Positions 1-64,000 of a DNA stretch of 64,000 bases are shown here, piece after piece. The stretch spans positions 62,001-126,000 of the forward strand of contig JAGWON010000003.1 of NCBI GenBank assembly GCA_028871055.1. The letters are read 5' to 3'. Position 1 is the first letter of the stretch. Every line of letters begins with the position of its first letter. Below the pieces are notes generated by a model. The model had not been told where the DNA came from. It made no database searches and was given only the letters and a program-made list of their open reading frames with translations. Source of the stretch: Alphaproteobacteria bacterium (GTDB lineage Bacteria > Pseudomonadota > Alphaproteobacteria > ATCC43930 > CGMCC-115725). The position numbers were made by a program, and so were the translations under genes.

Positions 1-1086
1 GCGATAGACGAAGGCGGTATAGAGCAGGATGATCGGCATGAAGATCAGCGTCGCCACCAGCATGATGACCAGCGTGGTGCGGCTCGACGAGGCGTCCCAC
101 ACCGTGAGGCTCATCGACGGATCGAGCGACGACGGCAGGATGAAGGGGAACATGCTGACGCCGGCGGTTGCGACGATGCCGGCGACCGACAGGCCGCTGC
201 AGAAGACGGCGAGCTTGTCCCACTTGAGCGCCAGCGCCAGCGCCGCCAGCGCCGCTCCGGCGAAGCCCAGGCCGGGCACCACGCGAAGCCATGGCAGTGC
301 GCGGTAGTTGTCGAGCCAGGCGCCGGCGGCCTGGACCGCCTGCTTGCCGACCGGATTGGACGGCCCGTCATGCGCCAGCACGCCGACGATGCGATAGCCG
401 TCGAGCCGCGTGGCCCACCAGCCGGCGAGGGCGAAGAGGACGATGACGACGAGCGCCGACAGCGCCGCCGCAAGGCGCGCGCGCTCGGTCACCGGCGACG
501 CCGCCTTCGATGCCAGGAACGCGCCGCCGTGCATCGCCAGCATCGCCACCGAGACCAGGCCGGCCAGAACCGCGAACGGCCGGAACAAGCCGAGCAATCC
601 GCCATCGTAGATCATGCGCAGATCGCCGTCGAAGCGGAACGGCACGCCCAGGAGCGCGTTGCCGACGGCGACGCCGAAGACCAGCGCCGGCACCAGCCCG
701 GCGACGAACAGCGCCCAGTCCCACAGCGTGCGCCAGCGCGGCGCCGCGTGCTTGCTGCGGTACTTGATCGCCACCGGGCGCAGGATCAGCGTGCACAGCA
801 CCAGGAACATGGCGAGGTAGAAGCCGGAGAACGCGACCGCATAGACCATCGGCCAGGCGGCGAAGATCGCGCCGCCGCCGAGGATGAGCCAGACCTGGTT
901 GCCTTCCCAGACCGGGCCGAAGCTGTTGATGACGATGCGGCGCTCGGCGTCGTTGCGGCCGAGGAACGGCAACCAGATGGCGGCGCCGAGATCGAAGCCG
1001 TCCATTACCGCGAAGCCCGCCAGCAGCACGCCGAGGAGCAGCCACCATAGGACGCGCAGCGTCGCGTAGTCGAGGAGATGCGCCAT
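1..1086 (-). CDS. cydB: Cytochrome bd ubiquinol oxidase subunit II (CydB), 3' end cut by window
   Basis: Second subunit of the cytochrome bd quinol oxidase, an inner-membrane enzyme that reduces oxygen to water with high affinity. The frame is open from the ATG at 1086 to the window edge, giving 362 codons without a stop. The CydB signature residues are present: DGFDLG at residues 29-34 and GPVWEGNQVWL at 57-67, followed by alternating hydrophobic segments. A strong GGAGGG ribosome site lies just before the ATG, and only 9 bases separate it from the end of cydA, so the two are one operon. The last residues and any CydX-type small subunit would lie outside the window. Confidence 0.97.
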   Translation of the reverse strand, partial: MAHLLDYATLRVLWWLLLGVLLAGFAVMDGFDLGAAIWLPFLGRNDAERRIVINSFGPVWEGNQVWLILGGGAIFAAWPMVYAVAFSGFYLAMFLVLCTLILRPVAIKYRSKHAAPRWRTLWDWALFVAGLVPALVFGVAVGNALLGVPFRFDGDLRMIYDGGLLGLFRPFAVLAGLVSVAMLAMHGGAFLASKAASPVTERARLAAALSALVVIVLFALAGWWATRLDGYRIVGVLAHDGPSNPVGKQAVQAAGAWLDNYRALPWLRVVPGLGFAGAALAALALALKWDKLAVFCSGLSVAGIVATAGVSMFPFILPSSLDPSMSLTVWDASSSRTTLVIMLVATLIFMPIILLYTAFVYR

Positions 1087-1095
1087 GGTTCCCTC

Positions 1096-2658
1096 CTACT
1101 CTGCGGGCTGCGCGGCACGGTCCGGCGCCGCGCTCGAGCCGAAAGCGGCAGGGCCGATCCGGACGTATTTCATCATCAGGTAGAGTTCGACCACGGCGAG
1201 CGCGCTGTAGAACACGACGAAGCCCAGCAGGCTGGTCCACACGGTGCCGGCCGAGACCGACGAGGCCGAGAGGAAGGTCGGCAGCACGCCATCGATCGTC
1301 CACGGCTGGCGCCCGTATTCGGCGACGAACCAGCCGAGCTCCGATGAGATCCACGGCAGCGGCAGCGACCATAGCGCCGCCGTCAGGAACCAGCGATGGC
1401 GGTCGAGCCGCCGCCGCGCCGAGAGGTAGAAGGCGAAGGCGAACAGCGCGACGAAATAGAATCCGATCGCCACCATGAAGCGGAACGACCAGAACAGCGG
1501 CGCCACGCCTGGCACCGTATCCCACGCCGCCTTCTCGATCTCGGCCGGCGTCGCGTCAACGACCTTGGGGGTGTAGCGCTTCAACAGCAGCGCATAGCCG
1601 AGATCGTGCTCGTTGGTCGTGAAGGCGGCGATGGCCGCAGAATCGCCTGGATGGACGCGCAGCGTCTCGAGCGCGCCGTAGGCGGCGATGCCGTGCTTGA
1701 TGCGCTCGGCGTTGTCGGCGACGAGGTTGACGATGCCCGGCACCTCTTCGTCGGTCGAGCGCGTCGCGATCAGCCCCAGCGCCCAGGGCACCCGGATGCC
1801 GAAATGGGTGGTGCGCCCGGCAACGTCGGGAAAGCCGAAGACGGTGAAGCTGGCGGGCGGCGCCTCGGTCTGCCAGTCCGCCTCGATCGCCGCGATCTTC
1901 ATCTTCTGGTTCTGCGACGCGGTGTAGCCGCTCTCGTCGCCGAGCACGACGACGGACAGCGCCGAGGCGAGGCCGAAGCTCGCGGCCACGGTCATCGAGC
2001 GCTTGGCGAATTCGGGATAGCGGCCGCGGAGCAGGAACCAGGCGCTGATCGCCAGCACGAAGATCGCGCCGGTGACGTAGCCGGCGCTGACCGTGTGGAC
2101 GAATTTCGCCTGCGCCACCGGATTGAAGAGCACGTCGTAGAACGACGTCACTTCCATCCGCATGGTGCGGAAGTTGAACGCCGCGCCGACCGGGTGCTGC
2201 ATCCAGCCGTTGGCGATCAGGATCCACAGCGCCGACAGGTTGGTGCCGAGCGCCAGCAGGCACGTGCACACAAGGTGGCCGACCCGGGACAGCTTGTCCC
2301 AGCCGAAGAAGAACAAGCCGACGAACGTCGCCTCGAGGAAGAACGCCATCAGCCCTTCGATGGCGAGCGGCGCGCCGAAGATGTCGCCGACGTACTGCGA
2401 GTAATAGGCCCAGTTGGTGCCGAACTGGAACTCCATGGTGATTCCGGTGGCGACGCCCATGGCGAAGTTGATGCCGAACAGCACGCCCCAGAAGCGCGTC
2501 ATCTCGCGCCAGATCGCGCGCCCGGTCATGACGTAGACGCTCTCCATGATCGCCAGCAGCACCGACAGGCCGAGCGTCAGCGGCACGAACAGGAAGTGGT
2601 ACATCGCGGTCAGGCCGAACTGCAGGCGCGACAGCTCGACGGTGCCGGGATCGATCAT
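1096..2658 (-). CDS. cydA: Cytochrome bd ubiquinol oxidase subunit I (CydA)
   Basis: Haem-carrying subunit of cytochrome bd oxidase, 520 aa, in the inner membrane. The N-terminus has the conserved His (residue 21) expected as a haem ligand, many transmembrane segments follow, and the GRQPW motif typical of CydA is at 449-453. The frame is open further upstream, but I chose the ATG at 2658 because the protein then begins MIDPGTVELSRLQFG, the usual CydA start, and because this ATG overlaps the stop of the small upstream gene cydP as ATGA, a sign of translational coupling. Expression is probably set by the FNR-type box at 2860-2873. Confidence 0.97.
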   Translation of the reverse strand: MIDPGTVELSRLQFGLTAMYHFLFVPLTLGLSVLLAIMESVYVMTGRAIWREMTRFWGVLFGINFAMGVATGITMEFQFGTNWAYYSQYVGDIFGAPLAIEGLMAFFLEATFVGLFFFGWDKLSRVGHLVCTCLLALGTNLSALWILIANGWMQHPVGAAFNFRTMRMEVTSFYDVLFNPVAQAKFVHTVSAGYVTGAIFVLAISAWFLLRGRYPEFAKRSMTVAASFGLASALSVVVLGDESGYTASQNQKMKIAAIEADWQTEAPPASFTVFGFPDVAGRTTHFGIRVPWALGLIATRSTDEEVPGIVNLVADNAERIKHGIAAYGALETLRVHPGDSAAIAAFTTNEHDLGYALLLKRYTPKVVDATPAEIEKAAWDTVPGVAPLFWSFRFMVAIGFYFVALFAFAFYLSARRRLDRHRWFLTAALWSLPLPWISSELGWFVAEYGRQPWTIDGVLPTFLSASSVSAGTVWTSLLGFVVFYSALAVVELYLMMKYVRIGPAAFGSSAAPDRAAQPAE

Positions 2659-2822
2659 CGGAGAGCTCCCTGGTGCGGGGCGGCGTAGAGGTGCTGCGCG
2701 ACGGCGGCGGCGGAAACCTCCGGCCGATGCGCGGGAGCGAAGAACAGCAGGTAAAGCGCGGTCAGTGCGGCCGCCTTGACGACGAGCGTGAGCGCGATCT
2801 CGAAACGCAATCGCATTCGCAT
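2655..2822 (-). CDS. cydP: CydP-like small subunit of cytochrome bd oxidase
   Basis: A 55-aa reading frame directly ahead of cydA, too short to be found by length filters. It reads MRMRLRFEIALTLVVKAAAL and continues into a hydrophobic stretch ending LYLLFF near residue 27, so it is a single-span membrane protein with a basic cytoplasmic start and a soluble tail. This matches, from memory, the CydP family of putative small oxidase subunits encoded just upstream of cydA. Its TGA overlaps the cydA ATG as ATGA. The start could be the ATG at 2822 or the one at 2816. The gene lies immediately downstream of an FNR-type box. The family assignment is recognition by eye and the role is inferred from position. 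Confidence 0.75.
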   Translation of the reverse strand: MRMRLRFEIALTLVVKAAALTALYLLFFAPAHRPEVSAAAVAQHLYAAPHQGALR

Positions 2823-2859
2823 GACGTGCGACCCTACGCGCGCCGATTTGTCCTCGGCT

Positions 2860-2873
2860 TTGACCTAAATCAA
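2860..2873 (-). promoter_or_regulatory. FNR/FixK-type box ahead of cydPAB
   Basis: The plus strand reads TTGACCTAAATCAA, which fits TTGAT-N4-ATCAA with one change. Its centre is about 44 bases from the first candidate cydP start codon, so activation from a class II position (-41.5) would give a transcript with almost no leader. It lies between the ahcY terminator and cydP, and so serves cydPAB only. Confidence 0.75.
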
Positions 2874-2883
2874 GACGCTGCGA

Positions 2884-2915
2884 CAAAAAGGCCGCCAGCC
2901 CGAATGACGGCGGCC
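2884..2915 (-). terminator. Rho-independent terminator of ahcY
   Basis: On the minus strand, GGCCGCC (2909-2915) and GGCGGCC (2890-2896) form a 7-bp GC stem followed by a run of five T (2885-2889). It lies 10 bases after the ahcY stop and separates ahcY from the cyd operon. Confidence 0.8.
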
Positions 2916-2925
2916 GGCAGACCCG

Positions 2926-4320
2926 CTAATACCGGTAGGTGTCGGCCTTGAACGGGCCTTCGGGCTTGAGGCCGAGATATTGGGCCTGCTTCGGCGTCAG
3001 CTTGGTCAGATGGGCGCCGACCTTGGCCAAGTGCAGCGCCGCCACCTTCTCATCGAGGTGCTTGGGCAGCGTATAGACCTTCTTCTGGTACCGGCCCTGG
3101 TTGGTCCACAACTCGATCTGCGCCAACGTCTGGTTGGTGAACGAGGCGCTCATCACGAAGCTCGGATGGCCCATGGCGCAGCCGAGATTGACCAGCCGCC
3201 CCTCGGCGAGGAGGAGAATCCGCTTGCCGTCGGGGAACTCGATCTCGTCGACCTGCGGCTTGACGTTGTGCCACTTGAGGTTCCTGAGTCCCGCGACCTG
3301 GATCTCGTTGTCGAAGTGGCCGATGTTGCAGACGATGGCGCGGTCCTTCATCCGTCGCAGGTGATCGACGGTGATGACGTCGACGTTGCCGGTGGCGGTG
3401 ACGAAGATGTCGGCTTGCGGCGCCGCCTCCTCCATCGTCACCACCTGATAGCCCTCCATCGCCGCCTGCAGCGCACAGATCGGATCGATCTCGGTGACCA
3501 TGACGCGCGCGCCGGCGTTCCTGAGCGAGGCCGCCGAGCCCTTGCCAACGTCGCCGAAGCCGGCGACCAGCGCAACCTTGCCGGCCATCATCACATCGGT
3601 GGCGCGGCGGATACCGTCGACCAGGCTCTCGCGGCAGCCGTAGAGGTTGTCGAATTTCGACTTGGTGACGCTATCGTTGACGTTGATCGCCGGGAATAGG
3701 AGGCGGCTTTCCTTCTCCATCTGGTAGAGGCGATGGACTCCCGTTGTCGTCTCTTCCGAAACACCCTTGATCGCGGCGCCCAGCTTCGCGTACCAGCCCG
3801 GCTTCGACTTGAGGCGCACGCGGATCGCGGCGAACAGCACCTCCTCCTCCTCGCTCGTCGGCTTCGCCAGCACCTTGTCGTCCTTCTCCGCCTGCATGCC
3901 GAGATGGACGAGCAGCGTCGCGTCGCCGCCGTCGTCGAGGATCATGTTGGGCGTGCCGCCGTCGCCCCACTCGAAGATGCGGTGGGTGAATTCCCAATAC
4001 TCGGTGAGCGATTCACCCTTGTAAGCGAAGACCGGCGTGCCGCCGGCGGCAACCACGGCCGCGGCGTGGTCCTGGGTCGAGTAGATGTTGCACGACGCCC
4101 AGCGCACATCGGCGCCCAAGGCCTTGAGCGTCTCGATCAGCACCGCCGTCTGGATGGTCATGTGCAGCGAGCCGGCGATGCGCGCGCCCTGCAAGGGCTT
4201 CCGCTTGCCGTATTCCTCGCGCGTCGCCATCAGGCCGGGCATCTCGGTCTCGGCGATGGCGAGCTCGCGCCGCCCCCAATCGGCAAGCGCGATGTCCTTG
4301 ATCTTGTAGTCGGCGGTCAT
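2926..4320 (-). CDS. ahcY: Adenosylhomocysteinase (AhcY)
   Basis: Hydrolyses S-adenosylhomocysteine to adenosine and homocysteine in the cytoplasm, which removes the inhibitory product of methylation. The protein is 464 aa when started at the ATG at 4320 ([20 protein letters not shown]). A TTG 15 bases upstream would add five residues but has no family support. The Rossmann NAD motif [10 protein letters not shown] is at 254-263, and the C-terminus ends in KADTYRY, as is usual for this enzyme. It follows metK on the same strand, after a gap of about 155 bases that holds a dispersed palindromic repeat, so methionine-cycle genes are clustered. A terminator follows at 2884-2915. Confidence 0.98.
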
Positions 4321-4386
4321 CGGCACAGTCCCCAATGTAGAGCGGTCTTTGCCCGTTTACGGATCGACTTGGTTTTTTTGGTGGCC

Positions 4387-4445
4387 GTCATTCCCGCGCA
4401 AGTGGGAATCCAGCGGCCCTGGACCCCCGCTTCCGCGGGGGTGAC
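4387..4445. repeat. Dispersed palindromic repeat between metK and ahcY
   Basis: An imperfect inverted repeat whose arms begin GTCATTCCCGCG and end CGCGGGGGTGAC, with CCAG/CTGG near the centre. From memory this resembles a common family of intergenic palindromes in proteobacterial genomes. In RNA it would form a long hairpin and could affect metK-ahcY read-through. No coding content. Confidence 0.6.
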
Positions 4446-4475
4446 GAGGAACGGTAACGACTGCGGCCGCTCATT

Positions 4476-5642
4476 CTAGAACGCGCGGCGGAGCTGGTCG
4501 GCGAGGTCGGTCTTCTCCCACGAGAAGCCGCCGTCGCTCTCGGGCGGGCGGCCGAAATGACCGTAGGCCGCGGTGCGCGCGTAGATCGGCCGATTGAGCT
4601 GGAGGTGGGTGCGGATGCCGCGCGGGCTGAGATTGACCATCTCCTGCAGCACCTTGGACAGCTTCGCCTCGTCCACCTTGCCGGTGTCGGCGGTGTCGAT
4701 ATAGACCGACAGCGGCTTGGCGACGCCGATGGCGTAGGACAGCTGGATGGTGCAGCGCTCGGCGAGGCCGGCGGCGACCACGTTCTTCGCCAGATAGCGT
4801 GCGGCATAGGCGGCGGAGCGGTCGACCTTCGAAGGGTCCTTGCCCGAGAAGGCGCCGCCGCCGTGTGGCGCCGCGCCGCCATAGGTGTCGACGATGATCT
4901 TGCGGCCGGTGACGCCGGTGTCGCCGTCGGGACCGCCGATGACGAAACGGCCGGTCGGATTGACGTAGAAGTGCTCCTCGTCGCACATCCAGCCGTCGGG
5001 CAGCACGTCGAGCACGTGCGGCCGGACGATCTCGCGCACCTGGTCCTGGTCGACGGTTGCGCTGTGCTGGGTCGAGACCACGACCGAGGTGGCGCGCACC
5101 GGCTTGCGGTCGCGGTACTCGAGCGTGATCTGGCTCTTGGCGTCGGGACCGAGCTCGGGCGTGGCGCCGGAATGGCGCGCTTCGGCCAGCGACTTGAGGA
5201 TGGCGTGCGCGTAATAGAGCGGCGCCGGCATGAGCTCCGGCGTCTCGCAGCAGGCATAGCCGAACATGATGCCCTGGTCGCCGGCGCCCTCGTCCTTATT
5301 GCCGGCGGCGTCGACGCCCATGGCGATGTCAGCCGACTGGGCGTGGACGATGCATTCCACCTTGGCCTTCTTCCAGTGGAAGCCTTCCTGCTCGTAGCCG
5401 ATGTCCTTGATGGCATGGCGCGCGATCTCGACCAGCTTGTCGTGGGTCACCGAGGCCGGGCCGCGGGTCTCGCCGGCCATGATGACGCGATTGGTGGTGC
5501 ACAGCGTCTCGCAGGCGACGTGCGACATCGGATCGGCGGCGAGATAGGCGTCGACCACGGCGTCGGAGATGCGATCGGCGACCTTGTCTGGATGGCCCTC
5601 GGAAACCGATTCGCTGGTGAAAACGTAATCGCGCAGACTCAC
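4476..5642 (-). CDS. metK: S-adenosylmethionine synthetase (MetK)
   Basis: Makes S-adenosylmethionine from methionine and ATP in the cytoplasm. The protein is 388 aa with GHPDK at 16-20 (ATP and metal site), [12 protein letters not shown] at 119-130 and a GGGAFSGKD loop, so it looks complete and active. I chose the GTG at 5642, preceded by a GGAG-type ribosome site, because the protein then starts [20 protein letters not shown], as in relatives; the longer open frame upstream has no homology. I looked for a SAM or SAM/SAH riboswitch in the roughly 160-base leader and could not recognise one. Confidence 0.98.
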
Positions 5643-5802
5643 CGTCCTGCTCCCTGCTTTATTCCTTTGATCCCGTTTCGACGGGCGGCGGGATAATGGG
5701 TGAGCCGCCGCTCGACCGCAACCACGAACGCGTGATCGTCTTGGGACACGGCCGAGGGCGCGAGGTGGGCGGCAATCCGGCGCCCGAAGCGGCGCACGTG
5801 TG

Positions 5803-6111
5803 TCAGACGGTTGCGTCCGCGTCGGCCTTGCGCGCTCGCGCCGCAAGGATGCGATGCTTCAGGCGCCGCGCCTCGATGGGCAAACGCCCATCGGGGGTCG
5901 CGGTGAGATAGGCGTCGAGGCCGCCGTTCTTCTCGATCGTGCGGATGGCGCTGGTCGACAGGCGGAGCTGGATGGCGTGGCCGAGCGCGTCCGACAGCAC
6001 GGACGTCGCTTGCAGGTTCGGCAGAAAGCGCCGCTTGGTCTTGTTGTTGGCGTGGCTCACGTTGTGGCCGACGAGCACGCCCTTGTCGGTGATGCCGCAG
6101 CGTTGCGCCAT
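5803..6111 (-). CDS. rpmB: 50S ribosomal protein L28 (RpmB)
   Basis: Structural protein of the large ribosomal subunit, 102 aa from the ATG at 6111, with AAGGA upstream as ribosome site. The start [20 protein letters not shown] and the following [13 protein letters not shown] are diagnostic for L28. The acidic/basic tail is normal for alphaproteobacteria. It is transcribed in the same direction as meaB upstream, but a hairpin at 6137-6154 separates them. Confidence 0.98.
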
Positions 6112-6136
6112 GGTCGCTAGGTCCTTGAAAGAGAAG

Positions 6137-6154
6137 GCCGGGGCGAACCCCGGC
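6137..6154 (-). terminator. Hairpin between meaB and rpmB
   Basis: GCCGGGG and CCCCGGC form a 7-bp stem around a four-base loop, followed on the minus strand by a pyrimidine-rich CCTTCTCTTT. It could end meaB transcription or be part of the rpmB leader; the T tract is weak. Confidence 0.45.
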
Positions 6155-6190
6155 GGTTGGCGGCGGTTGTAAGGGAAGCGACCGGGTCCG

Positions 6191-7207
6191 TCAAGCCGGG
6201 CGGCCCAAGGGTCCACCATTGCGAAAAGCCGCCAGTGCCCGCCGCGCGGCGGCCGAGGGGGTCAGGCGAGCGTTCGCGACCTGGGATTCGAGTTCCGGCA
6301 GCAATTGGGCGACGCCCGGATCTTGCTTCAGCGCCTCGAGCAGGCTTTCGCCGAGCTCGCTCCAGAGCGCGGCTCGCGCCTGGGCAGCGCGGCGACGCGC
6401 GAGGCTACCGTCCTGCGCCAGGGCGTGGGCGCGGGCCTCGACGTATTGACGCACCGTCTCGATGCCGCGCTTCTCCAGCGCCGAGACGGCGAAGACCGGC
6501 ACCGCCTCGCCGGCCGGCCGCAAGAGCCGCAGGGCGTGGCCGTATTCGGAGGCGGCGCGCTGGGCGGCGGCGGCGAGATCGCCGTCGGCCTTGTTGACCA
6601 CCAGGAGATTGGCGATCTCGACGATGCCCTTCTTGATGCCTTGCAGTTCGTCGCCGCCGCCCGGCGCGATCATCAGCAAGCAGAGATCGACCAGGTCGGC
6701 GACCGCGGTCTCGCTCTGGCCGACGCCGACGGTTTCGACGATGACGAGATCGAAGCCGGCGGCCTCGCAGAGCCAGACCGCCTCGCGCGTCCGTCGCGCC
6801 ACGCCGCCGAGAATCGGACCGGCGGGCGACGGCCGGATGAAGGCATCGGCCTCGCGCGCGAGATCGCCCATGCGCGTCTTGTCGCCGAGGATCGAGCCGC
6901 CGGTCGCCGTGGACGACGGATCGACCGCCAGCACCGCGACGCGCCTTCCGCCGGCGAGGCACATCAATCCGTAGGCTTCGATGAAGGTGGACTTGCCGAC
7001 ACCGGGCGCGCCGGTGACGCCAAGCCGCAGGCTGTCGCTGCGCGCCGGCAGGATGGCGGCAACCAGCGCGTCGGCGGCTGCGCGGTGGTCCACGCGCGTC
7101 GATTCGACCAGCGTGATCGCCTGCGCCAGCGCGGCGCGGTCGCCCGCCTTGACGCGGGCGGCGAGATTTTCCGCAAGAGCAATCGGATCGGCTTCGCGCT
7201 CGTCCAT
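6191..7207 (-). CDS. meaB: MeaB-type GTPase, chaperone of methylmalonyl-CoA mutase
   Basis: A G3E-family GTPase (338 aa) that loads and protects the cobalamin cofactor of methylmalonyl-CoA mutase. The P-loop GAPGVGKST is at 66-74, followed by the family pattern [20 protein letters not shown], the ETVGVGQSE switch region and the base-specificity motif NKAD. The ATG at 7207 is used. The mutase gene itself is 3.4 kb away on the same strand, separated by the two exporter genes, so the functional link is clear but co-transcription is not. The older name ArgK belongs to the same family. Confidence 0.95.
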
Positions 7208-7232
7208 GCGCGCTTCTTAGCGCGTTGCCTGC

Positions 7233-7310
7233 GTCATTGCGAGCCGGAGGCGAAGCAATCCAGCCTTATCCGTACTGGATTGCTTCGGCGCTGCGCGCGT
7301 CGCAATGATG
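7233..7310. repeat. Dispersed palindromic repeat between meaB and the ABC exporter
   Basis: Inverted repeat starting GTCATTGCGAGCCGGAGGCG and ending TCGCAATGAT, with CCAG/CTGGATTG near the centre. This resembles a widely dispersed alphaproteobacterial intergenic palindrome, different in sequence from the one at 4387-4445. It fills nearly the whole gap after the exporter gene. Confidence 0.6.
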
Positions 7311-7316
7311 GCGCGC

Positions 7317-9173
7317 CTACTCCGCGACCTGGGCGACGGCGGCGAGCGCGGCGGCGCGTTCCTCGGCCTCGAGCTGGCGGCGCCACATCGCTGCATAGAG
7401 CCCGTCCTTGGCGAGGAGCGCCGCATGCGTGCCGTGTTCGACGATGCGGCCGTGCTCGAGCACCAGGATCTCGTCGGCGTGCACCACCGTCGACAGCCGG
7501 TGCGCGATCATCAGCGTGGTGCGATGGACCGAGACTTCCTCGAGACTCGCCTGGATCTCGCGCTCGGTCTTGGTGTCGAGCGCCGAGGTCGCCTCGTCGA
7601 ACACCAGGATGCGCGGCCCCTTGAGCATGACGCGAGCGATGGCGACGCGCTGCTTTTCTCCGCCGGACAACTTCAACCCGCGCTCGCCGACCTGCGTCCG
7701 GTAGCCGTCGGGCAGCGACGCGACGAAGTCGTGGATGCGGGCGACCCGCGCCGCCACGTCGATCTCGGTCTGGGTCGCGCCCGGTCGGCCATAGCCGATG
7801 TTGTAGGCGATCGAATCGTTGAACAGGACGGTGTCCTGCGGCACCACGCCGATGGCACGCCTGAGGCTCGCCTGGGTCACATCGCGCACGTCCTGGCCGT
7901 CGACGCGGATGGCGCCGCGGTCGACGTCATAGAAGCGGAACAGCAGCCGCGCCACTGTCGACTTGCCGGCGCCCGACGAGCCGACGATGGCGAGGGTGTG
8001 ACCCGGCGGCACGCGGAACGAGACGTCGTCGAGGATCGGCCGGCGCGGATCGTACGCGAAGGAAACGTGGTCGAAGACGATCTCGCCGCGCGCCACCGCC
8101 AAATCGCGCGCCGCCGGCTTGTCGGTGACTTCCGGCGCCACGCCGAGAAGCCGGACCATCGATTCGAGGTCGGTCAGCGACTGCTTGATGTTGCGATAAA
8201 CCATGCCGAGGACGTTCAGCGGCATGTAGAGCTGCACCAGGTAGGAATTGACCAGCACGAATGAGCCGATGGTCATCCGGCCGGCCGCGACGCCGCGCGC
8301 CGCGAGCCACATCACCGTCACCAGGCCGACCGCGATGATCAAGCCTTGGCCGACGTTGAGCGCGGAGAGCGTCACCTGGCTCTTGACCGCGGCGCGCTCG
8401 TAGGCTGCGAGCGCGGTGTCGAAGCGGCGCGCCTCGTGCTCCTCGTTGGCGAAATACTTCACCGTCTCGAAGTTCAGCAGGCTGTCGATCGCCTTGGTGT
8501 TGGCCTCGCTGTCGCGCTCGTTCATCTCGCGGCGGTACTTGATGCGCCAGTCGGTGATGGCGAAGGTGAAGGCGACATAGGCGCCGATGGTCGCGAGCGT
8601 GGCGAGCGCCAGACTCGCCTCGAAGAAGCCCCACAGGATGGCGCAGACCATCGCGATCTCGAACACCGTCGGCAGCAGGCTGAACAGCAGGTAGGAGAGC
8701 AGGAACTCCATGCCGCGCACGCCGCGCTCGACCGCGCGCGACAGGCCGCCGGTCTGGCGCTCGAGATGGAAGCGCAGGCTGAGCGCGTGCAGGTGGCGGA
8801 AGGTATTGAGCGCGATGTTGCGGATGGCGCGCTGCTCGACCTTGGCGAAGACCGAATCGCGCAGCTCGGTGAACAGCTGGGCGCCGACGCGTGCGCCGCC
8901 ATAGGCGACGATCAGCATCGTCGGCACGACAATGAGCGCGCCGGCGGCCGGCGCGAGCTTGTCGACCGCCTCCTTATAAAGCAGCGGCACGCCGACATTG
9001 ACCGCCTTGGCCAGCGCCAGGCAGGCGAGCGCGGCAACGACGCGGAGCCGCAGCGCCGGCGATTCCTTGGGCCAGAGATAGGGCAGAACCGACGTCAGCG
9101 CTTTGAGCTCGCGGCGGAATCCGACCTCCGAGGGCTTGCTGGTGAGATGGCCGACGCGACGTTCGCCTTTCAT
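7317..9173 (-). CDS. Atm1-type ABC exporter (fused membrane and ATPase domains)
   Basis: An inner-membrane half-transporter (618 aa) that works as a homodimer. Relatives of the Atm1/HMT1 group export glutathione conjugates, metal-thiol complexes or iron-sulfur precursors. The membrane domain covers roughly residues 20-320 and carries family landmarks such as LSLRFHLERQTGG and NFETVKYFANEEHEARR. The ATPase domain has Walker A GSSGAGKST, signature LSGGEKQRV and Walker B ILVFDEATSALD. I start it at the ATG at 9173, which overlaps the stop of the MFS gene as ATGA; the frame is open further upstream but runs through the MFS gene. Substrate is not deducible from sequence. Confidence 0.92.
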   Translation of the reverse strand: MKGERRVGHLTSKPSEVGFRRELKALTSVLPYLWPKESPALRLRVVAALACLALAKAVNVGVPLLYKEAVDKLAPAAGALIVVPTMLIVAYGGARVGAQLFTELRDSVFAKVEQRAIRNIALNTFRHLHALSLRFHLERQTGGLSRAVERGVRGMEFLLSYLLFSLLPTVFEIAMVCAILWGFFEASLALATLATIGAYVAFTFAITDWRIKYRREMNERDSEANTKAIDSLLNFETVKYFANEEHEARRFDTALAAYERAAVKSQVTLSALNVGQGLIIAVGLVTVMWLAARGVAAGRMTIGSFVLVNSYLVQLYMPLNVLGMVYRNIKQSLTDLESMVRLLGVAPEVTDKPAARDLAVARGEIVFDHVSFAYDPRRPILDDVSFRVPPGHTLAIVGSSGAGKSTVARLLFRFYDVDRGAIRVDGQDVRDVTQASLRRAIGVVPQDTVLFNDSIAYNIGYGRPGATQTEIDVAARVARIHDFVASLPDGYRTQVGERGLKLSGGEKQRVAIARVMLKGPRILVFDEATSALDTKTEREIQASLEEVSVHRTTLMIAHRLSTVVHADEILVLEHGRIVEHGTHAALLAKDGLYAAMWRRQLEAEERAAALAAVAQVAE

Positions 9174-10369
9174 CGCGGTGCCTGCCGCGGCAGCCGGATG
9201 GCGAGCGCGGCGACGCCGGCCATCAGCAGCGCGCCGAGGTAATAGGGCGCGTTGCGGCCGAGGCCGCCATAGACCGCGCCGGCAATGGCGGGGCCGACGA
9301 TACGCGCCAAGCTCTGCGCCGATTGCGACAGGCCGAGCACGCCGCCGCGCTCGTTCTCGGCCGCCTCTTTCGAAATCAAGCTCGATGTCGCGGGGCTGAG
9401 CATGCCGATGCCGACGGCGAGCAAAGCGCTGGCGACGAGCACCACCCACAACGTGTTGGCGACGGTGATGCCGAGCAAGCCGACGGCAAGGATCGCGCCG
9501 CCGGCGACGACCAAATTGGTCTCGCCCACGGTCTTGGCGAGGCGGCCGATGGCGCCGCCTTGCAATGCCGACAGCAAGATGCCGACGTAGAAGAAGATCA
9601 GGCCGACCTGGAGCGGGCCCCAGCCGAAGCCGTCGTGCGCCCACAGCGCGAAGGTGGTCTCCATGCCGGCGAAAGCGGCGATGGAAACGAAGATCAGCAG
9701 GATGAGAAGGCGCAGGACCGGACGCCCGCTTGCCGCCCTGGCCATGGCGAGGCGGCCGATGCGCTCGGCCGGCTTCTGGGTCAGGCTCTCCTCGAGCCGG
9801 GCGAAGGCCAACGCGAACGCCGCGGCCGACAGCGCCGCGGCGACGAAGGCCGGCCACGCCAGGTACGCGCTTTGCGCATTGCCGCCAGCGACCAAGCCGC
9901 CGATCGCCGGACCGACGGTGAAGCCCAAGCCGATGGCGGCGCCGATCATCCCCATGCCCTTGGCGCGCTGCTCGGGCGGCGTGACGTCAGCCACATAGGC
10001 CTGCGCCGCCGCGATGTTGCCGGCGCCGGCGCCGGCCAGGAGCCGCGCCGCGAACAGCATCCACAGCTGGCCGGCGAAGCCGAGCCAGACATAGGAGACG
10101 ATCGAGCAGACGAGGCTCGCCAGGATCACCGGCTTGCGGCCGACCCGGTCGCTGACCATGCCGAGCACCGGCGAGGCGACGAACTGGGCCAGCGAGTAGC
10201 AGGCCATCATGGTGGTGATCGCAAACGGCGTGGCGTGGAATTCGAGCCCGTAATAGGGCAGCAGCGGGATCACCACGCCGAAGCCGACCAGATCGATGAA
10301 GACGATGAAGAAAAGCGTGCCCACGGGCCCTTTAGATAGCGCGCCCGAGCGTCCGGTGACAGGGTGCAA
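9170..10369 (-). CDS. MFS exporter, TetA-like drug/metabolite efflux family
   Basis: A twelve-helix major facilitator protein (399 aa at most) in the inner membrane. The N-terminus contains IDLVGFGVVIPLLPYYG, the loop 2-3 motif GMVSDRVGRKPVI, and RLLAGAGAGNIAAAQAYVAD with later GPAIGGL, all typical of TetA-type proton-driven efflux proteins. The substrate cannot be named. Start choice is uncertain: a TTG at 10369 gives the longest form, and a GTG at 10324 preceded by AAAGGG gives 384 aa and a more usual N-terminus. It is translationally coupled (ATGA) to the Atm1-type exporter downstream, so the two probably act in one export or detoxification task. Confidence 0.88.
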   Translation of the reverse strand: MHPVTGRSGALSKGPVGTLFFIVFIDLVGFGVVIPLLPYYGLEFHATPFAITTMMACYSLAQFVASPVLGMVSDRVGRKPVILASLVCSIVSYVWLGFAGQLWMLFAARLLAGAGAGNIAAAQAYVADVTPPEQRAKGMGMIGAAIGLGFTVGPAIGGLVAGGNAQSAYLAWPAFVAAALSAAAFALAFARLEESLTQKPAERIGRLAMARAASGRPVLRLLILLIFVSIAAFAGMETTFALWAHDGFGWGPLQVGLIFFYVGILLSALQGGAIGRLAKTVGETNLVVAGGAILAVGLLGITVANTLWVVLVASALLAVGIGMLSPATSSLISKEAAENERGGVLGLSQSAQSLARIVGPAIAGAVYGGLGRNAPYYLGALLMAGVAALAIRLPRQAPR

Positions 10370-10515
10370 AGCTGCAACGCTGCCATTTCGGCCGCAAATC
10401 CGGCGCCGCGCGCCGGTATCGGACCGTACGTCTTAAGCGTTTACAACTGTACGTAATTAGCGTATTAGAAGCGGATGACGGACGCCGAACCAGCCACTCA
10501 GGAGCGAACATAAAA

Positions 10516-10566
10516 TCTGCCGAACAAAGCCAATCGGAAAATTAAATTCTGCCGAACAAAGCCAAT
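10516..10566. repeat. Two direct copies of a 19-bp sequence, 32-bp period
   Basis: TCTGCCGAACAAAGCCAAT occurs at 10516-10534 and again, identically, at 10548-10566, with an AT-rich spacer. It lies in the 240-base gap between the mutase gene and the MFS gene. Function unknown; two units are too few for a CRISPR array and no cas gene is present. Confidence 0.7.
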
Positions 10567-10610
10567 TCTCGGCGGAATTGCGCCGGTGGCGGCGGCGGAA
10601 GCGGCCGCAC

Positions 10611-12770
<2,160 letters not shown>

Positions 12771-12824
12771 GGCGCGATATTAGCCCGGCCGCCTGCCGGG
12801 CGCGAGATCGACCCCGACGCGGCG

Positions 12825-13892
12825 CTAGGCCGCGCTGCCCAAGGCGTGGCGCGCGACCAGCGCGGCGGTGATCACCAGCGTGGCACCGAGCTGATGCGCC
12901 AGCGCCCAGGGCAGCGGCACCACGAGCAGCAGCGTGGCGATGCCGAGGCCGGCCTGGATCGTCACCAGAGTGAAAAGCGCATGGACCGCGCCGCGCGCGA
13001 AGCGCGAAAGCCTCGCTTTGAACGAGGCGACGAACAGCGCCAGTGCCGCGAGCCAGGTGACGACCGCGAGGACGCGATGGTCGAACTGCGCCGCCTCAGC
13101 GTTCTCGAAGGCGTTGCGCCACCACGGCGCCAGGTTACCCCACGCGGGCGGCACAAGGTGCCCGTCCATGAGCGGAAAGGTGTTGTCGATCAGCCCGGCG
13201 CGCAGGCCGGCGACGAAGGCCCCAGCGATCAGCGTGACGGCGGCGAGCACCAGCACCGCGCCGGCGCCGCGGCGCATGCCAGGCGCAGCCTCGCGCCGGT
13301 CGGGCCGCAGCAGGTCGAGCGCCACCCACAGGATCGCGCCGTAGATCACGATCGCCATGCCAAGATGGGCGGCGAGGCGGTACTGGCTGACCTCGATCCG
13401 GTGCTCGAGGCCGCTTTCGACCATCCACCAGCCAACCGCGCCCTGGAACGCGCCAAACAGGAACAGCAGCATCAACTTGGGCGCGAGGCTCGCCGGAATC
13501 CTGCGCCGCAGCAGGAAATAGAGAAACGGCAGCAGGAACACGACGCCGATCAGCCGGCCCCACAGGCGATGGAACCATTCCCAGAAATAGATCGTCTTGA
13601 AGCCGGCCAGCGTCATGCCGGCATGGATCGCGTCGTATTGCGGGATCTGCTTGTAGGCGTCGAATGCCGCCTGCCACTGGGCGTCGTTCAACGGCGGCAG
13701 CACGCCGACGATCGGGCGCCAATCGGTGATCGACAGACCGGATTCGGTCAGGCGGGTGATGCCGCCGAGCGCCACCATGACCAAGACCATGGCGGCGCAG
13801 GCGAGCAGCCAAGCGGCGATCGCGCGCCGGTCGCGTGCCGAATCGCCGACGCCTATGGCGCGCGCGGCGCGCGCCGGTCGGACCATGGACAT
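12825..13892 (-). CDS. ctaA: Haem A synthase (CtaA)
   Basis: Oxidises haem O to haem A for aa3-type cytochrome oxidases; an inner-membrane protein of 355 aa with about eight transmembrane segments. The conserved pattern GGITRLTESGLSITDW is near residue 42, and the haem-binding His residues sit in WEWFHRLWGR, QYRLAAHLG, FDHRVLA and LAHQLGA, arranged in two pseudo-repeats as in other CtaA proteins. Two ATG codons (13892 and 13886) are possible starts. It shows that the organism also makes a haem A oxidase, next to the cytochrome bd oxidase at the window start. Confidence 0.96.
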   Translation of the reverse strand: MSMVRPARAARAIGVGDSARDRRAIAAWLLACAAMVLVMVALGGITRLTESGLSITDWRPIVGVLPPLNDAQWQAAFDAYKQIPQYDAIHAGMTLAGFKTIYFWEWFHRLWGRLIGVVFLLPFLYFLLRRRIPASLAPKLMLLFLFGAFQGAVGWWMVESGLEHRIEVSQYRLAAHLGMAIVIYGAILWVALDLLRPDRREAAPGMRRGAGAVLVLAAVTLIAGAFVAGLRAGLIDNTFPLMDGHLVPPAWGNLAPWWRNAFENAEAAQFDHRVLAVVTWLAALALFVASFKARLSRFARGAVHALFTLVTIQAGLGIATLLLVVPLPWALAHQLGATLVITAALVARHALGSAA

Positions 13893-13955
13893 GGCGCGAC
13901 ACTCGTCCGCCGCGCCGGCGCTGGCAAGCGACGCGTTGCCGCGCCGTGCGTCGTT

Positions 13956-14219
13956 TCAGTGCAGGCTGAACGAAACTTGGGCGTGGCTGAGCCGCGACGG
14001 CACCAGCAGCGGCGCCTGCGCCACCTTCACCGAATGGAGCCGGCCCTCGATATTGTGCGTCCAGAAGGCGAGGAAGCGGCGCAGCACCGGGAAACGCGGC
14101 GCAATGTCGAGCTCCTGCCACACGAAGCTTTGCAGCAGATGCGGGTGATCGGGCAGATGATAGAGGATCTCGGCCGTGGTCAGCCGGTAGCCCTCGAGTT
14201 GCAGGCGCAGATGTTTCAT
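13956..14219 (-). CDS. usg: Usg family protein, function unknown
   Basis: Small cytoplasmic protein of 87 aa. The sequence LEGYRLTTAEILYHLPDHP, then LLQSFVWQELDIAPRFPVL and IEGRLHSV, is characteristic of the Usg family, widely conserved in alphaproteobacteria and of unknown function. I chose the ATG at 14219 (MKHLRLQLEGYR) because GAGGTG lies at a good ribosome-site distance; a GTG at 14228 would add three residues. It sits between ctaA and the groES promoter, divergent from groES, which is not its usual tryptophan-operon neighbourhood. Confidence 0.88.
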   Translation of the reverse strand: MKHLRLQLEGYRLTTAEILYHLPDHPHLLQSFVWQELDIAPRFPVLRRFLAFWTHNIEGRLHSVKVAQAPLLVPSRLSHAQVSFSLH

Positions 14220-14368
14220 GGCGCGCACCTCACCGATTCAGACGTTGCTCCACCCGTTTCTGTGGCAAACAACGTTCCAGCTTGACGCCATTTCCTCAAT
14301 AAAAAATTAGTTACTTCAATGTCTTAGCAGCGAAGCCCGGAAAGTGCTGCTAAATCGCGGCGCGTCCC

Positions 14369-14397
14369 CTTGACAGGCCGGTCGCAAGCCCTTATCT
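14369..14397 (+). promoter_or_regulatory. Candidate heat-shock (sigma-32 type) promoter of groESL
   Basis: CTTGAC at 14369-14374 and CTTATCT at 14391-14397 are spaced as expected for the alphaproteobacterial sigma-32 promoter, which also resembles a sigma-70 promoter (TTGACA then TTATCT). The CIRCE operator begins three bases after the -10 element. Confidence 0.55.
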
Positions 14398-14399
14398 CG

Positions 14400-14426
14400 C
14401 TGGCACTCAACGGCCGCGAGTGCTAA
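14400..14426 (+). promoter_or_regulatory. CIRCE operator (HrcA site) ahead of groESL
   Basis: CTGGCACTC, nine bases, GAGTGCTAA. This is the 9-9-9 inverted repeat bound by the HrcA repressor; the left arm differs from the consensus TTAGCACTC in its first three bases. It overlaps the likely transcription start and implies HrcA repression in addition to sigma-32 control. hrcA is not in the window. Confidence 0.9.
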
Positions 14427-14489
14427 CAGCCGCCTCGGAAGGGGGTTGGCGGCCGTGTTTCGATCGAACCAGCGAGGAGGAGTCATTCC

Positions 14490-14804
14490 ATGAAGTTCAA
14501 GCCGTTGCAGGATCGCGTCCTGATCCGTCGTCTCGAGTCCGAGGAGAAGACGGCGGGCGGCATCATCATTCCCGACACCGCGAAGGAGAAGCCGATGGAG
14601 GGCGAGGTCGTCGCCGTCGGTCCCGGCACCCGCAGCGAGGACGGCAAGCTCCACGCGCTCGACGTCAAGCCGGGCGATCGCGTGCTGTTCGGCAAATGGT
14701 CCGGCACCGAGGTCAAGATCGACGGCGAAGAGCTCGTCATCGCCAAGGAGTCGGACATTCTCGGCATCATCGAAGGCAGTGCCGCGAAGCGCAAAGCCGC
14801 CTAA
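14490..14804 (+). CDS. groES: Co-chaperonin GroES
   Basis: The 104-aa lid of the GroEL chaperonin, cytoplasmic. It starts [20 protein letters not shown], has the mobile loop [17 protein letters not shown] around residues 19-35, and ends in [13 protein letters not shown], a tail slightly longer than in enterobacteria, as is common in alphaproteobacteria. GAGGAG lies upstream of the ATG. It is followed after 24 bases by groEL and is controlled by CIRCE and a heat-shock promoter. Confidence 0.98.
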
Positions 14805-16469
<1,665 letters not shown>

Positions 16470-16561
16470 ATCCAGCCTGCTCGGTCTCGCTCGCAGCCGC
16501 CACGCCAACCCTGCTCGCTCGACTGGGTTGGCGGGCGGCGGTCGAGCGAGCGAAAAGGTCC

Positions 16562-16596
16562 AGGGCCGCGGAGCAATCCGCGGCCCTTTTTGTTTT
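16562..16596 (+). terminator. Rho-independent terminator of groESL
   Basis: AGGGCCGCGG and CCGCGGCCCT form a perfect 10-bp stem with loop AGCAAT, followed by TTTTTGTTTT. Confidence 0.92.
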
Positions 16597-16640
16597 ATTT
16601 GCCGTCGAGTATTATTACTTGACACGATTCGGAGAAACCA

Positions 16641-17173
16641 TTGGGCAATCAAAGTTCGTTTTTTGGTTGGGCAATTATAATCGCGACTTTTTTTGGCCCA
16701 ATTGGCGCAGTGCTGCTCACGCGGTGGATCGATCGACAACGCGCTCAGCGCGAGCGTCGGCTTCACATTTATCGGACGTTGATGTCAACGCGCAGGGCGT
16801 TTTTATCTCACGACCATGTAAATGCGCTCAATCTGATCGAGTTGGAATTTCACGGAGAAACCAAAGTTATCGACGCATGGAAAGCTTACCTCAAACATTT
16901 GAGCACACCGTTCGATCCTAAGGACGGGAGCGGATCGCAAGGGAGCGTCAGGGCCTGCTGACAAAAATGTTGTCAGCGATGAGTACAGTAATCGGAATCG
17001 ATATTGAACAGCTGGATATATTTGAAGGTGGTTATATCCCGCAAAGAGCGGTAGATGTTGAGACGCAACAATTGGCCGCGCTAGAGTTGCTCGCTGATAT
17101 CGCCCAAGGTAAGCGCGCTCTCCCAATTGAAATTAAGCAGGCGGCGGCGAGCACGCCGAAAAGAGCCAAGTAG
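16641..17173 (+). pseudogene. Frameshifted DUF6680-like membrane-anchored protein
   Basis: Two overlapping frames give one protein. The first (TTG start at 16641, GGAG upstream) reads MGNQSSFFGWAIIIATFFGP with one transmembrane helix, then IDRQRAQRERRLHIYRTLMS and VIDAWKAYLKHL. It stops at 16961. The continuation is in another frame, open from about 16919 and clear from 16928: ERIARERQGLLTKMLSAM, then GGYIPQRAVDVETQQLAALE and ending at 17173. Together they match my memory of the DUF6680 family (short, one helix, AWK-YL-HL, then a GGY-P motif). A one-base loss near 16915-16930 would explain the break. The stretch is visibly richer in A and T than its neighbours, suggesting horizontal acquisition. 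Function unknown. A sequencing error is possible. Confidence 0.7.
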
Positions 17174-17220
17174 CTACGTTGTTCCTTTTGCTTTGCCGAC
17201 GAGCGCGCTAGGCTCCACCC

Positions 17221-17343
17221 ATGCGCGATCTCGCGACGATCATCGACGACCGGCCGGCCGACGGCGCCTTCCGCCTGCGCCGCGACGCCTTCGCCGATCC
17301 GCAGATCTTCGAGCTCGAGCAGAAGTCCATATTCGCGCGCTGA
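17221..17343 (+). pseudogene. Truncated duplicate of the start of the Rieske dioxygenase alpha gene
   Basis: Forty codons from an ATG at 17221 read MRDLATIIDDRPADGAFRLR and on to IFAR, then a stop. The 120 bases match the first 120 bases of the intact alpha-subunit gene at 18024 with nine differences by eye. Similarity ends exactly at the TGA, where the intact gene continues with SWNF. It is therefore a partial duplication or recombination scar, not a functional oxygenase. The copies are separated by a TPR gene on the other strand. Confidence 0.85.
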
Positions 17344-17401
17344 GATTTCTTGATGTTCGCCTAGTGCCTCGCCATTGAGCCGGCGCAGGCAGTCGCGCCG
17401 G

Positions 17402-17917
17402 TCACTCCACGTCCGGCATGTCGTTCTCGACCTGCGGATCGAGCTCATGCGCATGTGCCAGGTCGGCATTGGCGCCGGCCGTGTCGCCGAGCCGCTGCCT
17501 CGCATGGCTGCGCCAAGCCCAATCGACCGCCTCGTCCGGATTGAGCCGGATCGCCGCGTCGAAATCCGCCGCGGCGTGTTTGTAGTCGCCCAGGTTGTAA
17601 TATTGCACGCCGCGCCCGGCGAAGGCGTCGTCGCGCGTAGGATCGAGGTTGATTGCGTGCGTGAAATCCGCGATCGCCTTGGCCGTTTCGCCTTTATCGG
17701 CATAGCTGTTGCCGCGGTAGGTATAGGCCTCCGCCAAGCTTTTCGCCGGCGGCCTCCCGTGGTTCCATTCGATGATGGCGGTGCAGGCGTCAATGCTCCG
17801 CTTGGAATCGTCGTTCCCGCACAATCTCCATAGCGACGGAAGGCTCTGCGCCTGCGCGCTGTTTGCGACGACCAGCATCGCAAGCGCGATGCCGAAAAAA
17901 ACACCGATCCGACCCAT
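17402..17917 (-). CDS. Secreted TPR-repeat protein
   Basis: A 171-aa protein beginning MGRIGVFFGIALAMLVVANS and then AQA, a typical signal peptide with cleavage around residue 25, so it is probably periplasmic. A Cys-containing segment follows, then at least two to three TPR units, for example YTYRGNSYADKGETAKAIAD, FAGRGVQYYNLGDYKHAAAD and WRSHARQRLGDTAGANAD, each ending near a Leu/Asn-Pro pair. The ATG at 17917 has GGGGGA upstream; a longer frame from 17941 is less likely. TPR proteins mediate protein-protein contacts, and no specific role can be given. It is embedded between the partial and complete dioxygenase copies. Confidence 0.8.
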   Translation of the reverse strand: MGRIGVFFGIALAMLVVANSAQAQSLPSLWRLCGNDDSKRSIDACTAIIEWNHGRPPAKSLAEAYTYRGNSYADKGETAKAIADFTHAINLDPTRDDAFAGRGVQYYNLGDYKHAAADFDAAIRLNPDEAVDWAWRSHARQRLGDTAGANADLAHAHELDPQVENDMPDVE

Positions 17918-18023
17918 GGCATCCCCCGGTTCACGGACCACTCGTCGATTATAGGGAACTCGGCTCGCCAGCCAACCGGCGCGAGGCTTTTGCTTTAGGG
18001 CTCAGAACGGTAGACTTCAGCCC

Positions 18024-19361
18024 ATGCGCGATCTCGCAACGATCATCGACGACCGGCCGGACGACGGCGTCTTCCGCCTGCACCGCGACGCCTTCGCCGA
18101 TCCGCAGCTTTTCGAGCTCGAGCACAAGTTCATCTTCGCGCGCAGCTGGAACTTCCTGACGCTCGAATCGCAACTCAAGGCGCCGCACGATTTCGCGACG
18201 TCATTCATCGGCCGCACGCCGGTGCTGGTAACGCGCGACGCCAAGGGCGCGCTCAACGGCTTCGTCAACATCTGCCGCCACAAGGGCGCCGTGCTGTGCG
18301 GCGCCGAGCAGGGCAACGCGCGCTACCACACCTGCCCCTATCACGGCTGGACCTACGATTCGGCCGGCCGGAACGCCGACATCAAGGACCGCAACGTGGC
18401 GGCCTACGCGCCGGCCTTCGACGGCCTGAGCCACGACCTGCTGCCGCTCGCCCGGCTCGCGTCCTACAAGGGCCTGGTCTTCGGCAGCCTGTCGGCCGAC
18501 GTGCCGCCGCTCGAGGACTTCCTCGGCGACATGCGCTTCTTCATCGACGTGGCGATGGATCAGAGCGAGGCCGGCATGGAGCTGGTGCCCGGCCGCATGG
18601 TCTATACCTATCGCGCCAACTGGAAGCTGCAGCTCGACAACAATCTCGATCCCTATCACCTGACTTCGACGCATCAGAGCTTCATCGGCGTCCAGGCGCG
18701 CCGCCGCCAGGGCGCGGGCTACACCGAGGCGCGCGGCTACGATTGGGCGAAGCGCGCCAAGACCCGCGCCGGCACCTTCACCTTCCGCCACGGCCACGCC
18801 GTCTATTGGACCGACCAGCCCGAGCCCGAGAAACGACCGATCTATCCGATTCTCGACCAGTTGAAGCGCCGCGTCGGCGCCGAGCGCGCCGAGTGGATGC
18901 TCAAGAACCGCAACGCGCAGATCTTTCCCAACCTGCAGATCGCCGACACTGCGGCGCTGATGCTGAGGACCTATCGACCGCTGGCGGTTGATCGCACCGA
19001 GATGCGCAGCTATTGCCTGGCACCCATCGGCGAATCGGTGGAACACCGTGCCTGGCGCCTGCGCCAGTTCGAGGATTTCTTCAATCCGTCGGGCCTCGCC
19101 ACGCCCGACGACACCGTGGTCTACGAGGACTGCCAGGCCGGGTTCGGCGCCGAAGGCTTTGCCTATCTCCAGGGCTACGAGCGCGGCATGGCGGCGACGC
19201 ACGCGGGCGGCGACGATACCGCGCGCGCGCTCGGCATTCGTCCCGAGAGCAGCGCCGCCGGCACTTTCGAGACCGGCATCGAGACCGGCCTCCACGGTCC
19301 CTATCGCGAGTGGCGGCGCCTGATCCAGGCCGGACTCGACTGCGCCAAGGCCTACGCGTGA
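18024..19361 (+). CDS. Rieske non-haem iron aromatic-ring oxygenase, alpha subunit
   Basis: Catalytic subunit (445 aa) of a ring-hydroxylating dioxygenase, adding O2 to an aromatic or related substrate. The Rieske cluster ligands are C84, H86, C104 and H107 (CRHKGAVLC and CPYHGW). The mononuclear iron site lies in NWKLQLDNNLDPYHLTSTHQ with H212 and H217 and an upstream Asp that passes electrons, and a distal Asp near 351. The ATG at 18024 is supported by homology to the duplicated fragment at 17221. The beta gene overlaps its stop by four bases (GTGA). No ferredoxin or reductase gene is near, so electron supply must come from elsewhere. Substrate unknown; benzoate/anthranilate-type enzymes are the nearest class by appearance. 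Confidence 0.92.
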   Translation: MRDLATIIDDRPDDGVFRLHRDAFADPQLFELEHKFIFARSWNFLTLESQLKAPHDFATSFIGRTPVLVTRDAKGALNGFVNICRHKGAVLCGAEQGNARYHTCPYHGWTYDSAGRNADIKDRNVAAYAPAFDGLSHDLLPLARLASYKGLVFGSLSADVPPLEDFLGDMRFFIDVAMDQSEAGMELVPGRMVYTYRANWKLQLDNNLDPYHLTSTHQSFIGVQARRRQGAGYTEARGYDWAKRAKTRAGTFTFRHGHAVYWTDQPEPEKRPIYPILDQLKRRVGAERAEWMLKNRNAQIFPNLQIADTAALMLRTYRPLAVDRTEMRSYCLAPIGESVEHRAWRLRQFEDFFNPSGLATPDDTVVYEDCQAGFGAEGFAYLQGYERGMAATHAGGDDTARALGIRPESSAAGTFETGIETGLHGPYREWRRLIQAGLDCAKAYA

Positions 19362-19876
19362 GCCGACCGAACCTCGATCCCGTCGCGCTGCTGGCGACCG
19401 GCACGGACTTGCTCCAGCGCGAGGCCCTCGCGCTCGACGAGAAGCGCTGGGACGACTGGCTCGCGCTCTTCGCCGAGGATTGCGAATACTGGATGCCGGC
19501 GTGGACGAGCGACGACCGCCTCGGCGCCGATCCGCGCACCGAGGTGTCGTATTTCTATTACGCCAACCGGCGCGGCCTCGAGGATCGGGTGGCGCGCATC
19601 CGCTCCGGCCGCTCGCCGGCCTCGACGCCGGCGCCGCGCACCGTCCACCTCCTCGATAACATCCGGCTGCGCGAGCCGGCCGAAGGCGACGCGCTCAAGC
19701 TCGGCGCGGCGTGGGTCTGTCACGTCTACTTTCCGCGCTCGCGCGACACGCAAGCCTTCTTCGGCCTGGTCGAGCATGATCTCGCGCTCAAGGGCGATTC
19801 CTGGCTCATCACCCGCAAGAAGATCGTGCTACAGAACGAATACGTGCCGACGATGCTGGATATCTACTGCGTCTAA
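19358..19876 (+). CDS. Aromatic-ring oxygenase, beta subunit
   Basis: Small subunit (172 aa) of the alpha3-beta3 oxygenase; SnoaL/NTF2-like fold with a structural role. Recognisable features are LLQREALALDEKRWDDWLAL, then YWMPAW, RTVHLLDNIRL and WLITRKKIVLQNEYVPTMLD. The start is a GTG overlapping the alpha stop as GTGA, so the subunits are translationally coupled and made in equal amounts. It ends DIYCV. After it a perfect hairpin at 19907-19931 probably ends the transcript. Confidence 0.92.
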   Translation: MSRPNLDPVALLATGTDLLQREALALDEKRWDDWLALFAEDCEYWMPAWTSDDRLGADPRTEVSYFYYANRRGLEDRVARIRSGRSPASTPAPRTVHLLDNIRLREPAEGDALKLGAAWVCHVYFPRSRDTQAFFGLVEHDLALKGDSWLITRKKIVLQNEYVPTMLDIYCV

Positions 19877-19906
19877 AACGTGACTGATCAAGACCGAATC
19901 ATGCCC

Positions 19907-19931
19907 CCCTCTCCCCGCAACGGGGAGAGGG
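19907..19931. terminator. Perfect 11-bp hairpin after the oxygenase genes
   Basis: CCCTCTCCCCG and CGGGGAGAGGG around a CAA loop. There is no clear T tract, so it may be a dispersed repeat or a symmetrical barrier between the convergent oxygenase and helicase genes. The rest of 19932-20056 shows nothing I can assign. Confidence 0.5.
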
Positions 19932-20056
19932 TTGCTTTGGGTTGGCGAGGTGTCAACCGAGCCTCACCCAAAGCTGGGGGCCGGCTCACTCTTCTCAACC
20001 ACACACTGAGGCCGGCAGGCTGTTGATTTGCACTCCTGCCGCGTGAACCTCGACGT

Positions 20057-22819
20057 CTACCGCGTCTGAGCGGCCGTCTTGAGGAAGTCCGCCGTCGCGT
20101 CGATCGCAGCCTTCAGCCCCACGCGCGCCACGGCGACGCCATCGGGAAATGCGCCCAGCAGCCGCGACGGTATCGCGCGGTCGAGCAGGACGAAGATGCC
20201 GTGATCGGTGGCGCGCCGCACCAGCCGGCCGAAAGCCTGCTTGAGCCGCAGCCGCGTGATCGCGTCATCATAGGCGGCGGCGCCGAAATGCGCCTTGCGC
20301 GCGCGATGCAGGATGTCGGGGCGCGGCCACGGCACGCGATCGAAGACGATGAGGCGCAAGGAACGGCCGGGCACGTCGACGCCGTCGCGCACCGCGTCGG
20401 TACCGAGCAACGACGAATCCTCCTCGGCGCGGAAGATGTCGACCAGCGTCGCCGTGTCCATGGCATCGACGTGCTGCGCGAGCAATGCGAGACCCGCAGC
20501 CTCCAAGGGCGCGGCGATGCGCTTGTGCACCGCCTTGAGGCGCTGGATCGCCGTGAACAATCCCAGCGCGCCGCCGCCCGACGCCAGAATCAGTTCGCGA
20601 TAGGCGGCGGCGATCTGGTCGATATCGTTGCGATCGATGTCGTTGACGATGAAGACGCGGGTCTGCACCGGATAGTCGAAGGGCGATTTGACACGCGCGC
20701 GCACCGCCGGTGCCTTCAGGTGGCGCGCGCCGCTGCGCGCCTCCGCGCCGAGCCAGTCGGCTTCGGCATCGCCGCTGCCGTCGGTCAGCGTCGCCGACGT
20801 CACCAGCACGCCGTGGGCCGGCGCGACGACGAATTCGGCGAAGGGCTTGGTCGGGTCGACGAAGTGCCGGTACATGCCGACATCGATGGCATGGCCGTCG
20901 GCGCGCTCGACCGCCAGCCAGTCGACGAAATCGCCCGGCGGCTCGCGCTCGAGCTCGTCGAGCATGCGGCGCCAGCCGCCGAGCTCGAGCATGGCGCGGC
21001 GCTCGAGCCCGCGCACCGCGGGCTCGATCCTGAGCCGCATCGCACTGTCGAGCTTGGCGGCTTCGTCGCCGAGCCTGGCGCGCAGGCGCAGCGCCAGCAC
21101 CTTGAGCGGAGTCTCGATGCGCTTGAGGTCGGTGGCGAGTTCGTGCGCCGCCGTGGTCAGGCCGAGGATCGGCGGGCGCGGCTCGGTCTCGAGGCTGTAG
21201 CCCTGGTCCGCCTCACCAGCGCGGGCGAGCACCTGGTCGCGCACCAGCGCCAGGAAGCGCTCGCACGAGCGTTGCGCGCGGCCCTCGGATGCGCGCTTGA
21301 GCCAGCCCTCGGCCGGCAGCACGTCACGCGCGCCGTCGATCGCCTGATCGAGCGCTTGCTGGCCGGTCGCGTCGTTCGCCAGCAGGTCGTCGAGGCGTCG
21401 CTTCAGGCCGCGCGCGCGGCTGCGTCGGCCCTCTTCGGCGCCGAGGATCCAGCGCCGCAGTTCGGCCGCCTCGCGGCCGGTGAGCGCCAGCGAGAAGGCG
21501 CCATCGGCGGCGGCGAAGACGTGATGGCCTTCGTCGAAAACGTAGCGCCGCGGCAGGTTGTCGTCGTCGAGGCCGCCGAGCGCCGCCTGGATCATCACCA
21601 GCGCGTGGTTGGCGACGACGATGCGGGCACGGCGCGCGCGGCGCACGCTCTTCTCGATGAAGCACCGGTGATAATGCGGGCAAGCGCTATGCACGCATTC
21701 GCCGCGCTGGTCGGTCAGGCCCAGCGTCGCCGCCCGCCCGACCAGCTCGGGCAGCCAGCCCGGCAAGTCGCCGCCGACCATGTCGCCATCGCGCGTCGCC
21801 GCCACCCAGCGCGCCACCAACCCGGAAGCGGTCACATCCTGCGGGCGCATCGCCAGGCCGCCGACGCCATCCTCGAAATTGAGCAGGCAGAGATAGTTCT
21901 CGCGCCCCTTGCGCACCACCACCCGCCGCTCCTTCACCGCCGGATCGGGATAGAGCCGGTCGAGCTCGCCCGCGATCTGGTGCTGGAGGTTGCGGGTGTA
22001 GGTCGAGATCCAGACCGCGCCCTCGTTCTTCTCGGCCCACACGCTGGCCGACGCGATGTATCCGAGCGTCTTGCCGACGCCGGTGCCCGCCTCCGCCAGC
22101 AGCACCCGCGGCGCATCGGCGTCGTCGCGCGGCGCGAAGGCATAGGCGCAGGCGGCGGCGTAATCCGCCTGCTGCGGCCGCGGCTCGGCCCGGTCGCCGA
22201 CCAGCGCAGCGAGGCGCATCCGCGCCTCGTTCTCGCCGACGGGAAGATTGGCGGACGGCGGCTCTGGCGCATGCTCGGCCCACTCGCCGAGTCGATTCCA
22301 GACCGCCAGACCCGCTGCCGTGGCCGCTTCGCCATCGGGCGCCGGCGCCAGCACCGCGCGCACGGCCTCGGCCCACGGCCAGTCGCCTTTCGCCATCGAC
22401 TCGGCGATGGCGCGCGCCTCGCCATCGCCAGCCTGCAGTTGCAGCTCACCGAGCAGGGCGCGGGCGCCGTCGCGCAGCGCCGCCGCCGCACCGGCGAGAT
22501 CGGCGCCGTCAGGCAGCTCGAGATCGAGCGCCGCCGCCACGCCCCGCGGCGTCGGCACGCAGAAGCGCGCCGGACGCACGAAGGCGAAAAGCTCGAGCAG
22601 GTCGAAGCAGGGAAACGGGGCGACCCCGAGTCGGCGCACCGTGGCGCGCGTATGGCACAGGAGCGGCGGCGCGGACCGGGCGCGCCGCGCCGCTTCGGGC
22701 AACGGCAGCAACTCGACCTCGCCATCGGCCGACAACCATGCCGCCTGGGCCATGCCGGCGACCAGCGATGCCGCCTTGGGCAAGCGGATGGGACGGGCAA
22801 CGCCGCCATCGGCACTCAT
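20057..22819 (-). CDS. DinG/Rad3-type DNA helicase with iron-sulfur domain
   Basis: A 920-aa superfamily 2 helicase of the XPD/DinG group, expected to unwind damaged or R-loop DNA 5' to 3'. The ATP site EAGTGVGKTLGY is near residue 245, and the DEAH-type box reads VFDEGHHV. Between the two lie Cys residues in NYLCLLNF and CVHSACPHYHRC, the expected 4Fe-4S domain. The C-terminal motif region GTDAVRDGVDVPGRSLRLIVFDRVPWPRP is typical of ATP-dependent DinG-like helicases. About 200 N-terminal residues precede the helicase core and have no recognisable domain. It is divergent from pyrD. Confidence 0.9.
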   Translation of the reverse strand: MSADGGVARPIRLPKAASLVAGMAQAAWLSADGEVELLPLPEAARRARSAPPLLCHTRATVRRLGVAPFPCFDLLELFAFVRPARFCVPTPRGVAAALDLELPDGADLAGAAAALRDGARALLGELQLQAGDGEARAIAESMAKGDWPWAEAVRAVLAPAPDGEAATAAGLAVWNRLGEWAEHAPEPPSANLPVGENEARMRLAALVGDRAEPRPQQADYAAACAYAFAPRDDADAPRVLLAEAGTGVGKTLGYIASASVWAEKNEGAVWISTYTRNLQHQIAGELDRLYPDPAVKERRVVVRKGRENYLCLLNFEDGVGGLAMRPQDVTASGLVARWVAATRDGDMVGGDLPGWLPELVGRAATLGLTDQRGECVHSACPHYHRCFIEKSVRRARRARIVVANHALVMIQAALGGLDDDNLPRRYVFDEGHHVFAAADGAFSLALTGREAAELRRWILGAEEGRRSRARGLKRRLDDLLANDATGQQALDQAIDGARDVLPAEGWLKRASEGRAQRSCERFLALVRDQVLARAGEADQGYSLETEPRPPILGLTTAAHELATDLKRIETPLKVLALRLRARLGDEAAKLDSAMRLRIEPAVRGLERRAMLELGGWRRMLDELEREPPGDFVDWLAVERADGHAIDVGMYRHFVDPTKPFAEFVVAPAHGVLVTSATLTDGSGDAEADWLGAEARSGARHLKAPAVRARVKSPFDYPVQTRVFIVNDIDRNDIDQIAAAYRELILASGGGALGLFTAIQRLKAVHKRIAAPLEAAGLALLAQHVDAMDTATLVDIFRAEEDSSLLGTDAVRDGVDVPGRSLRLIVFDRVPWPRPDILHRARKAHFGAAAYDDAITRLRLKQAFGRLVRRATDHGIFVLLDRAIPSRLLGAFPDGVAVARVGLKAAIDATADFLKTAAQTR

Positions 22820-22891
22820 GCGCGGAGCATAAGGCCGGCCTCGCGGAGTCGGTATTCCAATTTTCCGCGCCGGACATTAGCGTGCGCGCCG

Positions 22892-23950
22892 ATGCCCGCC
22901 TTGACCGACCTCGCGCTCCCGGTGTTGCGCGCGCTGCCGCCCGAAGCGGCGCATCGCTCGAGCTTGTGGGCGCTGAAGGCCCTGCCCGGCCGCGCCGCCA
23001 CCGCCGATCCGCCGGCGCTCGCCGTCAGGCTGTGGGATCGCGTCTTCCCCAATCCCGTTGGCCTCGCCGCCGGCTACGACAAGAACGCCGAGGTGCCGGA
23101 TGCGCTGCTGGCGCTCGGCTTCGGCTTCGTCGAGATCGGCACGGTGACTCCGCTGCCGCAACCGGGCAACCCCAAGCCGCGTGTCTTCCGCCTGCCCGAG
23201 GATGGTGCGGCGATCAACCGGCTGGGATTCAACAGCCAGGGCCTCGACGCGGTAGTGCGGCGACTCGCCGCGCGCAATCGCCCGCGCGGCATCCTTGGCG
23301 TCAATATCGGCCGCAACAAGGACACGCGCGATCCGATCGCGGATTACGAAATGGGCGTCGCCGCACTCGCCCCCTACGCCGACTACCTGGCGGTCAATGT
23401 CTCGTCGCCCAACACGCCCGGCCTGCGCGACATGCAGCGCAAGACCGTGCTACCCGAGTTCATCGCCCGGCTCCAGGTGGCGCGCGCGCGCGCCACGCCG
23501 AAGCGGCCGCCGCCGCTGCTGCTCAAGATCGCGCCCGATCTCGAGCCCCAGGCGCGCAACGAGATCGCCGAGGTGGCGCTGTTTTCGGGGCTCGATGGGC
23601 TGATCATCTCGAACAGCACGGTGGCGCGGCCGGCCTCGCTCCGGAGCGTCCACGCGCGCGAGACCGGCGGGCTCACCGGCAAGCCGTTGTTCGGCCCGTC
23701 CACCGCGCTCCTGTCGGAAATGTACCGCTTGACCGGCGGCCGCCTGCCGCTCATCGGCGTCGGCGGCATAGCCTCGGGCGAGGACGCCTATGCCAAGCTG
23801 CGCGCCGGCGCCAGCGTCGTGCAGCTCTATACCGCGCTCGTCTACGAGGGTCCCGGTCTCGTCGCGCGCATCAAGGCGGACCTCGTCCGCCTGCTGAAGC
23901 GCGACGGTTTCGCCTCGGCCAGCGAGGCCGTGGGCACGGCATTGCGATGA
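22892..23950 (+). CDS. pyrD: Dihydroorotate dehydrogenase, class 2 (PyrD)
   Basis: Oxidises dihydroorotate to orotate in pyrimidine synthesis, passing electrons to quinone at the inner membrane. The protein is 352 aa, with the N-terminal amphipathic helices of class 2 enzymes, NPVGLAAGYDKNAEVPDALL, the catalytic-Ser segment NVSSPNTPGLRDMQ and the FMN-phosphate loop IGVGGIASGEDAYAKLRAGA. The ATG at 22892 gives the usual MPALTDLALPVLRALPPEAA start; the same frame is open far upstream but runs antisense to the helicase gene. Its stop overlaps the start of the HAD gene (ATGA). Confidence 0.97.
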   Translation: MPALTDLALPVLRALPPEAAHRSSLWALKALPGRAATADPPALAVRLWDRVFPNPVGLAAGYDKNAEVPDALLALGFGFVEIGTVTPLPQPGNPKPRVFRLPEDGAAINRLGFNSQGLDAVVRRLAARNRPRGILGVNIGRNKDTRDPIADYEMGVAALAPYADYLAVNVSSPNTPGLRDMQRKTVLPEFIARLQVARARATPKRPPPLLLKIAPDLEPQARNEIAEVALFSGLDGLIISNSTVARPASLRSVHARETGGLTGKPLFGPSTALLSEMYRLTGGRLPLIGVGGIASGEDAYAKLRAGASVVQLYTALVYEGPGLVARIKADLVRLLKRDGFASASEAVGTALR

Positions 23951-24828
23951 GCCTGCGCATTCTCCACGGCGTGCGTGAGATCGCCGCCGACTACGACGGT
24001 TTTCTCCTCGACCTTTGGGGCGTGCTGCATGACGGCAGCAAGCCTTTTCCCGGTGTCGTCGACGCACTGACGCGACTCAAGGCCGCCGGCAAGAAGCTGG
24101 TCATCTTGTCCAACGCACCGCGTCGCGCCGCCACGGTTGCCGGGCGCCTAGACGCGGTTGGCATTCCCGGAGCCCTGTACAGCGCGGTGCATTCGTCCGG
24201 CGAGGAAGCCTGGCGGCACCTACATGGTCGCGACGATCCCTTCTTCCGCGCGCTCGGCCGGCGCTGCTATTTCCTCGGACCCCGACGCGACGATCCGCTG
24301 ATGGAGGGGCTCGATTACGAGCGCGTCGACGATGTTGCGCACGCCGACTTCCTGCTCGCCGTGGGACCGGCGGGCTGGGAGGAGACCGTGACGCCCTATG
24401 AAAGCGTCCTCGACGCGGCACTGGCGCGCGGGCTGCCGATGGTGTGCGCCAATGCCGATCTGGTGGTGATGCACCAAGGCCGACGCAGCATCTGCGCCGG
24501 CGCGATGGCCGCGTATTACGAACAACGGGGCGGCAAAGTCCGCTGGCACGGCAAGCCCTATCGGTCCGTGTACGAGTTCTGCTTCTCGCTTTTCGCGAAA
24601 TTCGGCGTTGCCGACCGCAAACGCATCGTCGCAATCGGCGACAGCCTCAGAACCGACATCGCCGGCGCGGTCGGCGTGGGCATCGACAGCGTGCTGGTGG
24701 CGAGCGGCATCCATGCCGACGAGATCGGCCTGACGCCGAACGTGCCGCTCGACGCGGACCGGATCGCCGCGCTCGCCGCCGCGCAAGGCGCGGTGCCCAC
24801 CGCGGCGATGAACGAATTCCGCTGGTAG
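23947..24828 (+). CDS. TIGR01459-type HAD-superfamily hydrolase
   Basis: Cytoplasmic hydrolase of 293 aa in the HAD IIA (NagD-like) group. Motif I is in DYDGFLLDLWGVLHDG (first Asp at 22), motif II in VILSNAPRR, and motif IV in VAIGDSLRTDIAGAVGVGID. These fit phosphatase activity on a small phosphorylated metabolite; the substrate is not known for the family. It overlaps pyrD by four bases (ATGA), as is common in alphaproteobacteria, which suggests a role close to nucleotide metabolism. Confidence 0.9.
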   Translation: MSLRILHGVREIAADYDGFLLDLWGVLHDGSKPFPGVVDALTRLKAAGKKLVILSNAPRRAATVAGRLDAVGIPGALYSAVHSSGEEAWRHLHGRDDPFFRALGRRCYFLGPRRDDPLMEGLDYERVDDVAHADFLLAVGPAGWEETVTPYESVLDAALARGLPMVCANADLVVMHQGRRSICAGAMAAYYEQRGGKVRWHGKPYRSVYEFCFSLFAKFGVADRKRIVAIGDSLRTDIAGAVGVGIDSVLVASGIHADEIGLTPNVPLDADRIAALAAAQGAVPTAAMNEFRW

Positions 24829-24832
24829 CCGG

Positions 24833-25183
24833 TCAGTGCGCCGCGTGGTCGGCGCGGTGGAGGATCGCGGCCTCGAGTCCGGTTTGATAGGCGAGGCCGG
24901 CGGCGGTCACGACCGCGGCCTCGGGGAAGAGCGACTTGATCAGGCCCTTGCGCTCGAGCGCCACCCACACCGCCGGGTTGTGCAGGCCGGTGGCGTCGCG
25001 TGCCGCCACCACCGCGTCGCCGAGATGGAAATGATCGCCGTGCACCGGCGGCAGGTTGCCGACCAACAAGGCGCCTGCCTCGGCCGGCCGCGCGTGACCC
25101 GGGATGTGCGCCAACGCCTGCAGCAACGCCAGGGTGCGGAGTTGCAGCGAATTGAGATTGAGCGGATTCCGCTTGGCCGGCAT
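24833..25183 (-). CDS. Conserved alphaproteobacterial protein of unknown function, 116 aa
   Basis: Starts MPAKRNPLNLNSLQLRTLAL and contains VHGDHFHLGDAVVAARDATG followed by VWVALERKGLIKSLFPEA. From memory, similar short proteins with the HGDHFHLGD and DATGL patterns occur across alphaproteobacteria with no assigned role. No signal peptide, no transmembrane helix and no Cys. The His-rich HGDHFH could bind a metal, but that is inference. Convergent with the HAD gene, four bases apart. Confidence 0.75.
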   Translation of the reverse strand: MPAKRNPLNLNSLQLRTLALLQALAHIPGHARPAEAGALLVGNLPPVHGDHFHLGDAVVAARDATGLHNPAVWVALERKGLIKSLFPEAAVVTAAGLAYQTGLEAAILHRADHAAH

Positions 25184-25228
25184 GGCGCCGATCTTAGCGG
25201 CCGCGCCGAACGCCGTGAAGCCCGGCGC

Positions 25229-25972
25229 TTAACCGCGCAGCGCGTTGAGCAGGAAGGTGATGCCGGTGGCGATGTAGATGGTGATCAGCACGTGTTGGAA
25301 GCGGCGCTCGCTCAATTGCACCCGGACGAAGCGGCCGGCCCACATGCCGATCGCGGTCGGGATCAGCATAAGGAAGGACACGCCGATCTCGGACAGCGTC
25401 GCAACCCGGTTAAGATAGATGCCCAGCACCATGCCGACGCCGGCGACCGTGTACATCAGCGAAATCGCCGGGATGAACTCGTCCTTCGGCATGCGCATGC
25501 CGAAGACGTAGAGCATGAGCGGCGGCCCGTAGAAGGTCGAGATGCCGCCCAAGATTCCGGCGGCGATGCCGACGAGTGGATTGGCCCAGCGTTCGTGCGT
25601 GCGCGCGACGCGGAGGTGCGGAATGAAATGCAGGAGCAGAGGAATCGAGATCACCGCCATGCCGATGACAAGATTGAGGACACGTTCCGGCAGTACGACG
25701 AGCAGCCGCGTGCTGGCGATAATCGCAATGAACAGGGGTACGAGCAGGCTCCAGAACCGCTTGGACAGATGCGGAAACCGGCCGCCCTGGAAACTCTGGA
25801 CGAAATTCGACGCGATGATCGGCACGGTGGTCATGGTGACGGCAGTGTTGAGGTTGACCAGCACGGTCAGCACCGGAACCGCCACCAGCGGCAAGCCGAT
25901 TCCGGCGACGCCCTTGACCGTACTGCCGGCAAGCAAGCCGAGCGCACAGAGCAGAATGATGAACAGCGGCAC
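25229..25972 (-). CDS. TauE/SafE family anion permease
   Basis: Inner-membrane permease of 247 aa with seven to eight hydrophobic helices; family members export sulfite, sulfoacetate or other organic anions. The GTG at 25972 begins with LFIILLCALGLLAGSTVKGV; the Gly-rich GVAGIGLPL and GILGGISTFYGPPLMLYVFG match the two repeated halves of the family. No substrate-specific neighbour identifies its cargo. It lies about 35 bases downstream of a broken flavin reductase on the same strand and could be co-transcribed with it. Confidence 0.88.
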   Translation of the reverse strand: MPLFIILLCALGLLAGSTVKGVAGIGLPLVAVPVLTVLVNLNTAVTMTTVPIIASNFVQSFQGGRFPHLSKRFWSLLVPLFIAIIASTRLLVVLPERVLNLVIGMAVISIPLLLHFIPHLRVARTHERWANPLVGIAAGILGGISTFYGPPLMLYVFGMRMPKDEFIPAISLMYTVAGVGMVLGIYLNRVATLSEIGVSFLMLIPTAIGMWAGRFVRVQLSERRFQHVLITIYIATGITFLLNALRG

Positions 25973-26007
25973 CCGAATATTCCCGCGCTGAGTTTGTCCG
26001 TAACGCG

Positions 26008-26570
26008 TCAGCGCCTGAGGCGAAGGACGTAGTCGCGGAACGTCGCCAGGAATTTGGTAAGCCCGTCGCGCACGCCCTGATCGATCAGCTTGAGTTGGCG
26101 TCGAACTTCTTGGGTGCTTCGCCGATATAGACCTGTGGTTGATTCATGCAGAAGCAGTTGAGCGACACGCACATGTGCCGCAGCTGGAGCTGCGCGCGGA
26201 CGCCGCCGACCGGACCGGCCGAGGCGCTGATGATCGCGGTCGCCTTGCCGACATAGGGCGGATCAGGAATCCGAGAGCCCCAATCGATCGCGTTCTTGAG
26301 CGGCGCCGAGACCGAATAATTGAATTCGGGCGTCGCGAACAGCACGCCGTCGGCGGCGCGGATCGTCTCGCGATAGGCGTGAACGGCCGGCGGATAGCCC
26401 TCGACGCGGATGTCGTCGTTGTAGAGCGGCAAGTCGCCGAGCTCGACGATCGCGATGGCCATGTCCGCCGGCGCGAGCTCGATCACCGCCTTGAGCGCGG
26501 CGCGGTTGAACGAGCACTTGCGCAAGCTACCGGCGATACTGGCAATCTTCAGCGGTGGACCGTCGCGCAT
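26008..26570 (-). pseudogene. NADPH-dependent FMN reductase (ChrR/YieF-like), C-terminus frameshifted
   Basis: The main frame (26085-26570, ATG at 26570 with AGGGGAA upstream) has the flavodoxin-like pattern IASIAGSLRKCSFNRAALKA, LPLYNDDI and FATPEFNYSVSAPLKNAIDW, where the family FMN-binding residues lie. It stops after KKFDANSS. Moving by one base restores the expected tail KLIDQGVRDGLTKFLATFRD, then YVLRLRR and a stop at 26008. The intact relative at 50558-51118 ends KFDAQGRLTDEASLKFIQDL and so confirms where the break is. One base appears lost near 26093-26099. Relatives reduce quinones or chromate, and chrA-type genes lie just upstream on this strand. The product may keep partial function. 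Confidence 0.75.
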
Positions 26571-26677
26571 GGTTTCCCCTCGAACCGGACCAATTCCTTA
26601 GGTCGGCAGCGCCGCGCCGGGCAAGCGATTTCGCCCGGCGCCGCATCGGGGCAGGCATGCGCGATCGTGGGCCGGAC

Positions 26678-27208
26678 TCAGCTGAATCCAGCGACACCGA
26701 GGATCGCTGCGACGCCGAACGCCCAGAGCGGATTGATCCGGGTCCAATAGGCGAGCGCCGCCGTGGCCGCCGTCAGCCCGAAGGCGATCGCGTCGCGGTC
26801 CGCGTCGCGCGCCAGCAGGAAGGCCGACGATGCGACCAGGCCGACGGTGACCGGCGCGAGGCCGTTCTGGATCGCCATGCACCACGGCTGATACTTGAAC
26901 TTGTCCCAGGCGCGAAACACCGTAAAGGTCAGGACCCAACTCGGTCCCATCATCGCCGCGGTGGCAACCACGGCGCCGAGCACGCCCGCGATCTGCCAGC
27001 CGACGAGCGTCACCACCATGACGTTCGGACCCGGCGCCGCCTGGGCGATGGCGAAGAGCGCGGCAAACTGCGTCGCGGTCATCCAATGCTGGACCTCGAC
27101 CGCCTGGCGCTGCATTTCCGGAATGATCGCGTTGGCGCCGCCGAAAGCGAGCAGCGACAGGATCAGGAAGTTGATCGCGAGCGCGCCGAGCGCACCGCTC
27201 CCTTTCAT
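26678..27208 (-). CDS. Chromate transporter ChrA half-protein (second gene of pair)
   Basis: A 176-aa short-chain CHR-family membrane protein. It contains LAFGGANAIIPEMQRQAVE, FAIAQAAPGPNVMVV and GPSWVLTF, the repeats typical of ChrA. Short-chain ChrA proteins work as pairs of oppositely oriented halves that export chromate by antiport. The ATG at 27208 overlaps the stop of the other half as ATGA. This half looks intact, but its partner is frameshifted, so the pair may not function. Sulfate or another oxyanion cannot be excluded as substrate. Confidence 0.85.
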   Translation of the reverse strand: MKGSGALGALAINFLILSLLAFGGANAIIPEMQRQAVEVQHWMTATQFAALFAIAQAAPGPNVMVVTLVGWQIAGVLGAVVATAAMMGPSWVLTFTVFRAWDKFKYQPWCMAIQNGLAPVTVGLVASSAFLLARDADRDAIAFGLTAATAALAYWTRINPLWAFGVAAILGVAGFS

Positions 27209-27781
27209 GGTCGCCTCCAGAAGCCGATGCCGACGCTGACCGGCGCCGCGACCAACAGGACCCAGGGCAGCGGAAAGCGCAGCAGCGCCACGGCGACGAA
27301 CACCGCGATGATGACGGGCGCGGATTCAAGCGGACGCCGCTGCAACAGGGGCGTCGCGATCTTGCCGGCCATCGCGAGGATCATGCCCGAAGCCGCCGCC
27401 GAGACCGCCAGGAGACCGCCGCCAACCTCGGGCAGGTTGCCGTACCGGCTATAGAGCGTGCCGAGGACGACGATGATGACGCAAGGCAGGCCAAGAATGC
27501 CGAGGAAGGCGGCAATCGATCCGGGCAAGCCGCGGAACCGCGCGCCCACCGCGATCGACAGATTGACGATGTTGGGGCCGGGCAGGAACTGGCAGAGCGC
27601 GAGCGTATCGAGGAAACTCGCGCTCGGTGAGCCAGCGCCGATCCTCGACCAGTTTGCGCCGCGCCCACGGCAGCACGCCGCCGAAGGCGACGGCCGAGAT
27701 CAGCATGAAATGAAGGAACAGGCTCGACAGGCCCGGTGCTTGCACTGGCGCGGAACGGGAGGGCTGGGCCTCGGCGGTCAT
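27205..27781 (-). pseudogene. Chromate transporter ChrA half-protein (first gene), frameshifted
   Basis: From the ATG at 27781 (MTAEAQPSRSAP) the frame reads LFLHFMLISAVAFGGVLPWA, then RKLVEDRRWLTEREF, and then leaves homology. Moving by one base at about 27620 gives FLDTLALCQFLPGPNIVNLS, then IAVGARFRGLPGSIAAFLGI to a normal end at 27205. GAGTTTCCTC in place of GAGTTCCTC, one extra T, would account for it. The two frames together make a full-length short-chain ChrA half. Unless this is a base-calling error, the transporter pair is inactivated. Its stop overlaps the next gene's start. Confidence 0.75.
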
Positions 27782-27818
27782 GCTTGCGGCGTCGCTCTCC
27801 GCGCCGGAGGCGCGGCTG

Positions 27819-28364
27819 CTACCAGTACCGCACCCGCCCGACGTCGATATGAACAAAATCCGATCGCGGATAATAGCCGACGCCGCCGCCGCACAAGCTC
27901 ATCGCCACGCGATGCAGATTGGACAGCGCGCGACCGGGCACGCGCACGTCGATCGCCTGGCCCTTCATGTGCAGACTGCTTTTGGCGACGCCTTCGTTCT
28001 CGCGCCGCAACATCGCGTTGGTCGCCGGCGAGCGATAGCCGGAGATGACAACGAACGGGCTGGCGGAATCAAGCCGCCGCTCGACGTTCACGAGCAGGTC
28101 GAGCAGGCGCGGATCGATCGGATGAACCTCCCCGGTGCGGAAATCGCGCAGCATACGGTCGATCTGCTGCAGCGCATCCGCCTGATAGGTTCCATCCGAC
28201 CAGTAAACCAGGTCGAGGCTTTCGCCAGTGTGCATATTGTGGAACGCGAGCGAGCGACGGTCGGCGGCGAAACGCGGCGCGGCGACGGCAGGGGCGGCGA
28301 TCAGCACCGCGGCCGCCCCGGCGACCAGCCGCAACGCCCGGCGCCGGTTTTTACTAAATTGCAC
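27819..28364 (-). CDS. DUF882/YcbK-like M15-type murein endopeptidase
   Basis: A 181-aa exported protein. The GTG start at 28364, with GGGGGA upstream, gives VQFSKNRRRALRLVAGAAAV then LIAAPAVAA, a signal peptide with an RR pair that may use the Tat route. The mature part has FVVISGYRSPATNAMLRREN, SLHMKGQAIDVRV and DFVHIDVGRVRYW, the zinc-binding His/Asp pattern (H-x6-D, H-x-D) of the peptidase M15 group, which cuts peptidoglycan cross-links in the periplasm. It is followed on the same strand by the chrA pair, and preceded by the L,D-transpeptidase gene, an enzyme acting on the same polymer. Confidence 0.88.
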   Translation of the reverse strand: MQFSKNRRRALRLVAGAAAVLIAAPAVAAPRFAADRRSLAFHNMHTGESLDLVYWSDGTYQADALQQIDRMLRDFRTGEVHPIDPRLLDLLVNVERRLDSASPFVVISGYRSPATNAMLRRENEGVAKSSLHMKGQAIDVRVPGRALSNLHRVAMSLCGGGVGYYPRSDFVHIDVGRVRYW

Positions 28365-28444
28365 TAGAGTCGATCCCCCAACGCGATCAATTCGAGCGAC
28401 CGCGCATTGTTGCGAAAAGGGTCGGTTGCGGCAACCTCTTTCGT

Positions 28445-29989
28445 TCAACCCGGGCGGGCCGCGGCGCCGGCACGCGCAGGCGCGCGCAACTGTTCGGCCA
28501 TGTCGTGCACCACCAGCGCCTGGTCGAGCCGCTGGTCGCGGCCGTAGATGTCGTTGCGGAATTCGACGGTGCCGTCGTCGTCGACATAGGCGGTCCAATA
28601 AACGATGAAGACCGGTATCGGGTGCGGGAGCGTCACGCGCCGCGTCTTACCGGCGGCGATCGCCGCGTCGATGGCATCCATCGTCCATTCCCGATCGCCC
28701 GCCATGACGCGGCGGGCCAGATCGCGCGGATGTTCGACGCGGATGCAGCCATGGCTCAAGGCGCGGCGCGCGCGCGTCAACAGAGCCTTCGCCGGCGTAT
28801 CGTGCAGGTAAACGTCGAAACGGTTCGGCAATTCGAACTTGATCCTGCCGAGCGCATTCTTTGGTCCTGGCCTTTGGATGAGCTGCCCGCCGCCGGGACC
28901 CTCGACGGTGTAATCGTTGCGTTCCAAATAGCCGGGGTCCTTGCGCGCGAGCGGTAGAATCTCTTTGGCGGCGATCGATGTCGGAACGATCCATGGCGGA
29001 TTGAGCAGCAGCGCGATTATGCTCGCCTGCAGCACGGGCGTCGGATGGTTGGGATCGCCGACGATGGCGCGCATCGTCAGCGGCTTCTGTCCGTCCTGGT
29101 AGAGCGTCACGGCCGCAGCCGGCACGTTGACGATGAGCCGGGTCGGCGCCTCGTCGCGCGGCATGGCGCGGCGGCGCTCGAGATTGAGCCGAATGGTGCG
29201 CAGCCGCGCGCCCGGCGTGACGTTGAGCGCGGCGAGCGTCGCAAGTCTGACGGCGCCGTCCGACGGCAGCCCGTGCGCCGCCTGAAACCGGCTGACCGCG
29301 GCGGCCAGGGCGGCATCGAAATCGGAGCTGTCGCCGGGCGGAACGAGATCCTCGGCGGCGAGCCGTTGGCGCAGCTTGACCACGTCCGGACCGCTGGCGC
29401 CGGGTTTGAGCGGCAGCTTGAGCGCAATCGGCTGCCACGCCGCGCGCTGGGTGAAAACGTGATAGCGCAGATAGGCTTGCCGCAGTCGTGCATATTCCGC
29501 GTCCTGCGGCGGCAGTTCGGCCAGCGTCGCCGCGATGCCGTGGTCGAGCGCCCGCGCCAGGACGCTTGCGGGGTCGAGCGACGGCTGCGGTATCGCCCAG
29601 TCGCGGTCGACGTCGCCCATGGTGACGAGGCCGCGCCCGAGCGCCGGCGCATAGCGCACGAATGCATCGGTCAGCAGCACGTCGGTCGCCGCCGGACCGG
29701 CGTCCGGCACGGCGAACACACCGGGATCGAGTCCATGCGATGGCGCCTGCGCGAGCGCGGTGGCGAGTTCGCCGCGCCGCTCGGTATTCCAAATCGGCCG
29801 ATAGTCCCGCGCGGCATAAACGCGGTTGAGCATGCCGGTCTCGACCGTACGGCCGGCGAGCGCGATCGCGCCGCCGCGCTGGAGCAGTGCCGCGATCGCC
29901 GTCGAGCCGGCATCGGCATGCGCTCCACCGCCCCAGACCAGCGATGCGGCGAGCAACAGCGTGAGACAGCGAACGGACGGGAAACGCAT
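28445..29989 (-). CDS. L,D-transpeptidase, YcbB-like (YkuD domain)
   Basis: A 514-aa periplasmic enzyme that forms 3-3 cross-links in peptidoglycan or attaches proteins to it. The ATG at 29989 starts a signal peptide (MRFPSVRCLTLLLAASLVWG then GGAHA); a start at 30016 is possible but has no better ribosome site. A peptidoglycan-binding-1 segment (GASGPDVVKLRQRLAAEDL) is near residues 210-260. The YkuD domain has the catalytic SHGCIRVE with Cys415. The N-terminal region resembles that of E. coli YcbB (LdtD). The next gene, a DUF882 peptidase, probably acts on the same material. Confidence 0.93.
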   Translation of the reverse strand: MRFPSVRCLTLLLAASLVWGGGAHADAGSTAIAALLQRGGAIALAGRTVETGMLNRVYAARDYRPIWNTERRGELATALAQAPSHGLDPGVFAVPDAGPAATDVLLTDAFVRYAPALGRGLVTMGDVDRDWAIPQPSLDPASVLARALDHGIAATLAELPPQDAEYARLRQAYLRYHVFTQRAAWQPIALKLPLKPGASGPDVVKLRQRLAAEDLVPPGDSSDFDAALAAAVSRFQAAHGLPSDGAVRLATLAALNVTPGARLRTIRLNLERRRAMPRDEAPTRLIVNVPAAAVTLYQDGQKPLTMRAIVGDPNHPTPVLQASIIALLLNPPWIVPTSIAAKEILPLARKDPGYLERNDYTVEGPGGGQLIQRPGPKNALGRIKFELPNRFDVYLHDTPAKALLTRARRALSHGCIRVEHPRDLARRVMAGDREWTMDAIDAAIAAGKTRRVTLPHPIPVFIVYWTAYVDDDGTVEFRNDIYGRDQRLDQALVVHDMAEQLRAPARAGAAARPG

Positions 29990-30056
29990 GGGCCGGACGC
30001 ACCTTTCGAGTGCCATATTCGGCGAACGGCCTTACCCGAACAACCGTGGAAAACCC

Positions 30057-31010
30057 TTATCCCGCCGGCGCCTGCGTCGCGTCAGCTGCGGTCGCGGCGC
30101 GTTTCGCCTCATGCGTCTCGAGGTTGACCAAGGCCGCGCGCAGCATCGGCGTTGCGACCTGCCGCGCCGCGCCGCGGCGAACCAGGTCGCCGATGACGTG
30201 ATCGCCCTCGGTGCGGCCGCCCTTGAGCATGTCGCGCATCATCGAAGCCGCGAAGCCTGAGCCGCGCTGGGTCAGGGTGCGCCGCGCGCCGTCGTAGGCC
30301 GCTGGCGACGGCGAAAAGCCCTCCGCCTTGGCCACGGCGGCACATTCGGTGAGCACCGCGAGCATGAACGCCTCACCCGACGGCGCCGCCATGATCTCGC
30401 CGACCGTGGCGCGGGTCAGCGTGGTGCTCGCCGCCAGCGCCGCCAACATGACGAACTTGTCCCACATCGCCTGGAGGATCGCAGGACTCGCCTCGGCGTC
30501 GATCTTGGTGCGCGCGAGGACCGCTGCGAGCGCCGTTACCCGCGCACTGTTCCGGTCGCCGATCTCGCCGAAGAGGAGCGATTGCATGCGACCCATGTGG
30601 CGCACGGCGCCGTCGGGATCGAGCGTCGCCCCGATATAGCAGCAGCCGCCGAGCACGCGCTGGACACCGAAGCGCGCGGTCAGCGCCTCGAGATGGGCAA
30701 TGCCGTTGAGCAGCGGCAGCACGGCGCCGTCCGGTCCCATGACCGGCGCGATCGCATTCATTGCGCTCGCGAGGTCATAGGCCTTGCACGACAACAGCAC
30801 GAAATCGAACGGCGACGCGGTTTCGCCCGCGGTCAGCGTCTTGACCGCGAGCTTCAGATCGCCGAGGACACTCTTGACCACGAGGCCGTCGCGGGCGAGC
30901 GCGGCGCGGCGCCGCTCGCGCACCAGAAACGTGACGTCGGCCCCGCCCTCGACCATGCGGCCGCCGAAATAGCCGCCGACCGCGCCCGCGCCAAGAACCA
31001 GAATCCGCAT
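30057..31010 (-). CDS. panE: Ketopantoate reductase family protein (PanE/ApbA)
   Basis: A 317-aa NADPH-dependent reductase; the type enzyme makes pantoate for CoA synthesis. It begins MRILVLGAGAVGGYFGGRMV (Rossmann motif GAGAVGG), has SCKAYDL, PLLNGIAHLE and MWDKFVMLAALAASTTLTRA (the conserved Lys of the active site), and EGDHVIGDLV near the end. Many paralogues of this family act on other 2-oxo acids, so the pantothenate role is likely but not certain. It is divergent from the aldo/keto reductase gene, sharing a 66-base gap. Confidence 0.85.
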   Translation of the reverse strand: MRILVLGAGAVGGYFGGRMVEGGADVTFLVRERRRAALARDGLVVKSVLGDLKLAVKTLTAGETASPFDFVLLSCKAYDLASAMNAIAPVMGPDGAVLPLLNGIAHLEALTARFGVQRVLGGCCYIGATLDPDGAVRHMGRMQSLLFGEIGDRNSARVTALAAVLARTKIDAEASPAILQAMWDKFVMLAALAASTTLTRATVGEIMAAPSGEAFMLAVLTECAAVAKAEGFSPSPAAYDGARRTLTQRGSGFAASMMRDMLKGGRTEGDHVIGDLVRRGAARQVATPMLRAALVNLETHEAKRAATAADATQAPAG

Positions 31011-31076
31011 GTTTCATCCTTCAACCGGCGGCGCGCATGCTAGCCTTCCGCCGCCGGCTTGCGAAGGGAGCGACGC

Positions 31077-31904
31077 ATGCAATTCGTGTCGGCCAAGGGC
31101 GCGCATTTGCCGGCACTCGGCCTCGGCACCTGGTCGCTGTCCGGCCGGGCGTGCTACGAGTCAGTGCGCGCCGCCCTCGACATCGGCTATCGCCACATCG
31201 ATACCGCGGAGCTCTACGGTAACGAGGCCGAGATCGGCGCCGCGGTCCGCGACTCGCGCGTGCCGCGCGGCGAGGTTTTCGTCACCACCAAAGTTCCGAT
31301 GGGCGAGCTGCGCGCGCCGCAGGTGCGGCGCAATGTCGAGCAGAGCCTCAAGCGGCTCGCCACCGATTACGTCGATCTGCTGCTGATCCATTGGCCGAGC
31401 CGCAGCGAGCCGTTGGCCGAAACGCTGGGCGCCTTCGCCGAAGCCAAGGCCAAGGGCCAGACGCGCTTCATCGGCGTCAGCAATTTCACCGTCGCGCTGC
31501 TGCACGAGGCAATCGCGAAGCATGGGGCCGACATCGTCTGCAACCAGGTCGAATACCACCCCTATCTGTCGCAGCGTCCGGTGCTGGCGGCGCTGGCGCA
31601 ATACGAGCTGGTCCTGACCGCCTATTCGCCGCTGGCACGCGGGCGCGTTGTCGCGGACCGCGACCTCGCGCGCATCGGCAAGGCCTACGGCAAGACGCCG
31701 AGCCAGGTGGCGCTACGCTGGCTCCTGGATCAGCCGAACGTCGCGGCCGTTCCGAAGTCGGCAAGCCGGATCCATCTCGCCGCCGATTTTGCGATCTTCG
31801 ATTTCACCCTGTCGGCGGCGGACCGCGCGATCATTGATGCCAAGCGCGGCGCCACCCGCCTGGTCGATCCCGCGGGTTGGGCGCCAGACTGGGATCCGGC
31901 GTGA
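31077..31904 (+). CDS. Aldo/keto reductase
   Basis: NADPH-dependent carbonyl reductase with a TIM-barrel fold, 275 aa, cytoplasmic. The catalytic tetrad is visible: Asp in HIDTAELYGN, Tyr in the same segment, Lys in VTTKV and His in LLIHWPS. The cofactor end has LLDQPNVAAVPKSASRIHL. The ATG at 31077 follows AAGGGAG. Members of this subgroup reduce 2,5-diketogluconate, methylglyoxal or other aldehydes; the substrate here is open. Confidence 0.92.
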   Translation: MQFVSAKGAHLPALGLGTWSLSGRACYESVRAALDIGYRHIDTAELYGNEAEIGAAVRDSRVPRGEVFVTTKVPMGELRAPQVRRNVEQSLKRLATDYVDLLLIHWPSRSEPLAETLGAFAEAKAKGQTRFIGVSNFTVALLHEAIAKHGADIVCNQVEYHPYLSQRPVLAALAQYELVLTAYSPLARGRVVADRDLARIGKAYGKTPSQVALRWLLDQPNVAAVPKSASRIHLAADFAIFDFTLSAADRAIIDAKRGATRLVDPAGWAPDWDPA

Positions 31905-31949
31905 GCCGACCGAAAAATACGGTCAATCTCGGTAATTTACATCGCAACC

Positions 31950-31965
31950 ACAGTGTGCACACTGT
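31950..31965. promoter_or_regulatory. Perfect 16-bp palindrome upstream of ABC importer operon
   Basis: ACAGTGTGCACACTGT reads the same on both strands. It lies 39 bases before the ATG of the substrate-binding protein gene, at the likely promoter. The symmetry suggests the operator of a dimeric repressor (for example a GntR or LacI type); no regulator gene is adjacent. Confidence 0.55.
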
Positions 31966-32004
31966 CGGCGGGCCCGGCGCCTTTGCCCGGGCGGGAACTA
32001 CACC

Positions 32005-33033
32005 ATGAGCTGTTGCGATCCCCACCAGGCGGTTTGGAACGGCAAGGATCTCCATCGGCGCACCGTGCTCAAGGGCGCGGCCGCGCTGGCCGGCACCCTC
32101 GCCGCGCCACGTGCCCGGGCCGCCGGTAAACCGATCAAGCTCGCCTTCTGCAGCCAGCTTCTCTGCATCATTCCGTACGAGGTCGCGCGCGCCCACAGCT
32201 TCTATGAGAAGGAAGGACTTGACGTCGAACTGGTCTATGCGCGCGGCGGCGGCGCGGCGATGCAGGCGCTGGTCGGCGGCGCGGTCGATTACGGCGCGAC
32301 GGCGCTCGACGTGGCGCTGATCGCCTATTCCAAGCATGCGCCGATCCGCCGTTTCCTTTCGACCGGCAAGCTGCCGCTCTTCGCCCTGGTGGTTGCGCCC
32401 CAACGGGCGAAAACCATCACCTCGGTCAAGTCGCTCGAAGGCCATACCGTCGGCGTCTCGGGTCTCGGCAATGCCGACCACGCGCTGTGCCTCTATCTTC
32501 TGCACGAGGCCGGCGCCGATGCGTCGCGCGTCCAGTTCGCCACCATGGGGCCGAACTTGCTCGAAGCGCTGCGCCAGGGCCAGGTCGATGCCGGGATGGT
32601 GCAGGAGCCGGCGCTGACCCTGATCGTGAAGGGGGGCGGCCGCGTGCTGGTGAATGCGATGAACGTCGCCGACGCCCGGAAATATCTCGGCGGCAATTAC
32701 GAATTCATGGGCGTGGCGGTGCGCACGGCCGAGATTGCGCAGCGCACCGACGAGATGAAGGCGCTGGCGCGGGCGCTCTCCGGCGCGCTCCAAGCGGTGC
32801 AGACGCTGTCGCCCGACGATCTCGTCAAGTCGCTACCGCCGGAGATGACGACCGGCGCTGATACCGGCGCGATGCGCGACATCCTCGCCAAGTACCGCGC
32901 GTCGCTCTATCCGACGACGGTCAGGATCGACCTCGCTGCCGCCGACCGAGTCGCCCGCGCGCTCGAGATCGCCGGGCTGCTGCCGCACGGCGCGAAGACT
33001 TCGGGACTCTACGACACCGCCATCGCCGGCTGA
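32005..33033 (+). CDS. ABC importer substrate-binding protein, NMT1/SsuA-like, Tat signal
   Basis: Periplasmic binding protein of 342 aa. The N-terminus has DLHRRTVLKGAAALAGTLAA then PRARAAG, a twin-arginine signal. The mature part shows the NMT1/THI5/SsuA pattern: LAFCSQLLCIIPYEVARAHS, FYEKEGLDVELVYARGGGAA, VDYGATALDVALIAYSKHAP and LEGHTVGVSGLGNADH. This family carries sulfonates, thiamine precursors, nitrate or aromatic acids, and the ligand cannot be chosen from sequence. It heads an operon with the ATPase (11 bases) and permease (overlap), behind a palindromic operator candidate. Confidence 0.9.
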   Translation: MSCCDPHQAVWNGKDLHRRTVLKGAAALAGTLAAPRARAAGKPIKLAFCSQLLCIIPYEVARAHSFYEKEGLDVELVYARGGGAAMQALVGGAVDYGATALDVALIAYSKHAPIRRFLSTGKLPLFALVVAPQRAKTITSVKSLEGHTVGVSGLGNADHALCLYLLHEAGADASRVQFATMGPNLLEALRQGQVDAGMVQEPALTLIVKGGGRVLVNAMNVADARKYLGGNYEFMGVAVRTAEIAQRTDEMKALARALSGALQAVQTLSPDDLVKSLPPEMTTGADTGAMRDILAKYRASLYPTTVRIDLAAADRVARALEIAGLLPHGAKTSGLYDTAIAG

Positions 33034-33043
33034 GACGCGCCGC

Positions 33044-33790
33044 ATGCTGCGTGTCGACTCGCTCGCGTTGGCCTATGGCGCGACGCCCGTCCTGGAAGGC
33101 GCCAGCCTCGAGGTGCCAAGCGGGCGGTTCGTCAGCTTGGTCGGGCCATCGGGATCGGGCAAGAGCAGCCTGCTGCGCGCCATCATCGGCCTGCAGAAGC
33201 CGCTGTCCGGCGCTATCGAAACCGATATCGCCGCCGGCGAGATCGGCATGCTGTTTCAGGACGACGCGCTGCTGCCGTGGCGGACTGCCGAGCAGAACGT
33301 GGCGCTCGGCCTCAGGCTCAAGGGCGTCGCCACCGGTACAGCGATCGCCAGCGCGCGGCAATGGATCACGCGGCTCGGGCTTTACGGCCTGAGCGAACGG
33401 TTCCCGCGCGAGCTCTCCGGCGGCCAGCGCAAGCGCGTTGCGCTGGCGCAGGTTCTGGCGCGCGAGCCGCAGCTGATCCTCATGGACGAGCCCTTCGCCT
33501 CGCTCGACGCCATTGTGCGCGCGCGAGTGACCCAGGACCTGGTTCGCCTCGTGGAGCTGCGCGGCATCTCGGTGCTGCTGGTAACGCACGATCTCGAAGA
33601 GGCGCTGGCGCTGTCGGACGTAGTCTACCTTCTGTCGCAAGGTCCGCGCGCGCGCATTTCCGGACGCTATGACGTGCCGCTGCCGCGGCCGCGCGACGTC
33701 ATGAAGGCGCGCATCCATGCGGATTTCGCGCCGCTGCTGCAGCGGCTGTGGAACGACCTCTCGCGCGAGGTCGGGGAGCGCGCGGCATGA
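33044..33790 (+). CDS. ABC importer ATPase, SsuB/TauB-like
   Basis: Cytoplasmic energy subunit of 248 aa. Walker A is GPSGSGKSS (about residues 33-41), the Q-loop lies in MLFQDDALLPWRTAEQNVAL, the signature is LSGGQRKRVALAQVL, Walker B is LILMDEPFASLD, and the switch His is in LLVTHDLEEAL. The DALLPWRT pattern is typical of the nitrate/sulfonate/taurine transporters. Its stop overlaps the permease start as ATGA. Confidence 0.95.
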   Translation: MLRVDSLALAYGATPVLEGASLEVPSGRFVSLVGPSGSGKSSLLRAIIGLQKPLSGAIETDIAAGEIGMLFQDDALLPWRTAEQNVALGLRLKGVATGTAIASARQWITRLGLYGLSERFPRELSGGQRKRVALAQVLAREPQLILMDEPFASLDAIVRARVTQDLVRLVELRGISVLLVTHDLEEALALSDVVYLLSQGPRARISGRYDVPLPRPRDVMKARIHADFAPLLQRLWNDLSREVGERAA

Positions 33791-34539
33791 GCCCGAAGGC
33801 TGCCTGGCTGCGCCAGGCCGTCGCCTTTATCGCGTTGATCGGCGTGTGGGAAGCGTGCGCCGATGCCGGCTATCTCAATCCGCTCTACATGCCGGCGCCG
33901 TCCAACGTGGCAGCGGCGCTGTTCCAGCTCTTCGCGCAAGGCACCATCTGGCCGCATCTGATCGCCACTTTCAGCGCGGCGCTTGGCGGGCTTGCCGTCG
34001 GCCTGGTGATCGGAACGGCACTCGGCGCCACGGCGGCGCTGACGCCACTCGTCGGCGAGCTGCTCGCCCCGGTGATGATCGCGCTCAACGCCGTGCCACG
34101 CGTGGTGCTGGCGCCGCTGTTCGTCATCTGGTTCGGCATCGGCATCGGCTCGAAGGTCGCGCTGTCCTTCATCCTGGTGGCGGTGCTGATCTTCTTCACC
34201 GTCTTCACCGGCATCCGCGAGGTCGACCGCCGGCTGGTCGAGCGCGTGGTCACGCTCGGCGGCGGGCGCGGCGCGCTGTTGCGCGAGGTCTATGGTCCGT
34301 CGGTCGTCGCCTGGATCCTCGGCAATCTCAAGGTCGCGGTCGGCTTCGCCTTTACCGGCGCGGTGGTCGGCGAGTTCGTCGCGGCAACGAAGGGGCTCGG
34401 CTACCTCTTGTCCTTCGCGCAGAGCAGCTACAACGCGGCGCTGATGCTGGCGCTGGTGCTGCTGATCATGGCATTTGTGCTGGCGTTGTTCGGCCTGACC
34501 GGCTGGCTCGAGCGCCGGCTCCTGCGCTGGCGCGGTTAG
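33787..34539 (+). CDS. ABC importer permease, SsuC/TauC-like
   Basis: Inner-membrane subunit of 250 aa with about six helices. The coupling-loop region EVYGPSVVAWILGNLKVAVG and GAVVGEFVAATKGLGYLLSF matches the BPD inner-membrane domain of the SsuC family. The ATG at 33787 overlaps the ATPase stop. It is the last gene of the operon; its TAG overlaps, tail to tail, the TAA of the DUF442 gene on the other strand. Confidence 0.94.
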   Translation: MSPKAAWLRQAVAFIALIGVWEACADAGYLNPLYMPAPSNVAAALFQLFAQGTIWPHLIATFSAALGGLAVGLVIGTALGATAALTPLVGELLAPVMIALNAVPRVVLAPLFVIWFGIGIGSKVALSFILVAVLIFFTVFTGIREVDRRLVERVVTLGGGRGALLREVYGPSVVAWILGNLKVAVGFAFTGAVVGEFVAATKGLGYLLSFAQSSYNAALMLALVLLIMAFVLALFGLTGWLERRLLRWRG

Positions 34540-34976
34540 GCGCCCTTCTCGGCCTCGAGCTTCTCGACCAGCGCCGGCAGCACGCGCAGGTCATAGCCCT
34601 TGCGCGCGCCTTCGGCGACGAGCGTGAGCGAGCTGTCGCCGTCGTAGAGTGCGCGCAATAGGCCCCACAACAAGTAACAGCGCGTGCCGGTTCGGCAATG
34701 GGCGAAGGCCGGGCCGTCGCGCAAGACTGCCTTCTGAAATTGCACCACGTCGTTGCGCGTGATGTTGCCGGTGACGACCGGGATGTAATGGTACTTGAGG
34801 CCGTGCTTCTTGGCTTCGGCCGCGATCGTCTCGTGGTCGGGCTGGCCGGGCTCCTCGCCATCGGGCCGATTGTTGATGATCGAGGCGAAGCCCTGCTTGG
34901 CAATCTCCGCAACATCCGCGAGGCCGATCTGGCCGGACACGGTGACCTGATCGGTGATTTTGGTCGTGCCCGGCAT
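34536..34976 (-). CDS. TIGR01244/DUF442 phosphatase-like protein
   Basis: Cytoplasmic protein of 146 aa with a dual-specificity-phosphatase-like fold. It has VSGQIGLADVAEIAKQGFAS, INNRPDGEEPGQP and the loop AHCRTGTR, which is the C-x5-R phosphate-binding motif. This domain is also found fused to a metallo-beta-lactamase in the sulfide-handling Blh proteins; here it stands alone, and the real substrate is unknown. Gene separated by one base from the cupin gene upstream on the same strand, so both are probably one transcript. Confidence 0.87.
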   Translation of the reverse strand: MPGTTKITDQVTVSGQIGLADVAEIAKQGFASIINNRPDGEEPGQPDHETIAAEAKKHGLKYHYIPVVTGNITRNDVVQFQKAVLRDGPAFAHCRTGTRCYLLWGLLRALYDGDSSLTLVAEGARKGYDLRVLPALVEKLEAEKGA

Positions 34977-34977
34977 G

Positions 34978-35544
34978 TCAGGCCTCTTTCACCGGCCAGA
35001 CGCCGGCAAGTTCGAGCTCACGCATCGCGCGGTCGGTGAACTCCGCCTGAGGCGCGTCGCCGCCGATCACGAACATCAGCAGATACTCCTTGTTGGAATC
35101 GCCCGGCGCAACGCACTCGAAGCGACGGATCGCGCCGGCCGGAAACGAGATCACATCATAGGGATCGAGATCGACATGCTCGACCATGCCGGACTCGTTT
35201 TCCCACGAGCAGCGCCAGCTTCCGGTCATCGGGATGAAGGTCTCGTTGGTGTCGTGGTTGTGCATCATCGGGCCGTGGCCCGGCTCGGCCTTGCAAAAGC
35301 CAAGATTGAAGCCCTCGGAGATCGGGATGGCCGAGAGCCGCGCAGCATCGTCGCCGACCGGTGAGGTCGCCGCGTCGTTGTCGGTCTCGGGCGGCTGGAA
35401 ACCAATCAGGTTGTAAAGGATGCGCTCGCAGCCCGGCATCTTGCTGTCCGGCAACCCGCCATCCGAGCCCCGGAGCTCCTTGAAGCGGGCAATGCGCTTC
35501 ATCATCGCGGCGCGCGAAATACCGAATTTCGGCAGCTTCTCCAC
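34978..35544 (-). CDS. Cupin-domain protein
   Basis: About 188 aa. The cupin core has MMHNHDTNETFIPMTGSWRC (the HxH and E metal ligands) and PYDVISFPAGAIRRFECVAP, so a divalent-metal site is likely. The start I prefer is the GTG at 35544 (VEKLPKFGISRAAMMKRIAR) because GGGAGG lies at ribosome-site distance; the frame is open to 35601. Function not known; the family includes dioxygenases, isomerases and ligand-binding proteins. Coupled with the DUF442 gene. Confidence 0.78.
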   Translation of the reverse strand: MEKLPKFGISRAAMMKRIARFKELRGSDGGLPDSKMPGCERILYNLIGFQPPETDNDAATSPVGDDAARLSAIPISEGFNLGFCKAEPGHGPMMHNHDTNETFIPMTGSWRCSWENESGMVEHVDLDPYDVISFPAGAIRRFECVAPGDSNKEYLLMFVIGGDAPQAEFTDRAMRELELAGVWPVKEA

Positions 35545-35674
35545 GGGCAGCCTCCCGATCGGCTTTTGGCGAGAGTACCACGCCCGCGCCACGCTGCCCA
35601 AGCGGCGAGCCGGTTTGCTTGAACGCCCGCGCGCCTTCGGCTTTAATCCGGCTCGCGCGTTCGCGCCTTGGGCC

Positions 35675-35748
35675 GCGGGTGTAGCTCAATGGTAGAGCAG
35701 AAGCTTCCCAAGCTTACGACGAGGGTTCGATTCCCTTCACCCGCTCCA
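35675..35748 (+). tRNA. tRNA-Gly (anticodon CCC)
   Basis: 74 bases including encoded CCA. The acceptor stem GCGGGTG pairs with CACCCGC; the D arm is GCTC-AATGGTA-GAGC; the anticodon loop TTCCCAA gives CCC; the T arm is GAGGG-TTCGATT-CCCTT. The first anticodon-stem pair appears mismatched (G-A), the rest is normal. It reads glycine GGG codons. Confidence 0.96.
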
Positions 35749-35765
35749 GGCCGCCTCAGCTCCTC

Positions 35766-35779
35766 TTGATGTAAATCAA
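35766..35779 (+). promoter_or_regulatory. FNR/FixK box, perfect consensus
   Basis: TTGATGTAAATCAA, an exact TTGAT-N4-ATCAA. Its centre is about 59 bases before the ATG at 35832. With activation at -41.5, transcription would start near 35814 and leave an 18-base leader that still contains the ribosome site, a good fit. Confidence 0.85.
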
Positions 35780-35831
35780 CGCCCCGCATCCGCGCTGCGT
35801 GTTACGGAACGCCACAGGAGGTGGGTGCGCG

Positions 35832-36272
35832 ATGAAGAATCCGGTGACCTGGTACGTGTTGGCCGACGGCGCAAAAGCGCGGATCGTGACGCGACCGGAG
35901 GCGTCGGCAAGCTATGTCGTCGTATTCGCGGAGGATTCGGCGGGCGCGCATGCCCGCTCGCGGGACATCGTCACCGATCGGCCCGGCCATACGCAGGAAA
36001 GCGTGGGTTCGGCGCGCCATGCGGTCGAGCCGCGTCACGACGCGCACCGCATGGAGGAGGCGAGGTTCCTTCGCTCCATCGTCGCCCATGTCAATCGCGA
36101 AAGTGCGCGCGGGAGCTTTGATCGGCTGGTGATCTATGTGGCGCCACGCTGCCTGGCGACGTTCCGCGCAGGGCTCGAGCCAGCCACCGCCAAGAAACTG
36201 TATGGCGAATATGCCAAGGATTTGACCAAAGTCCCGCTGGCGGAGTTGCCGGCTCATTTCGGAACGGCGTGA
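35832..36272 (+). CDS. Host-attachment-type protein (conserved, role unclear)
   Basis: A 146-aa cytoplasmic protein. It starts MKNPVTWYVLADGAKARIVT and has HRMEEARFLRSIVAHVNRES, then FDRLVIYVAPRCLATFRAGL and VPLAELPAHF near the end, the pattern of the family named after an Agrobacterium protein required for attachment to host cells. That name rests on one phenotype, and members are common in non-symbionts. The ATG at 35832 follows AGGAGGTG. It lies directly behind an FNR box and ahead of chaB, so it is probably made under low oxygen. Confidence 0.85.
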   Translation: MKNPVTWYVLADGAKARIVTRPEASASYVVVFAEDSAGAHARSRDIVTDRPGHTQESVGSARHAVEPRHDAHRMEEARFLRSIVAHVNRESARGSFDRLVIYVAPRCLATFRAGLEPATAKKLYGEYAKDLTKVPLAELPAHFGTA

Positions 36273-36329
36273 CGCCGATTCCGGGTTGTCCCGTGGCGCG
36301 GCGGTCCACGGAAAGCGAAGGAGAGAGCC

Positions 36330-36578
36330 ATGCCCTACAGCACAAACAGTGAATTGCCCGCCCCCGTTCGCCATCACCTGCCCCAGGGCGCACAGACGAT
36401 CTATCGCGAGGCGTTCAACGGCGCGTGGCATCAATATGCCGAGAGCGGCCGGCGCGAGGAGATCTGCCATCGCGTCGCCTGGGCCGCGGTCAAGAAGCGC
36501 TATCGCAAGGATGGCGAGATGTGGGTGCCGCTGACGCCCTCGGCACCGGGCCGACCGGGCCGCGTGCGCCGCGGCTAA
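36330..36578 (+). CDS. ChaB family protein
   Basis: An 82-aa protein with the ChaB domain: LPAPVRHHLPQGAQTIYREA, FNGAWHQYAESGRREEICHR and VAWAAVKKRYRKDGEMWVPL. E. coli ChaB is linked to cation transport by genetics, but the biochemical role is unclear. The C-terminus is basic (PGRPGRVRRG). It follows the host-attachment-type gene by 57 bases and is probably in the same FNR-controlled transcript. A small hairpin (36590-36606) follows. Confidence 0.88.
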   Translation: MPYSTNSELPAPVRHHLPQGAQTIYREAFNGAWHQYAESGRREEICHRVAWAAVKKRYRKDGEMWVPLTPSAPGRPGRVRRG

Positions 36579-36589
36579 GGAAATTCCCT

Positions 36590-36606
36590 TACGGAGCAAT
36601 CCGTAT
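36590..36606 (+). terminator. Small hairpin after chaB
   Basis: TACGGA, loop GCAA, TCCGTA followed by TTTCC. The stem is only 6 bp, so at best an attenuator between chaB and the next small gene. Confidence 0.35.
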
Positions 36607-36683
36607 TTCCCGGCCGTTTCCGTCTGCGATCATCCTTACGACGCCGGTTGCACAACCGGCGGAAGGAAAGACAGAGGGGAACA

Positions 36684-36878
36684 ATGCGCTCACTGACAGC
36701 ACTCGACATCGCCCAGCTCAATCGCCTGCACTCGAAGATCGCCGAGTTGGAATCCGAGCCGGCGATGGAGCAAGCGCGTAAGCAATACTTGCTGACGGCG
36801 CTCCGGCGCGAGGAGAAATCGCTGCGGCAATACAACCGGCGCCTTCACGCCGTCGCCGGCGCGGATCAGCTGGCATAA
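36684..36878 (+). CDS. Small unknown protein, 64 aa
   Basis: Starts MRSLTALDIAQLNRLHSKIA, continues ELESEPAMEQARKQYLLTAL and ends in RRLHAVAGADQLA. It is rich in Leu, Glu, Arg and Lys and looks fully helical, perhaps one coiled-coil hairpin. GAGGGGA precedes the ATG at 36684. I do not recognise a family. Its place in the low-oxygen island, after chaB and before the next FNR box, suggests a stress role, but this is context only. Confidence 0.65.
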   Translation: MRSLTALDIAQLNRLHSKIAELESEPAMEQARKQYLLTALRREEKSLRQYNRRLHAVAGADQLA

Positions 36879-36988
36879 ATCGTCGGAATGATTGCGTTGA
36901 ATCAACGCGCGATACGCGCCTGCGCGCGACGACGGCATCATCGCGCATGGCCGAGGAAGCCGCTGCGGCGTTGCGTCGTGGTCGCCGA

Positions 36989-37002
36989 TTGATCTAGGTC
37001 AA
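36989..37002 (+). promoter_or_regulatory. FNR/FixK-type box ahead of the usp'-2OG-hemN operon
   Basis: TTGATCTAGGTCAA; one base off TTGAT-N4-ATCAA. Centre 36995.5 predicts a start near 37037, a 29-base leader before the ATG at 37066. A weaker site, TTGCGTTGAATCAA at 36892-36905, lies about 100 bases upstream. Confidence 0.75.
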
Positions 37003-37065
37003 TGCGGGAGTTGGCTAGAGTTCGTAAATTGAAGATTCGTGCAATCGTTTCGACCGGAGCTTAGC

Positions 37066-37348
37066 ATGTACGGAATTCTCGTTGCGACCGACGGCTCGAA
37101 AAATTCGGACTGTGCGACCGACGTAGCTGCCGACCTGGCGAAAAAAACGGATTGCGACCTGCTGCTGGTGAACGTCGCGCATCAGCCGCCCCGCGCCGGT
37201 TATAGTGCCGAAGACCTCTACCCCCGAGCTGAAGGCCTTGATGGAGGCGGAGCGAATCGCAGACGGCGAGACCAGTCGCGAAGAGGCGGCGCGCACGCGG
37301 ACCTGCGTCAATTCGTCCCCGCGTCCCCCGAAGTCATTGATCCTATGA
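37066..37348 (+). pseudogene. UspA remnant, frameshifted and truncated
   Basis: The frame from the ATG at 37066 is a clear universal-stress-protein start: MYGILVATDGSKNSDCATDV, AADLAKKTDCDLLLVNVAHQ. After EDLY it leaves homology, but a shift of one base (an extra T near 37219) restores TPELKALMEAERIADGETSR then EEAARTRT before unrelated residues and a stop at 37348. The C-terminal half with the ATP-binding G-x2-G-x9-GS motif is missing. The gene cannot give a working Usp. It is the first gene behind an FNR box, and an intact uspA is at 43259. Confidence 0.75.
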
Positions 37349-37353
37349 TCAAT
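37336..37353. promoter_or_regulatory. Inverted repeat just upstream of the first 2OG oxygenase gene
   Basis: ATTGATC, CTAT, GATCAAT: seven perfect base pairs around four bases, ending 19 bases before the ATG at 37373. It resembles an FNR box but the half-sites TTGAT and ATCAA are six, not four, bases apart. It may be another operator or an RNA hairpin near the ribosome site. Confidence 0.4.
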
Positions 37354-37372
37354 TTAATGAAGGAGAGCCCCG

Positions 37373-38053
37373 ATGCCCGATCACTCGGACCGTGAACGCA
37401 CGTTTGCGCTGCTCGACGAGGCGGCGATTGCCGCCGCCGAATTGCGCCGTGATCCCTATGATTTCGCCTTCGTCGAGCACGCCATCGCGCCGCGTTATAA
37501 GGACGAAGTCCTGGCCGATGCTCCGCCGATTCCCGACCGCGGAAGCTACGGTCTGCCCGATCTCAGGTACGGGCCGAGGTTCGGCGACGCCGTCCGCGAC
37601 CTCCTGAGTCCGCGCTTTCGCCGTCTCGTCGAGCGCAAGTTCGATACCGATCTGAGCGCCTACCCGCCGGTCATCGTGATGATGGGCAACACCACCGGCC
37701 ACTACAACGAGGGCTATGCCCATCCCGATTCCAAACATAAGATCATCACCGTCCTGGTCGGCTTCACCCGCGAATGGCCTTACGAACGCGGCCGGCTTCG
37801 GGTGCTGCGCAGCTCCGACCGCGAGGACTTCGCCTTCGAGTTCGCGCCAGAGTTCGGGCGGATGCTGATGTTCCGCGTCTGCGATCACTCCTGGCACGGC
37901 TTCCTGCCCCAGAAGGGCCAGCGCATGAGCCTACAGCTCTGCTACGTCGATTCGGATTGGTATGTTCGCCGCGAATATTGGCGTCACAGCGTCAGCGCCT
38001 TCGCCAAATCGGTGCCCCTCCTGCGCAAGGCGATCGAATGGGCGCCGCGGTGA
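37373..38053 (+). CDS. 2OG-Fe(II) oxygenase, first of a pair
   Basis: A 226-aa protein of the 2-oxoglutarate/Fe(II) dioxygenase superfamily, prolyl-hydroxylase-like. The iron site is visible as H-x-D in GYAHPDSKHK, a distal His in CDHSWHGFLP and the 2OG-binding Arg in GQRMSLQLCY. The N-terminal 80 residues show no known domain. AAGGAG precedes the ATG. Substrate unknown; small molecules, sugars or protein side chains are all possible. The stop overlaps the start region of the second oxygenase, so the two are coupled and may act in sequence. Confidence 0.8.
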   Translation: MPDHSDRERTFALLDEAAIAAAELRRDPYDFAFVEHAIAPRYKDEVLADAPPIPDRGSYGLPDLRYGPRFGDAVRDLLSPRFRRLVERKFDTDLSAYPPVIVMMGNTTGHYNEGYAHPDSKHKIITVLVGFTREWPYERGRLRVLRSSDREDFAFEFAPEFGRMLMFRVCDHSWHGFLPQKGQRMSLQLCYVDSDWYVRREYWRHSVSAFAKSVPLLRKAIEWAPR

Positions 38054-38769
38054 CCGCCAGCGCGGCGCGGCCGGCGCCGGCACGCGCAGCGGTCGATTTT
38101 CCCCGCATCCCTGACGCGGCCGCCATTGCCACGCATTTCAGTCAGGCGCTGCGCAATGCCCGCCGCGACGACGCGCCTTATCGCCATTGGTCGTTGAGCG
38201 CCATGCTGCCCGAAAGCCTTGCCGTCGGTGTGCTTTTGTTGCCGATCGCGCCGCCGGTGGTCGGCGACAACCAGGGTGTGCGCGACCGCGACAACGGCAA
38301 GCGAACCTTCTTCACGCCGCTGCTGCGGACGCGTTTTCCGGCCTGCGCGCAATTTGCCGAGGCGATGCAGCGCCCCGATGTCGCGCGGCTGTTCGAGGAG
38401 GTGTGCGGGATCAAGGTCGCCGGCGGCTTCTTGCGCATGGAATACATCCAGGACACCGACGGCGCCTGGCTCGAGCCGCACCGCGATATTCCGGAAAAGC
38501 TTTTCTCGATGGTGATCTATCTTTGCACCGGGCCCGAGGCGAAGGACTGGGGTACCGACATCTACGACGAGCAAAAGCGGTGGATCGGCCGCACCTCGGC
38601 CGAATTCAACAGTGCGGTGATCTTCGTGCCCGGCCCGAACACCTGGCACGGCTTCGAGCGCCGCCCGATCATCGGCGTGCGCCGCCTCATGGAAATCAAC
38701 TATGTCCGGCCGAGTTGGCGCGACCGCGATCAGATCGCCTTCCCGGATCGACCGATCGCGCCAGCGTAG
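38038..38769 (+). CDS. 2OG-Fe(II) oxygenase, second of a pair
   Basis: A 243-aa protein, different from its neighbour but with the same fold. It has H-x-D in LEPHRDIPEKLFSMVIYL, GTDIYDE, the distal His in PGPNTWHGFERR and an Arg in VRRLMEINYV. The ATG at 38038 overlaps the end of the first oxygenase by 16 bases; a GTG at 38050 overlapping its TGA is an alternative. LEPHRD and NTWHGF are the pattern of oxygenases that act on sugars or small molecules in polymer and natural-product pathways, but this is only suggestive. Part of the operon ending with hemN. Confidence 0.82.
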   Translation: MGAAVTASAARPAPARAAVDFPRIPDAAAIATHFSQALRNARRDDAPYRHWSLSAMLPESLAVGVLLLPIAPPVVGDNQGVRDRDNGKRTFFTPLLRTRFPACAQFAEAMQRPDVARLFEEVCGIKVAGGFLRMEYIQDTDGAWLEPHRDIPEKLFSMVIYLCTGPEAKDWGTDIYDEQKRWIGRTSAEFNSAVIFVPGPNTWHGFERRPIIGVRRLMEINYVRPSWRDRDQIAFPDRPIAPA

Positions 38770-38782
38770 AGAGACGATTTCC

Positions 38783-39976
38783 GTGCGCGGTTTCGAGTCC
38801 AGGGAATGGCAGACCGCCCAGGCCGCTCGCGGCTTTGCGACGCGAAGCTTTTACGGCACGAAGGGCGGTGCCGAGCATTTCATCGCCGTCGCGATGCCGT
38901 CGGAGATGGACTTCGGCCAGCAGATCGATGCGGTGCGGGAGCGCTACGAGGCGGCGCGACGCTCCCTCGAGTTGGCGCCGGAAACCGCCGTGTTTCGCCG
39001 GATCTTCCTGAGCGATGTCCTGAATCAGGCGACGGCGGTGCGCAACAGCGCTTTGGCCCGCGATCCGGGCGACGGCGATGCCGCCGTCTCGATCGTGCAG
39101 CAGCCGCCCCTGGCCGGCGCCAAGCTCGCGCTGCTCGCGTACCACATCGACGGCGGTAGTCCGCTGCTCAGGCGCCGTCTCTCGCCCCGGCACCTGATCA
39201 TCGAGAAAAACGGCCGACGACATTTGTGGAGCACGCGTCTGTGTGCCGACGACCACGAAACGTCCGGCTCTTCGGCCGCACAGACCCGGTCGGTATTCGG
39301 CGACCTGGTCAAGACCCTCGAAAACCAGGGCGCCAACCTGCGCGACCACTGCATCCGCACCTGGATCTATCTCAAGGACGTCGACGTGTTTTACCAGGGG
39401 ATGGTCGACAGCCGGCGCGAGATGTTTGTCCGGCAGGGGCTGACTCGCGACACGCATTTCATCGCCAGCACCGGTATCGAAGGTGCCTGCGCGCATCGCT
39501 TCGATCTGGTCGCCATGGATGCGTATTCCATCCTCGACTTGGTTCCGGAACAGGTTTCCTATTTGAACGACTTCAACCGGCTCTGCCCAACGGCCGATTA
39601 CAACGTCACGTTCGAGCGCGGCACGCGCGTGGGCTATGCCGACCGGGCGCATCATTTCATTTCGGGAACGGCCAGCATCGACGACGCCGGCAATGTTCTC
39701 TATCCCGGCGACGTGCTGCGCCAGCTCGACCGCGCCCTCGGCAACGTCGACGCCCTGCTGCACTCGGGAGCGGCGACCCTTGCCGACATGATGTATCTCC
39801 TCGTCTATCTCCGCGACCCGACCGATTATGCGCACGTCGACGCGCATCTCCGCGAGCACTTTCCCGGCTTGCCGGCGCTGATCGTCCAGGGCGCCGTCTG
39901 CCGGCCGGATTGGCTCGTCGAAATCGAAGGCGTAGCGGTAACGCCCAACGACGAGCCGGCTCTGCCGCCGTTCTGA
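38783..39976 (+). CDS. Rid/YjgF-family protein with chorismatase-like architecture
   Basis: A 397-aa cytoplasmic protein from the GTG at 38783 (GAGAGA upstream). The C-terminal half is a Rid domain: HHFISGTASIDDAGNVLYPG, DVLRQLDRALGNVDALLHSG, YLLVYLRDPTDYAHV and the end VQGAVCRPDWLVEIEGVAV. The middle contains GDLVKTLENQGANLRDHCIR and TWIYLKDVD, a second Rid-like unit. Such multi-unit proteins include the chorismatases FkbO, Hyg5 and XanB2, and also enamine deaminases. I cannot tell which activity it has. It sits between two 2OG oxygenases and hemN, with gaps of only 13 and 7 bases, as one operon. Confidence 0.72.
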   Translation: MRGFESREWQTAQAARGFATRSFYGTKGGAEHFIAVAMPSEMDFGQQIDAVRERYEAARRSLELAPETAVFRRIFLSDVLNQATAVRNSALARDPGDGDAAVSIVQQPPLAGAKLALLAYHIDGGSPLLRRRLSPRHLIIEKNGRRHLWSTRLCADDHETSGSSAAQTRSVFGDLVKTLENQGANLRDHCIRTWIYLKDVDVFYQGMVDSRREMFVRQGLTRDTHFIASTGIEGACAHRFDLVAMDAYSILDLVPEQVSYLNDFNRLCPTADYNVTFERGTRVGYADRAHHFISGTASIDDAGNVLYPGDVLRQLDRALGNVDALLHSGAATLADMMYLLVYLRDPTDYAHVDAHLREHFPGLPALIVQGAVCRPDWLVEIEGVAVTPNDEPALPPF

Positions 39977-39983
39977 GGGCCCG

Positions 39984-41339
39984 ATGGTGACCGCGCTATC
40001 GCCCGCCTTGCAGCATGTCGCCGCCGAACGCTTGCCGCGCTATACGAGCTATCCGACGGCGCCGCTGTTCACTCCGGCGGTCGACGCCGGCGTCGCACGC
40101 GACTGGCTCGGCGCACTCGATCCGGCCGCCACGGCGTCGCTCTATCTTCACGTGCCCTATTGCCGGGCGCTCTGCTGGTACTGCGGTTGTCATACCAAGA
40201 TACCGGCGGATGATGCGGCGATCGGCCGCTACGTCGACACGCTCATTACCGAGCTCGACATGGTAGCGGCGGCGCTTCCGGCGTCCTTGCGAACGACCCA
40301 CCTCCATTGGGGCGGCGGCACACCGACCATCGTTGGCCCGTCCGCCATGCAGCGCGTACTGGCGGCGATCAGGCGCGATTTTCCCCTTGAACCGGGAGCG
40401 GAACTGGCCATCGAGGTCGATCCACGGATGTTGACGCCCGAGATGGCCAAGACGCTCGGCGCGTGCGGTTTCACGCGCGCGAGCATCGGCGTGCAGACCT
40501 TCGATCCGGCCGTACAACGCGCCATCCATCGCATCCAGAGCGCCGAGGTCACCGAAGAAGCGGCCCGACAGCTGCGTGCCGCAGGTATCGGCGCGCTCAA
40601 CGTCGACCTGATCTACGGCCTGCCGCACCAGACGATCGCGTCGTGCGTCGGCACGGCCGAGCGCGTCCTCGCGTTCGAACCCGACCGCGTCGCCGTCTTC
40701 GGCTATGCGCACGTACCATCGCTGAAGCCGCATCAGCGGCGCCTCGACGAGTCGGCGCTGCCCGACGCCACGGCGCGGTTCGGCCAGGCTGAAGCGATCG
40801 CCGAGACGTTCGTCGCCGCCGGCTATCGGCGGATCGGGCTCGATCATTTCGCCAGAACCGGCGACGGCCTCGTGAAGGCGCTCGATGCGGGACGGTTGCG
40901 GCGGAATTTCCAGGGTTACACGACGGACCAGGCGGACGTATTGCTCGGATTCGGCGCGTCCGCGATCGGCCGGCTGCCGCAGGGTTATCTCCAGAATACG
41001 CCGCGGATCGGCGCTTATCAGGACGCGATCGCGTCTGGACGCTTGGCCACCGTTCGCGGCCTCGCGCTCACCGCCGAGGACCGGCTCCGCGCCGCGGTCA
41101 TCGAACGGTTGATGTGCGATCTGATCGTGGACCTGGAGACGGTTGCCGCGACGCACTTTCCCGGTTTCGATTTCAGCCGCGAGCGCGCGATCCTCGACGA
41201 CCTGGAGGAAGAAGGCCTCGTGCGAATCGCCGGGACGTGCATCGCCGTGCCCGAAGTCATGCGGCCATTCGTGCGCCGCGTGGCCGCGGTCTTCGACGCG
41301 TCGCACAGCGCGACGGCGACCCACGCACCGGCGGTCTGA
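39984..41339 (+). CDS. hemN: Oxygen-independent coproporphyrinogen III dehydrogenase (HemN)
   Basis: Radical-SAM enzyme (451 aa) that decarboxylates coproporphyrinogen III to protoporphyrinogen IX without oxygen, needed for haem synthesis under low oxygen. It has the early pattern LPRYTSYPTAPLF, the cluster motif CRALCWYCGC (C-x3-C-x2-C), WGGGTPTIVG and GVQTFDPAVQRAIHRIQ, and the C-terminal HemN domain. Full length for HemN rather than the shorter HemW, and it keeps the following Cys of CGC. It ends the operon that begins behind the FNR box at 36989, matching the known FNR/FixK control of hemN in relatives. Confidence 0.95.
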   Translation: MVTALSPALQHVAAERLPRYTSYPTAPLFTPAVDAGVARDWLGALDPAATASLYLHVPYCRALCWYCGCHTKIPADDAAIGRYVDTLITELDMVAAALPASLRTTHLHWGGGTPTIVGPSAMQRVLAAIRRDFPLEPGAELAIEVDPRMLTPEMAKTLGACGFTRASIGVQTFDPAVQRAIHRIQSAEVTEEAARQLRAAGIGALNVDLIYGLPHQTIASCVGTAERVLAFEPDRVAVFGYAHVPSLKPHQRRLDESALPDATARFGQAEAIAETFVAAGYRRIGLDHFARTGDGLVKALDAGRLRRNFQGYTTDQADVLLGFGASAIGRLPQGYLQNTPRIGAYQDAIASGRLATVRGLALTAEDRLRAAVIERLMCDLIVDLETVAATHFPGFDFSRERAILDDLEEEGLVRIAGTCIAVPEVMRPFVRRVAAVFDASHSATATHAPAV

Positions 41340-41375
41340 CAGGGTATTTGGCTTGTCGTCATCGGCCGGGCCAGC

Positions 41376-41389
41376 TTGACCTAGATCAA
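41376..41389 (+). promoter_or_regulatory. FNR/FixK-type box ahead of hsp20
   Basis: TTGACCTAGATCAA; one base off consensus. Centre 41382.5 predicts a start near 41424, about 50 bases before the hsp20 ATG. Confidence 0.75.
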
Positions 41390-41473
41390 TGCCGGCGCTT
41401 CGGCGCCTTTGCAGACTGCATTCCGAAAAGCGCTCACGCGTTCATATGTTCGCCTAAGTCGAAGGAGGTTTCG

Positions 41474-41980
41474 ATGGCCAATGCACCTGTCCCCGTCGAG
41501 GTCAAGTCGGCGTCGAGCGGCACACCCGACGTCTGGAAGTCCTTCCGCACCGAGATGGACCGGCTGTTCGACCGGTTCGATCGCTTCGCCTTCCCCTCGT
41601 TCCCGTCGCTGCCGTCTCTGTTCGACACCCGGACCGGCTTCTCGTTCAACGTCCCGGCGGTCGACGTCACCGAGAACAACAAGGCCTACAAGATCGAGGC
41701 CGAGCTGCCCGGCTTGGACGAGAAGGATGTCGAGGTAACGGTCAACGGCGACATGCTGATCCTCAAGGGTGAAAAGCATCACGAGAAGGAGGAGAAGGGC
41801 AAGAATACTTACGTATGCGAGCGCTCCTACGGCTCGTTCCAGCGCGCCTTCAGCCTTCCCGATGGCGTCGATTACAACAAGATCGCCGCCGATTTCAGCA
41901 AAGGCGTGCTCACGGTGACGTTGCCGAAGAACGCCGAGGCGCAGAAGCAACAGAAGAAGGTCGAGATCAAGGCGCACTGA
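41474..41980 (+). CDS. Hsp20/alpha-crystallin small heat-shock protein
   Basis: A 168-aa ATP-independent chaperone that holds unfolding proteins as large oligomers. An N-terminal arm with FDRFDRFAFPSFPSLPSLFD is followed by the crystallin domain from about residue 60: VPAVDVTENNKAYKIEAELP, GLDEKDVEVTVNGDMLILKG and SYGSFQRAFSLPDGVDYNKI, then FSKGVLTVTLPK, the family A-x-x-x-G-V-L signature region. GAAGGAGG precedes the ATG. It has its own FNR box and its own terminator, so it is a single-gene unit, much like acr/hspX in the mycobacterial Dos regulon. Confidence 0.95.
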   Translation: MANAPVPVEVKSASSGTPDVWKSFRTEMDRLFDRFDRFAFPSFPSLPSLFDTRTGFSFNVPAVDVTENNKAYKIEAELPGLDEKDVEVTVNGDMLILKGEKHHEKEEKGKNTYVCERSYGSFQRAFSLPDGVDYNKIAADFSKGVLTVTLPKNAEAQKQQKKVEIKAH

Positions 41981-42033
41981 CACGAATTGCCTCAGGAGCG
42001 GCACTTCCTCCCTGTCCGTTCCGAGGTCGACTC

Positions 42034-42065
42034 ATGGCGCCGGGCACGCCCGGCGTCATTTTTTT
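42034..42065 (+). terminator. Rho-independent terminator of hsp20
   Basis: ATGGCGCCGGG and CCCGGCGTCAT form an 11-bp stem (one G-T pair) around CACG, followed by seven T. Confidence 0.9.
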
Positions 42066-42105
42066 GTTCGAAGAGCCGCCCGTTGATCCGCCGGTTCGGC
42101 AACCG

Positions 42106-42399
42106 TTACTGCGCCCTGATCTCGCCAGTGTCAGGGTTGACGATCACCCGCACCCGTCGCCCGTCCTGCGCGGCCATCGCGCTGAAATTCCCGCCCGTCG
42201 CGCCGAAATCGGAGAAATCGGCGTAGCCCTGGGACTCGAGCCGGTTGAGGGCGTCGATCGTGCGCCGCGCTTCCGGGTTGTCACCTTTCGTCGCAGCGTG
42301 TTGACCGGGCATCGCCACCGCCGATGGCGGCGCCAGCGGCGCCGACGCCGGTGTAGCCGCAATCAACACGGCGACAGCGAACGATGATGAACGTCTCAT
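42106..42399 (-). CDS. Small secreted protein of unknown function, 97 aa
   Basis: It starts MRRSSSFAVAVLIAATPASA, a signal peptide with cleavage around residue 28-30, then ARRTIDALNRLESQGYADFS, DFGATGGNFSAMAAQDGRRV and RVIVNPDTGEIRAQ. The tail, with a short helix then two strands ending in a V-x-x-DTGEI pattern, resembles a single PepSY-type unit, but I would not insist. It is divergent from the BON gene and shares the FNR box at 42461-42474; a start at -41.5 would leave a 27-base leader. Confidence 0.7.
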   Translation of the reverse strand: MRRSSSFAVAVLIAATPASAPLAPPSAVAMPGQHAATKGDNPEARRTIDALNRLESQGYADFSDFGATGGNFSAMAAQDGRRVRVIVNPDTGEIRAQ

Positions 42400-42460
42400 G
42401 ACCGACCTCCGGGCCTCGTTTATCGGTGGGAAACGCTAACTGCGCCCAGCCCCATCGGCT

Positions 42461-42474
42461 TTGATCTCGGTCAA
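42461..42474. promoter_or_regulatory. FNR/FixK-type box between the 97-aa gene and the BON gene
   Basis: TTGATCTCGGTCAA; one base off consensus and symmetrical enough to act either way. Predicted starts are near 42509 (plus, BON-usp-adh) and 42426 (minus, 97-aa protein). Confidence 0.75.
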
Positions 42475-42561
42475 CGCCCATGACAGCCGGATTGAGGCAA
42501 ATTAAGGCGAACACGCCGCAGCGACGCGATGCTGGTGGCGGTTTGGAGACAGGAGTCGACG

Positions 42562-43224
42562 ATGAAACTGGGCGACGATCTTCAATTGCAACAGCGCGTG
42601 ATTGATGAGCTCACCTTCGACCCCAGTGTCAATGCGGCGCATATCGGTGTCGCCGCCCGCAACGGGATCGTCACCTTGAGCGGGCACGTCGGCAGCGTCG
42701 CCGAGAAATTCGCCGCCGAGCGGGCGGCGCGCCGCATCAAGGGTGTCAAGGCCATCGCGCAGGAGATCGAGGTTCATTTGCCGCCCGACAAAAAGACCGA
42801 CGATGACGAGATCGCGGCACGGGCGGTCAAGATGCTGGCATGGGACGTGTTGATTCCCGCAGGCGCCATCGATGTCGAGGTCGAACATGGCGTCATTACC
42901 CTGTCGGGCACGGTCCAATGGGGTTACCAGCGGGACGAAGCCGAGCGCGATCTCAGACGTCTCGGGGGCGTCAAAGGCGTGGTGAACATAGTCGCGGTCC
43001 GCCCGCGTGTCGACGCAGCCGATATCGAAGCCAGCTTGCACGCGGCCTTCGAGCGCAGCGCCGACCTCGAAGCCAGCGGCATCACCGTCGCCGTCAAGGG
43101 CGGCCGCGTGGTCCTGGCGGGCAAGGTCAGGAGCTGGATCGAGCGCGAGGAAGCCGAACGGGCCGCCTGGTCCGTGCCCGGCGTCACCGCAGTCGACGAC
43201 CGTATCGCGATCACCCGACCGTAG
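42562..43224 (+). CDS. Triple-BON-domain protein
   Basis: A 220-aa protein consisting of three BON repeats of about 70 residues: LQQRVIDELTFDPSVNAAHI with IVTLSGHVGSVAEKFAAERA; ARAVKMLAWDVLIPAGAIDV with ITLSGTVQWGYQRDEAERDL; and LHAAFERSADLEASGITVAV with VVLAGKVRSWIEREEAERAA. No signal peptide is seen, unlike OsmY, so it is probably cytoplasmic. BON domains bind membranes or lipids and accompany envelope stress. AGGAG precedes the ATG. It is the first gene of an FNR-box operon with uspA and adh. Confidence 0.9.
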   Translation: MKLGDDLQLQQRVIDELTFDPSVNAAHIGVAARNGIVTLSGHVGSVAEKFAAERAARRIKGVKAIAQEIEVHLPPDKKTDDDEIAARAVKMLAWDVLIPAGAIDVEVEHGVITLSGTVQWGYQRDEAERDLRRLGGVKGVVNIVAVRPRVDAADIEASLHAAFERSADLEASGITVAVKGGRVVLAGKVRSWIEREEAERAAWSVPGVTAVDDRIAITRP

Positions 43225-43258
43225 GACCGAAGCAGACGGAGAGAGGAGCCGGTCGGAC

Positions 43259-43702
43259 ATGCGTACCATACTCGCCGCCACCGACGGCTCGGGAGCGGCC
43301 GACCGAGCAGTCGATTTCGCCGCGGCGCTCGCGAAAACCTGTCAGGCAAGCCTCGTCTTGGTGAACGTCATGGCCATCGAATCGCACATGGCCTTCGACG
43401 CCGGCTTCAAGGCAATGCTCGAGTCCGAACGAATCACGGTGGGCGAATTCCTGGCGAACGAATCCCGGATGCTGCTGGCAACCGCCAAGCCGCGCGCTGA
43501 GCGAATTCACGGCGGCGCGGTCGAGACCGCCGCGCGGGTCGGCGAAGCGGCCGACACGCTCATCGCTCTGGCATCCGAATATGACAATCCGCTGATCGTC
43601 GTCGGCAGGCGCGGCCACGGCCGTTTGGTGGGACTGCTTCTGGGCAGTGTATCGCAGAAGCTGGTGACGCACGCGCCATGTCCGGTGCTCGTCGTTCCGT
43701 AG
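43259..43702 (+). CDS. Universal stress protein (UspA family), intact
   Basis: A 147-aa cytoplasmic Usp. It starts MRTILAATDGSGAADRAVDF and ends with the nucleotide-binding motif IVVGRRGHGRLVGLLLGSVS then QKLVTHAPCPVLVV (G-x2-G-x9-GS), so ATP binding is expected. Such proteins adjust survival under starvation and low oxygen. It is 34 bases after the BON gene and 14 bases before adh, one operon. A broken homologue is at 37066. Confidence 0.95.
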   Translation: MRTILAATDGSGAADRAVDFAAALAKTCQASLVLVNVMAIESHMAFDAGFKAMLESERITVGEFLANESRMLLATAKPRAERIHGGAVETAARVGEAADTLIALASEYDNPLIVVGRRGHGRLVGLLLGSVSQKLVTHAPCPVLVVP

Positions 43703-43716
43703 CATACTGGCGCGTC

Positions 43717-44700
43717 ATGCTGGCGATGATTCTCGAGCGGGCGGGCGCGCCGCTTCGCGCCGTTGACTGTATGCCGCCTGCGCCCGGGGCGGGCCAGGTG
43801 CTGATCCGGGTCCGTGCCTGCGGCGTCTGCCGCACCGATCTCCATGTCGTCGACGGCGAGTTGCCCGAGCCCAAGCTACCGCTGGTGCCCGGTCACGAGA
43901 TCATCGGCACGGTCGAGGCGATCGGCCCGGATACCGAGCGGCTGCAGATCGGCGACCGTGTGGGCGTGCCGTGGCTCGGCTGGACGTGCGGCACGTGCGA
44001 ATACTGCCGCACCAGTCGCGAGAACCTGTGCGATCGAGCGCGTTTCACCGGCTACCAGATCGACGGCGGCTACGCCGAGTACGCCGTCGCCGACGAGCGC
44101 TTTTGCTTCGCGATTCCTGCGGATTTTGACGATCTCGCGGCGGCGCCGCTGATGTGCGCGGGCCTGATCGGCTATCGCGCGCTGCGCATGGCGGGCGATG
44201 CCCGGCGCCTCGGCCTCTACGGCTTCGGCGCCGCGGCGCATATCGCCGTGCAGGTGGCCCGCTATCGTGGCCAGAAGGTCTTCGCCTTTACCAAGCCGGG
44301 CGACACCAGGGGCCAGGAATTTGCGCGGTCGCTGGGCGCGGCTTGGGCTGGCGGCTCGGACCAGACGCCGCCCGAGCCGCTCGACGCCGCGCTGATCTTC
44401 GCGCCGGTGGGCGCGCTGGTACCGGCGGCGCTCGCCGCGACCGTGAAAGGCGCCACCGTGATTTGCGCCGGGATTCACATGAGCGACATCCCACGCTTTC
44501 CCTATCGCCTATTGTGGGAGGAGCGCATCTTGCGCTCGGTCGCCAATCTGACGCGACGCGACGGCGAGGAATTCCTTGCCATTGCGCCACGCGTGCCGGT
44601 GCACACGACGACGGTGCGCTTCCCGCTCGCCCAAGCCAACGAGGCATTAAGCCAACTGCGCGAAGGACGCTTCGAAGGCGCCGCCGTGCTGGTGCCCTAG
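43717..44700 (+). CDS. Zinc-dependent alcohol dehydrogenase (MDR family)
   Basis: A 327-aa NAD(P)-dependent dehydrogenase. Catalytic zinc ligands are in RACGVCRTDLHVVDGE and VPGHEIIG; the structural zinc Cys cluster is CGTCEYCRTSRENLC; the cofactor fold is in RLGLYGFGAAAHIAVQVARY. This subgroup (ADH with FTGYQIDGGYAEY) is often seen beside usp genes in low-oxygen stress clusters and may reduce aldehydes to regenerate NAD. The ATG at 43717 is preferred, and 43726 is possible. Its TAG overlaps tail to tail with the APH/AAA gene. Confidence 0.9.
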   Translation: MLAMILERAGAPLRAVDCMPPAPGAGQVLIRVRACGVCRTDLHVVDGELPEPKLPLVPGHEIIGTVEAIGPDTERLQIGDRVGVPWLGWTCGTCEYCRTSRENLCDRARFTGYQIDGGYAEYAVADERFCFAIPADFDDLAAAPLMCAGLIGYRALRMAGDARRLGLYGFGAAAHIAVQVARYRGQKVFAFTKPGDTRGQEFARSLGAAWAGGSDQTPPEPLDAALIFAPVGALVPAALAATVKGATVICAGIHMSDIPRFPYRLLWEERILRSVANLTRRDGEEFLAIAPRVPVHTTTVRFPLAQANEALSQLREGRFEGAAVLVP

Positions 44701-46229
44701 GGCGCGCCGATCGCCATCAGCGCGACGCGCGCTTCGCCGGCCGCGTCGTCGGCAGCGGCAATGCGCTGCCAGGTGATGGCGCCATGATCCTGCGCAAGCT
44801 GGAGCCGCAGCACCGCCGCGTCAGCGTCGGAGGCATCGCCGTGCCGCGCGGCTAGGCGCTGAACGAGAACAGCTTCCGGCGCCTCAAGCCAGAGGCCGAC
44901 AAAGGTCACGCCGACCTCGCGGGCGACGGCGGCAATGGACGTGCGCTCGGATTCGCGTAGGAACGCGGCATCAGCAACGACCGCTTGGCCGGCCCGAAGC
45001 GCCGTCGCGGCTTCGCGGCTCAGCGTCTCGTACACCCGCAGATTGTTCGGCATGTCGTAGGCCGATTGCGGCAGCCGCAGCTCCGGCGCGACGCCATGCA
45101 GGCGCTTGCGAATGACATCGCTGCGCAACACCCGCGCGCCGGGCGCGCGACCGATCCGGGGCGCGATGGCCTGCGCCAGCATTGTCTTGCCGGTGCCGCT
45201 GACACCGCCGATCGCGACCAGCGTCGGCGGCACGGACCGCAACAGATCCGACGCCAAGCGGAAATAGCTGCGGGCGGCATCGGCCGCGCCGTCGGCGGCC
45301 GTTACGTGCGCACGAATGGCGGCGCGCATCGTGAGATGCATCGGCATCAGGCCGAGACCGCCGCTGTCGTTGCTAGCGTCGAGATAGCGGTTGAAGACCA
45401 GGGTTGCGAGCTCGCCGTAGCCGCGATGGGCCAAGTCCATGAGCAGGAAGGCCAAGTCATAGAGAACATCGATCGAGGCGATCGCGTCACTGAATTCGAT
45501 CGGATCGAAAAGCGTCGGCCGGCCATCGAGGAGACAGATATTACGCAGGTGAAGATCGCCATGACAGCGGCGCACCTTGCCTTCGCGATTGCGGCGTTCG
45601 ATCGTGGCACGCTGCACCGCGAATTCGGCTGCGAGTCGCGCCGCGACCTCCGTCACCTCGGCGGTATCGAAGATCGCCGCCCGCCGCAGGTTGTCGACGA
45701 TATCGACGATCACGGCATGAACCGCGTCGGGCGTGCCCCAGCGCGGCGCCGGCTCGGCCACGGCGTGGAACACCGCGACCGTGTCGGCCAGATCGCGCAT
45801 CAGTCCGGGCGTCAGGCGACCTGCGGCCGCCAGGCGATCGAACAGCGCCGCATCGTCGAAGCGGCGCATTTCCACCAGCCAATCGACGGCGTTGCCGCGG
45901 CCGTCGAGCGCGAGCGTGCCGTCGGCCGCGCGGGTCACGGCGTGAATGGCATGGTAGAGGACCGGCGCCATCGCACGTCCGAGCCGGAGCTCTGCCTCGC
46001 AGTTCTTGCGCCGCGATTCGACGGTCGAGAAATCGAGATAGGAAAATGCCACCGCGCGTTTCAGCTTGAACGCCCGGTCGCCGACTAGGAAGACGATCGA
46101 AATATGGGTCTCGCGCCGTTCGACCGCCGCGCCCGGTGCGCCATAAGCCGCGCCGCGGCTGAGGAATGCAACGGTTTCGGCTTGGGCGCCCGGCGACATG
46201 GCAAGCATGTTACGCCGCGACAGGCGCAT
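44697..46229 (-). CDS. APH-like kinase fused to AAA ATP-binding domain
   Basis: A 510-aa protein with two parts. Residues about 30-330 are an aminoglycoside-phosphotransferase/kinase-like domain with the catalytic loop CHGDLHLRNICLLDGRPTLF and then DPIEF. Residues about 340-510 are a P-loop kinase domain with AIGGVSGTGKTMLAQAIAPR and a later VVADAAFLRESER. Proteins of this design are conserved in proteobacteria near low-oxygen genes, with unknown substrate; resistance to aminoglycosides should not be assumed. The start could be 46229 or a downstream ATG at 46199. It follows a 92-aa gene by three bases. Confidence 0.87.
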   Translation of the reverse strand: MRLSRRNMLAMSPGAQAETVAFLSRGAAYGAPGAAVERRETHISIVFLVGDRAFKLKRAVAFSYLDFSTVESRRKNCEAELRLGRAMAPVLYHAIHAVTRAADGTLALDGRGNAVDWLVEMRRFDDAALFDRLAAAGRLTPGLMRDLADTVAVFHAVAEPAPRWGTPDAVHAVIVDIVDNLRRAAIFDTAEVTEVAARLAAEFAVQRATIERRNREGKVRRCHGDLHLRNICLLDGRPTLFDPIEFSDAIASIDVLYDLAFLLMDLAHRGYGELATLVFNRYLDASNDSGGLGLMPMHLTMRAAIRAHVTAADGAADAARSYFRLASDLLRSVPPTLVAIGGVSGTGKTMLAQAIAPRIGRAPGARVLRSDVIRKRLHGVAPELRLPQSAYDMPNNLRVYETLSREAATALRAGQAVVADAAFLRESERTSIAAVAREVGVTFVGLWLEAPEAVLVQRLAARHGDASDADAAVLRLQLAQDHGAITWQRIAAADDAAGEARVALMAIGAP

Positions 46230-46232
46230 CGC

Positions 46233-46511
46233 TCAGCAGCAATTGAGGGCGGGGTCGCTGCGACAACGGTCGATGAAGTGGCGCAACACCAGCTTGAGCT
46301 TGGCCGAATGCCGGAAATCGCCGCGCGCCTGAGCCGCCAAGATGTCGTCGCGCATGATGTCCTTGATTGCGCGCTGGCCGGTCGCCGTGTGAACCAGGTA
46401 ATTGCCCAGCTCTGTCGCGACCACCTCGGGCAAATGCTCGTGTTCGGCAATCGCGTCGATTTCCTCGCGACTGAGATCGCACAAGCCGAGGCAATCCTCC
46501 AACGTCAGCAC
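46233..46511 (-). CDS. Conserved unknown protein, 92 aa
   Basis: Starts MLTLEDCLGLCDLSREEIDA and contains IAEHEHLPEVVATELGNYLV, then DDILAAQARGDFRHSAKLKL and a C-terminal CRSDPALNCC. Mostly helical, with a central His/Glu-rich IAEHEHLPE and four Cys at the two ends (two near the start, two at the end). I recognise the general pattern from alphaproteobacterial FNR-linked loci but know no function. It sits directly behind the divergent FNR boxes; a start at -41.5 from the box at 46563 leaves a 17-base leader. First gene of an operon with the APH/AAA protein. Confidence 0.75.
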   Translation of the reverse strand: MLTLEDCLGLCDLSREEIDAIAEHEHLPEVVATELGNYLVHTATGQRAIKDIMRDDILAAQARGDFRHSAKLKLVLRHFIDRCRSDPALNCC

Positions 46512-46562
46512 TGTTTACCACCTCCGACGTTCATCATGGTGTCACACCCGGACGACAGGGCC

Positions 46563-46576
46563 TTGACCTAGGTCAA
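46563..46576 (-). promoter_or_regulatory. FNR/FixK-type box, likely serving the minus-strand 92-aa/APH operon
   Basis: TTGACCTAGGTCAA, a perfect palindrome and two bases off TTGAT-N4-ATCAA. Centre 46569.5 minus 41.5 gives a start near 46528, 17 bases before the 92-aa gene's ATG. Confidence 0.72.
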
Positions 46577-46587
46577 ACGAGAGGCAA

Positions 46588-46601
46588 CTGATTTGAATCA
46601 A
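46588..46601 (+). promoter_or_regulatory. FNR/FixK-type box, likely serving the PatZ-like gene
   Basis: CTGATTTGAATCAA; the right half-site is perfect and the left has one change. Centre 46594.5 plus 41.5 gives a start near 46636, 21 bases before the ATG at 46657. The two boxes are 25 bases apart. Confidence 0.65.
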
Positions 46602-46656
46602 GACGCCGGACCGGCAAATGAGGCGAAAATCGCCGCTGTTCAGCGACTATGGCCCT

Positions 46657-49359
46657 ATGAGCGTCCGTAACCTCGAATACCTGTTCAAGCCGCGTTCGAT
46701 CGCCCTGATCGGCGCCAGCGACAAGCCGGGTTCGGTCGGCGGCGTGCTGACCCACAATCTGATGTCGGGCGGATTCAACGGCCCGATCATACCGGTCACG
46801 CCAGCGCATGCCGTCGTCGCCGGGATCGCCGCCTTCCGCGACGTCGACAGCTTACCGCAGGCGCCGGAACTTGCGGTGATCGCGACGCCGCCTCCCACGG
46901 TCCCCGGGCTGATCGCCGCGCTGGGCCGGCGCGGCACCAAAGCCGCTGTGGTCATCACCGCCGGTTTTGGCGAAGGCGGCGACGCGGCGGGTGTCAGCTT
47001 GCGCCAAGCGATGCTCGACGCCGCGAAACCCCATCTTCTCCGCATCGTCGGACCCAATTGCCTCGGTGTCATGGCGCCGGCACACCGGCTCAATGCCACG
47101 TTCGCGCATCTCGACGCGCCGCGCGGCGATCTAGCCTTCGTCGCCCAATCGGGAGCGATCATCACCGCGATGCTCGACTGGGCCGCTGCACGCGGCATCG
47201 GCTTCTCGCACGTGGTGTCGCTCGGCGACATGAGCGACGTCGATTTCGGCGACATGCTCGACTACCTGGCGAGCGATCCCCGAACCCGCGCGATCCTGCT
47301 CTACATCGAAGGCGTCACGGCGCCGCGCAAATTCATGTCGGCGGCGCGCGTGGCGGCACGGACGAAACCGGTGCTCGTCGTCAAGGCCGGGCGCCGTCGC
47401 GAGGGCGCGCGCGCCGCCCGTTCGCATACCGGCGCACTGGCCGGCTCGGACGCGGTTTACGACACCGCATTTCGCCGCGCCGGCATGCTGCGCGTTTACG
47501 AGCTCGACGAGCTGTTCGACGCCGCCGAGACGCTGGCGCTGTGCGATCCCGTCGCCGGCGACCGGCTCGCTATCCTGTCGAACGGTGGCGGCCTTGCCGT
47601 CATGGCGACCGACAGCCTCGTCGAGGCGGGCGGCAGGCTGGCGGAGCTCAAGCCGGAAACGATCGCCGCACTCGACCACGTCCTACCGCACACCTGGTCG
47701 CACGGCAACCCGATCGACATCATCGGTGATGCATCGCCGCAGCGCTACCGCGACGCGATCGCTATTGCGCGGCGCGACACCAATACCGATGCGCTGCTTG
47801 TGCTCAACGCACCGACCGCGCTGGCATCGCCGGCAGAGGCGGCCCGCGCCGTGACCGAAGAAGGCCGCGTCAAGCCGCGCAATCTGCTCACCAGCTGGGT
47901 CGGCGAAAGCACGGCCGACGAGGCCCGCCGGCTGTTTGCCGCCGCCGGCATGCCGACCTATGCGACGCCCAGCGAGGCGGTGCGTGGCTTCATGCATCTC
48001 GTCCGCCATCGACGCAATCAAGAACTCCTGCTTCAAGTTCCGGCGGCGGCGGCCGACGATTTCGCACCGGATCGCGATCCTGTACGCCGCCTCATCGATT
48101 TGGCGCTGACGCAGAAGCGTCTTTGGCTGACCGCGGCGGAAAGCAAGGAGGTCCTCCAGGCTTACAGAATCCCGGTCGTCGTCACCCGAACCGCGAAGAA
48201 CCCGGACGAAGTCGGTGCGATCGTGCGCGCGCTCGGAGCGCCCTGCGCCGTCAAGATCCTGTCGCCCGACATCACCCACAAGAGCGACGTCGGCGGCGTT
48301 GCGCTCGACCTGCGGACGCCCGAGGCCGCCAGCGCCGAGGCGGGACTTATGCTAGCCCGCATCCGCCAGGCGCTGCCGAACGCGCGCATCGAAGGCTTCA
48401 CCGTCGAGCCGATGGTCGTGCGTCGCGATGCTTACGAGCTCATTCTCGGCATGACCGAAGACGCGCAGTTCGGGCCGATTATCCTGTTCGGGCATGGCGG
48501 CACGGCGGCTGAAATCATCGACGACAAGGCGCTGGCGCTGGCGCCGCTCAACCTCGCGTTGGCGCGGGCACTGATGGCACGGACACGCGTCAATCGTCTG
48601 CTGCAGGGCTACCGCAACCAGCCGCCGGCAGCGCTTGACGCCATTGGCATGACATTAGTCAAGCTTTCGCAGCTGGTGGTCGATTTCGCTGAGATTGCCG
48701 AGCTCGATATCAATCCCTTGCTGGCCGATGCCAAAGGTGTGATTGCCATCGACGCCCGCATCCTCGTCAAGCCGGCCAGCGGCGATCCGGCGGCGCGATT
48801 GGCGATCCGGCCCTATCCCAGCAATCTCGTCGAGCGCGTCGCGCTGTCCGACGGCCGCGCCTATCAGCTGCGCCCGATCCGGCCGGAAGATGCGCCGGCG
48901 ATCGTTGCGCTCTTCCGGCATCTCGAGCCCGAGGATGTCCGCATGCGGTTCTTCGCGCCGCTCACCGAGCTGAGCCCCACGTTGCTTGCCCGCCTGACCC
49001 AGCTCGATTACGACCGCGAGATGGCGCTGCTGCTATACGACGTCGCGGCGGAAGGAAGCACGCCGGAGATCGTCGGCGTGGTGCGGATCGCTGCCGATCC
49101 CGACAACGATCAGGCCGAGTTCGCCGTCGTCGTGCGCTCGGACCGCAAAGGCCACGGCATCGGATATTTCCTGATGACGCGAATCATCGCCTATGCACGG
49201 GGCCGCGGCATCCGTTCGCTACGCGGCGACGTGCTGCGCGAGAACCGACTCATGCTGGAGCTGTGCCGCGATCTCGGTTTTGCCCTATGCCCCTTGCCTG
49301 AAGACGCCGAGATCGTTCGCGTGACACTCGACCTGGCGGCGGTCTCGGCTCACGTCTAA
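46657..49359 (+). CDS. PatZ-like fusion: acyl-CoA ligase (ADP-forming) domains plus GNAT acetyltransferase
   Basis: A 900-aa cytoplasmic protein. A CoA-binding domain (1-130: LFKPRSIALIGASDKPGSVG) and ligase-CoA domains lead to an ATP-grasp domain (about 480-690: LTAAESKEVLQAYRIPVVVT, ILSPDITHKSDVGGVALDL) and a GNAT domain (about 735-890: YQLRPIRPEDAPAIVALFRH, SDRKGHGIGYFLMTRIIAYA). Pat/PatZ proteins acetylate lysines, for example on acetyl-CoA synthetase. His257 in ARSHTGALAG is at the position phosphorylated in ADP-forming acetyl-CoA synthetases, so ligase activity is also possible. I chose 46657 because the start then matches E. coli PatZ and lies after the predicted FNR-driven start; an ATG at 46618 is less likely. 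Confidence 0.9.
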   Translation: MSVRNLEYLFKPRSIALIGASDKPGSVGGVLTHNLMSGGFNGPIIPVTPAHAVVAGIAAFRDVDSLPQAPELAVIATPPPTVPGLIAALGRRGTKAAVVITAGFGEGGDAAGVSLRQAMLDAAKPHLLRIVGPNCLGVMAPAHRLNATFAHLDAPRGDLAFVAQSGAIITAMLDWAAARGIGFSHVVSLGDMSDVDFGDMLDYLASDPRTRAILLYIEGVTAPRKFMSAARVAARTKPVLVVKAGRRREGARAARSHTGALAGSDAVYDTAFRRAGMLRVYELDELFDAAETLALCDPVAGDRLAILSNGGGLAVMATDSLVEAGGRLAELKPETIAALDHVLPHTWSHGNPIDIIGDASPQRYRDAIAIARRDTNTDALLVLNAPTALASPAEAARAVTEEGRVKPRNLLTSWVGESTADEARRLFAAAGMPTYATPSEAVRGFMHLVRHRRNQELLLQVPAAAADDFAPDRDPVRRLIDLALTQKRLWLTAAESKEVLQAYRIPVVVTRTAKNPDEVGAIVRALGAPCAVKILSPDITHKSDVGGVALDLRTPEAASAEAGLMLARIRQALPNARIEGFTVEPMVVRRDAYELILGMTEDAQFGPIILFGHGGTAAEIIDDKALALAPLNLALARALMARTRVNRLLQGYRNQPPAALDAIGMTLVKLSQLVVDFAEIAELDINPLLADAKGVIAIDARILVKPASGDPAARLAIRPYPSNLVERVALSDGRAYQLRPIRPEDAPAIVALFRHLEPEDVRMRFFAPLTELSPTLLARLTQLDYDREMALLLYDVAAEGSTPEIVGVVRIAADPDNDQAEFAVVVRSDRKGHGIGYFLMTRIIAYARGRGIRSLRGDVLRENRLMLELCRDLGFALCPLPEDAEIVRVTLDLAAVSAHV

Positions 49360-50492
49360 CGCGCCGTGTCGCGTAATTTGGTCTCGCGCTCGAGCAATGC
49401 GCGCTTGCGTGCGATGCCCCAGCGATAGCCTCCGAGTCCACCGTCCTGGCGCACCACGCGGTGGCAGGGAATCGCGACGGCAACCGGATTCGCGGCGCAG
49501 GCCTGCGCGACGGCGCGGACGGCATGCGGGCGACCGATGCGTCTGGCGATTTCGGCGTAGCTGGCGGTGTCGCCGGGTGGAATCGCGCGCAGCGCCTGCC
49601 AGACGCGTTGCTGGAAGGCCGTGCCGCGCAGATCGAACGGCAGCTCGGCAGCTGCGCCCGGTGTCTCGACCAACCCGACGACGCGCGCGACCAGCCGCTC
49701 GAACGCGGCGTTGCCACCGACCAACTGCGCCTTCGGAAAGCGGTCCTGCAACTCGCGCACCAGTCGGTCCGGGTCATCGCCCAGCATGATCGCGCAGACG
49801 CCTTTTGCTGTCGCCGCCACCAGAACCGCGCCGAGCGAGCACTGGCCGACTGCGAAACGAATCGCCGCGCCGACGCCACCGGCGCGGAACGCGCGCGGAC
49901 GCATGCCGAGCAGTGTCTCCGACACCGCGTAGAACCGGCCGCTCGATCCGAACCCAGCGCCATAGATCGCCTCGGTGACGCTGCCGGCGCGCGGCAATTC
50001 GGCGTGCAGCCGCCGAGCACGACAGGCGGCAGCATAGCCCCGCGGCGTCAAGCCGATCGTCGCCTTGAAGACGCGATGGAAATGGAACCGGCTCAGTCCC
50101 GCAGCGCGCGCGAGCGCGGCCAAATCGGGCGTTGCTTCCGCCGATTCGATGGTGCGGCAGGCCTTGGCAACGACCGCGGCACGGCGGGCAGCGAGTGGCG
50201 GCGCGTTGGGCCGGCACCGCTTGCAGGGGCGGAAACCGGCAGCCTCGGCAGCCGCCCGGCTGTCGTGAAACGCAATATTCTCGCGCCGGGCCGGGCGCGA
50301 AGCGCAGCTTGGCCGGCAATAAACGCCGGTCGTCCGAACCGAGTAGTAGAAGTGACCATCGGCCGCGGGGTTGCGTCGCCTGACCGCCTCCCAACGCTCG
50401 CTCTCGGTCATGAAGGATGCCGTGTCGTTCAGCGGCCTGATTACTGCCAGGGCCATGATCCGCTCCCTCGATTGCGTCACGGTCTGATCCAT
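49356..50492 (-). CDS. ada: Ada: methylation-responsive regulator and O6-methylguanine-DNA methyltransferase
   Basis: A 378-aa three-part protein. The N-terminal Ada zinc domain has GVYCRPSCASRPARRENIAF and FRPCKRCRPN, the four-Cys site that takes methyl groups from phosphotriesters. An AraC-type helix-turn-helix follows (LARAAGLSRFHFHRVFKATI). The C-terminal methyltransferase has IPCHRVVRQDGGLGGYRWG with the acceptor Cys. It repairs alkylated DNA and, once methylated, activates its own regulon. The ATG at 50492 has GAGGT upstream; the open frame continues to 50582 without support. The tail overlaps the PatZ-like gene's stop. Confidence 0.95.
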   Translation of the reverse strand: MDQTVTQSRERIMALAVIRPLNDTASFMTESERWEAVRRRNPAADGHFYYSVRTTGVYCRPSCASRPARRENIAFHDSRAAAEAAGFRPCKRCRPNAPPLAARRAAVVAKACRTIESAEATPDLAALARAAGLSRFHFHRVFKATIGLTPRGYAAACRARRLHAELPRAGSVTEAIYGAGFGSSGRFYAVSETLLGMRPRAFRAGGVGAAIRFAVGQCSLGAVLVAATAKGVCAIMLGDDPDRLVRELQDRFPKAQLVGGNAAFERLVARVVGLVETPGAAAELPFDLRGTAFQQRVWQALRAIPPGDTASYAEIARRIGRPHAVRAVAQACAANPVAVAIPCHRVVRQDGGLGGYRWGIARKRALLERETKLRDTAR

Positions 50493-50557
50493 GGCGCAAC
50501 CTCTATATGGCACCGCGGACGACGGGCGACACTCCGGCGCTTGCTTTCGAATTGGGT

Positions 50558-51118
50558 CTAGACTTTCAAGCGCTTGACCCACGCCGCCAGCGCCACCATC
50601 AGATCCTGGATGAATTTGAGCGACGCCTCGTCGGTGAGCCGCCCTTGCGCGTCGAACTTGTTCTGCGCCTGCGGAATCATCACTTCGGGCCGATTGAGCG
50701 GAATCATGTCGAGGAACACGCAGCTCTGACGCAGATGGTATTGCGCCCGCCCGGTGCCGAACATGCCCATGCTCGCGCCCATCATGGCAACCGGCTTGCC
50801 GGCAAAGGGCTGGTCGGGTGGCCGTGACGCCCAGTCGATCGCATTCTTGAGCACGCCCGGAACCGAGTAGTTGTATTCCGGCGTGACGAAGAGCAGGCCG
50901 TCGGCCGCCTTGATGCGGCGGCGCAGATCCTCGACCACCGACGGATAACCCTGCTGCCGAACATCCTCGTTGTAGGGCGGAATCTCGGCGAGCCGGTCGT
51001 ATTGGTCGAGCGTCATGCCCGGAGGCAGGTTTTCCGCGGCAATCTTGAGCGCCATGCGGTTGTAAGAGCCCTTGCGCAGACTCCCGCAGATCGCGAAGAC
51101 CTTGATCGTGTCAGCCAT
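50558..51118 (-). CDS. NADPH-dependent FMN reductase family protein, intact
   Basis: A 186-aa flavodoxin-fold reductase. It starts MADTIKVFAICGSLRKGSYN (FMN phosphate loop GSLRKGS), has IPPYNEDV and LLFVTPEYNYSVPGVLKNAI then DWAS, and ends RLTDEASLKFIQDLMVALAA WVKRLKV, a complete tail. Relatives reduce quinones, azo dyes or chromate. GGAGGAA precedes the ATG. It is the intact relative that shows where the copy at 26008-26570 is frameshifted. It lies upstream of ada on the same strand. Confidence 0.92.
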   Translation of the reverse strand: MADTIKVFAICGSLRKGSYNRMALKIAAENLPPGMTLDQYDRLAEIPPYNEDVRQQGYPSVVEDLRRRIKAADGLLFVTPEYNYSVPGVLKNAIDWASRPPDQPFAGKPVAMMGASMGMFGTGRAQYHLRQSCVFLDMIPLNRPEVMIPQAQNKFDAQGRLTDEASLKFIQDLMVALAAWVKRLKV

Positions 51119-51244
51119 GGTTCCTCCATTGCGTGCAGCGCGCACAGGAAGCACGTCGCCGGAATCGGATCAAGCCCGCCGCCGCGGCGCCGGTTCCCTC
51201 CTAACGTCAGCCGCGCGCCGACGCGGTCAGTTGTTACTGAGCGG

Positions 51245-52249
51245 TCAAAGGCCGAACGAGAAGCGGAAACCGGCGAAGCTGTCCTGTCCCTGTTGGCCAT
51301 AGAACTCCTTGGTCCGGGTTAACAGCCCGATATCGAGGCAAATGGCGTTTTTCCAGAACAGCGCGATTCCCGTCGTCAGATCGCCGACCAGCGGCTTCTT
51401 GTCGACATGCGCGCTCGAGGCAAAGGTGCTGCCGTCGAGAAAGATGTTGCGCGCGACGGCGCGGCCCTCGACGCCGGCAAAGATGTACCAACCGAGCGGT
51501 GCGGTCATGCGGGCGTCGTCGAACCAGTCGGTGCCCGATGGCGCCGGGCGAATGCGTGCGATGCCGTAGTCGGCGCCCAGGTCCTGGCCGATTCGCACGA
51601 CTCCACCGGCCGCACCGTAGGTGAGCACGTTGCCCGCAGTCACGCCCGCCTCGGGCACGATGTCGACGCTGACACCGCCGAGATCGGCGAACGTCACGCG
51701 CCATCGCCTTTCATACGAAAGGGCAAGCCCGGGTTCGTTTCTCAATTGGCCATGCCATCCTTCGCCGCCGGGTATGCCGACGACGAATTGGTGCCAATCG
51801 TTCTGCACTTGGCGGCCGAGCGCCGCCGGACCGATCACGCCAAGCAGCAACTCGAAGTCGGTGAGTCTGTTGCCGCCATCCTCCTGCAGCAGCGAGCCGC
51901 CGGTATAGAGCCAGCCGGCATAGGGGCGGTCATGCGGATCGGGCGGATTGAGTTGGAGGTTGATAGGTGTGAAGATGCTCTGGCCGAGAAAAATCCAGTC
52001 GAAGCGGCGCTCGCTCCTGGCGGCGTCGGGGAACAGCACCGGCACGACGTCGAACGCGCGATAACGCCAGTCGTCGGGCGGCAGGGGATCGGAAAGATAG
52101 GCGCCGCGAATGCCCTGGGTGTAGTGCTTGTCGCTGGTGAAGAAGAGCGAATCGTTCTCTTCGAGAATCGAAAGCTGACCGGCGCGGGCCGCCGAGGCAC
52201 ACACGCACATTCCGACCAGGAACACCGCAGTACGGATTTGCATTGCCAT
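51245..52249 (-). CDS. lpxR: Lipid A 3'-O-deacylase LpxR family protein
   Basis: A 334-aa outer-membrane beta-barrel (DUF2219). A signal peptide (MQIRTAVFLVGMCVCASAAR then AG) precedes the conserved LSILEENDSLFFTSDKHYTQ, GIRGAYLSD, DRPYAGWLYTGGSLL and NDWHQFVVG, holding the Asn/Asp/His residues that bind Ca and act in LpxR. It ends FAGFRFSFGL, with the C-terminal Phe/aromatic of barrels. It would trim acyl chains from lipid A. The start could be 52249 or 52243, with no clear ribosome site; a remnant of an efflux gene ends just three bases before it, so it may be translated by coupling to that remnant. Confidence 0.88.
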   Translation of the reverse strand: MAMQIRTAVFLVGMCVCASAARAGQLSILEENDSLFFTSDKHYTQGIRGAYLSDPLPPDDWRYRAFDVVPVLFPDAARSERRFDWIFLGQSIFTPINLQLNPPDPHDRPYAGWLYTGGSLLQEDGGNRLTDFELLLGVIGPAALGRQVQNDWHQFVVGIPGGEGWHGQLRNEPGLALSYERRWRVTFADLGGVSVDIVPEAGVTAGNVLTYGAAGGVVRIGQDLGADYGIARIRPAPSGTDWFDDARMTAPLGWYIFAGVEGRAVARNIFLDGSTFASSAHVDKKPLVGDLTTGIALFWKNAICLDIGLLTRTKEFYGQQGQDSFAGFRFSFGL

Positions 52250-52252
52250 ATA

Positions 52253-52487
52253 TTAATGCACGGCAGCCCGATTCGGCTCCCGACCGGCCCGCGTCAGATC
52301 GGGGCGCTCCCACCGGCCTCCGCCCATGGCGAGGAACAACGTCGCGGTATCCAGGTAGCGTTCGGCCGCCGCCTCGGCATAGCCGAGCCGGGCGCGCTGG
52401 TAAAGTCGCGAGGCATCGAGCACCTGCAGCAGCGCCACATCACCGGCCTGATAGGCGCGCCGCGTGAGCCCGAGTGACCGGCGGCGG
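52253..52487 (-). pseudogene. C-terminal remnant of an RND outer-membrane efflux protein (TolC/NodT type)
   Basis: The frame ending at 52253 reads SLGLTRRAYQAGDVALLQVL, DASRLYQRARLGYAEAAAER and YLDTATLFLAMGGGRWERPD, which is the conserved last helical repeat of OprM/NodT-type efflux lipoproteins. Nothing recognisable lies before about 52487, where normally another 380 residues would be. The gene is therefore a 3' fragment left by a rearrangement. The stop is three bases before the lpxR ATG. Confidence 0.7.
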
Positions 52488-52581
52488 TGGGATATCTGCC
52501 GCGTCGGCGGCGGTGTCGTTCGATGGTCTCATTGCAATGGCGCAGCACCCACCGCGCCTGCATCGTTGCCGTGCAATCGGC

Positions 52582-54456
52582 TCAGGCGGCAACGGTCTGC
52601 GGAACGGTGCGTTCGGGCGGGAGCGTCAGTCGCGCGGTGGTGCCGTAGCCGACAGCGCTTTCGAGTCGCAAGGTGCCGCCGTGCAGTTCAGCCAGGGATT
52701 TGGCGATTGGCAGGCCAAGGCCGGTCCCTTCCTGGGTGCGGGCGAGTGAGCCGTCAACCTGATAGAACGGCTCCATCACGCGGCCGATCTGGTCGGGTGG
52801 AATGCCGATGCCGGTGTCCTCGACATCGAACTCGACGCCGCCGGCGTCGCTGACTCGCACGAGCACGCGGACCTCGCGCTCCGCCGGCGTGAACTTGACC
52901 GCGTTCGACAGCAAGTTGAGGAGGATTTGCCGCAGGCGGCGCTCGTCGCCGCGAAAATTCGGCGCGTTCGGCACAATCTTGGTGGCGATGGTGACGCCCT
53001 TCTTGTTGGCGATGGGCGTGACGAACCGGACACTGTCTTCGACCAGCGTTTTCGCGTCGACAACACCTTCGTTGAGCGACAGCTGCTTGGCGTCCGATTT
53101 GGCGAAGTCGAGGATGTCGTTGATGATCGACAGAAGTTGCGCGCCGCTGCGGTTGATGTCCGTGGCGTAGTCGCGATAACGGCCTGCAGCAAGCTTGCCC
53201 TGCCCGTCGTTCGCCATGATCTCGGAGAAGCCAAGAATGGCATTGAGCGGCGTGCGCAGCTCGTGGTTCATGTTGGCGATGAATTCGCTCTTGAGACGGC
53301 TGGCGTCTTCGGACACCTGCTTCGCCTGAAGCAGATCGCCGATGGCGCGCTCGCGCTCGGTCACGTCATGGAAGGTGATGACGACGCCGCCGATCGAGGG
53401 CTCATGCGCCATGTTGCACACGGTCGCCTCGTAGTCGCGGAGCGGGCCGCCGATCTTGCGGATTTTCAGGTGGTCGACATGCGCCGCAGCCGACCGTGGA
53501 CCATGCACGATCAACGCCCGGCGCAGCAGGTCGACGCCGTGACCTTGGACCAGATCGAACACGCTGCCGCCCTCGAGTGACTTGATATTGAAGTCAGCCA
53601 GGCCCTGCGATTGCACGGCAAAGGTGATTTGGCCGGTCCGCGTCACCACCAGGAAGATGTCGTTCGAACTCTGCACCAGGTGGCGGAAACGGTCGGTAGT
53701 GGCTTGAACGATATGCTGCTCGCGAACACGGACCGATTCGAGGTGGCGGTCGAACTTGGCAGAGGCCAGTTCGAGGCCGAGGATGATGGCGCTCGCGAGA
53801 GCGATGACGAGCGCCATGGTACCACGGTCGAGCTGGGCCGCTTCGGGGTGCAACAGGCTCGGCATGGCGGTGAAGGAGGCCGCCTCCATTCCGGTATAAT
53901 GCATCCCGTAGACGGCGGCGCCCATGATCACGGCGGCGCTGGCGCGCCACAGTGTTCCCTTCTCGCGCAATGCAATCCACAGCGCGGTGGTCGCGGCGGT
54001 GCAGGCGATGACGATCGACGCGACAACGATCGTCGGATTGTAGGTGATGACAGCCGGCAGCTGCATCGCCGCCATGCCCGTGTAGTGCATCGCCGCGATG
54101 CCAAAACCCATGATCGTTCCGGCGACTATGAGCCGCGGCGTGTTGCGGCCGCTGGCCGTGATCGCGAATCCGACGGCAGTGACGTCGATCGCGATCGCCA
54201 GCGAGATCAGCATGGTTGGAATGCTGTAGCCGACGGGCACCGGCAACGAGAAGGCCAGCATGGCGATGAAGTGCATCGACCAGATGCCGCCACCCAGCGC
54301 GGTCGCGGCAACGACGATCCAGCCGAGGCGGCTCCAGCCGCTCGACGACCAGATGCGGGGAGCGACGTTGAGGGCGACGAAAGAAGCCCCGGTCGCGACG
54401 CCCATCGAGAGAAGGACAAGCATCGGATCGTAGGAGCCTTCAAGAATGCCGGTCAT
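52582..54456 (-). CDS. MHYT-domain sensor histidine kinase with PAS
   Basis: A 624-aa inner-membrane kinase. Residues 10-235 form a seven-helix MHYT region with three motif copies: MHFI at 61-64, MHYT at 123-126 and MHYT at 185-188; the Met/His residues are predicted to hold a metal that senses O2, CO or NO. A PAS segment (about 255-370), then HisKA with FIANMNHELRTPLNAILGFS (His398), and an ATPase domain with NLLSNAVKF, DTGIGIPPDQ and GTGLGLPIAKSL. The ATG at 54456 is chosen over upstream codons. No response regulator is adjacent, so it is an orphan kinase. It is near the low-oxygen island, but a link is not shown. Confidence 0.9.
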   Translation of the reverse strand: MTGILEGSYDPMLVLLSMGVATGASFVALNVAPRIWSSSGWSRLGWIVVAATALGGGIWSMHFIAMLAFSLPVPVGYSIPTMLISLAIAIDVTAVGFAITASGRNTPRLIVAGTIMGFGIAAMHYTGMAAMQLPAVITYNPTIVVASIVIACTAATTALWIALREKGTLWRASAAVIMGAAVYGMHYTGMEAASFTAMPSLLHPEAAQLDRGTMALVIALASAIILGLELASAKFDRHLESVRVREQHIVQATTDRFRHLVQSSNDIFLVVTRTGQITFAVQSQGLADFNIKSLEGGSVFDLVQGHGVDLLRRALIVHGPRSAAAHVDHLKIRKIGGPLRDYEATVCNMAHEPSIGGVVITFHDVTERERAIGDLLQAKQVSEDASRLKSEFIANMNHELRTPLNAILGFSEIMANDGQGKLAAGRYRDYATDINRSGAQLLSIINDILDFAKSDAKQLSLNEGVVDAKTLVEDSVRFVTPIANKKGVTIATKIVPNAPNFRGDERRLRQILLNLLSNAVKFTPAEREVRVLVRVSDAGGVEFDVEDTGIGIPPDQIGRVMEPFYQVDGSLARTQEGTGLGLPIAKSLAELHGGTLRLESAVGYGTTARLTLPPERTVPQTVAA

Positions 54457-54650
54457 GCCTGCGGGTTCACAGCGAGAGAAATCTCCGGCAGAGCATGGCG
54501 GAGAATCATTAACGGAGCGTTTGCCCTGATGCGCCGCCTGGAGCCGCGCGCTATGGTGAAGCAACGGTTAACATCGGTAGAGACGATCCGGCGCTCGACG
54601 CGAGTGCGATCACGCTGCACCGCACGGGCAGTGGTTCTTCCGTCGTCCTG

Positions 54651-55358
54651 TTGCATTGTCTCGGCGTTGATCGCGGGTTTTGGCAGGTCGCCGTGCAGGG
54701 CATGGACGGCGACCACGCCCTGCTCGCCTATGACTTTCCCGGTCACGGCGAGAGTTGGGTTCCGGCCGGGCCCTACGGCATCGCGGACCTGTCCGCCCAG
54801 CTTGCCGCGGTTTTGGCCCGTGCCGGCATCGCGCGCGCGTCGGTTGCCGGCATATCGCTCGGCGGCCTCGTGGCGCAGCATTTCGCCGCAACGTTTCCGG
54901 CGCGCGTCGACCGGCTCGTTCTGGTCGACACGACGCCGCGCTACACTGACGAAATGCGCGACATGTGGGCGGTGCGTGCCATACAGGCGCGCAGGAACGG
55001 CCTCAGCTCGATGATTCTCGGCCTGCTCGAGATCTGGTTCACCTGGGAATTCATTGCGCAGGATCCGCCCGCGGTGCGCTATGTACGCGCCGTGTTTGAG
55101 CGTTGCCCGAACGAGGGCTATGCCCGTGGCTGCGAGGCGCTCGCTGCGGCCGACCTGCGCGGCCTCGCGCCCAAGATCACGGTACCAACGCTGGTGGTCT
55201 GCGGTGACCAAGACATTCCGAGCTTCCTCGATGCTGCGCGCTGGCTCAACGCCAATATCGCGAATTCACAGCTGGCCTGGCTGGCGCCTGCGCGGCACGC
55301 GTCGATCCTGGAACAGCCGCGGGCCTTTCGCCGAATCCTGCGCGAATTCCTCGCCTAG
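54651..55358 (+). CDS. Alpha/beta hydrolase, enol-lactonase-like; 5' end unclear
   Basis: At least 235 aa of an alpha/beta hydrolase. It has [11 protein letters not shown] (oxyanion region), [10 protein letters not shown], the nucleophile elbow [26 protein letters not shown] (acid) and [10 protein letters not shown] (His), similar to 3-oxoadipate enol-lactonase (PcaD). The coding frame continues upstream of the TTG at 54651 as SAITLHRTGSGSSVVL, clearly part of the first beta strands, back to a stop at 54510, but has no ATG, GTG or TTG there. An ATG at 54553 is in another frame. So the start is either a rare codon or separated by a one-base frameshift. Tail-to-tail overlap with gltD. Confidence 0.75.
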
Positions 55359-56794
55359 CGCGGCAGGTCGGATTTTCCCATCAAGAACTCATCGACTGCG
55401 CGGGCGCATTGCCGCCCTTCGCGGATCGCCCAGACCACAAGCGACTGGCCGCGTCGCGCGTCGCCTGCGGCGAACACCTTGTCGACGCTGGTGCGGTAGT
55501 TCTCCGTGTTGGCTTTGATGTTGCCGTGCGGATCGAGCGCGAGGCCGAGGCCGTCGACCGCCCCCGGCTTGACCGGATGCACGAACCCCATCGCCAGCAG
55601 CACAAGATCGGCCGGAACGTGGAACGCGCTGTTCGACAGCTCGATCATCTGCAAGCGGCCCTCGGCGTCGCGATGCCACTGGACGCGCACGCAATCGAGG
55701 CCGGTGACGTGCCCCTCCTTGCCGGTGAAGGCCTTGGTCAAGACCGACCAATCGCGCTCGACGCCTTCCTCCTGCGAGGACGACGTGCGCAGCTTCATTG
55801 GCCAATCCGGCCAGGTCAGCAGCTTATCCTCGTGCTCGGGCGGTTGCGGCATGATTTCGATCTGCGTCACCGATCGGGCGCCCTGGCGATTCGAAGTGCC
55901 GATGCAGTCGGAGCCGGTGTCGCCGCCGCCGATCACCAGGACGTCCTTATCAGCGGCGAGAATGTCCGCGTCCGCGAATTGTTCTCCGGCGACTCGGTGG
56001 TTCTGTTGCGTCAAGAAATCCATCGCGTAGTGGATGCCGGCGAGGTCGCGGCCCGGCAGCGGCAGATCGCGCGGCTGTTCGGCACCAATGGCGAAAACCA
56101 CGGCGTTGTTCGCCTTCATCAGGCGCGCGACCGGCACGTTGCGGCCGATATGCGCGTTGACGTGGAAGACCACGCCCTCGGCCCGCATCTGGGCGATGCG
56201 GCGATCGACGACATGCTTCTCGAGCTTGAAATCGGGAATGCCGAGCCGCAACAGGCCGCCGATCCGCGGCGATTTTTCGTAAACCGCGACGTCGTGCCCG
56301 GCACGCGCCAATTGCTGGGCACAGGCGAGCCCCGCCGGGCCCGAGCCGACGATCGCGACACGCTTGCCCGTGCGGCGCTTCGCCGGCGACGGCGCGACCC
56401 AGCCGGCCTCCCAGCCGCGGTCGGCGATGGCGTGCTCGATCGTCTTGATGGTGACCGGCGATTCGATGAGGTTCAGCGTGCAAGAGGCCTCGCACGGCGC
56501 CGGGCAGATGCGTCCGGTGATGTCGGGGAAGTTGTTGGTCGAATGCAGCACATCGAGCGCGCGCCGCATGTCGCCTTCGTAGACCAGATCGTTCCAATCC
56601 GGGATGATGTTGTTGACCGGACAGGCCGCGTGGCAGTAGGGCGTGCCACAGTCCATGCAGCGCCCCGCCTGGCGCTTTAGCTCGTCCGGCGGCAGGGGTT
56701 CGACGAATTCGCGGTAGTGCTTGAGACGTTCTTCGACCGGCGCGTAGTCGCGGTCGCGCCGCTCGAACTCCATGAACCCGGTCGGCTTACCCAT
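55355..56794 (-). CDS. gltD: Glutamate synthase small subunit (GltD)
   Basis: A 479-aa FAD and iron-sulfur subunit that feeds NADPH electrons to GltB. The N-terminal ferredoxin-like region has [20 protein letters not shown] and [15 protein letters not shown] binding is at [20 protein letters not shown], and NADPH binding at [20 protein letters not shown]. The ATG at 56794 begins [17 protein letters not shown], the standard start, and is four bases after gltB. Together they make glutamate from glutamine and 2-oxoglutarate. Confidence 0.98.
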
Positions 56795-56798
56795 GGGA

Positions 56799-61418
<4,620 letters not shown>

Positions 61419-61814
61419 ACCCCAACCTCCTCCGACCCGATGGCCCCTGAGTCGCGCGTCCAGACCGGATCGGGAATTTTGCCCTGCCGCAGCGGATCCC
61501 GCCGTGGCGGCGACGCGATGTGCTTTGTCGCAGCATCGCGGGAGGGGCACGTCGAGTCAAGAAAAGCCTAGCGTTAAATGGGCCGTCGCCGGGCGGCAAA
61601 AACCCTTGTACCGGCAGGGAAATCACCGTTAAGGGTGCGGCCCGCCAGCCGTGCGCACGGCTCCCATCGGTGCATCGGCGTGGCGTTGACAGGTGGTGTG
61701 GCCGCGACGCATGGTTAAACGAGACATCAAGCAGGACAAGGTGATAGCCGAAGGCGCCGCACCGCGTCCGGCACGGACGCGGCGCCCGGTGCTGTTCGAG
61801 AGAGGAATCCCCGC
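61419..61814. other. 396-base gap between divergent gltB and E1 alpha genes
   Basis: It holds the gltB ribosome site (GGAGGAGGT), a possible -35 TTGACA at 61686-61691 facing the E1 gene with no convincing -10, and a leader hairpin GCGTCCG-GCA-CGGACGC at 61764-61780 flanked by GGCGCC on both sides, just before the E1 alpha ribosome site. I see no FNR box, no clear sigma-54 site and no small gene. Confidence 0.5.
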
Positions 61815-62840
61815 GTGACCAGCCGCGCTCAACTGAAGCCCGTGAAGCTGCGCAACGATGCGCTCAACGAGGCCAAACGCCTCGATCTCTACCGCATCCA
61901 GGTGGAGATTCGCGACTGCGAGCAGCGCGCCTATGACCTCTTCCTTCAGGGACTGGTCAAGGGTACCAGCCACCTGTCGCTCGGCCAGGAGGCGGTCGCG
62001 GCGGGCTTCGCCAGCGCTATGGAAAAGGGCGATCTCAGCTTCTGCACCTATCGCGGTCATGCCCACACGCTGGCGCGCGGCGTGCCAATGGACAAGGTGC
62101 TGGGAGAGCTGATGCAGCGCGACAATGGCTTGATGCGCGGTAAGGGCGGCTCGATGCACTTGACCTCCGTGGCCCATGGCGTCATGGGCTCTTATGCGAT
62201 CATCGGCGCGCATTTGCCGATCGCCTGCGGTGCCGCGTGGCGCGCGCAATACAAGGGCCAGAAGGACGTCTCGGTCTGCTTCTTCGGGGACGGCACGACC
62301 AATATCGGCGCTTTCCACGAGGCGCTGAATTTCGCCGCCGTGTGGAAGCTGCCGGTGATCTTCGTCTGCGAAAACAATCTCTACATGGAATATACGCCGA
62401 TCCGCGATGTGACCGCGGTCAAGCATCCCGCGGCGGACCGCGCCGGCGCCTATGGGCTCGAGCGCATCGTCGTCGACGGCAATGATGCCGACGAAGTCTA
62501 TCGCGCCGCGTGCGCTGCGTTCGACAAGGCGCGCGCCGGCGATGGGCCTTCGCTGATCGAGTGTCTGACCTATCGCCACAGCGGTCATTCGCGCGCCGAT
62601 CCCGCGAAGTACCGGCCGGAGGGCGAGCTCGAGGAGTGGAAGAAGCGCGATCCGATCAAGGTTTATCGCCGGCGTTTGCTCGAGGCGGGCATCGGCGAAT
62701 CCGCGCTCAAACAGATCGAAGACGACTCGCGGCGCAAGGTCGACGCCGCAACCGAGGCATGCAAGGCCGCGCCGCCGCCGCCGGCCGAGATCCTGACCAC
62801 CGACGTTTATGCCGACGGAGGTTGGGCATGGCGGAACTGA
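61815..62840 (+). CDS. TPP-dependent dehydrogenase E1 alpha subunit (acetoin/pyruvate type)
   Basis: A 341-aa subunit of a 2-oxo-acid or acetoin dehydrogenase. The GTG at 61815, with GAGAGGAA upstream, begins with TSRAQLKPVKLRNDALNEA. Thiamine diphosphate binding is in CFFGDGTTNIGAFHEALNFA then VWKLPVIFVCENN, and the phosphorylation-loop region is YRHSGHSRADPAKYR. MRGKGGSMHLTSVAHGVMGS is typical of AcoA/PdhA. The E1 beta gene overlaps by 13 bases. Acetoin dehydrogenase or a second pyruvate dehydrogenase are both possible; the missing lipoyl domain on E1 beta argues against the main alphaproteobacterial PDH. Confidence 0.9.
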   Translation: MTSRAQLKPVKLRNDALNEAKRLDLYRIQVEIRDCEQRAYDLFLQGLVKGTSHLSLGQEAVAAGFASAMEKGDLSFCTYRGHAHTLARGVPMDKVLGELMQRDNGLMRGKGGSMHLTSVAHGVMGSYAIIGAHLPIACGAAWRAQYKGQKDVSVCFFGDGTTNIGAFHEALNFAAVWKLPVIFVCENNLYMEYTPIRDVTAVKHPAADRAGAYGLERIVVDGNDADEVYRAACAAFDKARAGDGPSLIECLTYRHSGHSRADPAKYRPEGELEEWKKRDPIKVYRRRLLEAGIGESALKQIEDDSRRKVDAATEACKAAPPPPAEILTTDVYADGGWAWRN

Positions 62841-63808
62841 CCTATCGCGACGCGGTGGCGCGCGGCATCGCTCAGGAAATGACGCGCGACCCCGACGTCG
62901 TCTTTTTTGGCGAGGATGTCGCCAAGGCCGGCGGCGTGTTCAAGACGACGATCGGCCTGCTGGAGCAATTCGGGCCCAGGCGCGTGCGCGACACGCCGAT
63001 TTCGGAGCAAGCCATCCTCGGCGCGGCCATGGGCGCGGCGATGACGGGCTTGAAACCGATCGCCGAGATTATGTTCTCGGATTTCCTCGCGGTGTGCTTC
63101 GACTATATCGCCAACGAGTTTCCGAAAGCGCGCTATATGTCGAACGGCCAGTTGAAATGCCCGCTCGTCGTACGCACCGGCAACGGCGCGGGGTCGCGCT
63201 TCGGCGCACAGCACAGCCAAAGCGTCGAGAACTGGGCGATGATGATTCCGGGCCTCAAGGTGGTGGCGCCATCCAATCCGGCGGACGTCATCGGCCTGAT
63301 GGCTGCCGCCGTGCGCGATCCCGATCCGGTGATCTTCTTCGAGCACAAATCGCTTTATGCGGCAAAGGGCGAGGTGCCCGACGGCGAGATCGTCGACCGC
63401 CTCGGTACGGCGAAGATCGTCCGGCCAGGCAAGGACGCGACCGTGCTGGCGCTGGCGCTGATGATGCCCCGCGCGCTCGAGGCTGCCGAGACGCTGGCGC
63501 AGGAGCATGGTATCGAAGTCGAAGTTGTCGACGTGCGTTCGCTGGTGCCGCTCGATCTCGCCACCATCCTAAGCTCGGTCGCGCGCACTCATCGCCTCTT
63601 CACCGTCGAAGAGAACCCGCGGCTGTGCGGCTGGGGTGCCGAACTGGCCTCGATCGCCGCCGAGGAGGCGTTCTACGATCTCGATGGGCCGGTCGTGCGG
63701 ATCACCACGCCTCATATTCCCTTGCCCGCAGCGGACAACCTCGAAGATTTGGCGCTGCCGAGCGCGCCGCGCATCGTCGACAAGATCCGCCGCTCCCTGA
63801 ACGCATGA
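62828..63808 (+). CDS. TPP-dependent dehydrogenase E1 beta subunit
   Basis: A 326-aa partner of E1 alpha. It starts MAELTYRDAVARGIAQEMTR, has VVFFGEDVAKAGGVFKTTIG, RVRDTPISEQAILGAAMGAA and FGAQHSQSVENWAMMIPGLK, and a C-terminal transketolase domain with VDVRSLVPLDLATILSSVAR. No N-terminal lipoyl domain, unlike the usual alphaproteobacterial PdhB. GGAGG lies before the ATG inside the E1 alpha end. The lipoyl transferase (E2) must be further downstream or elsewhere. Confidence 0.92.
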   Translation: MAELTYRDAVARGIAQEMTRDPDVVFFGEDVAKAGGVFKTTIGLLEQFGPRRVRDTPISEQAILGAAMGAAMTGLKPIAEIMFSDFLAVCFDYIANEFPKARYMSNGQLKCPLVVRTGNGAGSRFGAQHSQSVENWAMMIPGLKVVAPSNPADVIGLMAAAVRDPDPVIFFEHKSLYAAKGEVPDGEIVDRLGTAKIVRPGKDATVLALALMMPRALEAAETLAQEHGIEVEVVDVRSLVPLDLATILSSVARTHRLFTVEENPRLCGWGAELASIAAEEAFYDLDGPVVRITTPHIPLPAADNLEDLALPSAPRIVDKIRRSLNA

Positions 63809-63815
63809 GGTCGTC

Positions 63816-64000
63816 ATGGCCGATACCCTGAAGGCGAAGCTCAAGGACGCACCCGACATCGAAGTGCCGACCGGGCTCTATATCGGCGGCCGGTTCCGTG
63901 CTGCGACCGGCGGCGGCCGCTTCGATGTGCTCAATCCGGCGACCGAACAGCCGTTGTGCGCGGTGGCGGATGGCACTGTCGACGACGCCAGGGCGGCGAT
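63816..64000 (+). CDS. Aldehyde dehydrogenase, N-terminal part, cut by window end
   Basis: Sixty-one codons starting MADTLKAKLKDAPDIEVPTG, with GLYIGGRFRAATGGGRFDVL and NPATEQPLCAVADGT, the normal N-terminus of the NAD(P)-dependent aldehyde dehydrogenase superfamily (succinate-semialdehyde type is likely). GAGG precedes the ATG, seven bases after E1 beta, so it belongs to the same operon. Catalytic residues lie outside the window. Confidence 0.85.
   Translation, partial: MADTLKAKLKDAPDIEVPTGLYIGGRFRAATGGGRFDVLNPATEQPLCAVADGTVDDARAA

Follow-up and report, generated by a model that had tools for sequence, protein, structure and literature searches.

Two genes for predicted Fe(II)/2OG oxygenases (denoted OxyA and OxyB) and a gene for a predicted chorismatase-like protein of the Rid type lie together in a 64,000-nucleotide stretch of alphaproteobacterial DNA (hereafter the window) and may constitute a mobile, FNR-activated biosynthetic unit for life at low oxygen. 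We propose, with a probability of roughly 0.35, that this triplet leads from chorismate through a hydroxybenzoate-like ring and its hydroxylation into quinone or aromatic chemistry. Bacteria possess oxygen-independent substitutes for several O2-dependent steps, namely HemN for HemF, NrdDG for NrdAB, UbiTUV for flavin hydroxylases and PdxST for PdxH. The operon occupies positions 36989-41339 of the window and comprises the following features:

36989-37002, forward strand: FNR-type box TTGATCTAGGTCAA, one mismatch to TTGATnnnnATCAA; probably part of the operon promoter
37066-37395, forward strand: usp remnant, N-terminal part of a universal stress protein, frameshifted
37337-37354, forward strand: short AT-rich palindromic element TTGATCCTATGATCAATT before the OxyA ribosome-binding site; conserved, also found in the same-genus contig L069
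37373-38053, forward strand: OxyA, Fe(II)/2OG oxygenase of 226 residues; overlaps the usp remnant by 23 bases
38050-38769, forward strand: OxyB, second Fe(II)/2OG oxygenase, 239 residues; GTG start, 4-base overlap with the OxyA stop
38783-39976, forward strand: Rid-like gene, 397 residues, predicted full-length chorismatase fold; GTG start, 13 bases after OxyB
39984-41339, forward strand: hemN, oxygen-independent coproporphyrinogen III oxidase; 7 bases after the Rid-like gene

The usp remnant, the two oxygenase genes, the Rid-like gene and hemN follow each other in close succession, as described in the initial annotation; all lie on one strand, and the spacings are 23 bases or less. No terminator-like sites were found across positions 36900-41500. 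Between usp and OxyA we detected no separate promoter but only the palindromic element TTGATCCTATGATCAATT; the promoter scan yielded a single sigma-70-like site, located within hemN, and is uninformative for an FNR promoter. The Pfam Usp domain covers just residues 4-69 of the 109 residues of the usp remnant, and the reading frame shifts midway through the gene. The box at 36989 lies 384 bases before OxyA in the window. In two contigs of the same genus (L022 and L069) this distance is 190 bases with no usp in between, and we therefore regard usp as incidental in the window and outside the core unit. The hemN product scores 392 bits against TIGR00538 (cut-off 325) and carries the radical-SAM motif CxxxCxxC as CRALCWYC, which identifies it as HemN on both counts.

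FNR-type sites with up to two mismatches to TTGATnnnnATCAA occur 29 times in the window, compared with 9.0 expected and a maximum of 18 in 100 shuffles. We searched 45 loci, defined by the first triplet gene or by more distant OxyA/OxyB homologues, over the 350 bases upstream and the first 60 bases of the gene. TTGATnnnnATCAA with no or one mismatch precedes 24 of these 45 related operons (0.58 expected from dinucleotide shuffles), and at least 10 of the 24 boxes are perfect. This conservation bears out the likely low-oxygen promoter that had been suspected from the window alone and, with a box upstream, the operon qualifies as a putative member of the FNR regulon; its predicted control by FNR is well supported. 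FNR-like motifs are also seen within OxyB genes (for example at position 8589 of L026); these we judge to be coincidental, as conserved L-M-E-I-N residues in the alignment (A2) appear to encode them.

The locus scan drew on a single genome for each species with OxyB and yielded 30 loci, of which 28 remained after removal of the same-genus loci L022 and L051. Its queries were OxyB peptides, which biases it towards close relatives, and many of the loci are MAG contigs. According to tblastn, Rid adjoins the oxygenases in 25 of the 28 other-species loci, in alpha-, beta- and gammaproteobacteria and in either of two gene orders, OxyA-OxyB-Rid or Rid-OxyA-OxyB; in L028, tblastn gave no OxyA match beside OxyB and Rid. 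Triplets were recorded in Sulfuriferula (beta), in gammaproteobacterial MAGs, and in Acidocella and Acidicaldus (alpha). The three genes before hemN, which had been taken for a small unit on the basis of one genome, are thus conserved elsewhere, and their apparent linkage is well supported by these comparisons. In a tree of the concatenated proteins, alphaproteobacterial sequences are intermixed with those of gamma- and betaproteobacteria, and the gene order switches more than once; the pairwise distances among the three proteins correlate at 0.61-0.71. The mixed tree and the repeated switching of gene order suggest that the triplet moves between bacteria as a unit.

The same does not hold for hemN. 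The initial annotation had asked whether it is always attached, and we found it directly downstream of the triplet solely in the genus of the window (the window, L022 and L051). In other genera it is a separate, divergent or absent neighbour: it lies nearby, usually divergent, in four loci (L031, L036, L044 and L048), and in L056 distant relatives of OxyA and OxyB stand directly behind it. We therefore rejected hemN as a constant component of the operon; it is a lineage-specific member.

The assignment of OxyA and OxyB as two distinct 2OG-Fe(II) oxygenases was corroborated by their catalytic residues, the HxD...H triad and the 2OG-binding arginine, which are kept in every aligned relative. OxyA scores 30.8 bits against PF13640 (2OG-FeII_Oxy_3), above the cut-off of 27, and its residues H117-x-D119, H175 and R184 are invariant in 22 sequences (alignment A3). 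OxyB, with 20.5 bits, falls below the same cut-off; its residues H144-x-D146, H200 and R211 are invariant in 27 sequences, and sequence and predicted model together provide the iron triad, the arginine and the double-stranded beta-helix fold expected of the family. Both enzymes accordingly look catalytically intact as judged from sequence. Profile matches of OxyA include PolD (9blq), PasI (9ei6) and PHD2. The AlphaFold model of OxyB (pLDDT 89.6) is nearest to PasI and PolD with Z of about 18, reaching 18.5 for PasI with Fe and 2OG bound. PolD and PasI, members of the PF13640 group, are the best sequence-profile match of both oxygenases and the best fold match of OxyB, and among solved structures they are closer than either PHD2 or the EF-Tu hydroxylase. 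However, identity by structure amounts to only 14-15%, and OxyA and OxyB lie outside any nucleoside-antibiotic cluster and behind FNR boxes. Judging by the entry titles and the polyoxin background, PasI and PolD act on nucleoside-antibiotic sugar acids and not on aromatic rings.

The Rid-like protein matches PF01042 (Ribonuc_L-PSP) with 63.8 bits in its C-terminal third only, and its N-terminal part shows a weak match to FkbO/Hyg5. Its AlphaFold model (mean pLDDT 77) retrieves chorismatases in Foldseek (E 2e-16) and superimposes on 4bps, 5a3k and 5ag3 with Z of 27.5, 27.4 and 27.3, respectively, compared with Z of 11 or less for single-domain RidA. The likeness to FkbO, Hyg5 and XanB2 extends over nearly the full length of the fold (Z 27.5, rmsd 3.1 over ~300 residues) and includes the motifs RTW...Y, TGI, SGTAS and C-R-x-x-L-V-E-x-E. 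The last of these reads C373-R-P-D-W-L-V-E380-I-E382, in which C373 and E380 align with C327 and E334 of Hyg5; the cysteine is as in Hyg5, whereas FkbO has alanine there. The Glu of this motif, and in the Hyg5 type also the Cys, are catalytic-type residues of chorismatases, and the form C-R-P-x-W-L-x-E-x-E is invariant even in homologues of 37-40% identity from Bacteroidota, where some are plasmid-borne, and from a deltaproteobacterium. Bacteroidota are not known to contain ubiquinone. Sequence identity to the characterized chorismatases is only ~18-21%, and the Rid-like gene differs from theirs in its low-oxygen, FNR-box setting with 2OG oxygenases and UbiTUV. Because the score against TIGR04444 (38.1 bits) misses the cut-off of 325 by far, we name the protein chorismatase-like rather than a chorismatase; at most it represents a separate subfamily. 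With RidA/YjgF it shares the C-terminal PF01042 domain, but its chain is longer and matches chorismatases along its length, and no arginine is conserved at the position aligned with the catalytic Arg105 of E. coli RidA. A simple RidA deaminase was rejected on account of this predicted full-length chorismatase fold. The protein is thus predicted to be chorismatase-like, and the earlier label of Rid/chorismatase-like was apt.

The neighbours of the triplet in other species, which we named by recognising their sequences and by their similarity from locus to locus, and on plasmids from the annotation, are the oxygen-independent enzymes UbiTUV, NrdDG, PdxST and HemN. In Acidocella (L040 and L041), an FNR box is followed head to tail on one strand by UbiT-UbiU-UbiV-Rid-OxyA-OxyB. 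Divergent from OxyA-OxyB-Rid are HemN, UbiVUT and an FNR-like regulator in L031, where CydA follows, and PdxTS, NrdG and NrdD in L033, where a radical-SAM gene and UbiU-UbiV follow; L044 has the order HemN, NrdD-NrdG, Rid-OxyA-OxyB. Plasmids of Acidiphilium cryptum, A. multivorum and Acidithiobacillus ferrooxidans carry UbiTUV-Rid-PdxST, two of them with NrdDG, and the plasmid-borne copies are accompanied by transposases. On the A. multivorum plasmid a second, frame-disrupted Rid stands beside OxyA-OxyB, while one Acidiphilium plasmid region combines Rid with UbiTUV-PdxST and has no adjoining OxyA/OxyB. L052 contains an FNR box, a PhyH-type 2OG oxygenase, an OxyB relative (46%) and UbiTUV, and no Rid. 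NrdD is present in 6 loci and UbiU in 4, where 0.08 occurrences of a single-copy gene would be expected by chance in the 29 flanks combined. Literature searches for the gene set or the Acidiphilium plasmids, or for PasI/PolD by entry code, returned nothing relevant.

At the level of whole genomes, UbiV is encoded in 24 of the 25 genomes with Rid at the locus and in 25 of all 28 genomes reached through the loci, against a background of 65 of 199 genomes across the phylum (binomial ~4e-11, in a test that ignores shared ancestry). The three genomes lacking UbiV are L032 and L043, which have OxyA-OxyB and no Rid at the locus, and a 1.6-Mb partial genome; gene absence from partial genomes is weak evidence. 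Among 53 good relatives, again with shared ancestry ignored, UbiV is found in 6 of 6 with OxyB of at least 46% and in 4 of 4 with Rid. In the window's own genome, the UbiTUV reading frames look intact; they are located on a different contig, close to perfect FNR boxes. NrdD, on the other hand, occurs in only 18 of 29 triplet genomes and is absent from that of the window, and the triplet therefore appears to be tied more closely to oxygen-independent ubiquinone synthesis than to anaerobic DNA synthesis or strict anaerobiosis. Triplet and UbiTUV share an operon or island in several species and have FNR boxes in common, and in E. coli ubiUV is activated by FNR (PMC10470549). UbiTUV nevertheless functions in ubiquinone synthesis of E. 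coli without Rid, 2OG oxygenases or any other triplet gene (PMC6747719, PMC10470549), and its link to the triplet is one of co-occurrence and shared operons only.

Taken together, the conserved triplet, its FNR boxes and the intact oxygenase residues place O2-consuming enzymes in a putative low-oxygen regulon, a conserved paradox pointing to an undescribed low-oxygen pathway. We infer its substrate, product, timing and link to ubiquinone as follows. The Rid-like enzyme would release pyruvate from chorismate, or from a closely related compound, and leave a hydroxybenzoate-type ring, and OxyA and OxyB would hydroxylate this product or a derivative with the trace O2 of micro-oxia. The resulting compound may enter the respiratory quinone pool or serve another aromatic cofactor needed in shifts between oxygen respiration and anoxia; hemN would have joined as a further low-oxygen gene in the window's genus. 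In its most specific form, a micro-oxic branch of quinone or aromatic cofactor synthesis in which a chorismatase-derived ring and two 2OG hydroxylations bridge the span of oxygen levels between the flavin hydroxylases and oxygen-free UbiUV, the proposal is doubtful. Against a role in quinone synthesis we count the Rid homologues of Bacteroidota, the sugar-acid chemistry of the nearest solved oxygenases, the independence of E. coli UbiTUV from the triplet, and the plasmid region with Rid and without OxyA/OxyB. The genomes also show no obvious gap for the triplet to fill, since 27 of 29 triplet genomes keep aerobic ubiquinone hydroxylases (TIGR01988) and 11 of 29 have UbiC. The former count weakens the idea that OxyA and OxyB replace lost aerobic hydroxylases, and the latter weakens replacement of UbiC as the whole explanation.

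Nearly as likely as the quinone view, and equally tentative, is that the triplet belongs to a mobile low-oxygen island but serves a small-molecule pathway of its own, for example towards a hydroxybenzoate derivative that acts as a siderophore-like or signalling compound and has no connection with ubiquinone. The differing sets of neighbours between loci, the plasmid location with transposases, the secondary-metabolite nature of PolD/PasI-like oxygenases and the Rid homologues on Bacteroidota plasmids are all consistent with such a pathway, whereas the closer association with UbiV than with NrdD argues against it, as does the composition of the flanks, in which a lipoyl-ligase-like gene recurs but no other sign of a cluster of synthetases, transporters or ligases. 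In a further, improbable reading, the Rid-like protein alone supplies 4-hydroxybenzoate for ubiquinone at low oxygen and the oxygenases act separately. XanB2 of Xanthomonas provides a precedent for such a UbiC stand-in (PMC5069965). The predicted chorismatase fold and motif, the Acidocella and Acidiphilium gene orders in which Rid immediately follows ubiV, and the absence of UbiC from the window genome (it was found in just 1 of 81 genomes searched) would fit this role; the coexistence of UbiC with the triplet in other genomes, the lack of both UbiC and Rid in most relatives, and the occurrence of Rid homologues in Bacteroidota do not.

We consider it unlikely, too, that OxyA and OxyB sense oxygen as protein hydroxylases of the PHD2 or Pseudomonas EF-Tu prolyl hydroxylase type, made in advance during anoxia to mark a target when O2 returns. 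The FNR-box control, the profile match of OxyA to PHD2 (~1e-4) and the similarity of the OxyB model to the EF-Tu hydroxylase (4iw3) and PHD2 (Z 13-14) speak for this possibility, but the small-molecule enzymes PolD and PasI are closer (1e-14; Z 18), and a chorismatase-like partner suits small-molecule chemistry better. The idea that unrelated genes came to lie together by accident behind a fortuitous FNR-like site has nothing in its favour beyond the window itself. Dozens of genomes conserve both triplet and box, which refutes it, and its probability is negligible.

A conserved pair of O2-consuming enzymes, apparently induced by O2 shortage and tied to ubiTUV and to an enzyme of chorismate type, suggests that part of low-oxygen metabolism has so far been missed; cultured Acidiphilium, Acidocella and Sulfuriferula make this directly testable.

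FNR-type boxes, the motif of the low-oxygen regulator FNR, form a cluster in the window:

2860, FNR-type box, preceding a minus-strand cydA-like gene
35766, perfect FNR match, TTGATGTAAATCAA
41376, 42461, 46563 and 46588, FNR-type boxes

The remaining boxes precede a Host_attach/baeRF gene and Hsp20 and BON genes. Judged from this cluster of motifs, this region has the appearance of a regulon for low-oxygen stress.

A short palindromic element, TTGATCCTATGATCAATT (37337-37354), lies immediately 5' of the oxygenase gene OxyA and is kept in L069, a contig of the same-genus genome G001. Its half-sites are 6 apart, which does not fit a canonical FNR box. G001 carries two OxyA-OxyB 5' ends (L068 and L069) in differing surroundings, one adjoining the oxygen-independent ubiquinone genes UbiTUV and the other resembling the window arrangement; both contigs stop within OxyB.

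A fused lipoyl-ligase-like/DUF116 protein is a repeated neighbour of the OxyA-OxyB-Rid triplet, mostly divergent from OxyA:

L042, 5437-7065
L037, 2782-4374
L034, 1-564
L033, 10825-12405

The triplet is also present in L044, a record labelled Terriglobia whose genome contains UbiV; because ubiquinone is unexpected in Terriglobia, the taxon label or the binning may be wrong. A Parabacteroides Rid homologue (40%; L080, 6225-8870) has a hemerythrin-domain protein on one side and, on the other, a protein with a weak cytochrome-like match, a further oxygen-handling context.

On Acidiphilium and Acidithiobacillus plasmids, UbiTUV, Rid and PdxST lie downstream of a perfect FNR box:

L078, 3399-12228
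L079, 4256-13085
L082, 5243-15307

In Acidiphilium multivorum pACMV3 (L082) there is another Rid gene besides this one, its reading frame broken (14160-15193), immediately 5' of OxyA-OxyB and behind a perfect FNR box of its own. NrdDG joins UbiTUV, Rid and PdxST in two of the three plasmids, and this set is a ready-made kit for oxygen independence.
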